Source: Microbacterium sp. KUDC0406
Lineage (GTDB): Bacteria > Actinomycetota > Actinomycetes > Actinomycetales > Microbacteriaceae
Assembly: GCF_021582875.1 (NCBI RefSeq)
Contig: NZ_CP091138.1
Location: forward strand, 3,534,001-3,598,000
DNA length: 64,000 bases
Direction: 5' to 3'
Each line of letters starts with the position of its first letter. Within the stretch, counting starts at the first letter, position 1. The translations under genes and the position numbers were made by a program. Positions 1-64,000 of this stretch are shown here, piece by piece. The notes beneath the pieces are model-generated. The model had not been told where the DNA came from, did not search any database, and was given only the letters and a program-made list of their open reading frames with translations.

Positions 1-557
1 TGCACTCCTGGCCGCTGATGGCCGCGGCTGCGCCGCTGGCGGCCCCGGCGCTGACCGCCGCGTTCGGTGCGTTCCGCGCGCACGACGAGGGCGAGACGCA
101 CGTGGTCCGCGCGTTCTGGCGGGCCTGGCGGGCCACCGTGCGGCCGGCGCTGCTGATCGGTGCGATCGTGGTCGCCGTGGCGGTCGTGCTGCTGGTCGAC
201 GTGCGGATGCTGGCGGACACGGATGCCGCCGTGGTGGTCGTGCCGCTGCTCCTGCTGCTCGTCGCGCTCGCGGCGATCAGCGGGCTGCTCGGTCTCGCCG
301 CGGTCGCCGAGGTGCCGGATGCCCGGCTGCGCGACGTGCTGCGCGCGTCGGTGGTCCTGGGGGTGCGGCGCTGGTACCTCCAGCTGCTGTCGTTCGCCGT
401 GCTGGGCGTGCAGTTCGGCGTGTTCACCACCATGCCGGCCATCGCGATCGGCATCACTGCGGCGCCGGCGCTGTACGTCGTGTGGGCCAACAGTCGGCAC
501 TGCCTGCGTCCGGTGCTCGATCTCGACGAGGAGCCGGCGACCGTCCCTGCTCGTTGA
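1..557 (+). CDS. YesL/DUF624-like membrane protein, 5' end outside window
   Basis: The frame is open back to the window edge, so the gene begins upstream and about 180 C-terminal residues are seen. The pattern is of the DUF624 (YesL) family: a short amphipathic segment, then three or four hydrophobic helices (roughly the stretches after VRPALLIGA, VVVVPLLLLL and QLLSFAVLG), and a charged tail. YesL proteins usually sit beside carbohydrate ABC transporters and glycoside-degrading genes, which suits the heparinase-like gene downstream; their biochemical role is unknown. The stop codon TGA lies inside a family A repeat (CGTTGAGCG), so the repeat may have replaced the original 3' end. Confidence 0.6.
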   Translation, partial: HSWPLMAAAAPLAAPALTAAFGAFRAHDEGETHVVRAFWRAWRATVRPALLIGAIVVAVAVVLLVDVRMLADTDAAVVVVPLLLLLVALAAISGLLGLAAVAEVPDARLRDVLRASVVLGVRRWYLQLLSFAVLGVQFGVFTTMPAIAIGITAAPALYVVWANSRHCLRPVLDLDEEPATVPAR

Positions 558-720
558 GCGTGGGAGCCTGCGACCGAGACGGAACGCCCTCCCTGCCGGG
601 TCGTTGAGCCCGCCGGGTCGTTGAGCGGAGCGACGAAGGAGCGAAGACGAAACGCAGAAGACGAAACGCCTCAAGGTCGGCAGGGGCGTTTCGTCTCGCT
701 TCGTCGGCGCCCCGAAGGGC
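550..720. repeat. Family A repeat block with hairpin
   Basis: Three partial copies of family A (CGTTGAGCG ... GAGACGAAACGC) lie head to tail. The last pairs with an inverted copy (GACGAAACGCC at 660-671 against GGCGTTTCGTC at 685-695). It sits between two convergent genes, so it probably works as a bidirectional terminator. Confidence 0.7.
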
Positions 721-1737
721 TCAGGCGCTGCGGACCAGGTCGACGGCGCGCACCGGATCGCGCGGCGGCTCACCGGTGACGTACGCCTGCAGCTCATCGA
801 GGGCCGCGTCGGTGAGCCGGCGGGTCTCGGTGCCGAGCGAGCCGGCCAGATGCGGCGTGATCGCCACGTTCGGCAGACCGCGCAGCCCGGATTCGGCAGG
901 GAGCGGTTCGGGGTCGGTCACGTCGAGGATCGCGTCCAGACGCCCCGTGCGGCACTCGGCGAGGAGGGCGTCATGGTCGAGGATCGCCCCGCGGGCGGTG
1001 TTGATGACGGTGGCGCCGTCCGGCAGCTTCGCGAGCTGCTCCGCGGCGATCATGCGGAAGGTCGAGGGCAGGTCCGGTGCGTGCAGCGAGAGCACGTCCG
1101 CCTGCGGCAGCAGCTCGTCGAGCGGTACGAGCCGGGCGCCGGCTGCCGCGACGGCCTCGGCATCGGCGAACGGGTCGGCGACGAGCACGCGGACCCCCTC
1201 GAGCGAGCGGAGCAGATCGACGACCCGGCGGCCGATGCGCGAGTAGCCCACGACGCCGACGGTGCGGTCGAGGTTGCCGATCGATCGCCGCTGCAGCTGG
1301 CCGCCCCAGCCGGTGCCGTCCGGATCGGGTGCGCACAGGCCGGGCAGCACGCGCTTGCCCGCGAAGATCACGGCCGCGAGTGTGAATTCCGCGACGGGCA
1401 CGGCGTTCGCCTCGGCTGCGGTGGTGATGAGGATGCCGCGATCCCAGAACTCCTCCGAGACGTGGTGGCGCACGCTGCCGGCGGCGTGGAACACGGCGCG
1501 CAGGCGGGGCAGACGCTGCAGCAGCGCGGCGTCGAAGCGCGGCGCGCCCCACGACGTGATGAGCACCTCGGCGTCGTCGAGCTCGGCGCTCAGCGCGGGG
1601 TCGGAGAGGTCAGCGATGTGCATCGGCGACCGAACGTCCGCCAGGGCGGCGAAGCGCTCGCGCCGGCTGTCGTCGAACAGCAGCTCGAAGGCCTCGTTGC
1701 TCATGACCGCGTGTGCCCGGGGCCGAGTTGTGGCCAT
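721..1737 (-). CDS. D-2-hydroxyacid dehydrogenase (NAD-dependent)
   Basis: 338 residues. The C-terminal half is a Rossmann NAD-binding domain of the D-2-hydroxyacid dehydrogenase superfamily. Visible are VGVVGYSRIGRRV (dinucleotide loop, with a Ser in place of the second Gly), NTARGAILDHDALL (substrate-binding Arg), a Glu in DPEPLP, and the catalytic His in ITPHLAGS. It would interconvert a 2-keto acid and a D-2-hydroxy acid in the cytoplasm; the substrate is unknown. The start at 1737 is chosen because GGAGAG lies 7 bases upstream; the frame stays open to 3141 but that extension is antisense to the lyase gene. It is divergent from the heparinase-like gene and shares its control region, so both probably serve one sugar-acid pathway. 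Confidence 0.88.
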   Translation of the reverse strand: MATTRPRAHAVMSNEAFELLFDDSRRERFAALADVRSPMHIADLSDPALSAELDDAEVLITSWGAPRFDAALLQRLPRLRAVFHAAGSVRHHVSEEFWDRGILITTAAEANAVPVAEFTLAAVIFAGKRVLPGLCAPDPDGTGWGGQLQRRSIGNLDRTVGVVGYSRIGRRVVDLLRSLEGVRVLVADPFADAEAVAAAGARLVPLDELLPQADVLSLHAPDLPSTFRMIAAEQLAKLPDGATVINTARGAILDHDALLAECRTGRLDAILDVTDPEPLPAESGLRGLPNVAITPHLAGSLGTETRRLTDAALDELQAYVTGEPPRDPVRAVDLVRSA

Positions 1738-1806
1738 GTGTTTCTCTCCATCGAGTGGCGTAGGAAGCCGCTTGCGTAGTGCGGTCATCTCAGTGAAGAC
1801 TGAATC

Positions 1807-1864
1807 TCGAACATTTGCAACCAGTTCGAACGCGTTAGTGCCCAATCGAACATTCCTGAACATT
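1807..1864. promoter_or_regulatory. Putative operator array for the DeoR-type regulator
   Basis: The intergenic region holds TCGAACATT at 1807-1815 and 1846-1854, TGAACATT at 1857-1864 and the palindrome GTTCGAAC at 1824-1831. Repeated short half-sites are typical of DeoR-family operators; the regulator encoded at 3807 is the natural candidate. Confidence 0.5.
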
Positions 1865-1875
1865 CCGGGAGACGC

Positions 1876-3810
1876 ATGCTGATCCGACGCGGGACTCTGC
1901 GCGAACTGTGGCGCCGACACGGTCGTCCGCACGGACGGCCGCGCCTGGCCGCGGCATCCGATCGTGAGTTCTGGCAGGGCGCGGATGCCGGCATCCGCGC
2001 GACGATCCTGGGCGAGTCCGACCGGATGCGGGCGGACGCCTGGCCGCAGCCGCTGCTGTCGCAGTGGGCGGCCTATGTCCGCACCGGAGACAGAGCCGCG
2101 TACGAGGCGGCGAACTTCACGCGCAATCGCCGCGTGCGCCTCGCCGTGCTCGCCGCCGCACTCGACGCGACCCCGAAGCGTCTCTCCGAGGCGGCGGATG
2201 GACTGTGGTTCAAGGCGGAACAGACCACCTGGTGCTGGCCCGCGCACGACGACGCGTTCGCGCGCGGACTGATGGTGCCCGACACGGCGCGCCCCTGCGT
2301 CGATCTCGGCGCCGGCGAGGATGCCGCGCTCATCGCCTGGTCGGTACTGGTGCTGGGGGAGCGGCTGGACGAGTTCTCGCCCGGACTGCGCGATCGTCTC
2401 GCGGCGGAGGTGCGCACGCGTGTGCTGGAGCCGTTCGTCGTCCGCCGCGACTGGCCGTGGGAGGGCACCGAGGAGCACGTCCACAACTGGGCCCCCTGGA
2501 TCCACAGCAACCTGCTGCCCGCCGCCGTCGCCTTCGCCGATGACGAGCTCCGCGCGCAGGTCTTCGCGCTGTGCGTGGACGGCCTGGACCGGTACCTCGC
2601 ACAGCTGCCCGCGGACGGGGCGATCGACGAGGGCTTCGGATACTGGTGGCAGGGAGCCGCACGCGCCTTCGACGCGCTGGCGCTGCTCGACGACCTCAGC
2701 GACGGCGCCATCCGTCGTGCGCTGCCGTCGCAGCTCGGCGGGCTCGCCGAACTCGCCCGGTTCCCGCAGCGGATGCGGCTCGGTCACGGCTGGTTCGCGA
2801 GCTTCTCCGATGCCGAGGCGCGTGCCGACGCGGGCGTCGCCTGGCACGCGCTCTTCCGCGCGGCCCGGCTGTGCGGGCTGGACGACGTGGCGGCGTTCGC
2901 CGCCGCCGAGCGCTCCGGGCCGCTGTGCGGCCTCGATGACGGCGTGCACGCCGGACTGGGGCGCATGCTCGCGGAGCTCGCAGACCGGGAATGGGCCGCC
3001 GCCGCGACCGTCTCCTTGGCTGCTGAGCCTGTCTCCTGGGTCGCTGAGCCTGTCTCCTGGGCCGCTGAGCCTGTCTCTGGGGTCGCTGAGCCTGTCGAAG
3101 CGCCGGAACCGGGGTCCCTCGACGGGCTCGGGACCCCGCATGCGTCGGAGCCGGTGCTGCTGAGCTCAATCGGTCTCGGGATCCGCTCCTCCGAGGGGAT
3201 CACCGTCGTCGCCAAGGGCGGACACAACGGCGAGAACCACAACCACAACGACCTCGGCTCCATCGCGGTCGCCGTCGGCGGCATCCCGCTGCTGCCCGAT
3301 CTGGGTCGGGCGGAGTACACCGCGCAGACGTTCTCCGATCGCCGGTGGGAGCTGTGGAACGTGCGCAGCGACTGGCACTCCGCGCCGATGCCGCGCGGGG
3401 CGCGTCAGCTGCCCGGCGCGCAGTGGCGGGCCGAGCTGACCGCGATCGAGGCCGGCTGGACGATCGAACTCGCCGACGCTTATCCGGAAGCGGACCCCTG
3501 GAAGCGCACCGTCGTGCTGGCTGACGGGATGCTCCGCGTTGTGGACGAGGGCGCGGCGGTCGCGGACCCCGCGACCCGCATCGTGGTCGTCTGCACCGGC
3601 GTGCCGGCATCCGTCGAAGGAGGCCTGCTCGTGCCGGGCAGGGAAGGGTCGCCGGACCTGCTGCTGACGCACGACACGGCAGGCGTCGAGATCGAGACCG
3701 TCGAGGTGGTCGATCCGCACCTGCGCACATCCTGGGGCGACACGGTGTCGCGCATCCTGTTCGCTCCCGAGTGCGGGAGCCGGTGGGAGATGAGAGGGGA
3801 GATCCGATGA
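1876..3810 (+). CDS. Heparinase II/III-like polysaccharide lyase
   Basis: 644 residues with no signal peptide. The N-terminal half (about 1-370) is helical, like the alpha/alpha toroid of heparinase II/III and alginate lyases. The C-terminal part begins after about residue 430 with GGHNGENHNHNDLG, the His/Asn-rich segment of the heparinase II/III domain, followed by DLGRAEYTAQTF. It likely cleaves imported uronic-acid-containing oligosaccharides. GGGAG precedes the ATG. Residues about 381-420 are a low-complexity run of AEPVS units encoded by an in-frame array of family B repeats, dropped between the two domains. The stop overlaps the next start (ATGA). Confidence 0.8.
   Translation: MLIRRGTLRELWRRHGRPHGRPRLAAASDREFWQGADAGIRATILGESDRMRADAWPQPLLSQWAAYVRTGDRAAYEAANFTRNRRVRLAVLAAALDATPKRLSEAADGLWFKAEQTTWCWPAHDDAFARGLMVPDTARPCVDLGAGEDAALIAWSVLVLGERLDEFSPGLRDRLAAEVRTRVLEPFVVRRDWPWEGTEEHVHNWAPWIHSNLLPAAVAFADDELRAQVFALCVDGLDRYLAQLPADGAIDEGFGYWWQGAARAFDALALLDDLSDGAIRRALPSQLGGLAELARFPQRMRLGHGWFASFSDAEARADAGVAWHALFRAARLCGLDDVAAFAAAERSGPLCGLDDGVHAGLGRMLAELADREWAAAATVSLAAEPVSWVAEPVSWAAEPVSGVAEPVEAPEPGSLDGLGTPHASEPVLLSSIGLGIRSSEGITVVAKGGHNGENHNHNDLGSIAVAVGGIPLLPDLGRAEYTAQTFSDRRWELWNVRSDWHSAPMPRGARQLPGAQWRAELTAIEAGWTIELADAYPEADPWKRTVVLADGMLRVVDEGAAVADPATRIVVVCTGVPASVEGGLLVPGREGSPDLLLTHDTAGVEIETVEVVDPHLRTSWGDTVSRILFAPECGSRWEMRGEIR
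3018..3135 (+). repeat. Family B repeat array inside the lyase gene
   Basis: Four tandem units of GCTGAGCCTGTC are followed by the full form GCTGAGCCTGTCGAAG and an inverted copy (CCCTCGACGGGCTCGGGACC). The array is translated in the AEPV frame, which has no stop codon, so it lengthens an interdomain linker without breaking the gene. Confidence 0.8.
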
Positions 3811-4913
3811 CCGATGACGCATCGAAGCCCGTGTTCGGCATAGCCCGGCGCGAGCGGATCATGGATGAGCTGCGCGTTTCCGGAGCGGTGCGCGTGGCCG
3901 ACCTGGCCCGTGAGTTCGACGTGTCCGAGCTGACCATCCGGCGCGACATCGGCGAGCTCGCCGATCGCGGACTGGTCACCCGTGTGCACGGCGGCGCGAC
4001 TTTGCGCAGCCGCCTGGACACGACTGTGACCCCGCGCGCCGCGCTCGACGCGCCCCGGTATCGCGTGGGCATGATCGTTCCGTCGCTGAGCTACTACTGG
4101 CCCCAGGTCGTCATCGGCGCGCGCGCCGCCGCGACCGAGCTCGGGGTGCAGCTGGTGCTGCGCGGGGCGAGCTACGAGGCCGCGGATCAGCGCCGCCAGA
4201 TCGCCTCACTGATCGACTCCGGAGGGTTCCACGGCCTCATCGTCGCGCCCGAGAACCAGGGGCCGGACGGGTACGCGCTGCTGAACTGGCTGGAGAGCCT
4301 GCCGATCCCCGTCGTGCTCGCCGAGCGGCGCGCTCCCACCTCGCTGGCGCTGACCAGCCTGGAATGGGTGACCACCGATCACGTCTTCGGCGGTGCTCTC
4401 GCGGCATCGCACCTGGCATCCCTCGGGCATCGGAGGGTGGGCATCCTGACGTCGCGCCAGTCCCCGACGTCGTGGCAGCTGCGCCGGGGCTGGGCGAGGG
4501 CGGTCGAGGAGCTCGGGCTCGAATCCGTGATCGATCTGGATGCGTCGCTGGACTACATGGAGGGTCCCGAGCGCGCCCGCTTCGCCGACGACCTGATCGA
4601 GCAGGTGAAGACCACGGGCGTCACGGGCATGATGATCCACTCCGACCCGCAGGCACTGCTCGTCGAGCAGCACCTGATCGACAGCGGACTGTCGGTGCCG
4701 GACGACCTGTCGATCATCGCCTACGACGACGAGGTCGCCGAGAACGCCTCGCCGCCGATCACGGCGCTGGCCCCGCCGAAACCCCACGTCGGACGCCGCG
4801 CTGTCGAGGTGATGCTCGCCCGCCTCACCGAGGGGCCGGAACGGCCGGTGGAGCGGGTGCAGGTGGTGCCGGTGCTGCACGAGAGGGAGTCGACGGCGCC
4901 CCTGCAGCGCTGA
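3807..4913 (+). CDS. Transcriptional regulator, DeoR-type HTH fused to LacI-type sensor
   Basis: 368 residues. Residues about 12-65 form a DeoR winged helix (RRERIMDELRVSGAVRV, then DVSELTIRRDIGEL with the recognition helix, then GLVTRVHGGA). From about residue 85 the protein is a periplasmic-binding-protein-like sensor of the LacI/GalR class (RVGMIVPSLSYYWPQV ... SIIAYDDEVAENASPP). Such hybrids sense a sugar ligand in actinobacteria. The ATG overlaps the lyase stop, so the two are translationally coupled. It probably controls the divergent dehydrogenase/lyase promoters through the repeats at 1807-1864. Confidence 0.85.
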   Translation: MTDDASKPVFGIARRERIMDELRVSGAVRVADLAREFDVSELTIRRDIGELADRGLVTRVHGGATLRSRLDTTVTPRAALDAPRYRVGMIVPSLSYYWPQVVIGARAAATELGVQLVLRGASYEAADQRRQIASLIDSGGFHGLIVAPENQGPDGYALLNWLESLPIPVVLAERRAPTSLALTSLEWVTTDHVFGGALAASHLASLGHRRVGILTSRQSPTSWQLRRGWARAVEELGLESVIDLDASLDYMEGPERARFADDLIEQVKTTGVTGMMIHSDPQALLVEQHLIDSGLSVPDDLSIIAYDDEVAENASPPITALAPPKPHVGRRAVEVMLARLTEGPERPVERVQVVPVLHERESTAPLQR

Positions 4914-4923
4914 GTCGGAGATG

Positions 4924-4984
4924 GTTGACGTGTGGCAATAGTTGAGGAAGCGCAACTATTGGTGTATCGTTGACGAAGATCAAC
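4924..4984 (+). promoter_or_regulatory. Promoter with overlapping MarR-type operators for efflux operon
   Basis: A -35 TTGAGG (4942-4947) and a -10 TATCGT (4965-4970) are 17 bases apart. The inverted repeat CAATAGTTG (4936-4944)/CAACTATTG (4953-4961) overlaps the promoter, and GTTGA (4969-4973)/TCAAC (4980-4984) follows. A MarR repressor from the same operon (6718) would fit these sites. Confidence 0.55.
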
Positions 4985-5006
4985 TTTCTATGCAGGAGAA
5001 TCCCCT

Positions 5007-6716
5007 TTGAACTCCACTACACACTCCACGGCCGAGAAGCGCTCGGCCCGCGAGATCTTCACCGCGATCTCCGGCCTCATCGTCGGAATGTTCGTGGCCG
5101 TGCTCTCGGGCACGGTCGTGTCGACCTCGCTTCCCGTCATCGTCGCCGACCTCGGCGGCACGCAGGCCCAGTACACCTGGGTCATCACCGCGAGCCTGCT
5201 CGCCACCGCGATCTCCACGCCGATCTGGGGCAAGCTCTCCGATCTGCTCGATCGCAAGGTGCTCGTGCAGCTGTCGCTCGTCCTGTTCACGGTCGGAACC
5301 GTGATCGCGGGCTTCTCGCAGGACATCAACATGCTCATCGCGATGCGCGTGGTGCAGGGTCTCGGCGTCGGCGGCCTGATGTCGCTGGTGATGGTCGCGG
5401 TCGCGCTGATCATCTCTCCCCGTGAACGAGGCAAGTACATGGGCGTCGTCGGCGGCATCATGGCCTTCGCGACCATCGGCGGTCCGCTGCTCGGCGGCTT
5501 CCTCACCGACGTGTGGGGCTGGCGCTCCAACTTCTGGATCGGCGTGCCGTTCGCGATCGTCGCCCTGATCCTGCTGCAGTTCACGCTGCACCTGCCCAAG
5601 CCGCAGGCCAAGAAGGTCTCCATCGACTACTTCGGCGTCGTGCTTCTCGCGGTCGGCGTCGCCGGCCTGCTGATCTGGGTCTCCATGGGCGGCCAGCAGT
5701 TCGACTGGGGCTCGATGACCAGCTACGTCCTCGCCATCGGCTCCGCAGTGGTGCTCGTCGCGTTCGTGATCGTCGAGTTCTTCGTCAAGGAGCCGATCGT
5801 TCCGATGACGCTGTTCCGCAACCGCACCTTCACGCTGTCGGTCCTGGCGTCGATCGCGATCGGCGTCTCGATGTTCGCCACCTCGGTGTTCCTCGCGCAG
5901 TACTTCCAGCTGGCGCGTGGCGCCACGCCGACCGAGTCGGGTCTGATGACGATCCCGATGATCGTCGGCCAGATGGGCGCGTCGATCATCATCGGCCAGC
6001 TGGTCAGCCGGTTCGGCAAGTGGAAGGGCTGGATGATGCTGGGCTCGGTGCTCGCCCTCGTCGGCGTGTACCTGATGTCCACGCTGAAGTACGACACCCC
6101 TTACGCCCTCGTCGCGGTCTTCATGTTCGTGCTCGGCGCGGGCCTCGGCATGGTCATGCAGAACCTGACCCTGATCGTGCAGAACGACACCCCGCCGCAG
6201 CAGCTCGGCGCCGCCTCGTCGGGCGTGAACTTCTTCCGCACGATCGCCGGCACCATTGGCGTGACCATCATGGGCTCGGTGCTGGCCACCAACGTCACCG
6301 CGTACATCAAGGACGGCTTCGCCGGCTTCACGCCCACCTCTCCGGAGGAGCTCGAGGCGTTGAAGGCGCTCGGCTCGGGTGATGTGCCGAAGATGTCGTC
6401 GCTGCCGGAATCGATCCGCAACATCGTCGAGTCGGCCTACGGCAGCGGCATCGCGGATGCGTTCTTCCTGGCCGTCCCGCTGGCCGTGCTCGGCATCATC
6501 GCGATCGCGTTCATCAAGAACAAGCCGCTGTCGACCAAGAACGCCGCCGAGGAGCTGCGTGACCGGGCGGAGGAGTCGGCGATCGAGGTCGCGGATGCCG
6601 AGGTCGGGGCGTACACCCCCACGGGCAGCATCCGCACGGTCTCCGCGCAGGACGCGGCGCCGTCGACGGGTTCCGTGGCCGTCCTCGAGCGCGAGGACGA
6701 GGAGCGGGGCCGCTGA
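5007..6716 (+). CDS. MFS multidrug efflux transporter (DHA2/EmrB type)
   Basis: 569 residues with 14 predicted hydrophobic segments. The DHA2 signatures include VVSTSLPVIVADLGG (motif D1-like, helix 1), WGKLSDLLDRK (motif A, loop 2-3), MRVVQGLGVGG (motif B) and GGPLLGGFLTD (motif C, the antiporter motif). It should export drugs or other amphiphiles by proton antiport. The start is TTG, with AGGAG about 10 bases upstream. The cytoplasmic tail is Ala/Glu-rich. A MarR gene follows one base after the stop, the usual arrangement for an inducible efflux operon. Confidence 0.9.
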   Translation: MNSTTHSTAEKRSAREIFTAISGLIVGMFVAVLSGTVVSTSLPVIVADLGGTQAQYTWVITASLLATAISTPIWGKLSDLLDRKVLVQLSLVLFTVGTVIAGFSQDINMLIAMRVVQGLGVGGLMSLVMVAVALIISPRERGKYMGVVGGIMAFATIGGPLLGGFLTDVWGWRSNFWIGVPFAIVALILLQFTLHLPKPQAKKVSIDYFGVVLLAVGVAGLLIWVSMGGQQFDWGSMTSYVLAIGSAVVLVAFVIVEFFVKEPIVPMTLFRNRTFTLSVLASIAIGVSMFATSVFLAQYFQLARGATPTESGLMTIPMIVGQMGASIIIGQLVSRFGKWKGWMMLGSVLALVGVYLMSTLKYDTPYALVAVFMFVLGAGLGMVMQNLTLIVQNDTPPQQLGAASSGVNFFRTIAGTIGVTIMGSVLATNVTAYIKDGFAGFTPTSPEELEALKALGSGDVPKMSSLPESIRNIVESAYGSGIADAFFLAVPLAVLGIIAIAFIKNKPLSTKNAAEELRDRAEESAIEVADAEVGAYTPTGSIRTVSAQDAAPSTGSVAVLEREDEERGR

Positions 6717-6717
6717 C

Positions 6718-7173
6718 ATGGCCGCCACCGGCACGGCGGCCGCGGCCGACGTCGACGAGGCACTCGCGGAGTTCCAGGGTCAGCTGAACCTGATGTTCGC
6801 GAAGGCCCGCACGCTGTGGAAGGAGTCTGCGGCTCGAGTGCATCCCGAGCTGCAGCCCTCCGGCTACAAGCTGCTGACATTCGTCGCCCGCTCGGAAGGC
6901 ACGAATGCGCATCAGCTCGCGGAGTGCTTCGAGATGGACAAGTCGGTCGTCAGCCGTCAGGTGCGGATGCTGGAGGACCTGGGTCTTCTGGAGTCGCGCC
7001 CCGACGAGCACGACGGCCGGCTGCGGGTGCTGACGGCGACCGCTGAGGCTTCGGCGGCGCTCGCCGCCGTCCGTGCCGATCACGCCGAGCGAATGCGTGC
7101 GGCGATGATCGAGCTGGAGCCCGGCGAGATCGAGGTGGCCTCGAAGGTGTTCCGCGTCCTCGCGGAGGCGTGA
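6718..7173 (+). CDS. MarR-family transcriptional regulator
   Basis: 151 residues. A MarR winged helix is visible: LQPSGYKLLTFVA, then HQLAECFEMDKSVVSRQVRMLEDLGLLESRPDEHDGRLRVL, containing the recognition helix and the wing with the DGR motif. It starts one base after the transporter stop, so it is co-transcribed and probably represses the operon through the inverted repeats at 4936-4984. It is about as long as, and similar to, the MarR at 7297 (shared RxxW...A..VHP.L...GY), so the two look like a local duplication. Confidence 0.88.
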   Translation: MAATGTAAAADVDEALAEFQGQLNLMFAKARTLWKESAARVHPELQPSGYKLLTFVARSEGTNAHQLAECFEMDKSVVSRQVRMLEDLGLLESRPDEHDGRLRVLTATAEASAALAAVRADHAERMRAAMIELEPGEIEVASKVFRVLAEA

Positions 7174-7192
7174 CCTCGGCACCTTCGAGACC

Positions 7193-7245
7193 GCAAGCCC
7201 GCGCCGAGACCTGGGTGTTCCACCCACGTCTCGGCGCGGGCTTGC
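7193..7245. terminator. Perfect 18-bp hairpin between the two MarR genes
   Basis: GCAAGCCCGCGCCGAGAC (7193-7210) pairs perfectly with GTCTCGGCGCGGGCTTGC (7228-7245) across a 17-base loop. No T run follows, so it may be a Rho-assisted terminator or RNA-stability hairpin. Confidence 0.6.
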
Positions 7246-7283
7246 AGGTTCACGGGCGGCAGGGTTCCGTCGCGTCCGGCAAA

Positions 7284-7296
7284 TAGACTGGGCGGC
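7284..7296 (+). promoter_or_regulatory. Leaderless -10 element
   Basis: TAGACT lies 7 bases before the ATG at 7297, so transcription should start at or near the start codon. Confidence 0.45.
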
Positions 7297-7755
7297 ATGA
7301 GCCTCCCCTCCGATGCGCCAGACGAGCGACCCGAGCTCGACCAGGCCGTCGCCCGCGTCGAGCATGAGCTCGGCCGCCTGTTCGCACGCATCCGGGTGGG
7401 CTGGCGCGAGGCCGCAGCGACCGTGCATCCCGATCTGCCGCCGCTGGGCTACCAGGTGCTCACCTCGATCGCGAGCGGCAAGGCGAACACGGCGAGTGCG
7501 CTCGTCGAGCGGCTGCAGACCGACAAGTCCGGTGTGAGCCGGCTGGTGCGGCAGCTCGAGGAGCTGGGACTGGTCGAGAGCGTGCGCGATCCGGACGACG
7601 GCCGTGCCCGACTGCTCGTGGCGACCGACCTCGCCAGGGACCGCATCGCGATCGCGCGCGCGAAGTACGAGGGCCGGCTCGGCGAGCGGCTGCGCGGCTG
7701 GTCCGCCGCGGACCTCGATCACTTCGCAGAGCTGCTCGACGCCCTGGGGCGCTGA
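7297..7755 (+). CDS. MarR-family transcriptional regulator (second copy)
   Basis: 152 residues with a MarR winged helix: LPPLGYQVLTSIA, then SALVERLQTDKSGVSRLVRQLEELGLVESVRDPDDGRARLL. It is paralogous to the preceding MarR. A hairpin separates the two, and it has its own leaderless TAGACT promoter, so it is expressed independently. Its target is not obvious; no divergent gene with a matching palindrome is adjacent. Confidence 0.85.
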   Translation: MSLPSDAPDERPELDQAVARVEHELGRLFARIRVGWREAAATVHPDLPPLGYQVLTSIASGKANTASALVERLQTDKSGVSRLVRQLEELGLVESVRDPDDGRARLLVATDLARDRIAIARAKYEGRLGERLRGWSAADLDHFAELLDALGR

Positions 7756-7792
7756 CCGCACGGCGGTCGGCTGTCGTCCGGACGCCGACCGG

Positions 7793-8386
7793 TCAGCGCC
7801 GAAGCAGCTCCGTGACGCCGACGAGGTAGCGCTCCTCGTCGAAGTCGTCGAACATCGTGCGCTGCAGGGCGAACCCGGGGATGAGCGCGAGCACGACCGG
7901 TGTCACGTCGCGTGCCCATGCCGCCGGGTCGGCGCCCTCCGGCAGCCGCTCAGGATGCTGCTCAGCCCACGGCTCGAGGGTGGTCGCGATGGTGTCGCGC
8001 ATGCCGCCGATGGTCTCCTGGATGAGTCCGCGCAGCTCGGCGTCGACCGTCGCCTCCGACCAGACCTGCACGAGCGCCTGTACGGGGGCGTGCTTGCGCA
8101 CGCCGTCGATGAGCAGCTTCGCGATCTCGGCGGGTCCGACAGGATGCTCGGATGCCGCGACCGCGAGCTCGGTCTGCCGGTCGCCGATGACGAGCACCGC
8201 GACGCCGCGGATGAGTTCGCGCTTGCTGGGGAAGTAGCTGTAGATCGCACCGGTCGACAGCCCCGATTCGGTGATGATGTCCGCCATCGACGTCTGCTGA
8301 TAACCGGTGCGGACGAAGCACCGCAGCGCCGCTTCGAGGATCGTCCGGCGTCGTTCCTCGCGCCTGCTCTCGCTGATCTTCGGCAT
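7793..8386 (-). CDS. TetR-family transcriptional regulator
   Basis: 197 residues. The N-terminal TetR HTH reads RRRTILEAALRCFVRTGYQQTSMADIITESGLSTGAIYSYFPSKRELI in spaced helices (first helix TILEAALRCF, recognition helix STGAIYSYF). The rest is an all-helical ligand domain. ATG at 8386 is preferred over the GTG at 8392 because GGAGG sits 6 bases upstream. It is divergent from the membrane protein gene at 8461 and most likely represses it through the palindrome at 8435-8448. Confidence 0.9.
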   Translation of the reverse strand: MPKISESRREERRRTILEAALRCFVRTGYQQTSMADIITESGLSTGAIYSYFPSKRELIRGVAVLVIGDRQTELAVAASEHPVGPAEIAKLLIDGVRKHAPVQALVQVWSEATVDAELRGLIQETIGGMRDTIATTLEPWAEQHPERLPEGADPAAWARDVTPVVLALIPGFALQRTMFDDFDEERYLVGVTELLRR

Positions 8387-8434
8387 CCGCACCCTCCGTT
8401 GACAAGCCTAAAGCAGGAGGCGCATCATATAAAG

Positions 8435-8448
8435 AACGAACATTCGTT
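8435..8448. promoter_or_regulatory. TetR operator
   Basis: AACGAACATTCGTT is a perfect 14-bp palindrome in the 74-bp divergent region. It lies just before the AGGAGG ribosome site of the right-hand gene. Confidence 0.65.
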
Positions 8449-8460
8449 TTAGGAGGAATC

Positions 8461-9642
8461 ATGTCCACGGCATCCGCCCCGGCGCGCACTCCCTGGCTGC
8501 GCGCGATCGCCCTCGGAGTCGGGCTCTCGCTGATCGTCGGCGGCATTCTGCTCGCGTTCGCCTGGCCGTCGCTGACGGCCTCGGCCGAGGATCTGCCTGT
8601 CGGCATCGTCGGGCCGGATGCCTCGGTCGCGCAGGTCGAGGAGGCTGTCGACGAGAAGGCCGACGGAGCCGTCGAGCTGATCAGGTACGACGATCGCGAC
8701 GCGGCCGTCACCGCGATCGAGCACCGCGAGGCCTATGGGGAGATCGTGCTCGGCGACGCACCCACGGATGCGCCCGAAGTGCTCAAGGCCACAGCCGCGA
8801 GCACGCAGGTCGCCGGTGTCCTCGACGGTCTGGCCGCACAGCTGCAGAAGCAGATCGACGCGCAGATCCGCATCCAGGTCGAGCAGGGTGTGCAGCAGCT
8901 GCAGGCCACGATGGGGGCGGCTCTGCAGGCGGCGATGGCGGGTCAGCGACCACAGCTGCCGCAGACGCCCGAGACCTTCGAGATCCCGACCGTGACCGTC
9001 GTCGTGACCGACCTCGCGCCGTACTCGGACGCGGATCCGCAGGGTGTCGGCCTCACCGTCTCGATCTTCCCGCTCGTCATCGGAGGCGTGCTCGGCGGAG
9101 TCCTGCTCTCGCTCACGGTCACCGGAGTGTGGCGGAGGCTCGTCGGCGTGCTGGTGTACTCGGCATCTGCGGGGCTCGTGCTCACCGGCATCCTGCAGAC
9201 TTGGGTCGGCGCACTGCAGGCGGACTTCTGGGCGGATGCCGCGGCCATCGCGCTCACGATCGCTGCGATCGCGTCGACCGTGACCGCGCTCTCGGGGCTG
9301 TTCGGCCGCCCGGGCGTCGCCGTCGGAGCGGTGTCGATGATCCTGTTCGCGAATCCGCTGTCGGCGGCGAACGTGCCGGTCGAGTTCCTGCTCGAGCCGT
9401 GGGGCACGATCGGGCAGTGGATGCCGCCGGGCGCCGGGGCGACACTGCTGCGCGAGCTGTCGTACTTCCCCGACGCGGATGTCTCGCAGCAGTGGCTGCT
9501 GCTCGGCGGGTGGGCGCTGGGCGGGCTCGTGCTCACGGCCCTCGATCCGGCCGGTCGCCGCGCGGCGCGCACAGCCGCGGCCGCTGGGCCTGAGCCGGCA
9601 TCCGCCCCGGTCGCTCCGCCGGCGGTTCCGGCGTCCGTCTGA
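8461..9642 (+). CDS. YhgE/Pip-like (ABC-2 type) membrane protein
   Basis: 393 residues. One hydrophobic helix near residues 15-35 is followed by a soluble domain (about 40-190) with a Gln-rich amphipathic stretch (LQKQIDAQIRIQVEQGVQQL). Five or so C-terminal transmembrane helices follow (from FPLVIGGVLGGVLLSL), then a Pro/Ala tail. This is the topology of YhgE/Pip and ABC-2 permease-like proteins, which in actinobacteria are often TetR-regulated and linked to export or phage/secretion functions. No ATPase gene accompanies it. AGGAGG lies 4-9 bases upstream. Confidence 0.65.
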   Translation: MSTASAPARTPWLRAIALGVGLSLIVGGILLAFAWPSLTASAEDLPVGIVGPDASVAQVEEAVDEKADGAVELIRYDDRDAAVTAIEHREAYGEIVLGDAPTDAPEVLKATAASTQVAGVLDGLAAQLQKQIDAQIRIQVEQGVQQLQATMGAALQAAMAGQRPQLPQTPETFEIPTVTVVVTDLAPYSDADPQGVGLTVSIFPLVIGGVLGGVLLSLTVTGVWRRLVGVLVYSASAGLVLTGILQTWVGALQADFWADAAAIALTIAAIASTVTALSGLFGRPGVAVGAVSMILFANPLSAANVPVEFLLEPWGTIGQWMPPGAGATLLRELSYFPDADVSQQWLLLGGWALGGLVLTALDPAGRRAARTAAAAGPEPASAPVAPPAVPASV

Positions 9643-9656
9643 CGCCTGCTTCTTCT

Positions 9657-9717
9657 GCTCCGGTCTCACTCGCTGCGGGTTCTTCGTCCGAACACCCGCA
9701 ACGAGTGAGACCGGAGC
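9657..9717. terminator. Family C intergenic hairpin
   Basis: CTCCGGTCTCACTCG (9658-9672) pairs with CGAGTGAGACCGGAG (9702-9716), and inside them TGCGGGT pairs with ACCCGCA. The same design recurs twice at 24392-24550. It follows the membrane protein gene and probably acts as a terminator. Confidence 0.6.
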
Positions 9718-9772
9718 GGGAGGCGGACTGAGACGCCGAGGCTTGCGCTCACGCCGCGAACCTGGTTTCATA

Positions 9773-9790
9773 TGGGAAAGCGCTTACCCA
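9773..9790. promoter_or_regulatory. LacI-type operator
   Basis: TGGGAAAGCGCTTACCCA is a near-perfect palindrome around a central CG/GC, with 8 of 9 pairs matching. It is the classic LacI/GalR form and lies 48 bases before the oxidoreductase gene. The LacI protein encoded at 14192 is the likely partner. Confidence 0.65.
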
Positions 9791-9837
9791 GTCATTCCGA
9801 CGCAGCGCACGACTTCCACTGAAGGCAGGACGGACAC

Positions 9838-10989
9838 ATGGCGACTCGCGAGATCGGCATCATCATGAACGGCGTCTCCGGACGCATGGGCTACCGGCAG
9901 CACCTGGTGCGCTCGATCCTCGCGATCCGCGACCAGGGCGGCATCGAGCTCTCGGACGGCACCCGTGTCACGGTCAAGCCGATCCTCGTCGGCCGCAGCG
10001 AGGCCAAGCTCGCCGAGCTCGCCGCGAAGCACGGCATCGACGACTACACCACCGACCTCGATGCGGCCCTCGCCGATCCGCAGTGGGAGATCTACGCGGA
10101 CTTCCTCGTCACCAAGGCGCGCGCCACCGCCATCCGCAAGGCGATTGCCGCAGGCAAGGCGATCTACACCGAGAAGCCGACCGCCGAGTCGCTCGACGAG
10201 GCCGTCGAGCTGGCGCGCCTCGCTGACGAGGCCGGCGTGAAGACCGGTGTCGTGCACGACAAGCTCTACCTGCCCGGCCTTCAGAAGCTGAAGCGCCTGA
10301 TCGACTCCGGCTTCTTCGGCCGCATCCTCTCGGTGCGCGGCGAGTTCGGCTACTGGGTCTTCGAGGGCGACTGGCAGCCCGCGCAGCGGCCCAGCTGGAA
10401 CTACCGCACCGAGGACGGCGGCGGCATCATCACCGACATGTTCCCGCACTGGAACTACGTGCTCGAGAACCTGTTCGGCGAGGTGAAGAGCGTCTACGCC
10501 CAGGCCGCCGTGCACATCGCCGACCGCTGGGACGAGAAGGGCGAGCACTACACCGCCACCGCCGAGGACGCGGCGTACGGCATCTTCGAGCTGGACGGCG
10601 GCATCGTCGCTGAGATCAACTCCTCCTGGACCGTGCGCGTGAACCGCGATGAGCTGGTCGAGTTCCAGGTCGACGGCACGCACGGCTCGGCCGTGGTCGG
10701 CCTGTTCGGCGCGAAGATCCAGCCCCGCAACGCCACCCCGAAGCCGGTGTGGAACCCCGACCTCGAGGACACCCACGACTACGACGCCGACTGGCAGAAC
10801 GTGCCCACCAACGACGTGTTCCTGAACGGGTTCCGTCAGCAGTGGGAGGAGTACCTGGAGTCGTATGTGCTGGGTACCGACTACCCGTTCGACCTGATGG
10901 CCGGCGCCCGCGGCGTGCAGTTCGCCGAGGCCGGCCTCGCGTCCAGCGCCGAGGGCCGCAAGGTCGCGATCGAGAAGCTGTCGCTCTGA
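9838..10989 (+). CDS. Gfo/Idh/MocA-family oxidoreductase
   Basis: 383 residues. The N-terminal Rossmann part reads GIIMNGVSGRMG. It is followed by YTEKPTAES, the EKP cofactor/catalytic motif of the family. The C-terminal beta-sheet domain contains EFGYWVFEGDW and GGGIITDMFPHW, where the D and H match the usual catalytic region. It should oxidise or reduce a sugar or inositol-like polyol with NAD(P). It is the first gene of a five-enzyme catabolic cluster, follows a LacI operator, and overlaps the next gene by one base. Confidence 0.85.
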   Translation: MATREIGIIMNGVSGRMGYRQHLVRSILAIRDQGGIELSDGTRVTVKPILVGRSEAKLAELAAKHGIDDYTTDLDAALADPQWEIYADFLVTKARATAIRKAIAAGKAIYTEKPTAESLDEAVELARLADEAGVKTGVVHDKLYLPGLQKLKRLIDSGFFGRILSVRGEFGYWVFEGDWQPAQRPSWNYRTEDGGGIITDMFPHWNYVLENLFGEVKSVYAQAAVHIADRWDEKGEHYTATAEDAAYGIFELDGGIVAEINSSWTVRVNRDELVEFQVDGTHGSAVVGLFGAKIQPRNATPKPVWNPDLEDTHDYDADWQNVPTNDVFLNGFRQQWEEYLESYVLGTDYPFDLMAGARGVQFAEAGLASSAEGRKVAIEKLSL

Positions 10990-12197
10990 TGAGCACGCTC
11001 CGCCTGCTTGCCGCATCCGGCGAACTGTCGGATGCCGCGCTGAACGACTCCGGCGGCTACCGGCGCCCGACCGCGCCGCTGCGCAGCCGGGTCGCCTACG
11101 CCGCCGCGCACGTGGTGCCGAAGGTGCACGCCGATAACACGCCGGGTCAGCCGGCCGACATCGACTGGGATGCCACGCTGGCGTTCCGCCGCAACGTGTA
11201 CTCCTGGGGCCTCGGCGTCGCCGACGCCATGGACACCGCGCAGCGGAACATGGGTCTGGATGCCGCGGCCACGCGCGAGCTCATCGCGCGCAGCGCCGAG
11301 GTCGCGCGTGAGGAGGGCGGTTCGGTCGTCGTCGGCGTCAACACCGACCACATCGAAGAGACGCACATCTCGCTCGACCAGGTCATCGACGCCTACGTCT
11401 CGCAGCTGGAGTTCACCGAGGAGCAGGGTGCCGGCCCGGTGCTGATGGCGTCCCGCCATCTCGCGCGGGTCGCGGCATCCGCCGACGACTACCGCCGGGT
11501 GTACCGTTCGGTGCTCGAGAAGGCGACCGTCCCCGTCGTGCTGCATTGGCTCGGCACGGCGTTCGACCCCGAGTTGGCCGGCTACTTCGGCGCTGACGAC
11601 TGGCAGACAGCCTCGGGCGTGCTGCTCGACATCATCGCCGAGAACCCGGACAAGATCGCGGGCGTGAAGATGAGCCTGCTGAACGCCGAGAGCGAGATCT
11701 CGGTCCGTGAGCGCCTGCCCGAGGGTGTGCGGATGTTCACCGGCGACGACTTCAACTACGTCTCGCTCATCGGTGACTCACCGGTCGTTGAGCGAGGGAG
11801 CGAAGCGACTGAGACGAAACGCGCCGACATCCGCACCCACTCCGACGCCCTCCTCGGCGCGTTCGCCGCGATCACGCCGGTCGCGTCGGCCGCGATCCAG
11901 GCGCTGGATGCCGGGGACCACGACGCCTACCAGCGTATCCTCGGCCCGACCGAGGAGCTGAGCAGGCAGGTGTTCGCCGCGCCGACGTTCTACTACAAGA
12001 CCGGCGTCGCCTTCCTCGCCTGGCTGAACGGGCACCAGCCCGCGTTCCAGATGGTCGGCGGCCTGCACTCCGCGCGCAGCCTGCCGCACCTCTCGCGCAT
12101 CGTCGAGCTGGCCAATGCGTCGCTCGCGCTGGAGAACCCCGAGCTGGCGCGCGAGCGCTGGCACGGCATGCTGCGACTGAACGGATTGGATGCCTGA
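10989..12197 (+). CDS. DUF993 (dihydrodipicolinate-synthase-like) protein
   Basis: 402 residues of the DUF993 family, a TIM-barrel group resembling class I aldolases; the reaction is not established. Features include NTDHIEETHIS, VVLHWLGTAFDPE and KIAGVKMSLLNAE, whose Lys sits where a Schiff-base lysine would be expected. Between SLIGDSP and RTHSDALLGAF about 14 residues (VVERGSEATETKRADI region) are encoded by an inserted family A repeat; the frame is kept. Homologues occur with the same Gfo/Idh and isomerase neighbours, which suggests cleavage of a keto-sugar intermediate. Confidence 0.8.
   Translation: MSTLRLLAASGELSDAALNDSGGYRRPTAPLRSRVAYAAAHVVPKVHADNTPGQPADIDWDATLAFRRNVYSWGLGVADAMDTAQRNMGLDAAATRELIARSAEVAREEGGSVVVGVNTDHIEETHISLDQVIDAYVSQLEFTEEQGAGPVLMASRHLARVAASADDYRRVYRSVLEKATVPVVLHWLGTAFDPELAGYFGADDWQTASGVLLDIIAENPDKIAGVKMSLLNAESEISVRERLPEGVRMFTGDDFNYVSLIGDSPVVERGSEATETKRADIRTHSDALLGAFAAITPVASAAIQALDAGDHDAYQRILGPTEELSRQVFAAPTFYYKTGVAFLAWLNGHQPAFQMVGGLHSARSLPHLSRIVELANASLALENPELARERWHGMLRLNGLDA
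11783..11822 (+). repeat. Family A repeat inside the DUF993 gene
   Basis: A GGTCGTTGAGCGAGGG ... GAGACGAAACGC copy lies wholly inside the reading frame. It is read in the VVER frame, which avoids the TGA present in another frame. Confidence 0.85.
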
Positions 12198-12201
12198 GCC
12201 C

Positions 12202-12250
12202 GGCGGACGGATCTGCACTTGGCGGACGATCCGCCGGCGATCCGTCCGCC
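12202..12250. terminator. Intercistronic hairpin
   Basis: GGCGGACGGATC (12202-12213) pairs with GATCCGTCCGCC (12239-12250), with a smaller GGCGGA/TCCGCC stem inside. It lies between co-directional genes, so it more likely tunes RNA stability than ends transcription. Confidence 0.45.
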
Positions 12251-12287
12251 ATCCGTCGGAACGTCCGCCATCTGAAAGGGATCCACG

Positions 12288-13148
12288 ATGTCTGCTGACC
12301 CGAGACTCTCCATCAACCAGGCCACCATCAAGTACGCCGACCTCGCGACCGCGCTGCGGGTCACCGCGGATGCCGGGGTGCAGTCGATCGGGCTCTGGCG
12401 CGAGCCGGTGAACGAGGTCGGCCTCGACACGGCGGCGAAGATGCTCGCCGACTCCGGGCTGCGCTTCTCGACGCACTGCCGCGGTGGGTTCTTCACGTTG
12501 CCAGAAGGGCCGGAGCGCTGGGCATCCATCGACGACAACCGCCGGGCGATCGACGAGACCGCGGCGCTCGCCGCGGCCGGCGCTGAGGGGTCGACGGCCG
12601 TGCTCGTACTCGTCGCGGGCGGGCTGCCGGAGGGGTCGCGCGACCTCGTCGGTGCGCGTTCCCGCGTGCACGACGCGCTCACCGAGCTCGCGCCCTACGC
12701 GCAGGACGCCGGGGTCACCTTGGCGATCGAGCCGCTGCATCCGATGTTCGGGTCGGACCGCTGCGTGGTCTCGACGCTCGGCCAGGCGCTGGATCTGGCC
12801 GCCGGCTTCCCGGCCGAGGTTGTCGGAGCCGCGGTGGACACCTTCCACATCTGGTGGGACCCGCAGGTGTATGAGCAGATCGCGCGCGCCGGCCGCGAGG
12901 GCCGGATCGCGACCTACCAGGTGTGCGACTGGAAGACCCCGCTGCCCGCCGACGTGCTGCTCTCGCGGCATTACATGGGCGACGGCGTGATCGACTTCGC
13001 CTCACTCACCCGCGCCGTGGTCGAGACCGGCTACGACCGCGACATCGAGGTCGAGATCTTCAATCAGGAGATCTGGGACACGGACCCGGCGACGGTTGTC
13101 GCCCGCACCGCGGCGTCCTTCGCCGCGACGGTGTCCCCGCACCTCTGA
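12288..13148 (+). CDS. Sugar phosphate isomerase/epimerase (TIM barrel)
   Basis: 286 residues of the AP endonuclease 2-like/xylose isomerase-like TIM-barrel family. Metal-binding and catalytic acids are visible in LAIEPLHPMF (Glu), AVDTFHIWWD (Asp/His) and VEIFNQEIWD (Glu). It should isomerise or epimerise a keto-sugar or keto-polyol produced by the upstream dehydrogenase. AAAGGGATC precedes the ATG. It lacks the GIY-type features of hydroxypyruvate isomerase, so the substrate stays open. Confidence 0.83.
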   Translation: MSADPRLSINQATIKYADLATALRVTADAGVQSIGLWREPVNEVGLDTAAKMLADSGLRFSTHCRGGFFTLPEGPERWASIDDNRRAIDETAALAAAGAEGSTAVLVLVAGGLPEGSRDLVGARSRVHDALTELAPYAQDAGVTLAIEPLHPMFGSDRCVVSTLGQALDLAAGFPAEVVGAAVDTFHIWWDPQVYEQIARAGREGRIATYQVCDWKTPLPADVLLSRHYMGDGVIDFASLTRAVVETGYDRDIEVEIFNQEIWDTDPATVVARTAASFAATVSPHL

Positions 13149-13155
13149 ACTCACC

Positions 13156-13214
13156 TTCGAATCGCGCAACTTGCCGCTTTTCCTGGCCGGAAGCTGCCAG
13201 TTGCGCGATTCGAA
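13156..13214. terminator. Intercistronic 16-bp perfect hairpin
   Basis: TTCGAATCGCGCAACT (13156-13171) is the exact complement of AGTTGCGCGATTCGAA (13199-13214). The hairpin fills almost the whole gap before the next gene. Confidence 0.6.
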
Positions 13215-13227
13215 ACAGAATAGGAAC

Positions 13228-13983
13228 ATGACCATGCGACCTGGACTCTGCTCCGTGACCTTCCGGCAGCTGACGGCCGAGCAGGTCGTCGAGGCGTGCG
13301 CAGCCGCGGCACTCGAGGTGATCGAGTGGGGCGGCGACGTGCACGTGCCGCCCGGCGACACCGCCCGCGCCGCCGCGGTCGCGCGCGCGACGACGGATGC
13401 CGGACTCGCCGTCTGCTCGTACGGCTCGTACTTCCGCCCCGGCGTGCAGGACGACCTGGAGCCCGTGCTCGACAGCGCACAGGCCGTCGGCGCCGACCGG
13501 GTGCGCATCTGGGCCGGCGGCATCGGTTCGGCCGAGGCATCCGCCGAGCACTGGGCGTTCGTGATCGCCCGGCTGCAGGCTGCCGTGGAGCAGGCCTCGA
13601 CACGCAGCATCACCCTCGCACTCGAGTACCACTCGCGCACGCTCACCGACACCGCGGCCACGACCAGGCGGCTGCTCGACGAAGTGCCGGGACTCTCCAC
13701 GTACTGGCAGCCGAACGTCGCGGCCTCCGACGAGTCGGCGATCGCCGACTACATCGCTCTGGCCGACCGGGTCAGCGCCGCGCACGTCTTCTCGTGGTGG
13801 CCCGCCGCCGAGCGGCTGCGTCTGCGCGAGCGCGACAGCCTGTGGCGCGGCTTCTTCGCTGCGGCATCCGACTCGGCCGCGCCGCCGCGAGACGCCCTGC
13901 TGGAGTTCGTCCCCGATGACGATCCCGGCATTCTCGCCGCAGAGGCGGCGACGCTGCGCGGCTGGCTCGCCGGCGCGGCATGA
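13228..13983 (+). CDS. Sugar phosphate isomerase/epimerase (second TIM barrel)
   Basis: 251 residues. A short TIM-barrel isomerase: MRPGLCSVTFRQL at the start, VIEWGGDVHV, then ALEYHSRTLTD and the late AHVFSWWP strand. The family signature Glu in ALEYH and the His pair are kept. It is only distantly similar to the preceding barrel, so the pathway probably uses two successive isomerisation steps. The start at 13228 follows a TAGGAA element closely. Confidence 0.75.
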   Translation: MTMRPGLCSVTFRQLTAEQVVEACAAAALEVIEWGGDVHVPPGDTARAAAVARATTDAGLAVCSYGSYFRPGVQDDLEPVLDSAQAVGADRVRIWAGGIGSAEASAEHWAFVIARLQAAVEQASTRSITLALEYHSRTLTDTAATTRRLLDEVPGLSTYWQPNVAASDESAIADYIALADRVSAAHVFSWWPAAERLRLRERDSLWRGFFAAASDSAAPPRDALLEFVPDDDPGILAAEAATLRGWLAGAA

Positions 13984-14052
13984 GCGTCGTCTGCCGCGTC
14001 GGCCACCACTCGGGTCGCAGTCGGTCCCGCTTCGCGTCCCGCGATTCGGCCC

Positions 14053-14105
14053 AGGTCGCAGTTCGTCCCGCTTCTGGGCGGTCTTTCCGGGACGAATCGC
14101 GACCT
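14053..14105. repeat. Imperfect inverted repeat before lacI-type gene
   Basis: AGGTCGCAGTTCGTCCCG (14053-14070) and CGGGACGAATCGCGACCT (14088-14105) pair with two mismatches. Related GTCGC/GACGAATCGCGAC pieces flank it between 14020 and 14150. Confidence 0.5.
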
Positions 14106-14179
14106 GAGCGGAGCGGTGGGCGGCTTTGGGCGACGAATCGCGACCCGAAGAGACGATCGGACGCCACGGACGCGGCGGA

Positions 14180-14191
14180 TAGGCTCAACGC
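14180..14191 (+). promoter_or_regulatory. Leaderless -10 element
   Basis: TAGGCT is followed by exactly 6 bases and the ATG at 14192. Confidence 0.5.
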
Positions 14192-15217
14192 ATGACCGCT
14201 GAGGCCCGGCGCGCGGGGCGCGCCTCGACCCCGACGCTGCACGACGTCGCACGCGCGGCGGGGGTGTCACTCGCCACGGCGTCGCGCGTGCTGAACGGCT
14301 CGGAGCGCAAGGTCGCCGAATCGTTCCGCGAGCGCGTCGAGCAGGCCGCGGCCGAGCTCGGCTACACCGCCAATATCTCGGCTCAGGCGATCGCCCGGGG
14401 CACCTCGCCGGTGATCGCGCTGCTCGTCGCCGACATCGCCGACCCGTACTTCGGCCTGATCGCCTCCGGCGTCGCGCGCGGTGCGGACGAGCACGGCCTC
14501 ATCGTCACCGTCGCGATCACCGAGCGCGACCCCGAGCGCGAGACCCGCATCCTGCGTGCGCTGCGCGGGCAGCGGCCACAGGGTGTCATCCTCGCCGCAT
14601 CCCGCACCGGCGCCGATGACAAGGACGCGCTGGATGAGCTGGCGGCGTTCCCCGCGCTCGGCGCGCGCACCGTGACGTTCGGAACCGGCGGCGAACGCAG
14701 CCTGCAGATGGACAACCGCGACGGCGCCCAGCGGCTCGGTCGTGAGATGGCGGCGATCGGATACCGGAGGGCGATCGTTCTCGGCGCGGCCGAGGGCGTG
14801 CGCACGTCTGACGATCGTCTCGGCGGCTTCGAGGCCGGCTTCTCGTCGGGAGGCGGAGCCGTGGAGCGCACCTATCGCGGCGGATTCGCGCGCGAGTCCG
14901 GCGCGCAGTGCATGACCGCCGCGCTGGCCGATGGCATCGAACCCGGCACGCTCGTCTTCGCGCTCAGCGACGTGGTGGCCGTCGGTGCGATGACCGCCGT
15001 CCGTGACGCGGGCCGAGCGGTCGGTTCCGACATCGCCGTCTGCGGATTCGACGACGTGCCCGTGAGCAGGGACGTGACGCCGCAGCTCACGACGGTGCGC
15101 GTGCCGCTGAGCGAGCTCGGCTACCAGGCGTTCCGCGCCACCGTGGATGCCGAATGGCAGCAGCCCCCTCTCCAGCTCGAGGTCGTGGTACGCGAGAGCA
15201 CTCCCGGACTCGGCTGA
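14192..15217 (+). CDS. LacI-family transcriptional repressor
   Basis: 341 residues. The N-terminal HTH reads TLHDVARAAGVSLATASRVLNG, here split as TLHDVARAAGV and SLATASRVLNG, with the hinge following. The sensor domain begins at IALLVADIADPYFG and ends with CGFDDVPVSRDVTPQLTTVR. It probably binds TGGGAAAGCGCTTACCCA at 9773 and the related site at 16363, so it would link the enzyme cluster and the ABC importer. Its stop overlaps the glycerate kinase start (TGATG). Confidence 0.9.
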   Translation: MTAEARRAGRASTPTLHDVARAAGVSLATASRVLNGSERKVAESFRERVEQAAAELGYTANISAQAIARGTSPVIALLVADIADPYFGLIASGVARGADEHGLIVTVAITERDPERETRILRALRGQRPQGVILAASRTGADDKDALDELAAFPALGARTVTFGTGGERSLQMDNRDGAQRLGREMAAIGYRRAIVLGAAEGVRTSDDRLGGFEAGFSSGGGAVERTYRGGFARESGAQCMTAALADGIEPGTLVFALSDVVAVGAMTAVRDAGRAVGSDIAVCGFDDVPVSRDVTPQLTTVRVPLSELGYQAFRATVDAEWQQPPLQLEVVVRESTPGLG

Positions 15218-16312
15218 TGCGCATCGTTCTCGCCCCCGACAGCTTCAAGGGCACGATCACCGCCGCGGACGCGGCATCCGCTCTCGCTGCGGGCTGGGGT
15301 GCCGCCGCGGAGTTCGTGATGCGCCCGATGGCGGACGGGAGAGGGCACGGTCGCCGCGTTCGCGGCGGCGGTGCCCGGAGCGGTGCGGATGCCGGTCACC
15401 GTGGACGGTCCGGCGGGCGAGCCGGTCGACACCGCCTGGCTGCTGCTGCCCGCGACGGAGGACGCCCCCGACGGCACCGCCGTGGTCGACCTCGCTTCGA
15501 CGTCGGGTATCGAGCTGCTCGGCGAACTGCGCCCCTTCGATGCCGACTCGACCGGCTTCGGCCAGGCGATCGCCGCAGCGCTGGATCACGGGGTCTCCCG
15601 GCTGATCGTCGGGATCGGGTCGAGTGCGTCGACCGACGGCGGCACCGGAATGCTGCGCGCCCTGGGCGCGCGGTTCACGGATGCCGCGGGCGCAGCGGTG
15701 CCGAGGGGCGCGCGTGGCCTGAACACGATCGCGCAGGCCGACCTGCGCGGATTGCGCCCCGCGCCCGAGACGCTCGTGCTCACCGACGTCACGAATCCGC
15801 TCACGGGCCCGCGCGGGGCGGCCGAGGTGTTCGGCCCGCAGAAGGGTCTCACGAATGCTGCGGATCGTGCGCGAGCGGATGCCGGACTCGCGGCGCTCGC
15901 CGCGCTGCTCGGGCTGGACCCGGCGACCCCCGGCGCCGGCGCCGCCGGAGGTGTGGGAGGCGCACTCGTCGCCTGGAGTGCGCGGCTGCTGCCCGGGGCA
16001 TCCGAGGTCGCCCGCCTGATCGGCCTCGCCGAGGCGATCGCCGACGCCGACCTCGTGATCACCGGCGAGGGCTCCTACGACGGGCAGTCCGGCGACGGCA
16101 AGGTGCCGTCGTTCGTCGCGGGTGTCGCGGCGGACGCCGGGGTGCCGGCTGCCGTGGTCGCCGGACGCATCGCCGCTGATGCCGACAGATCGCTCTTCGC
16201 CGCATCCGTCTCGCTGACGGAGCTGTCCGGCTCCGCGGACTCGGCCATGGCGGACACCGCCCGCTGGCTGCGGGCGGCCGGGGCAGAGCTGGCCCGCGGC
16301 TTCGTGCACTGA
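15217..16312 (+). CDS. Glycerate kinase, interrupted by a frameshift
   Basis: Glycerate 2-kinase of the GlxK/GarK family, about 365 residues after repair. The start MRIVLAPDSFKGT and the later segments GIGSSASTDGGTGML and VITGEGSYDGQS are diagnostic. The family motif PMADGGEGT is broken at 15337-15339: the sequence reads GACGGGAGAGG, and two more Gs would restore ADGGEGT and join both frames. It phosphorylates glycerate to 2-phosphoglycerate, so the cluster's end product probably enters glycolysis at this level. The frameshift lies in a G run and may be an assembly error. Confidence 0.85.
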
Positions 16313-16326
16313 CCTTCGCGACGGTG

Positions 16327-16380
16327 TTGCCATCCTGTCTGCAGGTGTTACTATCGAGGCAGTGGGAATACGCTTTCCAA
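16327..16380 (+). promoter_or_regulatory. Promoter and LacI-like operator before the ABC importer
   Basis: TTGCCA (16327-16332) and TACTAT (16349-16354) form a -35/-10 pair with a 16-base spacer. Downstream lies TGGGAATACGCTTTCCAA (16363-16380), a degenerate LacI-type palindrome related to the one at 9773. Confidence 0.5.
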
Positions 16381-16413
16381 CCCTGATCCCGGACGAAGAT
16401 GTCGAGGAACCGA

Positions 16414-17268
16414 ATGTCGACGACAACGCAGAACGCGACCATGACGCTCGCGGTCGGCCAGCAGGCGAACGAGCCGAACGCCTTCGCACGCTGGTGGCTG
16501 CGCAACTGGCATCCCGTCGTCTTCGTGATCGTCGTGCTCATCGTGTGGTGGCTCGTCACCGCGCTGGGCTGGGTGCAGCCGTACATCATCCCCTCGCCGG
16601 CAGACACGTGGGCCGCCTTCGCCGACAACCCGGCCTACCTCATGCAGAACACCTGGGTCACCACCTACGAGACCCTGGTCGGCTTCGCGATCGCGGTCGT
16701 GGTCGGCCTGTTCGTCGCGGTGGTCATGGTGTACTCGCGGGGACTCGAGCAGACGCTCTACCCGGTCATCCTGTTCGCGCAGGTCATCCCCAAGATCGCG
16801 ATCGCCCCCCTGTTCGTGGTCTGGCTGGGATTCGGGATGGGACCGAAGATCCTCGTCGCCGTCCTCATGGCGTTCTTCCCCGTGGTCATCTCGGGTCTCG
16901 CCGGACTCCGCACCGTGGACCCCGAGATCCTGCAGCTCACCTCGACGATGGGGGCGGGGCGCTTCAAGACGTTCACCAAGGTGCGTCTGCCCGCCGCGCT
17001 GCCCGAGCTGCTCTCCGGGCTCAAGGTCGCCGCGACCCTCGCCGTGACCGGTGCCGTCGTCGGCGAGTTCGTCGGCGCGAACGAGGGCCTCGGCTACGTC
17101 ATCCTGCAGGCCAACGGCAACCTCGACACCGCGATGCTCTTCGCGGCGCTCATCATCATGTCGCTCATGGGAGTGCTGCTGTTCGCCATCATCCAGATCG
17201 CTGAGCGATTCCTCATCCCCTGGCACGCGTCCAAGCGCGATGTCGGCGCCGCGACCGTGCGGCTCTGA
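16414..17268 (+). CDS. ABC transporter permease (NitT/TauT type)
   Basis: 284 residues with six hydrophobic segments and the BPD_transp_1 fold. The cytoplasmic coupling loop is seen in LTSTMGAGRFKTFTKVRLPAALPELLSGL in pieces: STMGAGRF then RLPAALPELL, close to the EAA-G consensus. It forms the membrane channel with the binding protein and ATPase that follow. ATG at 16414 is preferred over 16399 because GAGGA lies 5 bases upstream. Permeases of this type carry nitrate, sulfonates, or pyrimidine/riboflavin precursors. Confidence 0.88.
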   Translation: MSTTTQNATMTLAVGQQANEPNAFARWWLRNWHPVVFVIVVLIVWWLVTALGWVQPYIIPSPADTWAAFADNPAYLMQNTWVTTYETLVGFAIAVVVGLFVAVVMVYSRGLEQTLYPVILFAQVIPKIAIAPLFVVWLGFGMGPKILVAVLMAFFPVVISGLAGLRTVDPEILQLTSTMGAGRFKTFTKVRLPAALPELLSGLKVAATLAVTGAVVGEFVGANEGLGYVILQANGNLDTAMLFAALIIMSLMGVLLFAIIQIAERFLIPWHASKRDVGAATVRL

Positions 17269-17303
17269 ACCCACCTACCCTCACCAAGACACAAGGAGAC
17301 CTG

Positions 17304-18340
17304 ATGAAGAAGTCAGCATCCATCCTCGGCGGCCTCGCGCTCGTCACCGCATCCGTCCTCGCCCTCGCCGGGTGCAGCGGATCGCCCGCGCAGAGCGGGG
17401 TGACTCCGGCAGCGGCGACGGAGATCTCACCGACGTCACCCTCATGCTGAACTGGTACCCCTACGGCGAGCACGCGCCGTTCTACTACGGCGTCGACCAG
17501 GGAATCTTCGAGGACCACGGCATCAACCTCACGATCAAGGCGGGCCAGGGCTCGACGAAGACCGCGCAGGCCGTCGGCCAGAAGCAGGTCGACTTCGGCT
17601 GGGCGGACACCCCCGCTGTGCTGGCCAACATCGACAAGGGCGTGCCGATCAAGAGCGTCGGCGTGTTCCTCCAGACCACGCCGTCGGCCGTGCAGGTGTT
17701 CGCCGATTCCGGCATCGAGCAGCCGACCGATCTCAAGGGCAAGACCATCGCCGTCTCGGCCGGAGATGCTCCGACCACGACGTTCCCGATGTATCTCGAG
17801 GCGGTCGGCCTGAAGGAGTCCGACGTCAAGCAGCAGAACCTCGACCCCGCGGGCAAGATCGCCGCGGTCCTCTCGGGCAAGACCGACGGGCTGATCGGCT
17901 TCGCGCACGACCAGGGACCGACGATCGCCGCGAAGAGCGGCAAGGAGATGCGGTACCTGCGCTACTCGGATGCCGGCCTGAACTTCTTCAGCAACGGACT
18001 GATCGCGAACGACGAGACGATCAAGAACGACCCCGACCTGATCAAGGAGCTCGTCGCCGCGACCAGTGAGTCGTTCGCCGCGGCCGAGAAGGACCCGGAG
18101 GCCGCGGTCGGCGCCATGGACGGCAAGGACCCGCAGATGCCTGAGAAGGCCGTGCTGCTCGACCAGTGGAACGAGACGATCAAGCTCCTGACCACGGCGA
18201 ACACCGAGGGACAGGCACCCGGCGTCAACGCCACCGAGGACTGGGAGTCGACGCTCGATGTGCTCTCTCAGGCCGGTCTGATCTCGGGTGACGGAAAGGT
18301 CGACACCTACTTCGACGCGTCCTTCGCCCCGGGCGAGTGA
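17304..18340 (+). CDS. ABC substrate-binding lipoprotein, NMT1/THI5-like, frameshifted
   Basis: About 345 residues after repair. The ATG at 17304 follows AAGGAG and encodes a lipoprotein signal (MKKSASILGG ... ALAGCSG, lipobox LAGC). The mature domain starts VTLMLNWYPYGEHAPFYYG, typical of NMT1/THI5 and SsuA/TauA binding proteins. The frames are split at the G run 17397-17400; one more G joins signal and mature parts. LNWYP-type proteins often bind thiamine-pyrimidine (HMP) or related aromatics. Given the cluster, an aromatic or polyol substrate is equally possible. Confidence 0.85.
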
Positions 18341-18368
18341 CCGTCGGGCCGCAGAGGGAGACCAGCTG

Positions 18369-19154
18369 ATGACCCAGACCCAGACCAGGACCGCCCTGGA
18401 GATCAACGACGTCGCGATCACCTTCGCCTCGAAGCGTCGGCAGGTGTCGGCGCTCGAGGGGGTGGATCTCACCGTCGAAGAGGGCGAGTTCATCACCATC
18501 GCCGGTCCCTCGGGCTGCGGCAAGTCGACGCTGCTGAAGGCGGTGGCGGGGCTCACGCTCCCGAGCGCGGGCAGTATCCGGCTCAACGGCGAGGATGTCA
18601 CCGGTCCTCGGCAGGACATCGGATTCGTGTTCCAGCGCGCCGCCCTGCTGGAGTGGCGCAACGTCCGCGGCAACATCCTGCTGCAGGCCGAGATGCGCGG
18701 GATGGATTCGAAGAAGGCCAACGCCAGGGCGGACGAGCTCATCGAGATGACCGGGCTCACCGGGTTCGAGAAGGCGATGCCGTTCGAGCTGTCCGGCGGG
18801 ATGCAGCAGCGCGTGTCGCTGTGCCGCGCGCTGCTGCACGAGCCGCGCGTGCTGCTCATGGACGAGCCCTTCGGAGCGCTTGACGCCCTCACTCGCGAGA
18901 AGATGAACGTCGAGCTGAACCGCATCTGGGCGCGCACCGGCACCACCGTGCTGCTCGTGACGCACTCGGTCGCCGAGGCCGTCTACCTCGCCAGCCGCGT
19001 GATCGTGATGAGCCCGCGGCCCGGGCGCATCCTCGAGGAGCACCGGGTCGACCTGCCCGCCGAGCGCGGCTACGCCGAGGTGCTCGAGACGCCGGAGTTC
19101 CACCGCATCTCCAGCCGGGTGCGCGAGCTGCTCGGCTCGCCCGGCGGCGACTGA
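18369..19154 (+). CDS. ABC transporter ATP-binding protein
   Basis: 261 residues. Walker A GPSGCGKST, Q-loop FVFQ, signature LSGGMQQRV, Walker B VLLMDEP and H-loop VTHSV are all intact. It energises the permease and binding protein just upstream; all three are one operon. GGGAG is 9 bases before the ATG. The C-terminal tail is short, as in TauB/SsuB/ThiZ-type ATPases. Confidence 0.92.
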   Translation: MTQTQTRTALEINDVAITFASKRRQVSALEGVDLTVEEGEFITIAGPSGCGKSTLLKAVAGLTLPSAGSIRLNGEDVTGPRQDIGFVFQRAALLEWRNVRGNILLQAEMRGMDSKKANARADELIEMTGLTGFEKAMPFELSGGMQQRVSLCRALLHEPRVLLMDEPFGALDALTREKMNVELNRIWARTGTTVLLVTHSVAEAVYLASRVIVMSPRPGRILEEHRVDLPAERGYAEVLETPEFHRISSRVRELLGSPGGD

Positions 19155-19169
19155 CGTCGACGGCTTACC

Positions 19170-19279
19170 GCTCGTTGAGCGAGCGAGGTACGTGGTCGTT
19201 GAGCGGAGCGACGAAGGAGCGAAGACGAAACGCTCTCAGGCCACCTGAAGCGTTTCGTCTCGCTGCGCTCGCTCAACGT
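19170..19279. repeat. Family A inverted pair between convergent genes
   Basis: Two forward copies are followed by an inverted copy (GCGTTTCGTCTCGCTGCGC...CAACG), forming a large hairpin. It also supplies the TGA stop of pgm on the minus strand. It probably works as a two-way terminator. Confidence 0.75.
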
Positions 19280-20943
19280 CCGGAAGAGAGGGCTGCGCTC
19301 ACCACCGCCCGCGCCTCCTCCTGCACCTTGGCCAGGTGCTCGGGTCCGCGCAGGCTCTCGGCGTAGAGCTTGTAGACGTCCTCGGTGCCTGAGGGGCGGG
19401 CGGCGAACCAGGCGTGCTCGGTCTGCACCTTCAGCCCGCCGATCGCGGCCCCGTTGCCCGGCGCGTGCGAGAGCTTGGCGGTGATCGGCTCACCGGCGAG
19501 TTCCGTCGCGGAGACGGCATCGGGGGCGAGCTTCGACAGCGTCGCCTTCTGCTCCGGGGTCGCCGGGGCGTCCACGCGCTGGTAGGCCGAAGCGCCGAAC
19601 GCCTCCTCCAGCTCCCGGTACCGCTCCGACGGGCTCTTCCCAGTCACTGCGATGATCTCGGCGGCGAGCAGGCAGAGCAGGATGCCGTCCTTGTCCGTCG
19701 ACCACACCGATCCGTCGCGACGCAGGAACGACCCTCCGGCCGACTCCTCCCCGCCGAAGGCCACCGAGCCGTCGAGCAGTCCGGGCACGAACCACTTGAA
19801 GCCCACCGGCACCTCGAGCAGCCGGCGGCCGAGTGACTCCGCGACCCGGTCGGTGATCATCGATGACACCAGGGTCTTGCCGATCGCCGCATCCAGCGGC
19901 CACTCCTCACGGTGCGAGAACAGGTAGTCGATCGCGACGGCCAGGTAGTGGTTGGGGTTCATCAGCCCGGCATCCGGGGTGACGATGCCGTGCCGGTCTG
20001 CGTCGGCGTCGTTGCCTGTGAGCACGTCGTAGTCGCCCTTCTTCGCGACCAGTGATGCCATCGCGCTGGGCGACGACGGGTCCATCCGGATCTTCTCGTC
20101 CCAGTCCAGCGTCATGAAGCGCCACGTCGGGTCGACCTCGGGATTGACCACGGTGAGGTCGAGGTCGTGCATCTCCTTGATCAGAGCCCAGTACTCGACG
20201 GATGCTCCGCCCAGAGGGTCTGCGCCGATCCGCACGCCCGCGCGCCTGATCGCCTCGACGTCGATGATCGAGGGCAGGTCGCGCACGTACGCGTCACGGA
20301 AGTCGTAGGTGCCGATGGTGGAGTCGTCGATGTCGGCGTGCTTGATGCGCTTCACACCTTCGAGGCCCGCGGCGATGAGCGCGTTGGCCCGCTCGGCGAT
20401 CCAGCCCGTGGCATCCGTGTCGGCGGGTCCGCCGTTCGGCGGGTTGTACTTGAAGCCGCCGTCGCGCGGCGGGTTGTGCGAGGGGGTGACGACGATGCCG
20501 TCGGCACGGCCGGGATCGGATGCTGCGCCGGGTCCCTGAGCCTGTCGAAGTGCGCGGTTGTAGGTGAGGATGGCGTGGCTGAGGGCCGGCGTCGGCACCC
20601 ACGACTCGCGGGAGTCGACGCGTACGTCGACGCCGTTGCCGATCAGCACCTCGATGGCGGTGCGCTCCGCCGGCAGCGACAGTGCGTGGGTGTCACGGCC
20701 GAGGAACAGCGGCCCGGCGATGCCCTGCCCGTTCCGGTAGTCGACGATCGCTTGCGTGGTCGCGAGGATGTGGTCCTCGTTGAAGCTCGATGACAGCGCC
20801 GAGCCGCGATGGCCGCTGGTGCCGAACACCACCCGCTCGGCGGACACGTTCGGATCGGGATGGCGATCGTAGTAGGCGGCGATCAGCTCGTCGACGTCGA
20901 TCAGGTCGCTTTCCTCCGCGGGGAGGCCGGCACGGCTGCTCAT
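19273..20943 (-). CDS. pgm: Phosphoglucomutase, alpha-D-glucose specific
   Basis: 556 residues of the PGM superfamily. The active-site serine is in VVTPSHNPPRDGG, the metal loop is GNDADADRHG, the sugar loop is GGEESAGGSF and the phosphate loop is ARPSGTED. It interconverts glucose-1-phosphate and glucose-6-phosphate. ATG 20943 is chosen to give the usual start MSSRAGLPAEESDL; ATG 20949 is possible. About seven residues (LRQAQGP) before the catalytic loop come from an inserted family B repeat, and the 3' end is defined by a family A repeat. Confidence 0.93.
   Translation of the reverse strand: MSSRAGLPAEESDLIDVDELIAAYYDRHPDPNVSAERVVFGTSGHRGSALSSSFNEDHILATTQAIVDYRNGQGIAGPLFLGRDTHALSLPAERTAIEVLIGNGVDVRVDSRESWVPTPALSHAILTYNRALRQAQGPGAASDPGRADGIVVTPSHNPPRDGGFKYNPPNGGPADTDATGWIAERANALIAAGLEGVKRIKHADIDDSTIGTYDFRDAYVRDLPSIIDVEAIRRAGVRIGADPLGGASVEYWALIKEMHDLDLTVVNPEVDPTWRFMTLDWDEKIRMDPSSPSAMASLVAKKGDYDVLTGNDADADRHGIVTPDAGLMNPNHYLAVAIDYLFSHREEWPLDAAIGKTLVSSMITDRVAESLGRRLLEVPVGFKWFVPGLLDGSVAFGGEESAGGSFLRRDGSVWSTDKDGILLCLLAAEIIAVTGKSPSERYRELEEAFGASAYQRVDAPATPEQKATLSKLAPDAVSATELAGEPITAKLSHAPGNGAAIGGLKVQTEHAWFAARPSGTEDVYKLYAESLRGPEHLAKVQEEARAVVSAALSSGR
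20531..20550 (-). repeat. Family B repeat inside pgm
   Basis: GGTCCCTGAGCCTGTCGAAG is read on the minus strand as LRQAQGP within the loop preceding the catalytic serine segment. Confidence 0.8.
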
Positions 20944-21016
20944 GTGCATAGTCTGCCCCGCGTCGCCCGGATGCGCACCTTCGGTGACGAACCGTTCTCG
21001 GCGCTGGCGCCGGGAC

Positions 21017-21028
21017 TAGGCTTGCCGG
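21017..21028 (+). promoter_or_regulatory. Leaderless -10 element
   Basis: TAGGCT is followed by 6 bases and the GTG start of pheA. Confidence 0.5.
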
Positions 21029-21970
21029 GTGACCGAACGCCGCACCTACAGCTACCTGGGCCCCGCTGGAACCTTCACGGAAGCGGCGCTGGACCAGGTG
21101 CCGGAGGCACGCGGCCACCACTGGAAGCCGGTGCACAACGTGGGTGAGGCGCTCGGCGACGTGCTGTCCGGTGTCTCGGATGCGGCGATGATCGCCATCG
21201 AGAACTCGATCGAGGGCGGGGTCTCCACGACTCTTGATGCTCTCGCGACGCAGCCGGGGCTGCGCATCGTCGGCGAGTACCTGGTGAAGGTGAACTTCGT
21301 GCTGGTCGCGGCACCGGGCACGACGCTCGACGACGTGTCGGTGATCGCCGCGCACCCGGTGGCCTACGCGCAGTGCCACAGCTGGCTCGGCGCCCACCTT
21401 CCGAAGCACTCGCACGTGCCGGCGGCCAGCAACGTGGCATCCGCCCTCGGCATCCTCGACGGGAGCCTGCCCGCGCAGGCAGCCATCGCGGCTCCCGGCA
21501 TCGTGCAGCACCACGAGTTGGAGGTGCTGGCGGAGGACATCGGCGACAACGCCAACGCGGTCACCCGGTTCGTGCTCGTGACCCGCACGACCACGCCGGT
21601 GCCGCCGACCGGTGCCGACAAGACCTCGCTGATCGTCGAGCTGCCCGAGGACCACCCTGGCGCGCTGCTCGAACTGCTCGAGCAGTTCTCGACCCGTGGC
21701 ATCAACCTGTCGCTGATCGAGTCGCGTCCGATCGGCGACGAGCTCGGCCGGTACCGGTTCGTGCTCGACGCCGACGGCCACGTCTACGACGAGCGGATGG
21801 CGGACGCCCTGCTCGGCATCCGCCGATTCAGCCCGCGCGTGGTGTTCCTCGGCTCCTACCCGCGCGCCGACCGCCGCATCGTGCAGTACCCCGAGCGCTA
21901 CGCGGACGAGATCTTCGTCGAGGCGCGCGACTGGCTGCGCGGCCTGATCGGCGGCGAGCCGGAGGCCTGA
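21029..21970 (+). CDS. pheA: Prephenate dehydratase
   Basis: 313 residues. The dehydratase domain begins YSYLGPAGTFTEAAL and holds ENSIEGGV and the catalytic NAVTRFV (TRF) motif. The ACT regulatory domain follows (HPGALLELLEQFSTRGINLSLIESRP in pieces, with GALLELL and ESRP), which senses phenylalanine. It converts prephenate to phenylpyruvate in phenylalanine synthesis. This is the monofunctional actinobacterial form. The GTG start fits the leaderless promoter. Confidence 0.95.
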   Translation: MTERRTYSYLGPAGTFTEAALDQVPEARGHHWKPVHNVGEALGDVLSGVSDAAMIAIENSIEGGVSTTLDALATQPGLRIVGEYLVKVNFVLVAAPGTTLDDVSVIAAHPVAYAQCHSWLGAHLPKHSHVPAASNVASALGILDGSLPAQAAIAAPGIVQHHELEVLAEDIGDNANAVTRFVLVTRTTTPVPPTGADKTSLIVELPEDHPGALLELLEQFSTRGINLSLIESRPIGDELGRYRFVLDADGHVYDERMADALLGIRRFSPRVVFLGSYPRADRRIVQYPERYADEIFVEARDWLRGLIGGEPEA

Positions 21971-22095
21971 GCCCCGCGCCGTCCGCCCCGCGCCCCGCTC
22001 GTCCGGCTTGGCGAGGGATGGGTTTCGCCGGTCCCAGGGCATCCTGGCACCGAAAAGCATCCTTGGGCCGTGCGGCGAATCCCTGAGGATCAGCG

Positions 22096-23034
22096 TCAGC
22101 GGGTGCGGGATGCGATCGCATTGCGCACCCGAGTGAGGAGGGCCTCCCGGCCGGACGCTTCCAGGTCGGCCTGGGTCAGGCGGATGACGATCCACCCACG
22201 ATCCTCGAGGTCCCGCTGCCGGCGGATGTCGGTGCGCCACTGGTCCTTGCTTGTCCGATGCCCGTCGCCCTCGTACTCGATCGCGATCCCGAGTTCCGGG
22301 TATGCGAGATCGACGCGGGCGATGAACCTGCCGGCGTCGCGCACCTCGTGCTGGACGACGGGCTCAGGCAGGCCAGCTTCGATAAGCAGGAGTCGGGTCT
22401 CGGTCTCCTTCGGCGACTCGACGCCGACCCGCGCCAGGGACACGGCGGCGCGCACCCTGCCGCATCCTGTGAATCCGGCCCACTCCACGAGGCGCTGCTC
22501 GACCTCAGCGACAGTGATGAGCGGCTTCCCCGCGTAGAGGTCGGGATAGTGGTCGCACGTGGCGAGGATGGCATCGAGCGCGGTGACGAGCTGCGCGACC
22601 GTCAGTTCGTGGGCCGTGCTGAACACGGCCGCGATCGGGTCGATCACAGACATGCCGTGTACCCGCGAAGTCCGTGCACGATGCCTGTCGAGTCGCCGGC
22701 CTTTCACACCGGTGATCTTCGGCGGTGTCGTCTCGCGCGGCACAGCGATGTGGAGTGGCTCTTCCTTGGTCCAGCGCACCGGATGCGGGATGCCCCAGAT
22801 GCGCATCGCGGTGCGTCCCACATAGCGGTGACTCGGCCGCATGCGCGGAGAGCAGCACTTCGCGGTTGCGAGGAAGGTCTCGGGAGCCTCCGTGGCGCGG
22901 ACGCCGCGGAACGGGCGCGCCAGGTCCCGCGTGCTGCTGCGCCAGACGCCGACGCCTGCAGCCTGGGCTTCGCGCAGGCTGAACCGAGTGCCGAGGCGTG
23001 CGGGGAGCTCGATTCGATGGCGCATGCCGCCCAT
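22096..23034 (-). CDS. DUF559/VSR-like endonuclease-domain protein with AbiEi-like N-terminus
   Basis: 312 residues from ATG 23034 (23025 is also possible). The N-terminus (GTRFSLREAQAAGVGVWRSS ... RPFRGVRA) resembles the winged-helix of AbiEi-type antitoxins. The C-terminal 110 residues (IAIEYEGDGHRTSKDQW, RDLEDRGWIVIRLTQADL) match the DUF559 restriction-endonuclease-like fold, with E and D acids that could bind metal. Such genes are common, variable singletons in Microbacteriaceae; no toxin partner is next to it. Its function is unknown. Confidence 0.7.
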   Translation of the reverse strand: MGGMRHRIELPARLGTRFSLREAQAAGVGVWRSSTRDLARPFRGVRATEAPETFLATAKCCSPRMRPSHRYVGRTAMRIWGIPHPVRWTKEEPLHIAVPRETTPPKITGVKGRRLDRHRARTSRVHGMSVIDPIAAVFSTAHELTVAQLVTALDAILATCDHYPDLYAGKPLITVAEVEQRLVEWAGFTGCGRVRAAVSLARVGVESPKETETRLLLIEAGLPEPVVQHEVRDAGRFIARVDLAYPELGIAIEYEGDGHRTSKDQWRTDIRRQRDLEDRGWIVIRLTQADLEASGREALLTRVRNAIASRTR

Positions 23035-23262
23035 CGTGCCCGGCTGCGCTCGCCGCCGGCAGCGCCGTTCCCGGCACTGTGAGCACCTGCCGATGGTCCC
23101 GCGCCTGTGGACTGCGAGTCGGTGGGCGCCCCTGTGCACCTTGAGGGATGATTTTCGGCGGTTCGCGGGCGTCGGACCGCCGAAACGCATCCCCGAGCGG
23201 TCCCCGCGCGCGTCCCGGACGGGGCTCGGGGCGGTCGGTCGTGACCGAGCACTGACCGCGCC

Positions 23263-24306
23263 TCACCCGGCGAGCAGGTCCAGGGTCTGCATCCGGCCGG
23301 GTGCGGCATCCGTCGGCTCGGATTCGAACGAGCCGGACACCGGCGAGATCATGATCTCGTCCACACCGTGCTCCGCTGCGAACGCGGCCAGCCTCGCGCG
23401 CACGTCGGCGCCCTCGCCGACGAACCAGCCGGCGCCGATGGCGTCGAGCTGCTCGGCGGAGCCGACCTCATCGGCATCCCGCACGCCCTGCTGCGCCTGC
23501 TCGACGGTCTCGAGCGGCGTCAGCGGACGGCCGGAGCGGATCCGCGCCATCGCCCGCAGCTGCGGCAGCGCGCGGGCCTCGGCCTCCTCCGCCGTCGGCG
23601 CGGCGACGACGTTCGCGGTGAGGAAGGTGAGCGGTGCGTCCAGCCACTCCGAAGCCTTGAATCCACTGCGGTACAGGTCGAGGGCGCGCTGCAGGCCGTT
23701 CCCTGCGAAGTGGTTCGCGAACACGTACGGCAGGCCGAGCGACGCCGCGAGCTGCGCGGAGTAGTCGCTCGATCCGAGCAGCCACACCTGCGGCGCGCCG
23801 GATGCCTCGGGCGTGGAGCGCACGGAGTACTCCCCGCCGCTAGTGAAGCGCACGGTCGCGCCGTCGCGCTGCAGCATCAGCGCGATGTCCTGCACGTGCG
23901 ATGGGAAGCGCTCCACGTCGCCCGCCGTGCCGGACTGCCGCAGCAGCTGCGTGATCACGGGATCGCTGCCGGGGGCGCGCCCGATGCCCAGGTCGATGCG
24001 TCCTGGCGCGATGGCTTCGAGCGCGGCGAACTGTTCGGCGACGATGAGCGGCGCGTGGTTGGGCAGCATCACGCCGCCGGATCCGACCCGGATGCGGCGA
24101 GTGCGGGAGGCCGCGGCCGCGATCAGCACCGGGGGAGTGGTGGATGCCACGGCCGGCATGTTGTGGTGCTCGGCGAACCAGTACCGTCGGTAGCCGAGAT
24201 CGTCGGCGCGCTGGGCGAGCGCGAGCGAGGCTCCCACCGCCTCGGCGCTGGTCTGCCCGGTTCGCACCGGGACGAGGTCGAGGACGGAGAGCGCGGGAGT
24301 AGTCAT
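23263..24306 (-). CDS. LLM-class flavin-dependent oxidoreductase
   Basis: 347 residues of the bacterial luciferase-like monooxygenase family. Typical segments are YRRYWFAEHHNMPAVAST, GSGGVMLPNHAPL, ALEAIAPGRIDLGIGRAPG and VWLLGSSDYSAQLAA. It is probably a flavin- or F420-dependent enzyme; the YwdH/YhbW-like group to which EHHNMP belongs has no defined substrate. The start at 24306 gives the normal family N-terminus MTTPALSVLDLVPV; the longer open frame upstream runs through repeat hairpins. Confidence 0.88.
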   Translation of the reverse strand: MTTPALSVLDLVPVRTGQTSAEAVGASLALAQRADDLGYRRYWFAEHHNMPAVASTTPPVLIAAAASRTRRIRVGSGGVMLPNHAPLIVAEQFAALEAIAPGRIDLGIGRAPGSDPVITQLLRQSGTAGDVERFPSHVQDIALMLQRDGATVRFTSGGEYSVRSTPEASGAPQVWLLGSSDYSAQLAASLGLPYVFANHFAGNGLQRALDLYRSGFKASEWLDAPLTFLTANVVAAPTAEEAEARALPQLRAMARIRSGRPLTPLETVEQAQQGVRDADEVGSAEQLDAIGAGWFVGEGADVRARLAAFAAEHGVDEIMISPVSGSFESEPTDAAPGRMQTLDLLAG

Positions 24307-24391
24307 CGAAGGATGCAACCCGCTTCGGGCCGAGAGCATTCCTGCGACTGCCCCGGCCCGATCCCTCGTCGCCCGACTCACTGCCTCTGCT

Positions 24392-24453
24392 GCTCCGATC
24401 TCAACAGTTGCGGGTGTTCGGGTGTGCGAACCCGCATCGGGTGAGACCGGAGC
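24392..24453. repeat. Family C hairpin, copy 2
   Basis: GCTCCGATCTCA pairs imperfectly with GTGAGACCGGAGC around the inner stem TGCGGGT/ACCCGCA. It has the same design as the hairpin at 9657-9717. Confidence 0.55.
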
Positions 24454-24487
24454 AGGCGGACCGTCGTCGTCAGGGCCGGATCCCGCT

Positions 24488-24550
24488 GTTCCGGTTCGGA
24501 TGCTTGCGGGTGTTCGGGCGGGCGAGCCCGCATCCGGTGCGACCGGAGCG
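24488..24550. repeat. Family C hairpin, copy 3
   Basis: TTCCGGT ... ACCGGA arms enclose TTGCGGG ... CCCGCA. Together with copy 2 it fills the 288-base gap between the LLM gene and the phosphoribosyltransferase; nothing else is visible there. Confidence 0.5.
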
Positions 24551-24594
24551 GAATCACGGTTGACCGATCGACGCCGGGAGCGTAGTCCGGAGGC

Positions 24595-25220
24595 ATGGAC
24601 AGGTTCCGGGATCGACGCGAGGCCGGGCGGATGCTCGGCGAGCGCTTGGCCGAGCAGCCTCGGCCGGATGCCGTGGTGCTGGGCCTCCGCGGGGCGGCGT
24701 GCCGGTCGCCGCGGAGGTCGCCGGCATCCTGCGTGCCCCGCTGGACGTACTCGTGGTGCGCAAGCTCGGTGCGCCGGGCTATTCCGAGTTCGCGATCGGT
24801 GCGGTCGGAGAGGACGGAGCGAGGGTGCTGAACGACGACGCGCACCACTACGCGGATGAGGCGGCGATCGCCGAGAGGATCGCACGAGAGTCCGCCGAGG
24901 TCGCCCGCCGGGTCGACCTCTTCCGGGAGGGGACGCCGGCTGTCGACCTGCACGGACGCACGGCCATCGTGGTCGACGACGGGGTGGCGACGGGAGCCAC
25001 GGCCCGAGCCGGCTGCGCGATCGCACGGACGCGGGGAGCGGCATCCGTCGTCTTCGCAACACCTGTCGCCGCTCCGGACTCGCTCGCCGGCATCCCTGCC
25101 GACGAGATCGTGTGCCTCCGCACGCCGGCCGGGTTCATGGCCGTCGGCATGCACTACGTCGACTTCCGCCAGACCGCGGACGCCGAAGTCGTCGCGCTCC
25201 TGCGCGCCGCGCGGGACTGA
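24595..25220 (+). CDS. Phosphoribosyltransferase-like protein, frameshifted
   Basis: About 208 residues after repair. The N-terminal RFRDRREAGRMLGERL and, after the break, VPVAAEVAGILRAPLDVLVVRKLG, and the PRPP loop TAIVVDDGVATGATARA are typical of the type I phosphoribosyltransferases often fused to or near alpha/beta hydrolases. The frame breaks at the GGGG run 24691-24694; a fifth G restores GLRGGGVPVAAEV. The substrate base is unknown for this subgroup. Confidence 0.8.
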
Positions 25221-25246
25221 TCCTGCGCCGGCCGGGCTCCTCCCCG

Positions 25247-25258
25247 TAGCCTGACGGC
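25247..25258 (+). promoter_or_regulatory. Leaderless -10 element
   Basis: TAGCCT is followed by 6 bases and the ATG at 25259. Confidence 0.5.
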
Positions 25259-27017
25259 ATGGATGCCGAAGTCTTCTACGTGCTCGTGGGCGCCGTGCTG
25301 GTCGCGGCGATCGCCCGGTGGAAGGGCTGGCCGGCACCGCTGCTGGTCACTGTCGTAGCGCTCGCCGCATCTCTGATACCCGCCGTGCCCGACCTCGAGA
25401 TCGATGGTCACCTGCTGCTGATCCTGGTGCTGCCGCCGCTGCTGTACTCGGCGTCGCTGGATGTGTCGTTCGTGAGCTTCAAGCGCAGCCTGCCGCAGAT
25501 CCGTCGCCTCGGCATCGGGCTGGTCCTGGTCACGACCGTCGTCGTGGGGCTGATCGCGTGGTGGATCATGCCCTCGCTCACACTGTTCGGTGCGCTGCTG
25601 CTGGGTGCCATCGTCGCTCCGCCGGATGCCGTGTCCGCGGCGTCCATCGGCCGTAAACTCGGCCTGCCGCGTCGGATCATGTCGGTGCTGTCGGGCGAGA
25701 GCCTGATCAACGACGCCACCTCGCTGACGCTGTTCCGGGTCTTCTCGGCGGCAGCCCTCACCGGCGGCGAGCTTCAGTGTCTGGGGCGGCATCTGGCAGT
25801 TCGCCGTCGCGGTCGTCGTAGGCGTCGCGATCGGAACGGTGTTCGGTGCCGTGCTGCACCTGGTGCGCATGCGCAGCGACGACCCGGTGATCAACGGCAC
25901 GCTGGGACTGCTCGCCCCGTTCGGGGCCTATGCGATCGCCGAGCACCTGAACGGCTCCGGAGTGCTCGCGGTCGTCGCGATGGGGCTCTACGTCGGCTTC
26001 AACGCGCCGCGCACCAGCTACACGACCCGGCAGCAGGAGAAGCCGCTGTGGCTGTCGGCCGACTTCCTGCTGGAGTCGTTCGTGTTCGCCTACATCGGGC
26101 TGCAGCTGCCGCGGGCGATCGCCGAGCTCGGGTCGGGCAGCGTCGGCGGTGTGCTGTGGCTGTCGGCAGCAGTCCTCATCGCCACGCTGCTGGTGCGTCC
26201 CGCGTTCGTGTACCCGGCCAGCGCATGGGGGCAGTGGTGGCAGCGGCTCCGGATCCGCCGCTGGGAGCACGCCCTCGAGTCCGGCCAGGTCGCCGAGATG
26301 GAGCGCAGAGCGGATGCCGCCAAGGAGCGGGCTGATGCGGCCGCGGCCGCGAGCGGCCGCCCGGCCCGTCCGGTGCGTCCCGCCAAGTCGGCCGAGCAGA
26401 TCCGAGCCGAGCTCACCGAGCCCGCGCTGTCGTGGCGCGACAACGCAGTCGTCTCGTGGGCGGGAATGCGCGGGGTGGTCACCCTCGCCACCGCACTCGC
26501 GGCCGCCGACCTGGCAGGTCTCGAGCCGGATGCTGCGCACGCGATCGTCGTGGTCGCCTTCGTCGTCACGGTCGGGACACTGCTGCTGCAGGGGCTCACG
26601 CTGCCGTGGCTGATCCGCCGGCTCGGCGTGGCAGACGGTGCAGAGGCCGTCGAGGACGCCGCGGAGATCGCCGCGGTCCGCTCCCGCAGCCGCGAGGCGG
26701 GCAAGGCCTATCTGCGAGAGGTGCGGAAGAACTGGGCGCGGGAGCACGGGGAGGACAGGCTCCCTGCGTTCGACGCGTTCGCGCAGCGCCTGGTGCGAGT
26801 GGAGAACAACACGGATCAGGCGCAGGCGGAGGCGGCGCGCCCGACGCACGCCGAGTTCATGGCGCTCTCGAAGGGCTGGCTCGACGTTCGCCGGCAGCTG
26901 CTCATCTCGGAGCGGGACGCCGGCAACCTCAGCGAGGAGGTCATGCGGGAGCTGATCACCGCGATCGATGCCGAGGAGCTCGCCCTGGACACGAGGGCGG
27001 ACACCGCCGGGCGCTGA
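25259..27017 (+). CDS. Na+/H+ antiporter (CPA1/NhaP type), frameshifted
   Basis: About 585 residues after repair, with 11-12 membrane helices and a hydrophilic C-terminal domain. GAIVAPPDAVSA and GESLINDATS are the CPA1 ion-binding segments (the Asp in NDA). WAGMRGVVTLATALA is the conserved late helix. The frames part between 25763 and 25775 (one extra base or two missing), after ALTGG and before SVWGGIWQFAVAV. It exchanges Na+ or K+ for protons in pH homeostasis. The gene ends directly in family A repeats. Confidence 0.86.
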
Positions 27018-27230
27018 GCGAGCGACGATGGAGCTAGGCGGAAGGCTTCAGCTTCCGCCGGGCGCATCAGAGCGTTTCGTCTCGCTGGCGCTCGCTCAAC
27101 GACCCGGGAAGCGCGAGGGAGCGCTGATTTCTCCCGGTCGTTGAGCGAGCGACGAAGGAGCGAGACGAAACGCCTTCACTTCCGCCGCGCACCTCGCGAC
27201 GTTTCGTCTCGCTGGCGCTCGCTCAACGAC
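27018..27230. repeat. Family A repeat cluster
   Basis: Two forward/inverted pairs lie back to back between convergent genes. The second is the clearest: GGTCGTTGAGCGAGCG at 27137-27152, inverted as CGCTCGCTCAACGACC at 27217-27232. Confidence 0.8.
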
Positions 27231-27269
27231 CGAGAGCGGCGCCCCGGATGCTCCGGGGCGCCGCTCTCG
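27231..27269. terminator. 18-bp perfect hairpin terminator
   Basis: CGAGAGCGGCGCCCCGGA (27231-27248) pairs perfectly with TCCGGGGCGCCGCTCTCG (27252-27269) across a 3-base loop. It stands 4 bases past the inferred stop of the symporter gene. Confidence 0.8.
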
Positions 27270-27272
27270 TGT

Positions 27273-28758
27273 TCAGCTGTCAGCGCGCGGAGGCAGGCTC
27301 CGGCGGCATCCGCGGCCTCCTCGGCGGCTTCATGCTTCGCATCGGCGAGGGCGGCGTGCGCGGCGTCCTCGATGTCAGCGGCATCCGAGTCGTCCAGGTC
27401 CTCGGCGAACGGCAGGCCGTTGCGCGGCGCGTTGTAGAGGTCGAGGTCGAGTATGCCCTCTCGCTTAGCGACGATGGCCGGCACGAGCGCCTGGCCCGCG
27501 ACGTTGACCGCGGTGCGGCCCATGTCGAGGATCGGGTCGATCGCGAGCAGCAGGCCGACGCCCTCGAGCGGCAGGCCCAGGGTCGACAGGGTCAGCGTGA
27601 GCATCACGACCGCGCCGGTGGTGCCGGCCGTCGCCGCCGAGCCGACGACCGAGACGATCACGATCAGCAGGTACTGGAAGACGTTCAGATCGATGCCGAA
27701 GAACTGCGCGACGAAGATCGCGGCGATGGCCGGGTAGATCGCGGCGCAGCCGTCCATCTTGGTGGTGGCGCCGAGCGGCACGGCGAAGGAGGCGTAGGCA
27801 CGGGGCACGCCGAGGTTGCGCTCGGTGACGCGCTCGGTGAGCGGCAGAGTGCCGATCGAGGAGCGGCTGACGAAGCCGAGCTGCACGGCCGGCCACACAC
27901 CCGAGAAGTACTGCTTGATCGACAGGCCGTGCGTCTTGATCAGCACCGGGTAGACCACGAAGATCACCAGGGCGAGACCGATGTAGATCGCGCCGGCGAA
28001 CCAGGCGAGCGAGGTGAGCCGGTCCCAGCCGTACTTGATGACGGCCGATCCGATGAGGCCGAAGGTGCCGATCGGGGCGATGCGGATGATCCACCACAGC
28101 ACGCGCTGGATGACCTTCAGCAGCGACTCGGTGAAGGCGAGGAACGGCTCTGCCCTCTTCCGGCCTTCAGCGCGGCGATGCCGACGACGGCGGCGACGAC
28201 GATGACCTGGAGGATGTTGAAGCCGACGCTCGAGGAGAATGCGCCGGTCGTCGGGTCCTGTCCGGTCGAGACGCTCAGGCCGAGGAAGTTCTGCGGGATG
28301 AGGCCGAGCAGGAAGTTCCACCAGGTGCCGACCGCGTACGGGTCGCCGGTCTCGAGGTCCTGACCGGCGCGGGCACCGGGCTGGATCACGAGGCCGAGCA
28401 CGATGCCGATCGTCACGGCGATGAAAGCGGTGATCGCGAACCACAGGATGGTCTGGCCGGCCAGACGGGCCGCGTTCTGCACGCGGCGCAGGTTGGCGAT
28501 GCTCGCGACGATCGCCGTGAAGATCAGCGGCACGACCGCGGCCTTCAGGATCGTGACGTACGAGCTGCCGATCCTGTCCAGCGTGTCGGACAGGACTGTC
28601 GGGTTCGTGGCGCTCGCGCCGAGGCCGCGGCCGATGAGGCCGGCCACGATGCCGAGGACCAGGGCTGCGATGATCTGGAAGCCGAACGAGGTCAGCAGCT
28701 TGCGGACGGGACCGCGGGTGTCTGGCGCCTTCTCGCGGCGGGTCGTCGTGGTGCTCAT
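27273..28758 (-). CDS. Dicarboxylate/amino acid:cation symporter (DAACS), frameshifted
   Basis: About 495 residues after repair. MSTTTTRREK at 28758 has GGAG upstream. The glutamate/aspartate carrier core is clear: KAAVVPLIFTAIVASIANL, SRSSIGTLPLT (serine-rich re-entrant loop), GATTKMDGCAA (the NMDGT-like signature, here KMDGC) and DPILDMGRTAVNV. It imports dicarboxylates or acidic amino acids with Na+ or H+. One missing G at 28153-28155 joins the two halves. A second single-base loss near 27290 is inferred, because the correct frame then stops at 27273, just before the terminator. Confidence 0.85.
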
Positions 28759-28862
28759 CAGGACTCCAAGTAGTGTGCGCGCCGGGTGCGCGCCATGGGA
28801 GTCAACGCTAGGGGCGGCATTCCATTCCCGGTGGTTCGTGACGTTGGATGACGACCCGTTCT

Positions 28863-28900
28863 GGTCGTTGAGCGAGCGACGAAGGAGCGAGACGAAACGC
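28863..28900. repeat. Family A repeat
   Basis: A single GGTCGTTGAGCGAGCG ... GAGACGAAACGC copy, just past the lipoprotein stop. Confidence 0.8.
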
Positions 28901-28910
28901 GGTGACGTGC

Positions 28911-29228
28911 CTACTCAGACGTCGCGCAGGTCTTCGAGGCGTCCTCGAGCTCCTTGGTGATGAGCTTCTGATCCTCTGCTCCGGAGGGCTCCTTGCCCTC
29001 GGCGATGGTGGCGAGGGCTCCGTCGGAGACCTTCGAGTCGAGCAGCTCCTTAGCGATGCAGTCCGAGATCGCGTCGGTGAAGACGTCGCCGCTGCCGACG
29101 GAGGTCGCGATCTTCTGAATGCCACCGGAGAGCTCGTCGACGCTCGGTCGCGCCGGTGCGCTGCAGGCGGCCAGAGAGAACGCGATGGCCGCGGCGGGCA
29201 GGGCGAGAAGAAGGCGCTTGGTGCTCAT
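28911..29228 (-). CDS. Small lipoprotein
   Basis: 105 residues. MSTKRLLLALPAAAIAFSL is a signal peptide, and SLAAC a lipobox. The mature part (SVDELSGGIQKIATSV ... DCIAKELLDSKVSDGALATIAEG ... LEDASKTCATSE) has two cysteines that may pair, and belongs to a small actinobacterial lipoprotein group of unknown function. AGGGTA on the plus strand (minus-strand TACCCT) is 7 bases before the ATG, so it is probably leaderless. Confidence 0.75.
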   Translation of the reverse strand: MSTKRLLLALPAAAIAFSLAACSAPARPSVDELSGGIQKIATSVGSGDVFTDAISDCIAKELLDSKVSDGALATIAEGKEPSGAEDQKLITKELEDASKTCATSE

Positions 29229-29295
29229 GCGGACCAGGGTACGGAATGACACTGGACGGGCCTCCCAGGCGGGTCGCCTCCTGGTCGCCTTCCCG

Positions 29296-29363
29296 GGTCG
29301 TTGAGCGCACCTGCTTCGTCTCCCGGGTCGTTGAGCGAGGGAGCTTGCGACCGAGACGAAACG
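29296..29363. repeat. Family A repeats, one partial and one full
   Basis: Both copies start CCCGGGTCGTTGAGCG and are separated by 36 bases. They lie between the lipoprotein and XRE genes. Confidence 0.75.
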
Positions 29364-29376
29364 GTCTCAGCTGCCC

Positions 29377-29652
29377 TCAGGCGCTCCTTCGCCGGGCATC
29401 CGGCTTCGGCGCGGGGAGCATCTCGACGGTGACGCCGTCGAGCAGGAATCCGGGTTCGACGCGGAGCGCGTCCGCGATGCGGATGAGGGTCGGGATGTTC
29501 ATCAGCGAGCGCCCCTTCTCATAGCCGCGGATGTTGGCCGAGTCGATCTGGCTGAGCACGGCCAGTTCGTCCTGGGTGATGCCTCGTCTCACGCGTTCCG
29601 CCGAGATCAGCTCGCCGATGCGGGCGGCGGCTGGAGAGGGGACGCGGGGCAC
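29377..29652 (-). CDS. XRE-family regulator of the restriction-modification island
   Basis: 91 residues from a GTG start. It has a Cro/CI helix-turn-helix: IGELISAERVRRGITQDELAVLSQIDSANIRGYEKGRSLMNIPTLIRIADAL in helices (ITQDELAVLSQ, then SANIRGYEKG as recognition region). Small XRE proteins divergent from methylase genes often act as controller proteins. The intervening 87 bases carry several palindromes (29685-29724), a plausible operator for it. Confidence 0.83.
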   Translation of the reverse strand: MPRVPSPAAARIGELISAERVRRGITQDELAVLSQIDSANIRGYEKGRSLMNIPTLIRIADALRVEPGFLLDGVTVEMLPAPKPDARRRSA

Positions 29653-29684
29653 TCATCAAGCGTCATGAATGTCCGCGACTTGTG

Positions 29685-29724
29685 CCAGGGTTAACAAACC
29701 CGGGTACTAGTACCACCCTGGGTT
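29685..29724. promoter_or_regulatory. Compound palindromic operator between XRE and methylase genes
   Basis: Perfect palindrome GGTACTAGTACC at 29703-29714, flanked by GGGTTAACAAACCC (29688-29701) and spanned by CCAGGG/CCCTGG (29685-29690/29716-29721). The AT-rich core differs from its surroundings. GGGAGGG before the ATG at 29740 is the ribosome site. Confidence 0.6.
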
Positions 29725-29739
29725 CGCCTGGGAGGGTGG

Positions 29740-30402
29740 ATGGCAGAGAAGCTGGTCAAGTCGCGGCAGCGAGTGGCTGATCACGGTGAGGTGTTCACGC
29801 CTCGGTGGCTCGTCGACGACATGCTCGACCTGGTCAAGCGAGAGGCCGAGCGGATCGACTCGCGGTTCCTGGAGCCGGCCTGCGGATCGGGGAACTTCCT
29901 CGTTCCGGTGCTTGAGCGCAAGCTCGCCGCCGTCGAGGCTCGCTACGGCAGGAGCGACTTCGAGAAGCGGCATTACGCGCTCTTCGCGCTGATGTGCGTC
30001 TATGGCATCGAGTTGCTCCCGGATAACGCTGCCGAGTGTCGCGAGAACCTGCAGGGTACTTTCGCTCGGGTGCTGAAGTTGGATGCCGATGATGCTCTGC
30101 TGCTCGCGGCACGTGCGCTGCTCGAGGCGAACATCGTGCAGGGCGATGCGCTGGCGATGACGGACGCCAAGGGCGAACCGATCGTCTTCCCCGAGTGGGG
30201 GTACCTCGGGCGCGGCAAGTATCAGCGCCGTGACTTCCGCTTCGACGCGTTGACCCAGCGGTCCGCGGCCTCGGGGACTCTCTTCGACGCCTTCGAAGAG
30301 CACGAGATCTTCACGCCGGTGCGCACGTATGCGGCCATGTCCGTCGACCAGATCGCACACCTCTCGGTCGTTGAGCGAGCGAAGCGAGACGAAACGCCAT
30401 GA
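29740..30402 (+). CDS. Class I SAM-dependent DNA methylase-like protein, short
   Basis: 220 residues. HGEVFTPRWLVDDMLDLV (residues about 16-33) and the SAM-binding motif I FLEPACGSGNFLVPVL (42-57) place it with the N6-adenine methylases of type I/ISP/Eco57I systems. It has no NPPY motif IV and is far shorter than a full methylase, so it may be a SAM-binding half that works with the next protein or a regulator. The last residues (SVVERAKRDETP) come from a family A repeat. The stop overlaps the next start (ATGA). Confidence 0.75.
   Translation: MAEKLVKSRQRVADHGEVFTPRWLVDDMLDLVKREAERIDSRFLEPACGSGNFLVPVLERKLAAVEARYGRSDFEKRHYALFALMCVYGIELLPDNAAECRENLQGTFARVLKLDADDALLLAARALLEANIVQGDALAMTDAKGEPIVFPEWGYLGRGKYQRRDFRFDALTQRSAASGTLFDAFEEHEIFTPVRTYAAMSVDQIAHLSVVERAKRDETP
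30366..30397 (+). repeat. Family A repeat forming the 3' end of the methylase gene
   Basis: GGTCGTTGAGCGAGCG ... GAGACGAAACGC is read in frame to within one codon of the stop. The ATGA coupling to the next gene is kept right after it. Confidence 0.85.
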
Positions 30403-32093
30403 CGACACCGGTTCTCGAAGGCAAGGCCAGCTTTGCGCTGCGCGGTCACAACCCCGACGTTCTCACCTGCATCGCGAACCTCTCGAACGACGAGGTGTTC
30501 ACTCCGCCGGAGTTCGCGAACAAGATGCTCGACACCCTCGAGCAGGCGTGGGCGCAGTCGAATGACGGCGCATCGATCTGGGCCGACCCGAGCGTCACCT
30601 TCCTCGACCCGTTCACGAAGTCAGGGGTCTTCCTTCGAGAGATCACGCGCCGGCTCACGCTCGGGCTCGAGGATGCGATCCCAGATCTGGCAGATCGCGT
30701 CGATCACATCCTGACGAAACAGGTCTTCGGCATCGGGATCACCCGGCTCACTTCGCTGCTCGCGCGGCGCAGCGTGTACTGCTCGAAGGATGCGATCGGC
30801 AAGCACTCCATCGCGAGGAGCTTCGACCGGGCTTGGGGCAACATCTGGTTCGAACGGACCGAGCACACCTGGGTGGGTCGCAAGAAGGTGCGACGCGCTC
30901 ATCCGCTCACCGGCGACGAAGAGCTGATCGAGGCGGACGGCACAGGGCGATGCGAGTTCTGTGGCGCAGTCGAGTCGGAGTACGGCCGAAACTCTGAACT
31001 CGAGAGCCACGCGTACGCGCTCATCCATTCACATGACATCAAGGCTCGAGTCACTGAGCTGTTCGGAGCAGACATGCAGTTCGACGTCATCATCGGGAAC
31101 CCGCCGTACCAGCTCAGCGACGGCGGCTTCGGAACTTCTGCTGCCCCGATCTATCAGCTCTTCGTTGAGAAGGCACTCGAACTCGACCCGCGCTACGGCG
31201 TGTTCGTCACGCCGTCCCGGTGGTTCGCGGGTGGCAAGGGGCTCGACGCATATCGCGAAAGAATGCTCAGCGACCACCGCCTGCACGACATCGTCGACTA
31301 CCCCAAGCTCTATGAGGCTTTCCCAGGGGTGAAGATCCGTGGCGGTGTCTCCTACTTCCTCTGGGATCGGGAGTACGACGGACCTTGCACCATCCAAACG
31401 ATGTGGGATGGTCAGCCCGTCGGAGAGCCGGTCGCGAGGTACCTCGATCAATTCGACGTCCTTGTGCGATGGAACGCGGCGGTTCCGATTCTGGAGAAGG
31501 TTCGAGCGAAGGGTGAGCCGACGCTCGATGCGCGAGTGTCCACAGGCAAGCCGTTCGGCCTTCGTACGTTCGTGCATGGCGCGACGACATCAGAGGGGAT
31601 TGCCGATCCAGTGCAGTTGTACGGCTCCAGAAAGGTCAGCTGGATCGGTCGGGAAGACGTGCCGGGGAACATCGAATGGGTCGACCAGTGGAAGGTATTG
31701 ATGACCGCCGTCCAGGGGACCAGTGCAGCGGTGGAGACGAAGTTCCTCTCTCGACCGATCGTCGCTGGCCCGGGAACTGCGTGCACCGAGACCTATCTCG
31801 TGGCAGGTCTCTTCGATTCAGAAGGAGCAGCACTGCGGCTCTCTTCGTACCTCAGCACCCGCTTCGTGCGCTTTCTAGTATCGCTTCGCAAGTCCACGCA
31901 GCACGCGACGCGAGATGTATATGCGTTCGTGCCGGATGTTCCTCTGGACCGTGTCTGGACGGACGAATCGCTATATGCACGCTATGGCCTGATTGCCGAA
32001 GAGATCGCGTTCATCGAGTCTCAGGTCGCCGCCCATGACTCCTCGTCGCACGAGTCGCGCGAGGACGAGCAGGCCGACGATGCCTCGGCCTGA
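30399..32093 (+). CDS. Eco57I-type N6-adenine DNA methyltransferase
   Basis: 564 residues. Residues about 28-90 repeat the EVFTPPEFANKML theme, with an odd motif I (FLDPFTKSGVFLREI). The catalytic motif IV is FDVIIGNPPYQLSDGG (NPPY at 234-237). A zinc-like CEFC pair sits at 185-188 and a target-recognition region fills the C-terminal half. It should methylate adenine N6 in DNA, protecting the host or marking DNA for the partner proteins. Codon use is less GC-biased than in neighbouring genes, which suggests transfer. It is coupled to the genes on both sides. Confidence 0.85.
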   Translation: MTTPVLEGKASFALRGHNPDVLTCIANLSNDEVFTPPEFANKMLDTLEQAWAQSNDGASIWADPSVTFLDPFTKSGVFLREITRRLTLGLEDAIPDLADRVDHILTKQVFGIGITRLTSLLARRSVYCSKDAIGKHSIARSFDRAWGNIWFERTEHTWVGRKKVRRAHPLTGDEELIEADGTGRCEFCGAVESEYGRNSELESHAYALIHSHDIKARVTELFGADMQFDVIIGNPPYQLSDGGFGTSAAPIYQLFVEKALELDPRYGVFVTPSRWFAGGKGLDAYRERMLSDHRLHDIVDYPKLYEAFPGVKIRGGVSYFLWDREYDGPCTIQTMWDGQPVGEPVARYLDQFDVLVRWNAAVPILEKVRAKGEPTLDARVSTGKPFGLRTFVHGATTSEGIADPVQLYGSRKVSWIGREDVPGNIEWVDQWKVLMTAVQGTSAAVETKFLSRPIVAGPGTACTETYLVAGLFDSEGAALRLSSYLSTRFVRFLVSLRKSTQHATRDVYAFVPDVPLDRVWTDESLYARYGLIAEEIAFIESQVAAHDSSSHESREDEQADDASA

Positions 32094-34613
32094 GTCGGAA
32101 CTACTCCCCCGAAGCCGGAGTCCCGCCTTCGCATCTACGCGTACTCGATCGATGACGAGGCACACGCCGGCCTGCTCAAGGTCGGACAGACGACGCAGAA
32201 TGTGAAGGTCCGCGTTGCACAGCAGGTGAAGACCGCCGCCATTCAGAACTACGAGATCGTGCTCGATGAACCGGCCGATCGTCACGACGGCACGACCTTC
32301 AGCGACCACGACGTCCGCGCGCGGCTCAAGTCCAAGGGCTTCACCAATCCGACGCTCGAGTGGATGAAGTGTTCGCTCGATGACGTCCGCACGGCGATCG
32401 CCGAGTTGCGTACCGGGCAGCAGTTCGAAGGCACGCATCACCTGGACTTCCCGCCGCGCGCGGAGCAGCAGGCCGCGGTCGACAAGACCCTCGGCTATTA
32501 CGAGTCGAGGTGGACCGAGGACGCCGATGCGGTTCCGGAGTTCCTCTGGAACGCGAAGATGCGCTTCGGCAAGACCTTCACCACCTATCAGCTCGCCAAG
32601 AAGCTCCGCGCGAAGCGCGTATTGGTCGTGACTTTCAAACCTGCGGTCGAGGATGCCTGGGAGACCGACCTCAGATCACACGTCGACTTCGACGGCTGGC
32701 AGTACATCTCGAAGTCCACCGGTGGGGACCCGGCAGAAGTCGATCCTCAGCATCCGCTCGTCTTCTTCGGCTCTTTCCAGGACCTCATGGGCCGCGATGC
32801 GGCCGGCAACTTCAAGGCGAAGCATGCCTGGCTCACCGAGCTCACTTGGGATCTCGTCGTCTTCGACGAGTATCACTTCGGCGCCTGGCGGGATGCGGCG
32901 AAGGAGCTGTTCGAGGGCGAGGACGACAAGGCGAAGAAGAAGGCGACCGACGACGAATTCGGCGCCGATCTCGAGAAGTTCGCCCAGGAACGCGAGGAGC
33001 AGGGCCTCGACGAGGACGACTTCGTGCCGATCAAAGCATCCGCCTACCTCTATCTCTCCGGCACCCCCTTCAAGGTTCTGAACGAAGGGCGGTTCATCGA
33101 GGAGCAGATCTACAACTGGACGTACACCGACGAGCAGAGGGCGAAGGCGGAGTTCGCGGCGCAGCATCCGGATCTCCCGAACCCGTACGCATCGTTGCCG
33201 GAGATGCGACTGCTGACCTATCAGATGCCTGAAGAGCTGCTCGCGATCGCCAGCCAGGGCGAGTTCGACGAGTTCGATCTGAATGCCTTCTTCGAGGCGA
33301 AGGGGACCGGCGCTGAAGCCGAGTTCGTGCACAAGACCGATGTGCAGAAGTGGCTCGACATCATCCGCGGCAACTACGCGCCCACCCAGGTCGACGCATT
33401 GAAGGCCGGCGCCCGCCCGCCGTTCCCGTACTCGGACACGCGCCTGCTCCCGTACCTGCAGCATTCGTTGTGGATGCTGCCGTACCGTGCGTCCTGCGAT
33501 GCCATGGCGAACCTGCTGGCAGAACAGCACAACGTGTTCTGGCACGACTACACGGTAGTCAACGTGTCCGCCCCGGGCGTCGGCGTCGGTCTCGCGGCGC
33601 TACCGCCGGTGCGGGATGCTATCGGCAACGGGCACGATACGAAGACCATCACGCTGACGGTCGGCAAGCTCACGACTGGCGTCACCGTGCCGCAGTGGTC
33701 GTCGATCCTGATGCTGCGCAATCTTCACGCGCCGGAGACGTACTTCCAGGCCGCTTTCCGGGTGCAGTCGCCGTGGACCATCCGCAATCCTGAAGGTGAC
33801 GACCCTTCGCGGATCGAGATCCTCAAGCCGGTATGCTTCGTGTTCGACTTCGCGCCGACCAGGGCGCTCCGGCAGATCAGCGAGTACGGTCGGGGGCTCG
33901 CACCAGAGAATCCGAACCCCGAGCGCGCGGTCGAGGAACTGGTGTCCTTCCTGCCGGTGCTCGCCTACGACGGCTCGCACATGACTCAGGTGGATGCTGC
34001 CGGCATTCTCGATATCGCCATGTCGGGTACCTCTGCGACGCTGCTGGCCCGCAAATGGGAGTCCGCGGTGCTCGTCAACGTCGACAACCTGACGCTGAAG
34101 AAGATCATGGCGTCGGACGCGGCGATGAATGCGGTGATGAACATCGAAGGCTTCCGTGCGCTGGGTGCAAGCGTGTTCGAGACCGTCGTCAACAAGAGCG
34201 AGGCCGTGTCGAAGACGAAGAAGGAGAAGGGCGACGAGATCACGCCCACCGAGAAGAAGGAGCTCTCGGAGGAGGAGAAGGAGTACAAGTCCAAGCGGAA
34301 GCAGATCCAGGAGAAGCTGATCAAGTTCGCCACCCGCATCCCGGCGTTCATGTATCTCACCGACTACCGCGAGAACACGCTCTACGACGTGATCACCAAG
34401 ATTGAGCCCGACCTCTTCAAGGCCGTCACGGGACTCACCGTCGAGGACTTCAACCTGCTGGTCGGGCTCGGCGTGTTCAACGCCGTGCACATGAACCAGG
34501 CCGTGTTCGCTTTCCGTAGGTACGAGGACTCGTCGCTCTCATACACAGGCCTTGAGTCGCACAAGGGCCTGAGGCGGTACGGCTTGTACGACACCGTCGT
34601 AGCGGTCGACTGA
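32080..34613 (+). CDS. GIY-YIG nuclease/SF2 helicase fusion, frameshifted near start
   Basis: About 844 residues after repair. An ATG at 32080 overlaps the methylase end. One missing C in the C5 run 32106-32110 joins it to the main frame, which otherwise has no start before GTG 32202. The recovered N-terminus RIYAYSIDDEAHAGLLKVGQT looks like a T5orf172/GIY-YIG nuclease. The helicase core has MRFGKT (Walker A, about 161), VVFDEYHFGAW (DEYH box, about 263), YLYLSGTPFK (motif III) and TTGVTVPQWSSILML ... FRVQSP (motifs V-VI). A Lys/Glu-rich stretch follows near 700-745. It is the likely translocating or cleaving subunit of the island. Confidence 0.82.
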
Positions 34614-35695
34614 TGACCGTCATTCTGATTCATCGCGTTGCCATGTCGGAAGCTGCGGGGTTGCGACCCGTCGGAGTCTGGGCGATCGACGATGATCATG
34701 AGCGCCACCACTATCCGGACGGCCGCGAGAAGTACGAGTCGCGTGGGTTCAAGGCTCTGTTTCATCGTCCCGATATGCCGGCTACGCAGTGGGCGCTCTA
34801 CAAGGCGGACACGTCGCCGAACTGGGAGATCCATCAGGCGGAGGCGTCGTTCGATTTCGGGATGGAACTCGACCTCGAACAGATCCTGGCCGATGCCGAG
34901 GTGAAAGCTGCGGCCGCGAGTGCGGCGAAGCAGGCCAAGGCGCGTCACCAGGCACGAGAAGCTGCGACGCAGGAGGTTGTCGACGCGGCCGGCTGGGGCG
35001 CCCCGCAGCGTGTGATCGCTCACTCATGGTGGGTCGCTTCGGAGCTTGCGCGTCGCCACCCTGAGCTCCTGGTGTACGAGGAACACCCGGGAGGCGGCAT
35101 GTACGACGTGCTCGCCGTCGCACCGGTTCGACACTTCGCTCCGAACGCGCCGGTCGGGTTGGCAGCTGCGATGCTCAATCGCGTCGGAACGCTTCAGATC
35201 CATGCCGGAGGGGAGGCGACCGTCGTCTCCGACTGGGCTACAGCGTTGACGGCGCCGGCGCCGTTCGACACCGTTCTGCGGTTGGAGGCTGCTGCAGGGT
35301 GGAGCTCACCCGCCAGCACACCGAGCGCGACGCGACGGAGCCTCGCATACCGGTTCCTCGCTGCCTCGCTGAACGCGTTCGTCAATGACCGTCACGACTG
35401 GGATGCTCGATGCGAACTGCTGGACTCGTCGGACGGCATCGAACGAAACGGCTATCTCAAGGACTTTCCTGAGGCTCTTGCCGACCTGGACTTGATCCCG
35501 CGCATAGGCATTTTCGGCGAACCCCACAGCCATTTCTGGGCACTCATGCGCGACGGTCAGGCGATCGCGATCGTCTCCATCGACGGCCGCATCTACCCGC
35601 GAACCGGGGCCTCTTCCGATCTTCTCGTTGAATACGAGAAGCACGGGCGGCGGATCCGACGCCTGGCGACGGCGCGGCTTCGGGACTGGCTCTGA
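34613..35695 (+). CDS. Unrecognised protein of the defence island
   Basis: 360 residues; I do not recognise a family. The N-terminus (GVWAIDDDHERHHYPDG, then FDFGMELDLEQILADAE) is followed by an Ala/Lys/Gln-rich helix (KAAAASAAKQAKARHQAREAA, seen in part) that may be a coiled-coil linker. A mixed alpha/beta C-terminal half follows, with HSWWVASELARRHPELLVYEEHPGGGMYDVLAV, here read as HSWWVASEL and YEEHPGGGMYDVL. The E-x-H-P-G-G and Y-D-V pattern could be a nuclease-like E...D centre, but this is a guess. It overlaps the helicase stop by one base (TGATG), so it belongs to the same operon. Confidence 0.7.
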   Translation: MTVILIHRVAMSEAAGLRPVGVWAIDDDHERHHYPDGREKYESRGFKALFHRPDMPATQWALYKADTSPNWEIHQAEASFDFGMELDLEQILADAEVKAAAASAAKQAKARHQAREAATQEVVDAAGWGAPQRVIAHSWWVASELARRHPELLVYEEHPGGGMYDVLAVAPVRHFAPNAPVGLAAAMLNRVGTLQIHAGGEATVVSDWATALTAPAPFDTVLRLEAAAGWSSPASTPSATRRSLAYRFLAASLNAFVNDRHDWDARCELLDSSDGIERNGYLKDFPEALADLDLIPRIGIFGEPHSHFWALMRDGQAIAIVSIDGRIYPRTGASSDLLVEYEKHGRRIRRLATARLRDWL

Positions 35696-35718
35696 GAATC
35701 GCGCTACTGCCACATCTG

Positions 35719-35737
35719 CTGCAACATGATGTTGCAG
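35719..35737. promoter_or_regulatory. Inverted repeat before the DUF262 gene
   Basis: CTGCAACATGATGTTGCAG has perfect 9-base arms around a single G, with an outer CTACTG/CAGTAG pair. It is AT-richer than its surroundings and lies 61 bases before the start at 35798. It could be an operator or a weak terminator. Confidence 0.5.
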
Positions 35738-35797
35738 TAGGTGTCGCAGCTCCAGCAGCCAAGGGCCCTCAGTCGACCCGGATCAGGAGATCACAGT

Positions 35798-37948
35798 ATG
35801 AAGACCGACGTCGTCAAGCCGCAGGGCATCTTCTTCAACCCGGTGCGCATGGTCGTGCCCCTGTTCCAGCGGCCGTACGTGTGGTCCAAGGAGACGCAGT
35901 GGGAGCCGCTGTGGCAGGACATCGTCCGCCTGATCGAGGTCATCGAGCACCATGACCCCGCAGCGACCCACTTTCTCGGTGCGATCGTCATTCAGCAGGT
36001 TCCGGTGGGCCTGGGCAGCCTGCCCGCCTGGAACGTGATCGACGGCCAGCAGCGGCTGACGACCCTGCAGCTGCTGCTCGACGCATTGCATTCCGAGCTC
36101 GAGCGTCGCGGTTTCACGGGTCAGGCCAGCCGGGTGAGCTCGCTCGTGGAGAACCCGCCGGAGCACTGCGACGGTGCCGACGACCGGTTCAAGCTGTGGC
36201 CGACCAATCGCGATCGGCAGAGCTTCTCGACGGTGATGTCGGCGCCGACGCCCGTCGATTACGCGTCGCTCGATCCGACCCGGCTCCGCGATGCGCACCG
36301 CTACTTCGCCGAGTCGATCACTGCATGGCTCGGTGAAGGCGGGGATGCCGAGCGGCGTGCGCGCGTGCTCGTTGCGACGGTGACCGATCGGCTGGAGATC
36401 GCCAGCATCAGCCTGGACGCCAATGAAGACGCTCAGGCGATCTTCGAGACGCTGAACGCCCGCGGCACGCCACTGTCGGCTGCAGATCTCATCAAGAACT
36501 TTGTCTTCCAGCAGATCGAGGGCACCGCTGCCGAGCGCGCATACTTCGAGTACTGGGCGGACTTCGAGACGCCATGGTGGGAGACCGAAGTCACCACCGG
36601 ACGAGTGAAGCACTCGCGGTCTTCGCTGTTCCTGTGGCAGTGGCTCGTCGCTCGCACGCTGAACGACTTCCCGATCCGTGAAGTCTTCACCCAGTTCAAG
36701 CACTATGTGAACACCGTCGCCAAGGACGTCGCCCTGCTGCTGCCGCAGATCAAGCGTGCCGCCGACCGGTACCGGGCGCTGGTCGAGGGGGCTGAGCGTC
36801 AGAGCGGGCCGCTCAGCCGCGATGAGCTGTTCGGCTACCGCATCGGCGTGCTGGACTCCGAGGTCGCGCGACCGTTGCTGATCTGGCTGGACGAGCCGGA
36901 ACAGGAGGGCATCGCAGATGCTGATCGCCGACGCATCCTCGAAGTGCTGGAGAGCTGGTTCGTGCGCAGGGCGCTGGTGAAGGTGCAGTCCCAGGGGTCG
37001 AACCGCTTCATCGTCGACCTGCTGAAGTCTGTGGATGCGCGGCCCAAGGACGAGGTCGCGGCGGCCGTGGAGGAGTTTCTTGTCGCGAGCCAGAGCTCGG
37101 TCGGTTACTGGCCGGGCGATGACGAGGTGCGCGAAGCGCTCACCGGTGCGCCGGCGTACTGGCGCTATCTGCGGGGCAGGCTGCGCATGGTGCTCGAGGC
37201 TCTGGAGGACCACCGGCGCGGCTATCCGGACGGGCAGCGCCTGACGATGGGGCCGATCGTGCGCAGCAAGGCGACGATCGAGCATCTGATGCCGCAGGAG
37301 TGGCGCAAGAACTGGGACACCGGTCTCGATGAGGAGCAGGAGGCGGCTCGCGGTCGTGCGATCCAGCAGCTGGGAAACCTGACGATTGTCACGCAGACGC
37401 TGAACAGCAGAGTCTCGAACGGCGGGTGGGAGGCGAAGCGCTCTCACTTCCGCAAGTCGGACGACGTGCTTCTCACCCGCGACGCGATCGAACTCGCCGA
37501 CGACAACGGCGGATGGGATGAGTCGGCGATCGAGGCGCGCACCGAACAGCTGATCGACGAGATCCTCGCTGTGTGGCCTGCCCCCGATGGACACCGGAGA
37601 CAGCAGGAGGATGCCGCAGATGCTGTGCCGTCGGCGGCGATCGATCTCGCGCAACTCGTGTCATCCGGGTGGTTGGAGGCCGGCACGGAGCTCACCTCGC
37701 GCGAGGGCATGTACGGCGGAGCGCGTGCGGCGGTCGCGCAGGACGGGCGCGTGTACATCGGCGATGTCGCCTATGACACGCCCTCCGGAGCGGGCCGGGC
37801 CGTCGTAGGGCGAGGCGTCAAAGGCTGGCACTTCTGGCGTCTGGTCGCCACCGGGGATTCGCTCGCCGACATCCGGGATCGGTACATCGCGAGCCTGGGT
37901 GACGTCGGTGCGGATCTCGCGATCGACGACGAGGATGAGACCCGATGA
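35798..37948 (+). CDS. DUF262-DUF1524-RAMA protein (GmrSD-like, modification-dependent nuclease)
   Basis: 716 residues. ATG 35798 is chosen because AGGAG lies 9 bases upstream. Order: DUF262 with VPLFQRPYVW (about 22-31) and the ParB/GmrS-like NTPase motif IDGQQRLTTLQLLL (about 81-94); DUF1524/HNH nuclease with IEHLMPQEW (about 494) and LGNLTIVTQTLN ... SNGGW ... SHF; then a C-terminal RAMA-type domain (about 615-697: SSGWLEAGTELTS, DGRVYIGDVAYDTPSGAGRAVVG, GWHFWRL). GmrSD enzymes cut modified phage DNA, and RAMA is thought to read modified bases. It follows the methylase/helicase genes and overlaps the next gene by ATGA. Confidence 0.85.
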   Translation: MKTDVVKPQGIFFNPVRMVVPLFQRPYVWSKETQWEPLWQDIVRLIEVIEHHDPAATHFLGAIVIQQVPVGLGSLPAWNVIDGQQRLTTLQLLLDALHSELERRGFTGQASRVSSLVENPPEHCDGADDRFKLWPTNRDRQSFSTVMSAPTPVDYASLDPTRLRDAHRYFAESITAWLGEGGDAERRARVLVATVTDRLEIASISLDANEDAQAIFETLNARGTPLSAADLIKNFVFQQIEGTAAERAYFEYWADFETPWWETEVTTGRVKHSRSSLFLWQWLVARTLNDFPIREVFTQFKHYVNTVAKDVALLLPQIKRAADRYRALVEGAERQSGPLSRDELFGYRIGVLDSEVARPLLIWLDEPEQEGIADADRRRILEVLESWFVRRALVKVQSQGSNRFIVDLLKSVDARPKDEVAAAVEEFLVASQSSVGYWPGDDEVREALTGAPAYWRYLRGRLRMVLEALEDHRRGYPDGQRLTMGPIVRSKATIEHLMPQEWRKNWDTGLDEEQEAARGRAIQQLGNLTIVTQTLNSRVSNGGWEAKRSHFRKSDDVLLTRDAIELADDNGGWDESAIEARTEQLIDEILAVWPAPDGHRRQQEDAADAVPSAAIDLAQLVSSGWLEAGTELTSREGMYGGARAAVAQDGRVYIGDVAYDTPSGAGRAVVGRGVKGWHFWRLVATGDSLADIRDRYIASLGDVGADLAIDDEDETR

Positions 37949-39177
37949 CTCCCACCCCCGACCTGACCGCACTCGCCACCCTCTGGACCACCGCCCTCGA
38001 CGATGAGCTCCCCGCCGCGCGTGCCCTGCGCCGCGAGCTGCACGCCGACCCGCGGGTGTCGGGCCAGGAGGCGCCCACTCGCGACCGCATCGTTGCTGCG
38101 CTGAGCGACGTCCTGCCCTTCGAGCCGATGACGGATGCCGGTGCCGTGGGGCGCCTGGGCCCGGCATCCGGCCCGTCGATCGCGCTGCGCGCAGAACTGG
38201 ACGCTCTCCCCGTCACAGAGCAGACCGGGGCATCCTTCGCCTCGCAGAACGGGGCGATGCACGCCTGCGGGCACGACGTGCACCAGGCCGCTCTCGTCGC
38301 TCTGATGCGCGCGGCGCGGCGCATCGACCTCCCGTTCGGCCTGGTCGGACTGCTCCAGCCGCGCGAGGAGACCTCTCCTCCGGGAGCGCGGGACATGATC
38401 GAGGCCGGTGTCATCGACCAGCACAGCATCGCGCACGTCATCGGTGCGCACGTGCATCCCGCAGTCGCGACGGGCGCGATCGCCTCGGCCGGAGGGTTCA
38501 TCAACGCCGCCGCGGACGAGATCGACATCCGCATCAACGGCCGAGGCGGGCACGGCGCCTATCCGCACCTGGCCGGCGACACCGTCGCGGCCATCGCGCA
38601 CATCGCACTCGGCATCCCCGAAGTCGTCCGCCGCACGGTCAGCCCGGTGCGGCCGGCGCTGATCAGCGTCGGCACGTTGAACGCGGGTCTCGGCGTCGCC
38701 AACGTCCTTCCGGCCCACGCGCACATCCGCGCCACGATGCGCACCACGGACATCGGTGACCGCGCCGCGCTCTTCGCCGCCGTCAGCACCATGGCCGAGC
38801 GCACCGCCGAGGCCTACGGCACGACCGCGACGGTCACGCTCGTCGAGGGGCAGCCGGCGCTCATCAACGACCACGACCTGGCATTCGGCATCAACGGATG
38901 GCTCACGCGGCTCGGCATCCCCGGTGACGATCCGATGCGGTCGCTCGGCGCGGACGACTTCGCCTACTTCTGCGAGGCTGTCCCCTCTGCCATGCTGTTC
39001 GTCGGCGTCGAGACCGCCGGGGAGGATCCGCAGCCCACTCTGCATCACGCGCGGTTCCTGCCCGGCGAGAGCGCTGTCGATCTCACCGCACGCGCACTGC
39101 TGGCCGGTTATCTTGCTGCGGCAGAGGGGCTGCTGCAGTCCGGCGCGACGCCCTCGCCGGCGTGGCGAGGGCGCTGA
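37945..39177 (+). CDS. M20-family amidohydrolase
   Basis: 410 residues. The M20D metal ligands are visible: HACGHDVH (Cys/His), QPREE (catalytic Glu pair), GAHVHP and the late LHHARFLP. The dimerisation domain contains GRGGHGAYPHLAGD. Members hydrolyse N-acyl or N-aminoacyl groups (amino-acid conjugates, hippurate, indole-3-acetyl amino acids). The ATG overlaps the stop of the DUF262 gene by four bases, so it is translated from the same message; whether this is functional or fortuitous is unclear. Confidence 0.88.
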   Translation: MTPTPDLTALATLWTTALDDELPAARALRRELHADPRVSGQEAPTRDRIVAALSDVLPFEPMTDAGAVGRLGPASGPSIALRAELDALPVTEQTGASFASQNGAMHACGHDVHQAALVALMRAARRIDLPFGLVGLLQPREETSPPGARDMIEAGVIDQHSIAHVIGAHVHPAVATGAIASAGGFINAAADEIDIRINGRGGHGAYPHLAGDTVAAIAHIALGIPEVVRRTVSPVRPALISVGTLNAGLGVANVLPAHAHIRATMRTTDIGDRAALFAAVSTMAERTAEAYGTTATVTLVEGQPALINDHDLAFGINGWLTRLGIPGDDPMRSLGADDFAYFCEAVPSAMLFVGVETAGEDPQPTLHHARFLPGESAVDLTARALLAGYLAAAEGLLQSGATPSPAWRGR

Positions 39178-39347
39178 CCATCCAACGGGCGCGGGTGATG
39201 CGGCAATAGATTCCAATGTCGGAGGCCAGTGCGACCATGAACTATGGCACTTTTCACCGATGTTGCGTCGCTGATCCCCGGCGCCGACCGCGCTGAACGC
39301 CGACCGCACGGGGCGCCGGCGCCGATGCCGATACCGGACGCCGATTC

Positions 39348-39587
39348 TCACCCGCGCGGCGCCAGCACCAGCAGCTCACCCACCTCGCACTTCAGCGCAT
39401 CGCAGATCGCGCGCAGAGTCGAGTAGCGGATGGCCCGGGCCCGGTCGTTCTTCAGCACTGACAGGTTCACCACGCTCACGCCCACGCGCGCGCTCAGCTC
39501 AGTCAGCGTCATCCCGCGCGCGGCGAGCAGTTCGTCGAGCCGGCAGTGGATGCCGGTGTCCTCGTCGTCGGTGTCGGCAGGACTCAT
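39348..39587 (-). CDS. XRE/YozG-like transcriptional regulator
   Basis: 79 residues. The helix-turn-helix is RLDELLAARGMTLTELSARVGVSVVNLSVLKNDRARAIRYSTL in helices (MTLTELSARVGVS, then NLSVLKNDRA, the N-L-S recognition pattern of YozG). YozG-type regulators are usually paired with DUF2975 membrane proteins, as here. It is the last gene of the operon, with a 4-base ATGA overlap. It probably represses the operon through the repeats at 42289-42333. Confidence 0.88.
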   Translation of the reverse strand: MSPADTDDEDTGIHCRLDELLAARGMTLTELSARVGVSVVNLSVLKNDRARAIRYSTLRAICDALKCEVGELLVLAPRG

Positions 39588-40327
39588 ACCAGCCCCTCCG
39601 TCTCCTTCTGCAGCCGTCGCCCGTGCTGCAGCACCGCCGAGAAGGCGAACAGCGCGATCGCGACCCCGATCGGCCAGAACTCGAAGGGCACGAACACCGT
39701 AGCCTCGGGGAGCGCTTCGGTAGGGCTCCAGTCATCGGGGTACCCAGTCCAACTCGCACTCCGGATGAACAGGGCCTGATACGAGGCCATCGAACCGGCG
39801 ATGCCCATCGCCACAGGGCCCGCAACCCCCGCGACGAGCACGATGACCGCGGATGCCCGAGTCGTGCGCACGAGCACAGGGGAGAACGGAGCGCCCCGCT
39901 CGAGCTCTCGGGCCGCCAGCGCCACGAGCACGGCGATCGCCGCGGGCAGCAGCAGCGAGACCAGATGTCCAAATGCCCACAGCAGTCGCGTCGGCCACGA
40001 CACCCCGCTCAATGTGAGTTCAGCGAGGGCGACTCCAGAGGACTCGATCGTCGCTCCGCTCGGCTCGAGCTCCGCACCAGGCAGGGTGGGCCAGACATTC
40101 ACCATCGGCACCGTCATCGTGACGGTTACGGGTATGAGATCGGCTGCCACCCATCCGAGAGCCGAGAGGAGCAGCACCAACGCGGCTGCAGAGGCGACCC
40201 GGCGAACGAACCGGTACGTCCTCTCGTCGTCAGCGAACAGACCCCGCGCGAGCTGCCACAGGAAGACCAGGATCACCGCGACGAGCAGCAGCACCACGGC
40301 CACCGCTGCGAGGTGGAACATGCTCAT
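39584..40327 (-). CDS. DUF2975-like membrane protein, paralogue 4
   Basis: 247 residues, about four hydrophobic segments with a periplasmic loop after the second. It ends with RRLQKETEGLV, shared by all four neighbours. The N-terminus MSMFHLAAVAVVLLLVAVILV is the first helix. The start overlaps the stop of paralogue 3 (ATGA). The DUF2975 assignment rests on topology, the C-terminal tail and the YozG partner; the role is unknown. Confidence 0.72.
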   Translation of the reverse strand: MSMFHLAAVAVVLLLVAVILVFLWQLARGLFADDERTYRFVRRVASAAALVLLLSALGWVAADLIPVTVTMTVPMVNVWPTLPGAELEPSGATIESSGVALAELTLSGVSWPTRLLWAFGHLVSLLLPAAIAVLVALAARELERGAPFSPVLVRTTRASAVIVLVAGVAGPVAMGIAGSMASYQALFIRSASWTGYPDDWSPTEALPEATVFVPFEFWPIGVAIALFAFSAVLQHGRRLQKETEGLV

Positions 40328-40932
40328 ACCAGCCCCTCCGTCTCCTTCTGCAGCTGCACCCCGCGCCGGAACGCGATGCTCATCAGGCCACATACGATCG
40401 CGACCGCGAACATCGGCGCGTACCCCTGGAACCCGACGGACGGCGATGCGTCGGCATCGCCCAGCCCGACAGCCGCGAGCACGCCGTTGCCGCCGAGCGT
40501 GTCTCCGAACAGCATGAGCGCTCCGCCGCCGATGAGGGCACCCGCGATCACGTTCCACACCTGGATCGTGCCTTTGCGGAACAGGTCCCCGCGCAGGGCG
40601 CAGCGTGCAAGATAGACGACGCACGCGATCACGACGAGCGCGGTCAGCACGGATGCCACGACGGACACCGCGATCATCACCACCGAGACGACGTTCACCT
40701 GATCGGAGTAGACGACCCCCTCGCGCACGATCACATCGACCGATCCCGTCTCCGACCCGACCGTGACGTTCGCCGGCGTCTCGTCGACGGCGATGTTCCA
40801 GGCGACGCCGTCCGGCGAGCCGAAGGTCTGCCAGGCGCGCATCGCGCCCCAGTAGAGAGTGAACAGCGCGGCCAGGATCCCGACGCCCACCACCGTCGCG
40901 GCATCCCGGCGTTCACGTGTCGTCGTCGCCAT
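40324..40932 (-). CDS. DUF2975-like membrane protein, paralogue 3
   Basis: 202 residues and four hydrophobic segments. The N-terminal helix follows TTTRERRDAATVV. The C-terminus GVQLQKETEGLV is almost identical to paralogue 4, and the underlying DNA at both ends (CAGCCCCTCCGTCTCCTTCT) is identical, which points to recent duplication or gene conversion. It overlaps paralogue 2 by one base. Confidence 0.72.
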   Translation of the reverse strand: MATTTRERRDAATVVGVGILAALFTLYWGAMRAWQTFGSPDGVAWNIAVDETPANVTVGSETGSVDVIVREGVVYSDQVNVVSVVMIAVSVVASVLTALVVIACVVYLARCALRGDLFRKGTIQVWNVIAGALIGGGALMLFGDTLGGNGVLAAVGLGDADASPSVGFQGYAPMFAVAIVCGLMSIAFRRGVQLQKETEGLV

Positions 40933-41663
40933 CAGACCAACCCCTCCGTCTCACGCTGCAGTCGGTAACCGTGCCGGAACACGACTCCCACGGCGGCCAG
41001 GACCAGCGCCGCGCCGAACGGCCAGAGCTGCACGCTCAACTCGAACACGGGCGGGCCGCTCGGGTCTTCCTTCCCGAGAGCGGCATGGGCTGCCAGAGTC
41101 TGAGAGATCGGCAGCAGCAGATCATGCATGATGCCGAGGACCAGCACGATGATCGCAAGGATGCCCAGCCCCCGCGCCACTCGCGGATCGAAGGGCTCAC
41201 CCGCTTCGGCGCGTGTGGTGACCAGTCGCACCGCTAAGCCGGGCACAGCGAACAGCACGAGACCGAGAAGTGCCGCGAAGAACAGCAGGGAGCGCAGGCC
41301 GAACGCCAGCCCGGCGATCTGCAGAGTGGTTCCGTCGGGCCAGCCGCACACCACGGTGGCCGTGTCGACCGGGGGGACGATGCCGCCGCATGTGCCGAAC
41401 TCCGGTGGCTGAGTGCTGGTGACGTTCGCGCTGACGTCCACAGTCGGCGCGAACAGGTTCTGATACCCGATGAACAGCACACCGATGCCGCACAGCACGA
41501 TCCATCCGAATGACACGGACGACGCGATCGTGAGGGCGATCGCGTTGTTGCCGGACTTCCGCGCCCGGATGCCGACGACTGATGCGATGAAGCCGAGGAT
41601 GACCAGCACGAGCAGCACCTGTGACAGCCCTGCCGCGAGATCCTCAGTGCCGATGGTGAACAT
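40932..41663 (-). CDS. DUF2975-like membrane protein, paralogue 2
   Basis: 243 residues with four or five hydrophobic segments. A periplasmic loop near residues 75-110 holds two cysteines (EFGTCGGIV, TVVCGW) that may form a disulfide, not seen in the other paralogues. The tail is YRLQRETEGLV. It overlaps both neighbours by one base (TGATG), so translation is coupled. Confidence 0.72.
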   Translation of the reverse strand: MFTIGTEDLAAGLSQVLLVLVILGFIASVVGIRARKSGNNAIALTIASSVSFGWIVLCGIGVLFIGYQNLFAPTVDVSANVTSTQPPEFGTCGGIVPPVDTATVVCGWPDGTTLQIAGLAFGLRSLLFFAALLGLVLFAVPGLAVRLVTTRAEAGEPFDPRVARGLGILAIIVLVLGIMHDLLLPISQTLAAHAALGKEDPSGPPVFELSVQLWPFGAALVLAAVGVVFRHGYRLQRETEGLV

Positions 41664-42274
41664 CAGACCAGCCCCTCCGTCTCGCGCTGCAGCCGCCGTC
41701 CGACCTCGAACGCGCTGACGACCAGCGCGAGCGCGATGCCCCAGCCGATCGGCGACGGGTCGAGTTCATAGAGGAAGGCATAGAACTCACCGTCGGATGC
41801 CGGAAGCTGCTGAACCGCCTCCGCTCGCGCGAAGGCTCCGAGGAGCGGACCGATCATCCCGGCGACGACCAGCGCGATCGCGGCGGTGCCGAGCACCGGC
41901 GCCATCGACTTCCGGAATGCGCGCTGCCGGATCAGCGACAGCCCCAGCCACCACAGTGACATGCACACGATGATCGTGGCCAGGGCAGGCAGAGCCTGCT
42001 CGCCCAGCAGCAGCCAGCGGATGCCGGCATCCAGCGTCTCGAACGACACGAGCGACTGCGTGTACGAAGCGGATGCCACTCCTGCGGCATCCGTGAGCGA
42101 ACCCATCTCCGCGTCGTGCACGGGCAGAGCCACCGGCACCGGTGATCCGAAGATCTCGAATCCGGCACGGATCGCGCCCGTCAGGGCCGCGATCGCGATG
42201 CTCACGGCCCCCGTGGCGACGAGGCCGAGGGTGACGGCCTCGAGCATCGACGGCCTTCCGCTGCGACTGTTCAT
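41663..42274 (-). CDS. DUF2975-like membrane protein, paralogue 1 (first gene of operon)
   Basis: 203 residues. ATG 42274 is preferred to ATG 42286 because GGAG lies 6 bases before it; the upstream ATG would overlap the operator. Four hydrophobic segments and the shared tail RRLQRETEGLV. A Leu/Ala-rich first helix follows MNSRSGRPSMLEAV. Being first, it probably sets the expression of the whole operon. Confidence 0.7.
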   Translation of the reverse strand: MNSRSGRPSMLEAVTLGLVATGAVSIAIAALTGAIRAGFEIFGSPVPVALPVHDAEMGSLTDAAGVASASYTQSLVSFETLDAGIRWLLLGEQALPALATIIVCMSLWWLGLSLIRQRAFRKSMAPVLGTAAIALVVAGMIGPLLGAFARAEAVQQLPASDGEFYAFLYELDPSPIGWGIALALVVSAFEVGRRLQRETEGLV

Positions 42275-42288
42275 GAGAAACTCCATAA

Positions 42289-42333
42289 CGACTATCGTTG
42301 TTATCGACTTTCGTTAACATAACGACTCTCGAT
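42289..42333. promoter_or_regulatory. Triple operator for the DUF2975/XRE operon
   Basis: CGACTATCGTT (42289-42299), CGACTTTCGTT (42305-42315) and CGACTCTCGAT (42323-42333) repeat at 16 and 18 bases, each embedded in an AACGA...TCGTT-like half palindrome. The block is strikingly AT-rich for this genome and directly abuts the first gene. It is the likely site for the XRE protein at 39348. Confidence 0.6.
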
Positions 42334-42466
42334 ATGCAGGTCAACACCTCTCGTGAATCCCTGTCCGTCGTGGAGTGCAACCCACTATGCCGACGGCGAA
42401 CACGGGCTTACAGGCATCCTGCGGTCGTTACTCTCGGAGTACCGGCATCAGCAGGGGAGTACCAGC

Positions 42467-44993
<2,527 letters not shown>

Positions 44994-45024
44994 CCCGCAG
45001 CGCTTCGACGGCCTCAGCGGCCCA

Positions 45025-45062
45025 GCGAAAGGGACGGATGCTCCGGCATCCGTCCCTTTCGC
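45025..45062. terminator. Bidirectional terminator after clpC
   Basis: GCGAAAGGGACGGATGC (45025-45041) pairs perfectly with GCATCCGTCCCTTTCGC (45046-45062) around TCCG. The A and T runs at the two stem bases let it serve both converging genes. Confidence 0.85.
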
Positions 45063-45092
45063 GTCTCCGTGGCGCAGGCGCGTCCGCGGCGG

Positions 45093-45449
45093 TCATCCGG
45101 CGGTGAGGAACCACCAGAGCCCGAAGGCGCTCGCGATCGCGCTGATCAAGGGGCCGACGACATTCAGCAGCGGCGTCCCCGCGCCGGTCGCACGTGCGCG
45201 CCAGGCGATGATCCCGTCCAGCGCCTGGACGACCAGCATCGCCACGGCGATCGCCAGCAGCCAGCCGTCGAACACGCCGAAGAAGGGGACGACGGCCAGC
45301 GCGAAGAGGGCGAGGCTGCGGGCGGTCGTGTACTGGGCGACCAGGCGCGTCTTCGGATCGGTGCTGCGGATCTCGACGGCGGAGAAGAACAGACTCGGGC
45401 AGGTGCTGATCACCGTGATGATCGCGAGTACCAGATATGGCGCGCTCAT
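45093..45449 (-). CDS. Small integral membrane protein
   Basis: 118 residues from MSAPYLVLAIITVIS. Four hydrophobic segments: YLVLAIITV, FALAVVPFFG, GWLLAIAVAMLVVQA and the C-terminal SAFGLWWFLTAG. A charged loop EIRSTDPKTRLVAQYTTAR lies between the first and second. It resembles small DoxX/DUF4267-like four-helix proteins, but I cannot fix the family. It is convergent with clpC, and its function is unknown. Confidence 0.65.
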   Translation of the reverse strand: MSAPYLVLAIITVISTCPSLFFSAVEIRSTDPKTRLVAQYTTARSLALFALAVVPFFGVFDGWLLAIAVAMLVVQALDGIIAWRARATGAGTPLLNVVGPLISAIASAFGLWWFLTAG

Positions 45450-45518
45450 AGCCGGACTGTAGCCCCGGCAGCGGGTTCTCGCCACACCGGACCTGCCCGC
45501 GCGATCGCCTCAATCTGA

Positions 45519-45531
45519 TTGCCGCAGGCAA
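45519..45531. promoter_or_regulatory. MarR-type operator
   Basis: TTGCCGCAGGCAA is a palindrome (TTGCC/GGCAA around GCA) placed 10 bases before the -10 element of the marR gene. This suggests autorepression. Confidence 0.55.
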
Positions 45532-45541
45532 CTAAGTGGCG

Positions 45542-45553
45542 TAGAATGCCGGT
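45542..45553 (+). promoter_or_regulatory. Leaderless -10 element
   Basis: TAGAAT is followed by 6 bases and the GTG at 45554. Confidence 0.55.
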
Positions 45554-46066
45554 GTGAACAGTCCGGAGCAGATCCTGCTGGCGTCGCTCACCCACCTGAT
45601 GGCGCGGTGGTCGTCAGCCGGCACGCAGGCGGCCGTCGCCGCCGATGCCGGCGTGCAGATCGACCCGGTCGACCTGCCGCCGCTGTACATGCTCGGGCTG
45701 GAGGGTCCCTCGCGAGCGAGCGCCCTCGCCGCGTCCCTGCGCATCTCGCGCCCCACCACGACCAAGCAGCTGAACCGGCTCGCCGCGGCCGGATACATCG
45801 AACGCGTCCCCGACCCCGCCGACCGCAGAGCGAGCATCGTGCAGTTGTCCCGGCGGGGCGTCGAGGTGCATGCGCGACTGGTCGAGCAGGGCATCGTCAT
45901 GGTCTCGGATGCGCTGACGGGCTGGTCGTCGGCGGAGTCCGCGGCCTTCGCCTCGCAGCTCGCCCGCTTCGTCGGCGCCCTCGGCGTCGACCCCGACTCC
46001 GGTCGCGAACCCGCGCCCGGTCCAGCGCGATCCGCATCCGGATCGCAGAACGGAGAACGAACATGA
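45554..46066 (+). CDS. MarR-family transcriptional regulator
   Basis: 170 residues from a GTG. Winged helix: DLPPLYMLGLEGPSRASALA, then SLRISRPTTTKQLNRLAAAGYIERVPDPADRRASIVQL, seen as RPTTTKQLNRL (recognition) and DPADRRAS (wing). The C-terminal tail is Pro/Ser-rich and disordered. It overlaps the SDR gene by ATGA, so the pair forms an operon, probably autoregulated through TTGCCGCAGGCAA. Confidence 0.85.
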   Translation: MNSPEQILLASLTHLMARWSSAGTQAAVAADAGVQIDPVDLPPLYMLGLEGPSRASALAASLRISRPTTTKQLNRLAAAGYIERVPDPADRRASIVQLSRRGVEVHARLVEQGIVMVSDALTGWSSAESAAFASQLARFVGALGVDPDSGREPAPGPARSASGSQNGERT

Positions 46067-46863
46067 CCCGTACCTACGTCGTGACCGGCTCGGCCTCCGG
46101 CATCGGTGCGACCACCGCCCAGCTGCTTCGCGACCGCGGCGACCGCGTGATCGGCATCGATCTGAAGGGCGCCGATGTCGAGGCCGACCTGTCCACCCCG
46201 CAGGGGCGCACGGATGCCGCCGCGGCGGCGACCGAGCTCGCCGGCGGCACCATCGACGCCGTCATCGCCTGCGCAGGCATCTCGGCCCCGATCGCGAAGA
46301 CGATCTCGGTGAACTACTTCGGCGTGACCGAACTGCTCGAGGCGCTGCTTCCGGCGCTGGCGAAGTCGGATGCTCCGCGCGCCGCCGTCGTGTCGTCGAT
46401 GGCGTCGCTGCAGCCGAACTCGCCCGAGATGGTCGACGCGGCCCTCGCGGGCGACGAGGCGAAGGCGGTCGAGATCGCTGAGGGCCTCGCCGCACAGGGC
46501 CCGGAGGTCGGCTACGCCGTGTACCCGTCGTCGAAGCGCGCACTCGCGCGCTGGGTGCGCCGCGAATCGATCACTCCGGCCTGGGCTGGAGCGCACATCC
46601 CGTTGAACGCCGTCGCGCCCGGGACGGTGCTCACGCCGATGACGGCACAGCTGCTCGCCACCGCGGAAGGGCGCGCGATGGTCGACGCCAGCGTGCCGAT
46701 GCCGCTGAACAGCCACCAGCCGCCGGAGTCCATCGCCCAGCTGCTGATTTGGCTCACGAGCGTCCAGAACACGCACATGGCCGGCCAGGTCATCTACGAC
46801 GACGGCGGGGCTGACGCGACGCTGCGCGGTGACGACATCTGGTCGTGGAACGACCCGCGCTGA
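46063..46863 (+). CDS. Short-chain dehydrogenase/reductase
   Basis: 266 residues of the classical SDR fold. The cofactor loop is TGSASGIG, the catalytic serine lies in AVVSSMAS, and the YxxxK is YPSSKRAL. The N-A-G segment reads VIACAGIS and the C-terminus GQVIYDDGGADATLRG. It resembles 3-alpha-hydroxysteroid dehydrogenase/carbonyl reductase-type SDRs, with a MarR partner that may sense the substrate. Confidence 0.9.
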   Translation: MTRTYVVTGSASGIGATTAQLLRDRGDRVIGIDLKGADVEADLSTPQGRTDAAAAATELAGGTIDAVIACAGISAPIAKTISVNYFGVTELLEALLPALAKSDAPRAAVVSSMASLQPNSPEMVDAALAGDEAKAVEIAEGLAAQGPEVGYAVYPSSKRALARWVRRESITPAWAGAHIPLNAVAPGTVLTPMTAQLLATAEGRAMVDASVPMPLNSHQPPESIAQLLIWLTSVQNTHMAGQVIYDDGGADATLRGDDIWSWNDPR

Positions 46864-46898
46864 CATCGCGACCTCGGGGACCCGGAAACCACCGGGCC

Positions 46899-46918
46899 CC
46901 CGAGCCTGTCGAAGGGCC
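46899..46918. repeat. Family B repeat
   Basis: CCCGAGCCTGTCGAAGGGCC in the gap between the SDR and GNAT genes. Confidence 0.7.
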
Positions 46919-46936
46919 AACCGCGCGGGTCCGCTC

Positions 46937-46948
46937 TACCCTGGAGTC
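46937..46948 (+). promoter_or_regulatory. Leaderless -10 element
   Basis: TACCCT is followed by 6 bases and the GTG at 46949. Confidence 0.5.
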
Positions 46949-47452
46949 GTGACAGATTACGCGGTCCGCTCGGCGCGCAGCGGCGACATCCTCGGCATCC
47001 ACCGTCTGCTCGAGCCGCTCGTCGACCAGCGCATCCTGCTGGGCAAGGACCTCGCCGTGCTCTACGGCGCGGTGCAGGAGTTCGTCGTAGCCGAGGCCGA
47101 CGGCGAACTGATCGGATGCGGCGCACTGCACGTGATGTGGGAGGACCTCGGCGAGATCCGCACCCTGCTCGTCCGCGACGACTGGCTGCACCACGGCATC
47201 GGCAGGGGAATCGTCGAGCAGCTCGAGCAGAACGCGCGCGCTCTCGGCCTGTCGCGGCTGTTCTGCCTCACCTTCGAGACGGACTTCTTCATCCGCCGCG
47301 GCTTCGCGCCGATCGGTGAGCAGGTCGTCGATGCCGACGTGTACTCCCAGCTGCTGCGTTCGGGCGACGCCGGCGTCGAGGAGTTCCTCGATCTCGCGCA
47401 CGTGAAGCCCAACACGCTCGGCAACACTCGGATGCTCAAGAGGCTCAATTAG
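46949..47452 (+). CDS. GNAT acetyltransferase, amino-acid N-acetyltransferase (ArgA-like)
   Basis: 167 residues. The GNAT acetyl-CoA site is EIRTLLVRDDWLHHGIGRGIVEQLEQNA, here RTLLVRDDW and HHGIGRGIVE (the R/Q-x-x-G-x-G/A motif). The start VRSARSGDILGIHRLLEPLVDQRILL and FCLTFETDFFIRRGFAPI match the short actinobacterial N-acetylglutamate synthase (Rv2747 type), which makes N-acetylglutamate for arginine synthesis. The assignment is by pattern; other GNATs are possible. Confidence 0.75.
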   Translation: MTDYAVRSARSGDILGIHRLLEPLVDQRILLGKDLAVLYGAVQEFVVAEADGELIGCGALHVMWEDLGEIRTLLVRDDWLHHGIGRGIVEQLEQNARALGLSRLFCLTFETDFFIRRGFAPIGEQVVDADVYSQLLRSGDAGVEEFLDLAHVKPNTLGNTRMLKRLN

Positions 47453-47461
47453 CCTGGAGGC
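47450..47461 (+). promoter_or_regulatory. Leaderless -10 overlapping the previous stop codon
   Basis: TAGCCT begins with the TAG stop of the GNAT gene and is followed by 6 bases and ATG 47462. Confidence 0.5.
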
Positions 47462-48370
47462 ATGAGCCCTCGTCACTCCGCCGCCGTGTACCGCCGGCGA
47501 CGACTCGTCGTCATCACGCTGGCGGTCGTGCTGGTCGCGGCGATCGGCGGGGGAGTCTGGCTCGCCGTCGCCCAGCCGTGGTCGGAGCAGACGAACGCGA
47601 CGGCGACGCGCACACCGGCGCCGTCGACGTCCGCGACCACGGACGAGTCCCCGTCGCCCACGCCCACCGAGGTCGCGCCGAAGGTCGAGCCCACGCCGGA
47701 AGACACGCCCGTGATGGTCGCGTGTTCCGCGGCGGACGTCACCGTCGAGGCTGTCACGGACGCCAGCACCTACGCCGCGGGCAAGAACCCGAAGCTCTCC
47801 ATCCGCCTGAAGAACACCGGTGCGAATGACTGCACGATCAATGTCGGCTCTACCACGCAGAAGTTCACGGTGTCCAGCGGCAGCGACGTGTGGTGGCGGT
47901 CGACGGACTGCCAGAAGAACCCCAGCGACATGATCGTCACTCTGAAGGCCGGGCAGTCCGTGGACAGCGTGCAGCCGGTGGTCTGGGACCGCACGCGGTC
48001 GTCGGTGAAGACCTGCGGCGACAAGAATCGCCCGCATGCCCCGGGCGGCGGAGCCTCGTACCACGTATCGGTGTCGATCGGCGGATTCGACAGTGCGCAG
48101 TCCCAGCAGATCCTGCTCTACCGAGCAGCGCCGCGACTCGGCGGAGAAACTCAGCCGGATGGGGTGACGAGGTCCCATGTTTGGGATACCATTAACCGTG
48201 GTCTTGAGGTTCATTCAAGCCGGACATGCCATCCCCAGTGGCGTCGATATAAGTGTCCCCAGCGCTTCGACATCGGCTTGATCAAGACCGCGAGGGCCCT
48301 CTCGAGTACCCCAGTCCCCAATGGAGGATTCGAGAGGGCCCCATCTTTTCCCTCCCGCCGCCGCCCATAA
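47462..48370 (+). CDS. Membrane-anchored or secreted protein with Thr/Pro linker; 3' end doubtful
   Basis: 302 residues as read. One N-terminal helix (VVITLAVVLVAAIGGGVWLAV), a Thr/Ser/Pro-rich linker (about 40-80), then a beta-rich domain with a CSAADVTVEAVTDAS start and four cysteines, much like small actinobacterial DUF4232-type extracellular proteins. The natural end should be near QSQQILLYR (about residue 225). The remaining 75 residues are Arg/Pro-rich, differ in composition and contain the terminator at 48294-48349. An indel near 48120 probably removed the true stop. Confidence 0.65.
   Translation: MSPRHSAAVYRRRRLVVITLAVVLVAAIGGGVWLAVAQPWSEQTNATATRTPAPSTSATTDESPSPTPTEVAPKVEPTPEDTPVMVACSAADVTVEAVTDASTYAAGKNPKLSIRLKNTGANDCTINVGSTTQKFTVSSGSDVWWRSTDCQKNPSDMIVTLKAGQSVDSVQPVVWDRTRSSVKTCGDKNRPHAPGGGASYHVSVSIGGFDSAQSQQILLYRAAPRLGGETQPDGVTRSHVWDTINRGLEVHSSRTCHPQWRRYKCPQRFDIGLIKTARALSSTPVPNGGFERAPSFPSRRRP
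48294..48349 (+). terminator. Rho-independent terminator
   Basis: GGGCCCTCTCGA (48294-48305) pairs perfectly with TCGAGAGGGCCC (48330-48341), followed by CATCTTTT. The 110 bases before it are AT-richer than average. Confidence 0.7.
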
Positions 48371-48379
48371 GCTGGGTGC
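48368..48379 (+). promoter_or_regulatory. Leaderless -10 element
   Basis: TAAGCT is followed by 6 bases and ATG 48380. Confidence 0.5.
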
Positions 48380-48784
48380 ATGGCGAAGAAGGGTCGGAAG
48401 AAGCCGGCGCCCGAGGAGTTCCGCTCCGAGGCGCTGGCGCAGGCGCTCGAGAAGCAGGACATGGCCGCGGTGGCCCTGGCGCTGCGCAACGGGACGACGA
48501 TCGTGCCGCTGATCCGGCCGGGCGCCAGGGACAACCCGCTCGACGGCGGCGAGGTGTGGACCTATCGTGACGCAGGCACCGGCGAGATCGCGCTGCTGCT
48601 GTTCAGCGACGCCCGCAACAAGCCGGCCAACCTGCCGCCCGGCGTCGGCATCTACTCGGCCGCCTGGCTGAAGGCGTTCCTCACCACGCACCGTGAGCGC
48701 ATCACGACGGTGTTCCTCGACATCGCCGGCCCGCATCCGATGCAGGCGCCGCCGGACGAGCTGCTCAAGGCCCTGAACGCGTGA
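48380..48784 (+). CDS. SseB-like small protein
   Basis: 134 residues. A Lys-rich start (MAKKGRKKPAPEEF), then SEALAQALEKQDMAAVALALRNGTTIVPLI and EIALLLFSDARNKPANLPPG, in the pattern of the SseB N-terminal domain (a beta/alpha fold that appears in proteins of unknown role, originally from type III secretion enhancers). No partner is obvious; it is convergent with radA. Confidence 0.65.
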   Translation: MAKKGRKKPAPEEFRSEALAQALEKQDMAAVALALRNGTTIVPLIRPGARDNPLDGGEVWTYRDAGTGEIALLLFSDARNKPANLPPGVGIYSAAWLKAFLTTHRERITTVFLDIAGPHPMQAPPDELLKALNA

Positions 48785-48853
48785 CCCTTCGACAGGCTCA
48801 GGGACCCACAGGTCGCTGAGCCTGTCTTGGGTCGCTGAGCTTGTCGAAGCGCG
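48784..48853. repeat. Family B repeat group
   Basis: CCCTTCGACAGGCTCAGGGA is followed by two inverted, slightly diverged copies (GCTGAGCCTGTC and GCTGAGCTTGTCGAAGCG). They lie between the convergent SseB-like and radA genes. Confidence 0.75.
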
Positions 48854-48855
48854 GC

Positions 48856-50222
48856 TCAGAACGCGGGGATCTCGTCCTCGCTCCGACGGGATGCCGCGCG
48901 CGACCGGACATCGGTCAGCGCGGCGCGCAGGGACTTCGAGCGGTCGTCGATGACCTGCTCGTAGCCGAGGCGCGCGGCCTCGGCGCGCCGCTGCGCGGCC
49001 TGCGTCACCGGTCGCACCTCGCCGGCGAGCGAGAGCTCGCCCACAGCCGCGACCGTCCGAGGAACGGAGAACGGCTGGATCGAGCCGGCCACGGCGATCG
49101 CGATCGCGAGATCCGCCGCCGGCTCGGTGAAGCGGACGCCGCCCACCGTGGACACGTACACATCGACCTCGCCCGTCTTGATGCCCGCGCGACGCTCCAG
49201 GATCGCCAGCACCATCGCCACGCGCGAGGAATCGAGGCCGTGCACCACGCGCCGCGGGTTCGGTCCCTTCGCGGCGATGGTCAGAGCCTGCACCTCGACC
49301 GGGAGCGCACGTCGCCCCTCGAGCGAGATCGCGACGCAGGTGCCGGGCTCCGCGGCGCCCTGCGACAGGAAGAGCCCGCTCGGATCGGGCACCTCGGCGA
49401 TGCCGCTGCCGGTCATCTCGAAGCAGCCGACCTCGTCTGTCGGACCGAATCGGTTCTTCAGCGCGCGGATGAACCGCAGCGACGTCTGCCGGTCGCCCTC
49501 GAAGTGGCACACGACGTCGACGAGGTGCTCCAGCATCCGCTGGCCGGCGACCTGACCGTCTTTCGTGACGTGCCCGACGATGACGATCGGCAGGTCGCGC
49601 TCCTTGGCGACGCGGATGAGCGTGGACGCGACCTCGCGCACCTGCCCGGGCATGCCGGCGGCGCCGTCGGACAGTGACGACGACACGGTCTGCACCGAGT
49701 CGACGATGACCAGCTGCGGCTGGACCTCGTCGATGTGGCCGAGGATCGTGGCCAGGTCGGTCTCGCTGGCCAGGTACAGCTCGTCGTGCAGTGCGCCGGT
49801 GCGCTCGGCGCGCAGCCGCACCTGCGCCGCGGACTCCTCGGCGCTCGCGTACAGCACGCGTCGGCCGCTGCGGGCGGCGCGGGCGGCGACCTCGAGCAGC
49901 AGTGTCGACTTGCCGACGCCCGGCTCGCCGCTGAGCAGGATCGCGGCACCCGGCACGATGCCGCCGCCGAGCACCCGGTCGAACTCGCCGACGCCGCTGG
50001 ACCGGCGCGGGGCATCCGTCGTGGTGATCTGCGTGATCGGGCGCGCGGCGCGCGCCGCTGCCGGCGCCACGGCGTCGATCCGGCGCAGGATGCCGGTCTG
50101 CGCGGCCTGCTCGATCACGGTGCCCCACTGCTGGCACTCCCCGCAGCGGCCCACCCACTTCGCCGTCGTCCACCCGCACTCGGTGCACGCGAAAGCGGGG
50201 GAGCGGAGCGCTTGGATGCCAT
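48856..50222 (-). CDS. radA: DNA repair protein RadA (Sms), frameshifted at the start
   Basis: 455 residues after repair. Zinc ribbon CTECGWTTAKWVGRCGEC (CxxC...CxxC), Walker A GEPGVGKST, the RadA-specific KNRFG and a C-terminal Lon-like domain (AADLAIAIAVAGS, GELSLAGEVRPV). It is a DnaB-like branch-migration helicase in recombinational repair. ATG 50222 (MASKRSAP...) is in another frame; one more base in the G5 run 50197-50201 joins it to PAFACTEC. A leaderless TAGCCT (plus strand AGGCTA 50229-50234) is 6 bases upstream and supports this start. Confidence 0.93.
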
Positions 50223-50271
50223 GTCGCAAGGCTATCCGGGGGAGCGGACACGGTGTGCTCGCGGCATCAGG

Positions 50272-50380
50272 GTCGTTGAGCGAGCGGAGCCAGAAACGCA
50301 GCCTTCTGGTCGTTGAGCGAGCGGAGCGAGTCGAAACGCAGCTTCTTGGTCGTTGAGCGAGCGGAGCGAGTCGAAACGTG
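50272..50380. repeat. Three tandem family A repeats upstream of radA
   Basis: GGTCGTTGAGCGAGCGGAGC occurs three times at about 51-57-base intervals, each ending with CGAAACG or AGAAACGC. They lie within the 578-base gap 50223-50800. Confidence 0.85.
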
Positions 50381-50427
50381 GTGAGCCGATCTGCGGTCGG
50401 GGGCGGTCCGGGGGAGCGAGTCCGTGG

Positions 50428-50545
50428 AGCGGGACGGGATGATCCGTTCGCTCTCGCGGTGGGATCCTCCGCCAGGAAGGCCGGGCAAGCCCGTCCCTCC
50501 TGGCGGCCCCTCCCAGGGTTCGCTCCGGGATCATCCCGTCCCGCT
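50428..50545. repeat. Nested long inverted repeats in the radA-sigma gap
   Basis: Outer arms AGCGGGACGGGATGATCC (50428-50445) and GGATCATCCCGTCCCGCT (50528-50545) are exact complements. Inner arms CCGCCAGGA (50469-50477) and TCCTGGCGG (50498-50506) also match. The remaining gap up to 50800 holds no recognised gene. Short open frames there run through repeats and are not supported. Confidence 0.7.
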
Positions 50546-50800
50546 GATGCTTCGGGGAAGGGCACGGCATCTGAGGGGGAGGTATGGGCGTGGCGTTTCT
50601 GGAGTCGGTGTCTTCGTGCCGGCTGACGCTCGTCGTGTGCTCAACTTCGCATGTCGCGGGCGACACGCCGGGGCGGCCGGCATCCGGCATCCGTGCGGGG
50701 GTGGTGCTGTGGCATCTGAATTCAGGCGCGCGAGCAACGTGAGATCTGGCGGTTTCGAAACCTGTGCAACGATTCGGGGAGATCCGGGAATGACTGGGGT

Positions 50801-51382
50801 ATGAACGACACCGAACTCGATGAACTGCTCGCGCGGGCGGCGCGGCCGCTGCCGATCGCGGCCGACAACCTCGCGGCATCCGTTGCGGACGATGTCGCAC
50901 GAGGAGCGCGATCGAGGCGTCGCCGACGCTGGCTCATCCCGGCGCTGATCGCGGGGGCGTTCGCGCTGACCGCCGGCGCGAGCCTCACAGCGATCCAGCT
51001 CGCGCAGTGGCAGGGCGTGTCCATGCCCGAGGGGAACGTGCGCAGCACGGTGCCGATCCCGTTGGAATGGGTGACCGAGGACGGGCACGCCGAGCGGTGC
51101 GGTGCGTGGATCGAGCTCAGCGACCCCGGGCCTGGCGACCGGACGGCGCTGGACGACGCGATCCGCGCCCACGACTGGTCGGGCTTCGGCCAGCGACTGT
51201 ACGACACGGGCGATCCGGTCGCCGACGACCCCGGCGGGGAAGGCCGGACCGCGTCGCGGCTCGAGCCGGAACTGCGCGCGTTCGCCGAGCAGACGATCCC
51301 CGGGGTCCGCTGGATGGAAGACGATGCCGGTCGCACCGCGGTCACCGCGTACGGATTCCGCTGCGCTCCGGACGTGCCGTGA
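50801..51382 (+). CDS. Membrane-anchored anti-sigma-like protein
   Basis: 193 residues. The N-terminal 35 residues are acidic then basic (LDELLARAARPLP ... GARSRRRRRW), followed by a single hydrophobic helix (LIPALIAGAFALTAGASL) and an extracytoplasmic domain with two cysteines (ERCGAW, GFRCAPD). The gene overlaps a sigma factor gene, so an anti-sigma role is plausible, but no ZAS zinc motif (HxxxCxxC) is seen. Confidence 0.6.
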   Translation: MNDTELDELLARAARPLPIAADNLAASVADDVARGARSRRRRRWLIPALIAGAFALTAGASLTAIQLAQWQGVSMPEGNVRSTVPIPLEWVTEDGHAERCGAWIELSDPGPGDRTALDDAIRAHDWSGFGQRLYDTGDPVADDPGGEGRTASRLEPELRAFAEQTIPGVRWMEDDAGRTAVTAYGFRCAPDVP

Positions 51383-51903
51383 ACGACGACGTCCTGCGCT
51401 CTCGCGTCGCCGTCGCGGCGCGCGCACACGCCCCAGCCCTGCTCGCCTCGCTCAGCCGTCGCGTCGACCAGCCGCAGGACGCCGCTGACCTGCTCTCCGA
51501 GACCCTGCTGATCGTCTGGCGGAAGGCCGAGCGGATGCCGGCATCCGAAGACGAGATCCGCCCGTGGATGTTCGGGATCGCGCAGCACGTCCTGCAGCAC
51601 CACTGGCGCAGCCGCGCCCGGCGCAGCGCGATCGTCGAACGGCTGCGTGAGCAGCTGATGCCCGAATCGGGCTTCGCGGAAGGACCGGACTTCGATGATC
51701 TGCACGCGGCGCTCCGCACCCTCGATCCGGTCGACCGCGAGATCATCGCGCTGGTGCACTGGGACGGATTCTCGCTCGCTGAGGTCGCCGGCATCCTGCG
51801 GATGAAGGAGAGCACGGTCCGCAGCCGGCACCACCGTGCCCGTGCGCGCCTGCGCGGCATCCTCACGCGCGAGCCGGTCGTACACGACGGGGCTCACGCA
51901 TGA
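51379..51903 (+). CDS. ECF-type RNA polymerase sigma factor
   Basis: 174 residues from a GTG that overlaps the previous stop (GTGA). Region 2 holds DAADLLSETLLIVWRKAERMP and RPWMFGIAQHVLQHHWRSR; region 4 holds DPVDREIIALVHWDGFSLAEVAG, then MKESTVRSRHHRARARL as the -35-binding helix. The order membrane protein-sigma is the reverse of the common one, but coupling is tight. The stress signal and regulon are unknown. Confidence 0.85.
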   Translation: MNDDVLRSRVAVAARAHAPALLASLSRRVDQPQDAADLLSETLLIVWRKAERMPASEDEIRPWMFGIAQHVLQHHWRSRARRSAIVERLREQLMPESGFAEGPDFDDLHAALRTLDPVDREIIALVHWDGFSLAEVAGILRMKESTVRSRHHRARARLRGILTREPVVHDGAHA

Positions 51904-52010
51904 GGTGCTTCTGTCCCTGACTTCCGCGCGAACCCCTGACCTCTGCATGAGACCCCTGTTCTGCGCGCGTGTCTCACGCAGAAGTCGGGGGCTGGCGGGA
52001 ATCTCGCCGC

Positions 52011-52070
52011 CGGATGCCGGATGCCGGATGCCGGATGCCGGATGCCGGATGCCGGATGCCGGATGCCGGA
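52011..52070. repeat. Tandem 7-bp repeat (CGGATGC)n
   Basis: Eight perfect CGGATGC units (52011-52066) plus a partial one. Because 7 is not a multiple of 3, a change in copy number would shift any frame through it. It lies 89 bases before the P450 start. Confidence 0.95.
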
Positions 52071-52158
52071 CGGCGCACCGTGGTCGCGAACCCACGTGGC
52101 GCGGATTCTCACGGGGCGGACGCTGGCGCGCCGGCGCCTGCGCGGGGATAGTGGGGGC

Positions 52159-53202
52159 ATGAGCGGAGCGATCAGGCTGGGTCGGCATGCGGACGTGGTG
52201 GCGGCGGCGACCGACCCGACGCGATTCTCGAGTCGCACCTCGACCCATCTGCACGTGCCCAACGGGATGGACGGCGCCGAGCATGCGGCGTTCCGTGCGG
52301 TCATCGACCGGTATCTGACGCCCCAGGCGGTCGCGGAGCTCGAGCCGATGCTCGCGGGCGTCGCCCGCGACGCGGCGCAGGAGCTGGAGCGGGGGACGCC
52401 GGTGGAGATCGTCGGCGAGTTCGGCGAGGTCTTCGCCGTGCGCGCACAGTGCCGCTGGCTCGGCTGGCCGGACGCCGTCGAGGACGAGCTGCGGATGTGG
52501 ATGGAGGAGAACTACGCCGCCGCGCGGCATCCCGATCCGGAACGCAACGCGTCCGTCGCCGCCGCGTTCGACGACATCGTCCGGCACGAGCTGCACCGGG
52601 CGGGACCGGGCACGGTCACCGCCCGCCTCGCTGCCGAGCGGGTCGGCGTGCGGCCGCTGACCGAGCCCGAGATCATCTCGATCCTGCGCAACTGGACCGC
52701 GGGCGACCTGGGCTCGCTCGCCCGCTGCGTCGGCGTCGTCGTGCGCCGTCTCGCCGACCGCCCTGCGCTGCAGCAGCGGATGCGGGTCATCGGCGACGAC
52801 CGGGACCGGAGAGCCGAGTTCGACGCGATTCTGGACGAATGCCTGCGCATCGAGGACCCCTTCGTCACGAACCGCCGCATCACCACCTGTCCGGTGACCA
52901 CCCTCGGCGGCCAGGACATCCCGCAGGGCACGGCGGTGCTGCTGGACTGGGGAGCTGCGAATCTCGACCCTGCCGTGTTCTCCGAGGACTTCGACCCGGT
53001 CGCCCATGCGGACGACAACCTGGTCTTCGGGATCGGCCCGCACGTGTGTCCGGGACGAGACCTGTCGCTCGCCGAACTGCACGCCGCGATCGTCGAGCTG
53101 CTGCGCGTCACGACGTCGATCGAGCTCGCGCCGGAGCATCCGCCTGTTCCGCACGACCCGCCGATCGGAGGCTGGCGCAGCGTGCACGTCGTGCTGCGCT
53201 GA
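52159..53202 (+). CDS. Cytochrome P450
   Basis: 347 residues, short for a P450 but complete at the heme end. Heme-binding FGIGPHVCPG (Cys ligand), the ExxR in DECLRIED, and the I-helix in NWTAGDLGSLARCVG. The I-helix lacks the usual acid-alcohol pair (the AG-x-D/E-T position is A-G-D-L-G-S), which hints at unusual oxygen activation or peroxide use. The substrate is unknown; no ferredoxin or reductase is nearby. The open frame extends upstream through the 7-bp repeat, but ATG 52159 gives the natural start. Confidence 0.88.
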   Translation: MSGAIRLGRHADVVAAATDPTRFSSRTSTHLHVPNGMDGAEHAAFRAVIDRYLTPQAVAELEPMLAGVARDAAQELERGTPVEIVGEFGEVFAVRAQCRWLGWPDAVEDELRMWMEENYAAARHPDPERNASVAAAFDDIVRHELHRAGPGTVTARLAAERVGVRPLTEPEIISILRNWTAGDLGSLARCVGVVVRRLADRPALQQRMRVIGDDRDRRAEFDAILDECLRIEDPFVTNRRITTCPVTTLGGQDIPQGTAVLLDWGAANLDPAVFSEDFDPVAHADDNLVFGIGPHVCPGRDLSLAELHAAIVELLRVTTSIELAPEHPPVPHDPPIGGWRSVHVVLR

Positions 53203-53217
53203 CGGCTCGCCACCGCT

Positions 53218-53322
53218 CGTTGAGCAAGCGGAGCGAGACGAAACGTGGTGAGGCGTCTGGCGGACCTGACTGCGTTTCGTCTCGGTCGCTCCGCTCCCGC
53301 GCTCAACGACCGGGGGTGCGGC
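53218..53322. repeat. Family A inverted pair between P450 and narK
   Basis: CGTTGAGCAAGCGGAGCGAG ... AAACG is followed by an inverted copy GCGTTTCGTCTCGGTCGCTC ... GCTCAACGACC. It separates convergent genes and probably serves as a terminator. Confidence 0.75.
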
Positions 53323-53323
53323 G

Positions 53324-54547
53324 CTACTTCTTCTTGCCGACGTCGCGCAGCATGCCGGCGACGACCAGCGCGAACGCCCCGACCAGCACCAGGAACCACA
53401 GCCCCAGCTGGTACGAGTTCGTCTCGGCGTGGTACGTCGCGCCCATGAGCAGTGGCGGGAAGTACCCGCCGAGGCCTCCTGCCGCAGCGACCACGCCGCT
53501 GACCGCGCCGACCTTGTCCTTCGGGGTGGACGGTCCGATCCAGGCGAACACCGCGCCCATGCCGAGGCCCATCGCGGCCGCCATCATGATGAACGTGACG
53601 CCGGTGACGATGCCCTCGGGCGGCTGCTGACCCACGACGTACGCGAGCGTCACGATGCCGCCCAGCGAGATCAGCGCGATCACCTTCGGCCCGAACCGGT
53701 CGGCCAGCACACCGCCGATCGGCCGCGCGATCACCGCGGCGACAGCGAACAGTGCGGTGCGCGTCCCGGCGCCGACCACGTCGACCTCGTCGGGGTAGAT
53801 CGTGGTGAGGTACTTCGGCAGGAAGGTCGAGAACGCGACGAACCCGCCGAACACGATCCCGTACAGGAACGACATCTCCCACGTCACCGGCAGCTTCAGG
53901 GCTCCGATCACCTTCGGGATGAGCTTGGCGTCGTTCGCCTGCCAGACCGGCGACTCGCGCAGGAAGAACCAGCTCAGCGCCGCCATGACCAGCAGCAGGG
54001 CGGCGATGAGCAGGTGCGTGGGGAAGTAGCCGATCGACTCCGCCAGCCGCGGCGTGAAGAACGCCGACACCGCGGTGCCGATCATGCCCATGCCGAACAC
54101 ACCGTTCGCGAACCCGCGCCGCTCCGGCGGGAACCATGCGCTCGAGAACGGCACGCCGACGGCGAAGATCGTGCCGGCGACGCCGAGGTAGAACCCGGCG
54201 AGAAGCAGCAGCGGAAAGCTCCTGATCGATCCGGCCAGCGCTACCAGCAGCACCGCGGGGATCGAGACGAGCAGCACGAAGGTGAACATCTTCCGGCCGC
54301 CGAATCGGTCGGTCATGGCGCCGACGACGATGCGTCCCAGCGCGCCGACCAGCACAGGAGTGGCGAGCATGAGCGAGATCTGTCCCTCGTCCAGGCCCAT
54401 CTCCGTGGCGTAGGTCTTCTGCAGCGGGGCGATCGCCATCCACGCCCAGAAGCCGACCGTCGAGGCCAGCGTGGCGAGGATCACCTGGCCGAGTCCGCCT
54501 TTGAGTGATGCTTCGGTGGACGGCATCACCGTGGATTGCGCGCTCAT
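53324..54547 (-). CDS. narK: Nitrate/nitrite transporter (MFS, NarK type)
   Basis: 407 residues with 12 helices. The NNP-family motifs are GVAGTIFAVGVPFSSAWFP (nitrate signature 1 region), FGMGMIGTAVSAFFTP and GVVAAAGGLGGYFPPLLMG (signature 2, in pieces). It exports nitrite or exchanges it for nitrate at the inner membrane. ATG 54547 is chosen because the preceding stretch lacks coding character. It is divergent from narG, the typical partner. Confidence 0.93.
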   Translation of the reverse strand: MSAQSTVMPSTEASLKGGLGQVILATLASTVGFWAWMAIAPLQKTYATEMGLDEGQISLMLATPVLVGALGRIVVGAMTDRFGGRKMFTFVLLVSIPAVLLVALAGSIRSFPLLLLAGFYLGVAGTIFAVGVPFSSAWFPPERRGFANGVFGMGMIGTAVSAFFTPRLAESIGYFPTHLLIAALLLVMAALSWFFLRESPVWQANDAKLIPKVIGALKLPVTWEMSFLYGIVFGGFVAFSTFLPKYLTTIYPDEVDVVGAGTRTALFAVAAVIARPIGGVLADRFGPKVIALISLGGIVTLAYVVGQQPPEGIVTGVTFIMMAAAMGLGMGAVFAWIGPSTPKDKVGAVSGVVAAAGGLGGYFPPLLMGATYHAETNSYQLGLWFLVLVGAFALVVAGMLRDVGKKK

Positions 54548-54688
54548 CGAGGAGTCCCTTCCCGAGGTCTTGTGCCAGAGAGTAGCGGGGCGCGCCCGCG
54601 CGCACCACCCGTTCCGCCGTGTCAAACCCGGCCCCGCACCGGACCCCGCACACGGAATGCTCGTCCGATGAATAAACACGGCGTGCCC

Positions 54689-54717
54689 TTGTCACGGTCC
54701 GGGGCCACGGGCAGGAT
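54689..54717 (+). promoter_or_regulatory. Possible narG promoter
   Basis: TTGTCA (54689-54694) and CAGGAT (54712-54717) are 17 bases apart, ahead of GGAAGGAG and ATG 54754. The -10 is weak; no clear FNR box is seen in the 206-base divergent region. Confidence 0.3.
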
Positions 54718-54753
54718 GCTGAGTAGAACGTGACCTCCCGGGAAGGAGCAGCG

Positions 54754-57700
54754 ATGACCCCCGCCATCCGCACCGAGAACGATCCTGCGACAGACGGACC
54801 TCTCGCCGACGCCCTGCTGAACATGGGGCGGTTCCTCCGCCCCGGCGAGGTCTCAGAGGACCTGCGGGCGGTGTTCCTGGAGGGCGGCCGTTCCGGTGAC
54901 GTGTTCTACCGGGACCGCTGGTCGCACGACAAGGTGGTGCGTTCCACCCACGGCGTGAACTGCACCGGATCCTGCTCGTGGAAGGTGTACGTCAAGGACG
55001 GCATCATCACCTGGGAGGCCCAGCAGACCGACTATCCGAGCGTCGGGCCCGACTCCCCGGAGTACGAGCCACGCGGCTGTCCGCGCGGTGCCGCGTTCAG
55101 CTGGTACACCTACTCGCCGACGCGAGTGCGCTACCCCTACATCCGTGACACGCTCGCCCAGCTGTACCGGCAGGCGAAGGCGCAGCATCCGGATCCGGTC
55201 GACGCCTGGGCGTCGATCGTCGAGGACCCGGAGCAGGCGAGAAGGTACAAGCGGGTCCGCCGGCAAGGGCGGGCTGGTGCGCACCACGTGGGACGAGGTG
55301 ATGGAGATCGCCGCCGCCGCGCACGTGCACACGGTCAAGAAGTACGGCCCCGACCGCATCGCCGGCTTCTCGCCGATCCCCGCGATGTCGATGGTCTCGC
55401 ACGGCGCAGGATCACGGTTCATGAACCTGATCGGCGGCACCATGCTGTCGTTCTACGACTGGTACGCCGACCTGCCGGTCGCCAGCCCGCAGGTGTTCGG
55501 CGACCAGACGGATGTTCCGGAGTCGGCCGACTGGTGGAACGCCGGCTACCTGATGATGTGGGGCTCGAACGTCCCCGTCACCCGCACACCCGATGCGCAC
55601 TTCATGACCGAGGCCCGCTACCGCGGGCAGAAGGTCGTCACGGTCTCGCCGGACTACACCGACAACACGAAGTTCGCCGACGAGTGGATGGCGCCGCACC
55701 CCGGAACGGATGCCGCGCTCGCCCTCGCGATGGGTCACGTGATCCTTCGTGAGCACTTCGTCGAGAAGCGCACCGAGCGCTTTCAGGACTACATGCGCCG
55801 GTACACCGACGCGCCGTTCCTCGTCGAGCTCGAGCAGCGCGATGGCGGCCTGGTGCCCGGCAAGTTCGTCACGGCCTCCGATCTGGGCGGCGACGCAGCC
55901 GCTCAGGCGCGCGCCGACTTCAAGCCGGTGCTGATGGATGCCGCCGGCAGAGCCGTCGTGCCGAACGGATCGCTCGGTCACCGCTTCAGCCCCGAGGACG
56001 AGGGCCGCTGGAACCTCGACCTCGGCGATGTCGTGCCGCCGCTCTCGGTCACCGATCTGGCCGACTGGACCGGGGATGCCGCCGAGGTGCGACTGCCCCG
56101 CTTCGACCTCGACCCCGAGCCCGGGCAGGAGCACGCCGGCGGTTCCGGTGTGGTCGTGCGCGGCGTCCCGACCCGTCAGATCGCGGGCAAGACGGTCACC
56201 ACCGTGTTCGACCTCATGCTCGCGCAGTACGGCGTGGGCCGTGAGGGCATCCCCGGCGAATGGTCGGAGGGCTACGACGACGCGACCAGCCCGGGCACAC
56301 CCGCATGGCAGGAGGAGCACACCTCGGTGCCCGCCGCGCAGGCGATCCGCGTGGCCCGTGAGTTCGCCGACAACGCCGACCGCTCCGGCGGCCGCTCGAT
56401 GATCCTCATGGGCGCCGGCACGAACCACTGGTTCCACTCCGACACCATCTACCGCACCTTCCTCGCGCTGACCACCATGACCGGATGCCAGGGCGTGAAC
56501 GGGGGCGGCTGGGCGCACTACGTCGGCCAGGAGAAGGTGCGCCCGATCACGGGCTACCAGCAGTACGCCGGGGCATCCGACTGGGGGCGCCCGCCGCGAT
56601 ACACGATCGGCACCGCGTTCTTCTACCTCGCCACCGACCAGTGGCGCTACGACGGGCTGCCGGCCGACCAGCTGGCCTCGCCGCTGGGAACCGGCCGGTT
56701 CGCCGACCGGACCACCGCCGACTGCCTGGTCGAGTCGGTGCAGCGCGGCTGGATGCCGAGCTACCCGACCTTCGACCGCAACCCGCTCGACCTGGCCTCC
56801 GAGGCGGAGGCCGCGGGCAAGGAGCCCGCACAGCACGTCGTCGACAGCCTGAACGACGGTTCGCTGCGCTACGCCGTGGAGGACCCTGATGCCCCGGAGA
56901 ACTTCCCCCGGGTCATGAACATCTGGCGCGCGAACGTGCTCGGGTCGTCGGGCAAGGGAAACGAGTACTTCCTCAAGCACCTGCTGGGCACGGATGCCGC
57001 GGTCCGGGCATCCGAAGCGGAGCCCGACTCGCGACCGGTCAGCATGACCTGGCGCGATAAGGCGCCCGAGGGCAAGCTCGACCTGCTGATGACGGCGGAC
57101 TTCCGCATGACCAGCACCACGTTGTTCAGCGACATCGTGCTGCCGGCGGCCACCTGGTACGAGAAGTACGACCTGTCGTCGACCGACATGCACCCGTTCA
57201 TCCACGCGTTCAACCCGGCGATCGCGCCGCCATGGCAGACGAAGACCGACTTCGACACGTTCCGCATCCTCGCGGAGAAGTTCAGTGAGATGGCGCGCAC
57301 GCACCTCGGCGTGCGGAAGGACATCGTCGCCGCTCCGCTGCAGCACGACACCGCCGATGTGATGGCCACGCCGCACGGACGGGTCGAGGACCTCCCGCGC
57401 GTGCCGGGCGTGACCATGCCGAAGCTGATCGTCGTCGAACGCGACTACCCGAGCCTCGCCGAACGGTGGAAGGCACTGGGCCCGCTGACCGAGAAGCTCG
57501 GTATGACCACGAAGGGCATCACCTACCATGCAGAGCCGGAGATCGAGCGGCTGAAGCACGTGAACGGCACCGTCGACTCGGGACCCTGCGCCGGGTCCGT
57601 GCGACTGGACACCGACCAGCGGGCCTGCGAGATGATCCTGGCCTTCTCGGGCACGAGCAACGGCCGCCTGGCCGTGCAGGGCTTCAAAGCGCTGGAGAAG

Positions 57701-58477
57701 CACACCGGCCAGCAGATGGCGTTCCTCGCGGACGAGCATGAGGGCACGCACCTGTCGTTCCAGGACGTCTCGGTGCAGCCGCGCAGTGTCATCACCTCAC
57801 CGGAATGGTCGGGCTCCGAGCACGGCGGCCGGCGCTACACGGCGTTCGCGATCAACGTCGAGCACCTCAAGCCGTGGCACACGCTCACCGGCAGACAGCA
57901 CTTCTACCTCGACCACGACTGGATGGACGAACTCGGCGAGGCGCTGCCGATCTACCGGCCGCCGCTGGACATGCACCGGTTGTTCGGCGATGTGGTGCCC
58001 GGCACGGGAACGCACACGGACGTGCACGTGCGCTATCTGACGCCGCACTCGAAGTGGTCGATCCACTCCGAGTACCAGGACAATCTGTTCATGCTGTCGC
58101 TCTCGCGCGGCGGCCCCACGATCTGGATGAGTCCTCAGGACGCCGCCAAGATCGGGGTGCGCGACAACGACTGGATCGAGTCGTACAACCGCAACGGCGT
58201 CGTGGTCGCGCGGGCGAACGTGTCGCACCGGATGCCGGAGGGCACCGTGTACATGTACCACGCGAAGGACCGCACGGTGGACGTCCCGATCTCCGAGATG
58301 AGCGGCCAGCGCGGCGGCATCCACAACTCCCTGACGAGGATCCTGCTCAAGCCGAGCCACCTCATCGGCGGGTACGCGCAGCTCGCCTGGGCGTTCAACT
58401 ATCTCGGACCGACAGGCAACCAGCGTGACGAGGTGACGACCATCCGTCGCCGCAACCAGACGGTGCAGTACCGGTGA
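54754..58477 (+). CDS. narG: Respiratory nitrate reductase alpha subunit, frameshifted
   Basis: 1240 residues after repair, the usual length. The N-terminal FS0 cluster motif is HGVNCTGSCSW (His and Cys ligands) with a later Cys in GCPRGA. Molybdopterin segments include MMWGSNVPVTRTPDAHF and GAGTNHWFHSDTIYR, and the C-terminal domain ends YLGPTGNQRDEV. It reduces nitrate to nitrite at the cytoplasmic face with bis-MGD. One extra C at 55258-55261 (CGCCGGC) breaks the frame after YKRVR; the other frame resumes at GKGGLVRTTWDEV. Confidence 0.96.
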
Positions 58478-58490
58478 AGGGAGCATCACT

Positions 58491-60134
58491 ATGAAGGTCA
58501 TGGCCCAGATGTCGATGGTGATGAACCTCGACAAGTGCATCGGATGCCACACCTGCTCCGTCACGTGCAAGCAGGCCTGGACGAACCGCACCGGCGTGGA
58601 GTACGTGTGGTTCAACAACGTCGAGACGCGCCCCGGCCTCGGCTACCCGCGCGGATACGAGGACCAGGACAAGTGGGAGGGCGGCTGGGTGCGCGACAAG
58701 CGCGGCCGGCTGCGGCTGCGCTCCGGCGGGCGTCTCGCGAAGATCATGCGCATCTTCTCGAACCCCAAACTGCCCGGCATGGACGACTACTACGAGCCGT
58801 GGACCTACGACTACGACATGCTCGTGAACGCGCCCAGCGGCGAGCAGCACACCCCGGTGGCGCGGCCCAAGAGCCTCATCACCGGCAAGGACATGAAGAT
58901 CGAGTGGTCGGCGAACTGGGACGACGACCTGGGCGGGTCGATCGAGACCATGCAGGACGACCCGATCCTGAAGAAGATGAGCGAAGAGGTCTCGGCCGAG
59001 TTCGAGAAGGCCTTCATGTTCTACCTTCCGCGCATCTGCGAGCACTGCCTGAACCCGTCGTGCGTGGCATCCTGCCCCTCCGGCGCGATGTACAAGCGGG
59101 CCGAGGACGGCATCGTGCTCGTCGACCAGGACGCCTGCCGCGGCTGGCGCATGTGCGTGAGCGGATGCCCGTACAAGAAGGTCTACTTCAACCACAAGAC
59201 CGGCAAGGCCGAGAAGTGCACCATGTGCTATCCGCGAATCGAGGTCGGCCTGCCGACCGTGTGCTCCGAGACGTGCGTCGGCCGGCTGCGGTACCTGGGC
59301 CTGGTGCTCTACGACGCCGACCGCGTCGCCGAGGCCGCCGCGACCGAGAACGAGCACGACCTGCTCGCCGCACAGCGCTCGGTGCTGCTCGACCCGAACG
59401 ACCCCGCCGTGATCGAGGCCGCCCGCCGTGACGGCATCGCCGACGACTGGATCACCGCCGCCCAGCGCAGCCCGATCTGGAAGCTCATCCAGCAGTACGA
59501 GGTGGCCCTGCCGCTGCACCCCGAGTACCGCACCATGCCGATGGTCTGGTACATCCCGCCGCTGTCGCCGGTGGTCGACGTGGTGACCGGTTCCGGCAAC
59601 GACGGCGAGGACGCCAGGACGCTGTTCGCCGCGATCGAGAAGCTGCGCATCCCGATCGAGTACCTCGCCGAGCTGTTCACCGCCGGGGATGTGGCGCCGG
59701 TGGATGCCGCGCTGCGCAAGCTCGCGGCGATGCGCTCCTACATGCGCGGTGTGAGCATCGACGACGTGCGTGAGGAGCGGATCGCGAACGCGGTCGGGAT
59801 GACCGGTGCCGAGATCGAGGAGATGTACCGGCTGTTGGCGATCGCGAAGTACGAGGAGCGCTACGTGATCCCCGCTGCGCACGCCGAGCAGGCGCACGAC
59901 CTCGAAGAGATGGCGTGCTCGCTCGACTACGACGGCGGGCCGGGTATGGGCGGAGCCGGTGGGCCGTTCGGCGCCGCCAGCGGTCAGTCCGTCCCGGTCG
60001 CGGTGGAGAACTTCCACGTGCTCGCCGACCGGCAGACCGCCGATCGTCCTTCGTCCCCTGGCCGGGTCAACCTGCTGAACTGGGACGGGAACGGGCATCC
60101 CGACGGGCTGTTCCCGCCGGAGGAGCGCTCATGA
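58491..60134 (+). CDS. narH: Respiratory nitrate reductase beta subunit
   Basis: 547 residues. Four Fe-S clusters are indicated by CIGCHTCSVTCKQ, CEHCLNPSCVASCP, CRGWRMCVSGCP (Trp in place of one Cys, the normal 3Fe-4S variant of NarH) and CTMCYPRIE ... CSETCVGR. It passes electrons from NarI to NarG. GAAGGGAG precedes the ATG. Its stop overlaps a second ATG (60131) that belongs to the duplicated narJ start, described under the repeat at 60126. Confidence 0.96.
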   Translation: MKVMAQMSMVMNLDKCIGCHTCSVTCKQAWTNRTGVEYVWFNNVETRPGLGYPRGYEDQDKWEGGWVRDKRGRLRLRSGGRLAKIMRIFSNPKLPGMDDYYEPWTYDYDMLVNAPSGEQHTPVARPKSLITGKDMKIEWSANWDDDLGGSIETMQDDPILKKMSEEVSAEFEKAFMFYLPRICEHCLNPSCVASCPSGAMYKRAEDGIVLVDQDACRGWRMCVSGCPYKKVYFNHKTGKAEKCTMCYPRIEVGLPTVCSETCVGRLRYLGLVLYDADRVAEAAATENEHDLLAAQRSVLLDPNDPAVIEAARRDGIADDWITAAQRSPIWKLIQQYEVALPLHPEYRTMPMVWYIPPLSPVVDVVTGSGNDGEDARTLFAAIEKLRIPIEYLAELFTAGDVAPVDAALRKLAAMRSYMRGVSIDDVREERIANAVGMTGAEIEEMYRLLAIAKYEERYVIPAAHAEQAHDLEEMACSLDYDGGPGMGGAGGPFGAASGQSVPVAVENFHVLADRQTADRPSSPGRVNLLNWDGNGHPDGLFPPEERS

Positions 60135-60324
60135 GCACCGTCAGCTCCCGGGTCGTTGAGCGAGGGAGCGGAGCGACCGAGACGAAACGCGCCGCGTCCG
60201 CCAGACACGTCACGACGTTTCGTCACTTCGGCTCGCTTCGCTCGCTCAGCACGGCGCTCGCTCCGCTCGCTCAACGACCGCCGCTCGCTCGACGACCGAG
60301 GAAGGACCGCTCATGAGCACCGTC
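60126..60324 (+). repeat. Family A block inserted at the narH/narJ junction, flanked by 17-bp direct repeat
   Basis: CGCTCATGAGCACCGTC occurs at 60126-60142 and again at 60308-60324, and contains the narJ start codon. Between the copies lie one forward family A copy (from 60154) and inverted copies up to about 60290. It looks like an insertion with target duplication, or a duplication bridged by the repeat. Confidence 0.8.
60131..60316 (+). CDS. Repeat-derived 61-residue reading frame between narH and narJ
   Basis: The frame starts at the duplicated narJ start (MSTVSSRVVERGSG), runs through the family A block and stops at TGA 60314-60316, which overlaps the real narJ ATG. Both junctions thus keep ATGA coupling. 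The product is Arg-rich and unlikely to have a function; its translation may keep ribosomes flowing from narH to narJ. Confidence 0.4.
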   Translation: MSTVSSRVVERGSGATETKRAASARHVTTFRHFGSLRSLSTALAPLAQRPPLARRPRKDRS

Positions 60325-61014
60325 CTCCCGCCGCGCGTCACGCCGCGCCGGCGGATGCCGGACCAGGCGCTCGTCCCGGTCGCGCTGACCGGCGCGCAGC
60401 GCCGGACGGTGCACATGCTCGCCTCGCTGCTGCTGGACTACCCGGATGCGGCGTGGTTCGCGCGTCTCGGTGAGCTGCGCGCACACGCAGCCGGTCTGCC
60501 CGCGGCAGTCGCCGCGCCGCTGACGGAGTTCATGGACGCGGCGGCGGGGGCCGGAGCATCCGGCTGGCAGCGCGACTACGTGAACACGTTCGACCTGAAG
60601 CGGAAGTGCTCGCTGTACCTCAGCTACTTCGCGACCGGCGACACCCGTCGCCGCGGCACCGCGCTGGTGACATTCCTCGACGCGTATCGGGCGGCGGGCT
60701 GGGAGTTCGACGCAGCGGAGCTGCCGGACTACCTGCCCGCTGTGCTGGAGTTCTCGGCCCGGTCGGATTCCGAGGTGGCTGGCGCCCTGCTCACTGCCCA
60801 TCGCGAGGGCATCGAGGTGCTGCGGGCCGCACTCGAGGGCATGGACAGCCCCTGGGCGCTGCTGATCCGCGCGGTGACCCTGTCATTGCCGAAGGTGGAC
60901 CAGCGCACCCAGGAGCGGGTGCTCGCGCTGGTGAACGAGGGCCCGCCGACCGAGACGGTCGGCCTGAGTCTGCCCATGCCGGCCTTCCGGTCGGTCTCGA
61001 GTCAGGGGGAGTGA
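60313..61014 (+). CDS. narJ: Nitrate reductase chaperone NarJ
   Basis: 233 residues, all-helical TorD/NarJ family: TVHMLASLLLDYPDAAWFARL near the start, WQRDYVNTFDLKRKCSLYLSYFATGDTRRRG (the FDLKRRCSLYL hallmark, seen as FDLKRKCSLYL) and LPDYLPAVLEF. It assists cofactor insertion into NarG and membrane docking; it is not part of the mature enzyme. GAAGGAC lies upstream. Confidence 0.95.
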   Translation: MSTVLPPRVTPRRRMPDQALVPVALTGAQRRTVHMLASLLLDYPDAAWFARLGELRAHAAGLPAAVAAPLTEFMDAAAGAGASGWQRDYVNTFDLKRKCSLYLSYFATGDTRRRGTALVTFLDAYRAAGWEFDAAELPDYLPAVLEFSARSDSEVAGALLTAHREGIEVLRAALEGMDSPWALLIRAVTLSLPKVDQRTQERVLALVNEGPPTETVGLSLPMPAFRSVSSQGE

Positions 61015-61016
61015 TC

Positions 61017-61775
61017 GTGTCGACTCTGCAGATCGTGCTGTGGGTGGTGCTGCCGTACGTGTGCGCCGCGGTGTTCATCCTGGGGCACATCTGGCGGTAC
61101 CGCTATGACAAGTTCGGCTGGACGACGCGCTCGTCGCAGACCTACGAGAACAAGCTGCTGCAGTGGGGATCGCCGATGTTCCACCTCGGCATCCTCATGG
61201 TGATCGCCGGACACGCGGTCGGCCTGCTGATCCCGCGGGAGTGGCTCTACGCCATCGGCATCGATGAGCACATGTACCACATCGGTGCCACCGTGCTCGG
61301 GACGGCGGCCGCGATCCTCACGCTCGCCGGGCTGGCGATCCTCGTCTTCCGGCGCCGCACGGTGGCGGCGGTGTTCCTCGCCACCACGACGATGGACAAG
61401 GTGATGTACGTGTTCCTCGGAGCGACGCTGCTGTTCGGCACTGCCGCGACCGTGGTGCATCAGGTGTTCGGCGGCGGATTCGCGTACCGCGAGACGATCT
61501 CGCCGTGGATCAGGGAGATGATCATCTTCCGGCCGAACCCGGAGCTCATGGTGGGGGTGCCGCTGCTGTTCCAGTTGCACGTGATCACGGCCAGCCTGCT
61601 GTTCGCGCTGTGGCCGTTCACGCGTCTCGTGCACGTGTTCTCGGCGCCGGTCGGCTACCTGTTCCGGCCGTACATCGTCTACCGCTCGCGCGACGAGCAG
61701 CGCGGCTCGCGAGCCCCGAAGCGCGGCTGGGATCCGGTGGCGGCACCGGACCCCGCGCGGCTGCGCCGCCCGTGA
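61017..61775 (+). CDS. narI: Respiratory nitrate reductase gamma subunit
   Basis: 252 residues with five membrane helices. Heme-ligand histidines are expected in MFHLGILMVIAGHAVG and in FQLHVITASLLFALWPFTRLVH (both in expected helices). It takes electrons from menaquinol and passes them to NarH. GTG 61017 is preferred over GTG 61011 because GGGGAG then sits 5 bases upstream. A family A repeat follows the gene. Confidence 0.95.
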   Translation: MSTLQIVLWVVLPYVCAAVFILGHIWRYRYDKFGWTTRSSQTYENKLLQWGSPMFHLGILMVIAGHAVGLLIPREWLYAIGIDEHMYHIGATVLGTAAAILTLAGLAILVFRRRTVAAVFLATTTMDKVMYVFLGATLLFGTAATVVHQVFGGGFAYRETISPWIREMIIFRPNPELMVGVPLLFQLHVITASLLFALWPFTRLVHVFSAPVGYLFRPYIVYRSRDEQRGSRAPKRGWDPVAAPDPARLRRP

Positions 61776-61785
61776 CACATCTCCG

Positions 61786-61822
61786 GTCGTTGAGCGAGCG
61801 AGGAACGAGCGAGACGAAACGC
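61786..61822. repeat. Family A repeat
   Basis: GGTCGTTGAGCGAGCGAGGA ... GAGACGAAACGC, between narI and moeA and just before the moeA ribosome site GGAGG. Confidence 0.85.
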
Positions 61823-61845
61823 CTCGGCAGCCCGGAGGCTCGCCC

Positions 61846-63076
61846 GTGACGGCACTGCGCAGCGTGGACGAGCATCTGGCCCACGTGCTCGGGGCCGTGC
61901 GGCCGACCGCCTCCGAGTCCCTCCCGCTGGCCGAGGCATCGGGGCGCGTGCTGGCCGAGCCGGTGTTCGCGCGCAACGCCGTCCCGCCGTTCGACAACTC
62001 CGCGATGGACGGTTTCGCGGTGCGGTTCGCGGATGTCGCGGACGCGGCGCCGGAACACCCGGTCACGCTGCGGGTCGTGGCCGACGTCCCGGCCGGCAGC
62101 GCGCTGGATCCGGCGATCGGCCCCGGCGAGGCGGCGCGCATCATGACCGGCGCACCCAAGCCCGCCGACGCCGACGCGATCGTACCGTTCGAGGACACCG
62201 CCGGCGGACTGGCCGACTCCCTGGCATCCGCCGTGGTCCTGGCCGCGCCGAGCCGACGCGGCATGCACGTGCGCGCCGCGGGGAGGACATCGCGGCCGGA
62301 GCCGCCGTGCTGCCCGCCGGAGCGACTCTAGGCGCCCGGCAGTTGTCGGCCCTGGCGTCCGCGGGAGTCGCGCGGGTCGCCGTCGCCCGCCGACCGCGGG
62401 TGGCGGTCGTGGCGACGGGCAGCGAGCTCGTGCCGCCCGGGCAGCCGCTGACCCGAGGGAACATCCCGGAGTCCAACAGCCTGCTGATCTCGGGGCTGGT
62501 CGCCGAGCTCGGCTGCGAAGTGGTCGTGCGACGGGTCGTCGACGACTCCGGCGACGGACCCGCCGAGGTGGTGGCGCTCGCCGCCGACCTCGACGCGGAC
62601 CTGGTGATCTTCTCCGGCGGCGTCAGCGCCGGCGCGTACGAGGTGGTGCGGCAGAGCCTCGACGGCGTGATGGAGTTCACGAGGGTCGCCATGCAGCCCG
62701 GCAAGCCGCAGGGCTTCGGCGTCGCCGACGGGGGGATGCTGCTGTTCGGGCTGCCCGGCAACCCGGTGAGCGCGGCGGTGTCGTTCGAGGCTTTCGTGCG
62801 CCCGGCGCTGCTGCGGATGCAGGGGCGGACGGATACGCGTGCGATATGGCGGCTGCCCGCGGCGGAACCGTGGCGCTCCGCTCCGGGACGGCGGCAGTAC
62901 CTGCCGGCGGTGGTCGATCGCAGTGATCCGGAGCGGCCCTCCGTGCGGCCGGCCGGCCGCGCGGCCCGGGATCGCACCTGGTGGTCGGCCTCGGCTGCGC
63001 CGAGGCGTACGCCGTCGTGCCGGAGGCGGTCTCATCGATCGACGAGGGAGATCTGGTCGACGTCGTCCTGCTGTAG
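61846..63076 (+). CDS. moeA: Molybdopterin molybdotransferase MoeA, two frameshifts
   Basis: About 410 residues after repair. N-terminal FDNSAMDGFAVRF and GEAARIMTGAPKPADADAIVPFE are MoeA hallmarks; the MPT-binding domain has VAVVATGSELVPPG, GGVSAGAYEVV and LLFGLPGNPVSA. It inserts molybdate into adenylated molybdopterin, needed for NarG. Breaks: one missing G at 62280-62283 (AAGEDIAAGAAV restored) and one missing base near 62948-62966, after which the correct frame ends ...DLVDVVLL with TAG at 63074-63076. GTG start with GGAGG 8 bases upstream. Confidence 0.92.
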
Positions 63077-63137
63077 TCGGGCGAGAGATGCGCACATTTC
63101 GTCCACCATCGAAACGTTTCCGTTCCAGGATGAAGAC

Positions 63138-63647
63138 ATGACCACGCACACCTACTCCTCAGAACTGGACTGGACGGGCAGCACCGGCCAGGGCTACCGG
63201 GCCTATGGGCGCGCGCACGCGGTCGGCCTCGGTGAGGCGGGCCCGCTGACGGTGAGCGCCGACCCGGCGTTTCGCGGAGACGCGGATCTGCCCAACCCCG
63301 AGCAGCTGCTGCTCGCGGCGGCCAGCTCGTGCCAGCTGCTGTCGTTCCTTGCGGTCGCCGCGATCGCAGGGGTCGACATCGTCGGCTACTCCGACTCGGC
63401 GGAGGCGATCATGCCTGCGGACGCCGAGCCGATGCGGATCACCGAGATCACCCTGCGCGTCGCGGTCGTGGCACGCGGCACCGACGAATGGACGGTGCGC
63501 GAGCTGCTCGAGACGGCGCACGAGCAGTGCTACATCGCCAACACGCTCGCGACGCCGGTGACGGTGGTCGCCGACGTCGAGATCGTCGAGGACCCCGGGG
63601 TCCGCGGCCGCGCCGCGTACGTGACGGATGCGGAGGTCGTGGCGTGA
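63138..63647 (+). CDS. OsmC-family protein
   Basis: 169 residues of the OsmC/Ohr fold. LPNPEQLLLAAASSCQLLSFLAVAAIAGVDIVGY shows the C-terminal Cys helix (AASSCQLL); only this one cysteine of the peroxidatic pair is clear, the second possibly being the Cys in HEQCYIANTL. It resembles the OsmC-like group rather than Ohr. It probably reduces organic peroxides or acts in thiol metabolism, and is co-directional with the ACT gene. Confidence 0.82.
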   Translation: MTTHTYSSELDWTGSTGQGYRAYGRAHAVGLGEAGPLTVSADPAFRGDADLPNPEQLLLAAASSCQLLSFLAVAAIAGVDIVGYSDSAEAIMPADAEPMRITEITLRVAVVARGTDEWTVRELLETAHEQCYIANTLATPVTVVADVEIVEDPGVRGRAAYVTDAEVVA

Positions 63648-63649
63648 GC

Positions 63650-64000
63650 ATGTACGACATCACAGTCCCGGCACCGGAAGGCGCGACATCGCTGGCCCGG
63701 ATCGGTGCGATCCTGGGCGAGGCGGGGATCTCGCTCGAAGGAGGCGGCATGTGGGCGGACGTCGCGCACTACCTCGTCGCCGAGGGCGATGCGGCCGCGC
63801 ACGCGCTCGAGTGCGCCGGCATCCGAGGGGTTGTCGTGCGGCGGGGGCTCGTCGTGCCGCTGGACGCCGATGTGCCGGGAGCCCTGGGCAGGATCATGAC
63901 GCGCCTCGCCGATGCGGATGTGCACCTGCTGGCGCAGTACAGCGATCACGGCAACCGCAAGGTGCTGATCGTCGACGACCCCGACGCGGCGAGGGCGGCG
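63650..64000 (+). CDS. ACT-domain protein, 3' end outside window
   Basis: 117 residues seen, open at the right edge. Two ACT-like repeats: ITVPAPEGATSLARIGAILGEAGISLEGGG and LVVPLDADVPGALGRIMTRLADADVHLLAQYS (read as DVPGALGRIMTRL). ACT modules bind amino acids or similar ligands. GTG 63644 overlaps the OsmC stop, and ATG 63650 is in the same frame; either start is possible. Confidence 0.75.
   Translation, partial: MYDITVPAPEGATSLARIGAILGEAGISLEGGGMWADVAHYLVAEGDAAAHALECAGIRGVVVRRGLVVPLDADVPGALGRIMTRLADADVHLLAQYSDHGNRKVLIVDDPDAARAA

Follow-up and report, generated by a model that had tools for sequence, protein, structure and literature searches.

A candidate restriction locus with two methylase-like proteins and a GIY-YIG/SF2 motor in Microbacterium sp. 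KUDC0406

Gene layout and the start of HEL

We analyzed a 64,000-nt stretch of the Microbacterium sp. KUDC0406 genome (GCF_021582875.1, NZ_CP091138.1, positions 3,534,001-3,598,000 of the forward strand; hereafter, the window). At 29377-37948, an XRE regulator gene diverges from a run of five genes, designated M1, M2, HEL, TYC, and GMR (Table 1). M1 and M2 overlap by 4 nt and HEL and TYC by 1 nt, with 102 nt separating TYC from GMR, and the island is GC-poor (approximately 0.62 vs. 0.70). An earlier note on this DNA had described a divergent XRE gene, a coupled run, and a DUF262-DUF1524-RAMA protein as a candidate multi-gene defense system; coordinates and Pfam domains agree with that layout, and a multi-gene restriction or defense locus is supported.

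Table 1. Features of the locus, in window coordinates
Feature	Coordinates	Strand	Evidence or comment
XRE regulator	29377..29652	-	HTH_3
Palindrome GGTACTAGTACC	29703..29714	.	Candidate XRE operator
M1, SAM-binding-half methylase-like subunit	29740..30402	+	Motif I, N6_Mtase match
M2, gamma-type N6-adenine DNA methylase with C-terminal target-recognition domain	30399..32093	+	Eco57I match
GIY-YIG (T5orf172) first half, in the HEL frame, without start codon	32094..32201	+	
HEL, SF2 translocase part as annotated	32202..34613	+	ResIII
TYC, TY-Chap2 (predicted peptide-binding chaperone) rider	34613..35695	+	PF22553
Imperfect palindrome, 43 nt, TYC-GMR interval	35707..35749	.	21-nt arms, 86% complementary, 1-nt centre
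GMR, DUF262-DUF1524 HNH-RAMA, type IV-like rider nuclease	35798..37948	+	Pfam, motifs

The regulator contains an HTH_3 domain (36.9 bits vs. a cut-off of 23, Pfam), and an XRE gene adjoins M1 in 8 of 17 unfused loci of the genus (tblastn). Of the 15 loci examined, 10 have GGGTACNNGTAC in the interval next to XRE, and GTACNNGTAC occurs twice within the window.

HEL had been read in the earlier note as a GIY-YIG/SF2 helicase. The SF2 portion of that assignment holds (ResIII, PF04851; 27.4 bits vs. a cut-off of 22.5, Pfam), but the annotated open reading frame lacks a complete GIY-YIG domain, the first half of which lies upstream, in frame and with no start codon. In relatives, the HEL ATG overlaps the end of M2, with 8 nt the commonest overlap (26 of 52 measured), and the equivalent ATG in the window falls in a different frame; the 108-nt gap between M2 and HEL in the window therefore reflects a shifted HEL start. 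Because ClpC, DctA, and NhaP are likewise split between frames in the same window, this shift is probably an assembly indel. Across the 66 of 71 HEL open reading frames from relatives that exceed 840 aa, the GIY-YIG Tyr, K-hydrophobic-G-x-T, and Arg elements are invariably present, as is a Glu-Trp within the expected stretch (a stricter EW[MFL] pattern is found in 47/66), and one relative (L054) matches T5orf172/GIY-YIG above the Pfam cut-off (4.8e-7). The SF2 motifs GKT, DExH, and SGTPF are also found in all 66, and QxxFRxQ in 61.

A conserved three-gene core with divided methylase motifs

Gene-order comparison did not bear out the proposal that all five genes constitute one system: M1-M2-HEL is constant over many phyla, and TYC and GMR are riders. 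From the best 80 of 591 matches, 60 loci extend 2.6 kb or more upstream of HEL; 58 of them have the M1-M2-HEL order, which is tight in 46. Many core loci derive from metagenome bins. M1 was not detected in L074 or L112, and the M2 start in L112 lies 233 bases from the contig end. M1 and M2 overlap by 4 nt in 31 of the 45 relatives measured. When one HEL relative was used as a query, at least 8000 proteins were retrieved at E<=0.001, with 77-92% identity among the 120 matches listed. An Enterococcus plasmid encodes M1 together with a 1445-aa protein in which a GIY-YIG-like region (seen by eye, with no Pfam match), SF2, and M2 with its recognition region follow in order. Open reading frames in gaps between core genes (n = 7 scanned) encode KilA-N, DUF1016/YhcG, Fic, RhuM, M78, DUF4411, and AlbA_2 proteins, kinds of cargo that also occur in type I operons.

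The oddity of the cluster is that two motifs that usually share one methylase are on separate proteins. M1 is a 220-aa protein whose N6_Mtase match barely exceeds the Pfam cut-off (21.1 vs. 20.4 bits), and M2 has an Eco57I match (7.3e-32, Pfam). In our aligned sets, M1 retains the cofactor motif and has NPPY in 0 of 45 sequences; M2 always has NPPY, with a canonical cofactor motif in 0 of 49 and an invariant Lys. The motif I of M2 in the window reads DPFTKSG. M2 is without a canonical SAM motif, and its activity is therefore not assured. We tentatively raise the possibility that M1 and M2 are the two obligate parts of a composite DNA methylase, one chain contributing the SAM-binding motif and the other the catalytic NPPY. 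This would represent a very large restriction family whose cofactor and catalytic sites are divided between pseudo-homologous subunits. Such an enzyme would neither mark nor cut DNA without both subunits; the motif partition, if it reflects divided sites, would thus amount to an unusual DNA methylase design with a built-in safety lock. In several restriction methylases, M1 among them, the insertion point of a mobile element is exactly the cofactor motif.

The target-recognition region of M2 varies among relatives. Relative to the window M2, that of L045 is 52% identical over residues 1-160 and 78% over residues 301-400, and that of L031 is 86% and 38% identical over the same stretches; the recognition domain is a mosaic and has been exchanged.

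At some genus loci, HEL is open where M1 is disrupted (G094, G121) or where M2 is disrupted (G099, G057), which fits a nuclease needing both methylase subunits. Both M2 and HEL are broken in G182. The disrupted loci may be dead relics, and some of the breaks may be assembly errors.

Proposed function, riders, and competing readings

We consider it likely that the locus comprises an ATP-dependent restriction-modification core of three genes (M1, M2, and HEL) accompanied by the XRE regulator and two riders. The domain order of a fused relative, the tight coupling of the genes, and the exchange of recognition domains suggest that the core works like type ISP or type I systems. The M2 recognition domain would select the site at which M1 and M2 jointly bind and methylate adenine, with M2 supplying NPPY catalysis and M1 acting as the SAM-binding-half partner. 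At an unmethylated site, HEL, joined to M1-M2, would use ATP to translocate and would cut with its N-terminal GIY-YIG domain in a type ISP or type I manner. The suggestion in the earlier note that the methylases mark host DNA and the helicase translocates is thus plausible.

The protein regarded in the earlier note as unknown, TYC, proved to be a TY-Chap2 protein (PF22553; 184.9 bits vs. a cut-off of 27, 2.4e-54), and hence a predicted chaperone. Besides the window, only 1 of the 20 other genus loci fetched (L032) has TYC after HEL, making it a rarer rider than GMR. GMR contains GmrSD_N, GmrSD_C, and RAMA domains (Pfam) and the motifs QR, DGQQR, FxxxN, EHxxP, GNL, and NSRVSN; it thereby combines a DUF262 domain bearing QR/DGQQR/FxxxN with a DUF1524 His-Me finger, the hallmark of GmrSD type IV enzymes. 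GMR would form a second layer of GmrSD type, probably cleaving DNA whose phage modifications let it escape the first, with RAMA as a putative modification reader. The nearest GMR relatives found (n = 9, 64-68% identity) are without exception neighbors of ATP-dependent restriction genes, five of them inside an M1-M2-HEL operon, and close relatives are also riders of type I and type ISP genes. The pattern is suggestive of one RAMA nuclease that can be combined with three different ATP-dependent restriction types.

The placement of GMR could also be taken to indicate a single five-gene system, in which M1 and M2 mark DNA, the GMR RAMA domain reads the marks (SspE-like gating), HEL moves DNA to GMR, and TYC assembles the complex. 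GMR does lie inside the core elsewhere: it occupies the M1-M2 interval in G138, G374, and G507 (with 4-nt overlaps) and in G182, and the M2-HEL interval in G099. Moreover, GMR (64% identity or higher) and the core tend to be found together in genomes of the genus: the core is present in 5 of 8 genomes that have GMR and in 19 of the 190 others (Fisher p 7.6e-4, or 0.004 if the window's genome is left out). However, of the 17 unfused genus loci other than the window's, just 3 carry GMR (65-68% identity), at positions unlike that in the window (the M1-M2 or M2-HEL interval); this sparse distribution, the ties of its close relatives to type I and type ISP genes, and the rarity of TYC beside the core make a five-gene system rather unlikely. 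We give still less weight to the idea that places GMR in the role of main effector, activated by the m6A of host DNA, with the core mainly supplying that mark. In its favor, the restriction genes adjoining all nine nearest relatives found include N6-methylases, which are of three kinds, but 9 of 12 lower-identity GMR relatives examined have no core or labelled type I/ISP genes nearby, and HEL in relatives has a nuclease domain of its own.

The out-of-frame start of HEL, the broken M1, M2, or HEL genes at other genus loci, and a Bacillus subtilis precedent, DnmA (in the portion of PMC9973331 consulted), could each be accommodated by decay in this strain, leaving M1 and M2 as an epigenetic methylase with restriction lost. 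The split ClpC, DctA, and NhaP genes point instead to assembly indels, and what remains of HEL is open and conserved, as are the other genes; we regard decay as unlikely and favor a restriction-modification core with riders.

Relation to known systems

No paper describing the M1-M2-HEL layout was found in the literature searched, where the cluster is named nowhere; the core looks like a widespread but little-described restriction system in which a motor that cuts DNA is combined with two methylase-like proteins. The earlier note, which could name no matching standard layout, is borne out to that extent, with the qualification that the PADLOC type IIG model PDLC03626 (REase_MTase_IIG, 1359 aa) matches M2 (8.7e-39), HEL (2.2e-31, its only PADLOC match), and the fused relative (7.6e-41). 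PDLC03626 describes a single chain, unlike the window layout, and leaves M1 unmatched.

Membership in type ISP was ruled out: Mrr, the ISP coupler (PF22240), and the ISP C-terminal domain (PF18135) are absent from M1, M2, and HEL at E<=1, and Pfam detects all three in L199. Compared with LlaGI and LlaBIII, GIY-YIG here replaces Mrr, the chains are separate, and M1 is extra. The type ISP order of nuclease, SF2, gamma-methylase, and recognition domain is seen in the fused relative L210 (GIY-YIG by eye); the genes of the window are separate and ordered otherwise. Pfam found no Methylase_S, the mark of a type I HsdS, in the eight proteins of 29377-39587. Among the PADLOC matches listed for six proteins (25 of 38 for M1, 25 of 40 for GMR), there was no PglZ or BrxC and no DISARM-named model, a weak PglX similarity of M1 (3.6e-4) being the sole BREX-type match.

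Three characterized systems offer partial parallels, as described in the portions of the reports consulted. The nearest tested one, DnmA-YeeB-YeeC of B. subtilis, likewise pairs an adenine methylase with an SF2 helicase and a T5orf172 protein, and did not restrict the phages tried; it differs in having one MmeI-like methylase and separate helicase and T5orf172 proteins, and that portion mentions no M1-like subunit (PMC9973331). PacII, a type I M1M2S enzyme with two different M subunits, shares the pair of methylase-like subunits, but both of its M subunits carry NPPF or NPPY, whereas M1 here has neither and there is no S gene (PMC9613975). TgvAB, a GmrSD-family nuclease encoded within a type I operon of V. 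cholerae, resembles GMR in its location inside restriction genes, although it consists of two proteins and GMR of one chain with a C-terminal RAMA domain; its complementary restriction of modified phage DNA is a better precedent for GMR than the reading of M1/M2 marks by RAMA (PMC11411939).

Core genes and their distribution

A divergent XRE regulator gene and five co-directional genes span 29377-37948 of the window, in an island whose GC content (about 0.62) dips below that of its surroundings (about 0.70); the genome is a single 3.61-Mb contig. We refer to a truncated methylase-like subunit (M1), an N6-adenine methylase with a target-recognition domain (M2) and a GIY-YIG-SF2 translocase subunit (HEL) as the core, and to the TY-Chap2 protein (TYC) and the DUF262-DUF1524 HNH-RAMA nuclease (GMR) as riders.

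Features of the locus and frame-split genes of the window
Feature	Position	Strand	Pfam or remark
NhaP	25259-27017		broken across two frames
DctA	27402-28752		broken across three frames
XRE	29377-29652	-	HTH_3
M1	29740-30402	+	N6_Mtase, just above cut-off
GAGCGAGCGNAGCGAGNCGAAAC copy	30373-30395		codes M1 C-terminus
M2	30399-32093	+	Eco57I
GIY-YIG-matching codons	32094-32201		in frame with HEL, without a start
HEL	32202-34613	+	ResIII
TYC	34613-35695	+	TY-Chap2
Imperfect palindrome	35707-35749		43 nt, directly before GMR
GMR	35798-37948	+	GmrSD_N, GmrSD_C, RAMA
ClpC	42467-44975		broken across two frames

HEL was matched in 25 of 198 genus genomes, a count that takes in one remnant and fused forms. 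Among 20 genus neighbourhoods fetched, 17 keep the order M1-M2-HEL (M1 is interrupted in two of them and M2 is broken in three), and three hold a diverged form in which M1 is followed by a fusion of HEL with the first half of M2 and then by a 344-aa NPPY protein. In a wider sample drawn from named species genomes (the best 80 of 591 matches), M1 and M2 lie upstream of HEL on the same strand in 58 of the 60 loci with room upstream; 46 of the 58 are tightly packed, and the other 12 contain gaps or additional genes. Seven open reading frames (ORFs) scanned in gaps between core genes were KilA-N, DUF1016/YhcG nuclease, Fic, RhuM, M78 peptidase, DUF4411 and AlbA_2. An Enterococcus plasmid region that was examined encodes M1 and then a single 1445-aa protein with GIY-YIG-like, SF2 and M2 parts, and a Pediococcus plasmid carries a protein resembling this fusion beside a differing 307-aa partner, possibly a different M1 type. 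Our pattern for the usual M1 motif I did not match this partner (L211, 2188-3108).

HEL relatives, most of them 840-860 aa long, carry an N-terminal GIY-YIG/T5orf172-like stretch that exceeds the Pfam cut-off in locus L054. The ATG that relatives use for HEL lies in a different frame in the window. The frame-split NhaP, DctA and ClpC suggest indel errors in the window assembly, and because of them we regard the HEL shift, too, as a probable assembly indel. The repeat GAGCGAGCGNAGCGAGNCGAAAC (two or fewer mismatches) has six copies in the window versus a mean of 0 in shuffles, and peptide stretches resembling its product sit within M1 of L031 and L036.

Residues 301-480 of M2 form roughly two classes, which vary independently of the remainder of the protein. 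Compared with the window, M2 of L045 is 52% identical in residues 1-160 and 78% in 301-400, that of L031 is 86% and 38% identical, respectively, and that of L057 is intermediate. This mosaic looks like target-recognition domain exchange. Taken together, the coupled genes, mosaic recognition domain and fused order all indicate that the core is probably an ATP-dependent restriction enzyme working by type ISP/type I logic. A nuclease that would be unable to act without the methylase subunits fits the loci in which HEL is open and either M1 (G094, G121) or M2 (G099, in pieces without NPPY; G057, with a frame break) is broken, a picture that dead relics or assembly errors could also produce.

An earlier proposal joined all five genes in a single defence system. 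Its restriction locus is supported; the core is real and widespread, with type IIG profiles already covering part of it; the five-gene unit was drawn too wide, since the riders are variable. No description of the M1-M2-HEL layout was found in the open literature searched, outside subscription papers and REBASE, and the layout is absent from the available portions of PMC9503650, PMC9973331, PMC7251935, PMC10853773, PMC1564403, PMC11411939, PMC12839542, PMC4701971, PMC7563491, PMC8713573, PMC3874165 and PMC9613975.

Variable riders

GMR relatives at 64-68% identity number at least seven in the genus beyond the window (198 genomes, up to five candidates scored per genome) and at least two elsewhere in the family (398 genomes, up to two per genome). 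They lie within the core operon (G099, G138, G182, G374, G507), 1.1 kb away from a core of diverged form (G064), in the arrangement XRE-GMR-type ISP (G026), as first gene of a type I operon (G148), or some 0.5 kb away from a type I operon encoded on the opposite strand (G049). Among 12 examined relatives of lower identity (59-60% in the genus search, 49-56% in the family search), two are adjoined by type I genes (L247, L248) and one has a core 2.9 kb away (L241); BLAST labels, which for L202 and L203 covered core genes only, placed no core or type I/ISP genes near the other nine. In L246, one of these nine, a methylase-like ORF with NPPY lies about 5.7 kb from the GMR relative. In L037 and L041 HEL is followed by a more distantly related DUF262 protein. 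The accessible text of PMC11411939 shows, for V. cholerae genes tested in E. coli, that a type I operon can house a GmrSD-type enzyme, a precedent for complementary restriction of modified phage DNA; by analogy, GMR may play the same role.

TYC occurs in six more genomes of the genus, one of these matches being weak and partial, and stands after HEL in one of the six (G038); elsewhere it neighbours a UDG-superfamily protein (L204) or DUF1643 (L206). TY-Chap2 is described, in the portion of PMC9503650 available, as a predicted peptide-binding chaperone.

A mobile element in motif I

Elements roughly 21 and 36 kb long interrupt M1 at identical codons in G094 (L208/L038) and G121 (L209/L043). A 31-base pattern of the left end was found at eight places in seven of 198 genus genomes, a ninth insertion place is in G118, and a similar pattern marks three further places in two of 396 genomes of the order. 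The element's loci also take in L214-L222 and L249-L251. Two of the 12 places, both in G698, have identical 3-kb surroundings, lie close to the two ends of a single contig and may represent the same site. At all 12, the upstream frame stops at an apparent motif I start ([DEG]PA in 11, DTA in one), and in the two cases checked the motif resumes on the right side as ACGSGNFL. At 12 of 12 places found, the element inserts exactly into motif I, past the DPA/EPA codons, in frames that resemble N6 DNA methylases. By their look, we take the interrupted frames to include type I HsdM, type ISP-like and MmeI-like methylases; M1 is one target among restriction methylases of several types. The right end carries three large genes: one encodes a tyrosine integrase by Pfam, and the other two had no Pfam match. 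Insertion into hsdM by elements with serine-integrase triplets is known in Streptococcus, according to the available part of PMC4701971.

Division of methylase motifs between M1 and M2

The division of motifs between M1 and M2 is the part that merits experiment. Gly49 and Gly51 of motif I are always kept in a 45-sequence M1 alignment, in which [NDS]PP[YFWH] never occurs. Every one of 49 M2 sequences has NPP[YFWH] and none has DPxxGxG, an invariant Lys74 standing where the first Gly would be. Across all ORFs found, M1 has GxG in 55/55 and NPP in 0/55, and M2 has NPP in 53/54 and DPxxKSG in 51/54; three short ORFs and one KTG account for the exceptions. The M2 part of the fused genus form reads ADLFSTAG at motif I in 4/4. 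Cys185, Cys188 and His210, preceding the NPPY motif of M2, are also invariant and resemble a zinc-binding insert.

Six other N6-methylases were fetched for comparison; five combine the two motifs in a single chain, and the sixth had no match to our motif I pattern. The M2 model matches CamA almost end to end, whereas the match to the M1 model is confined to the SAM-binding half of CamA.
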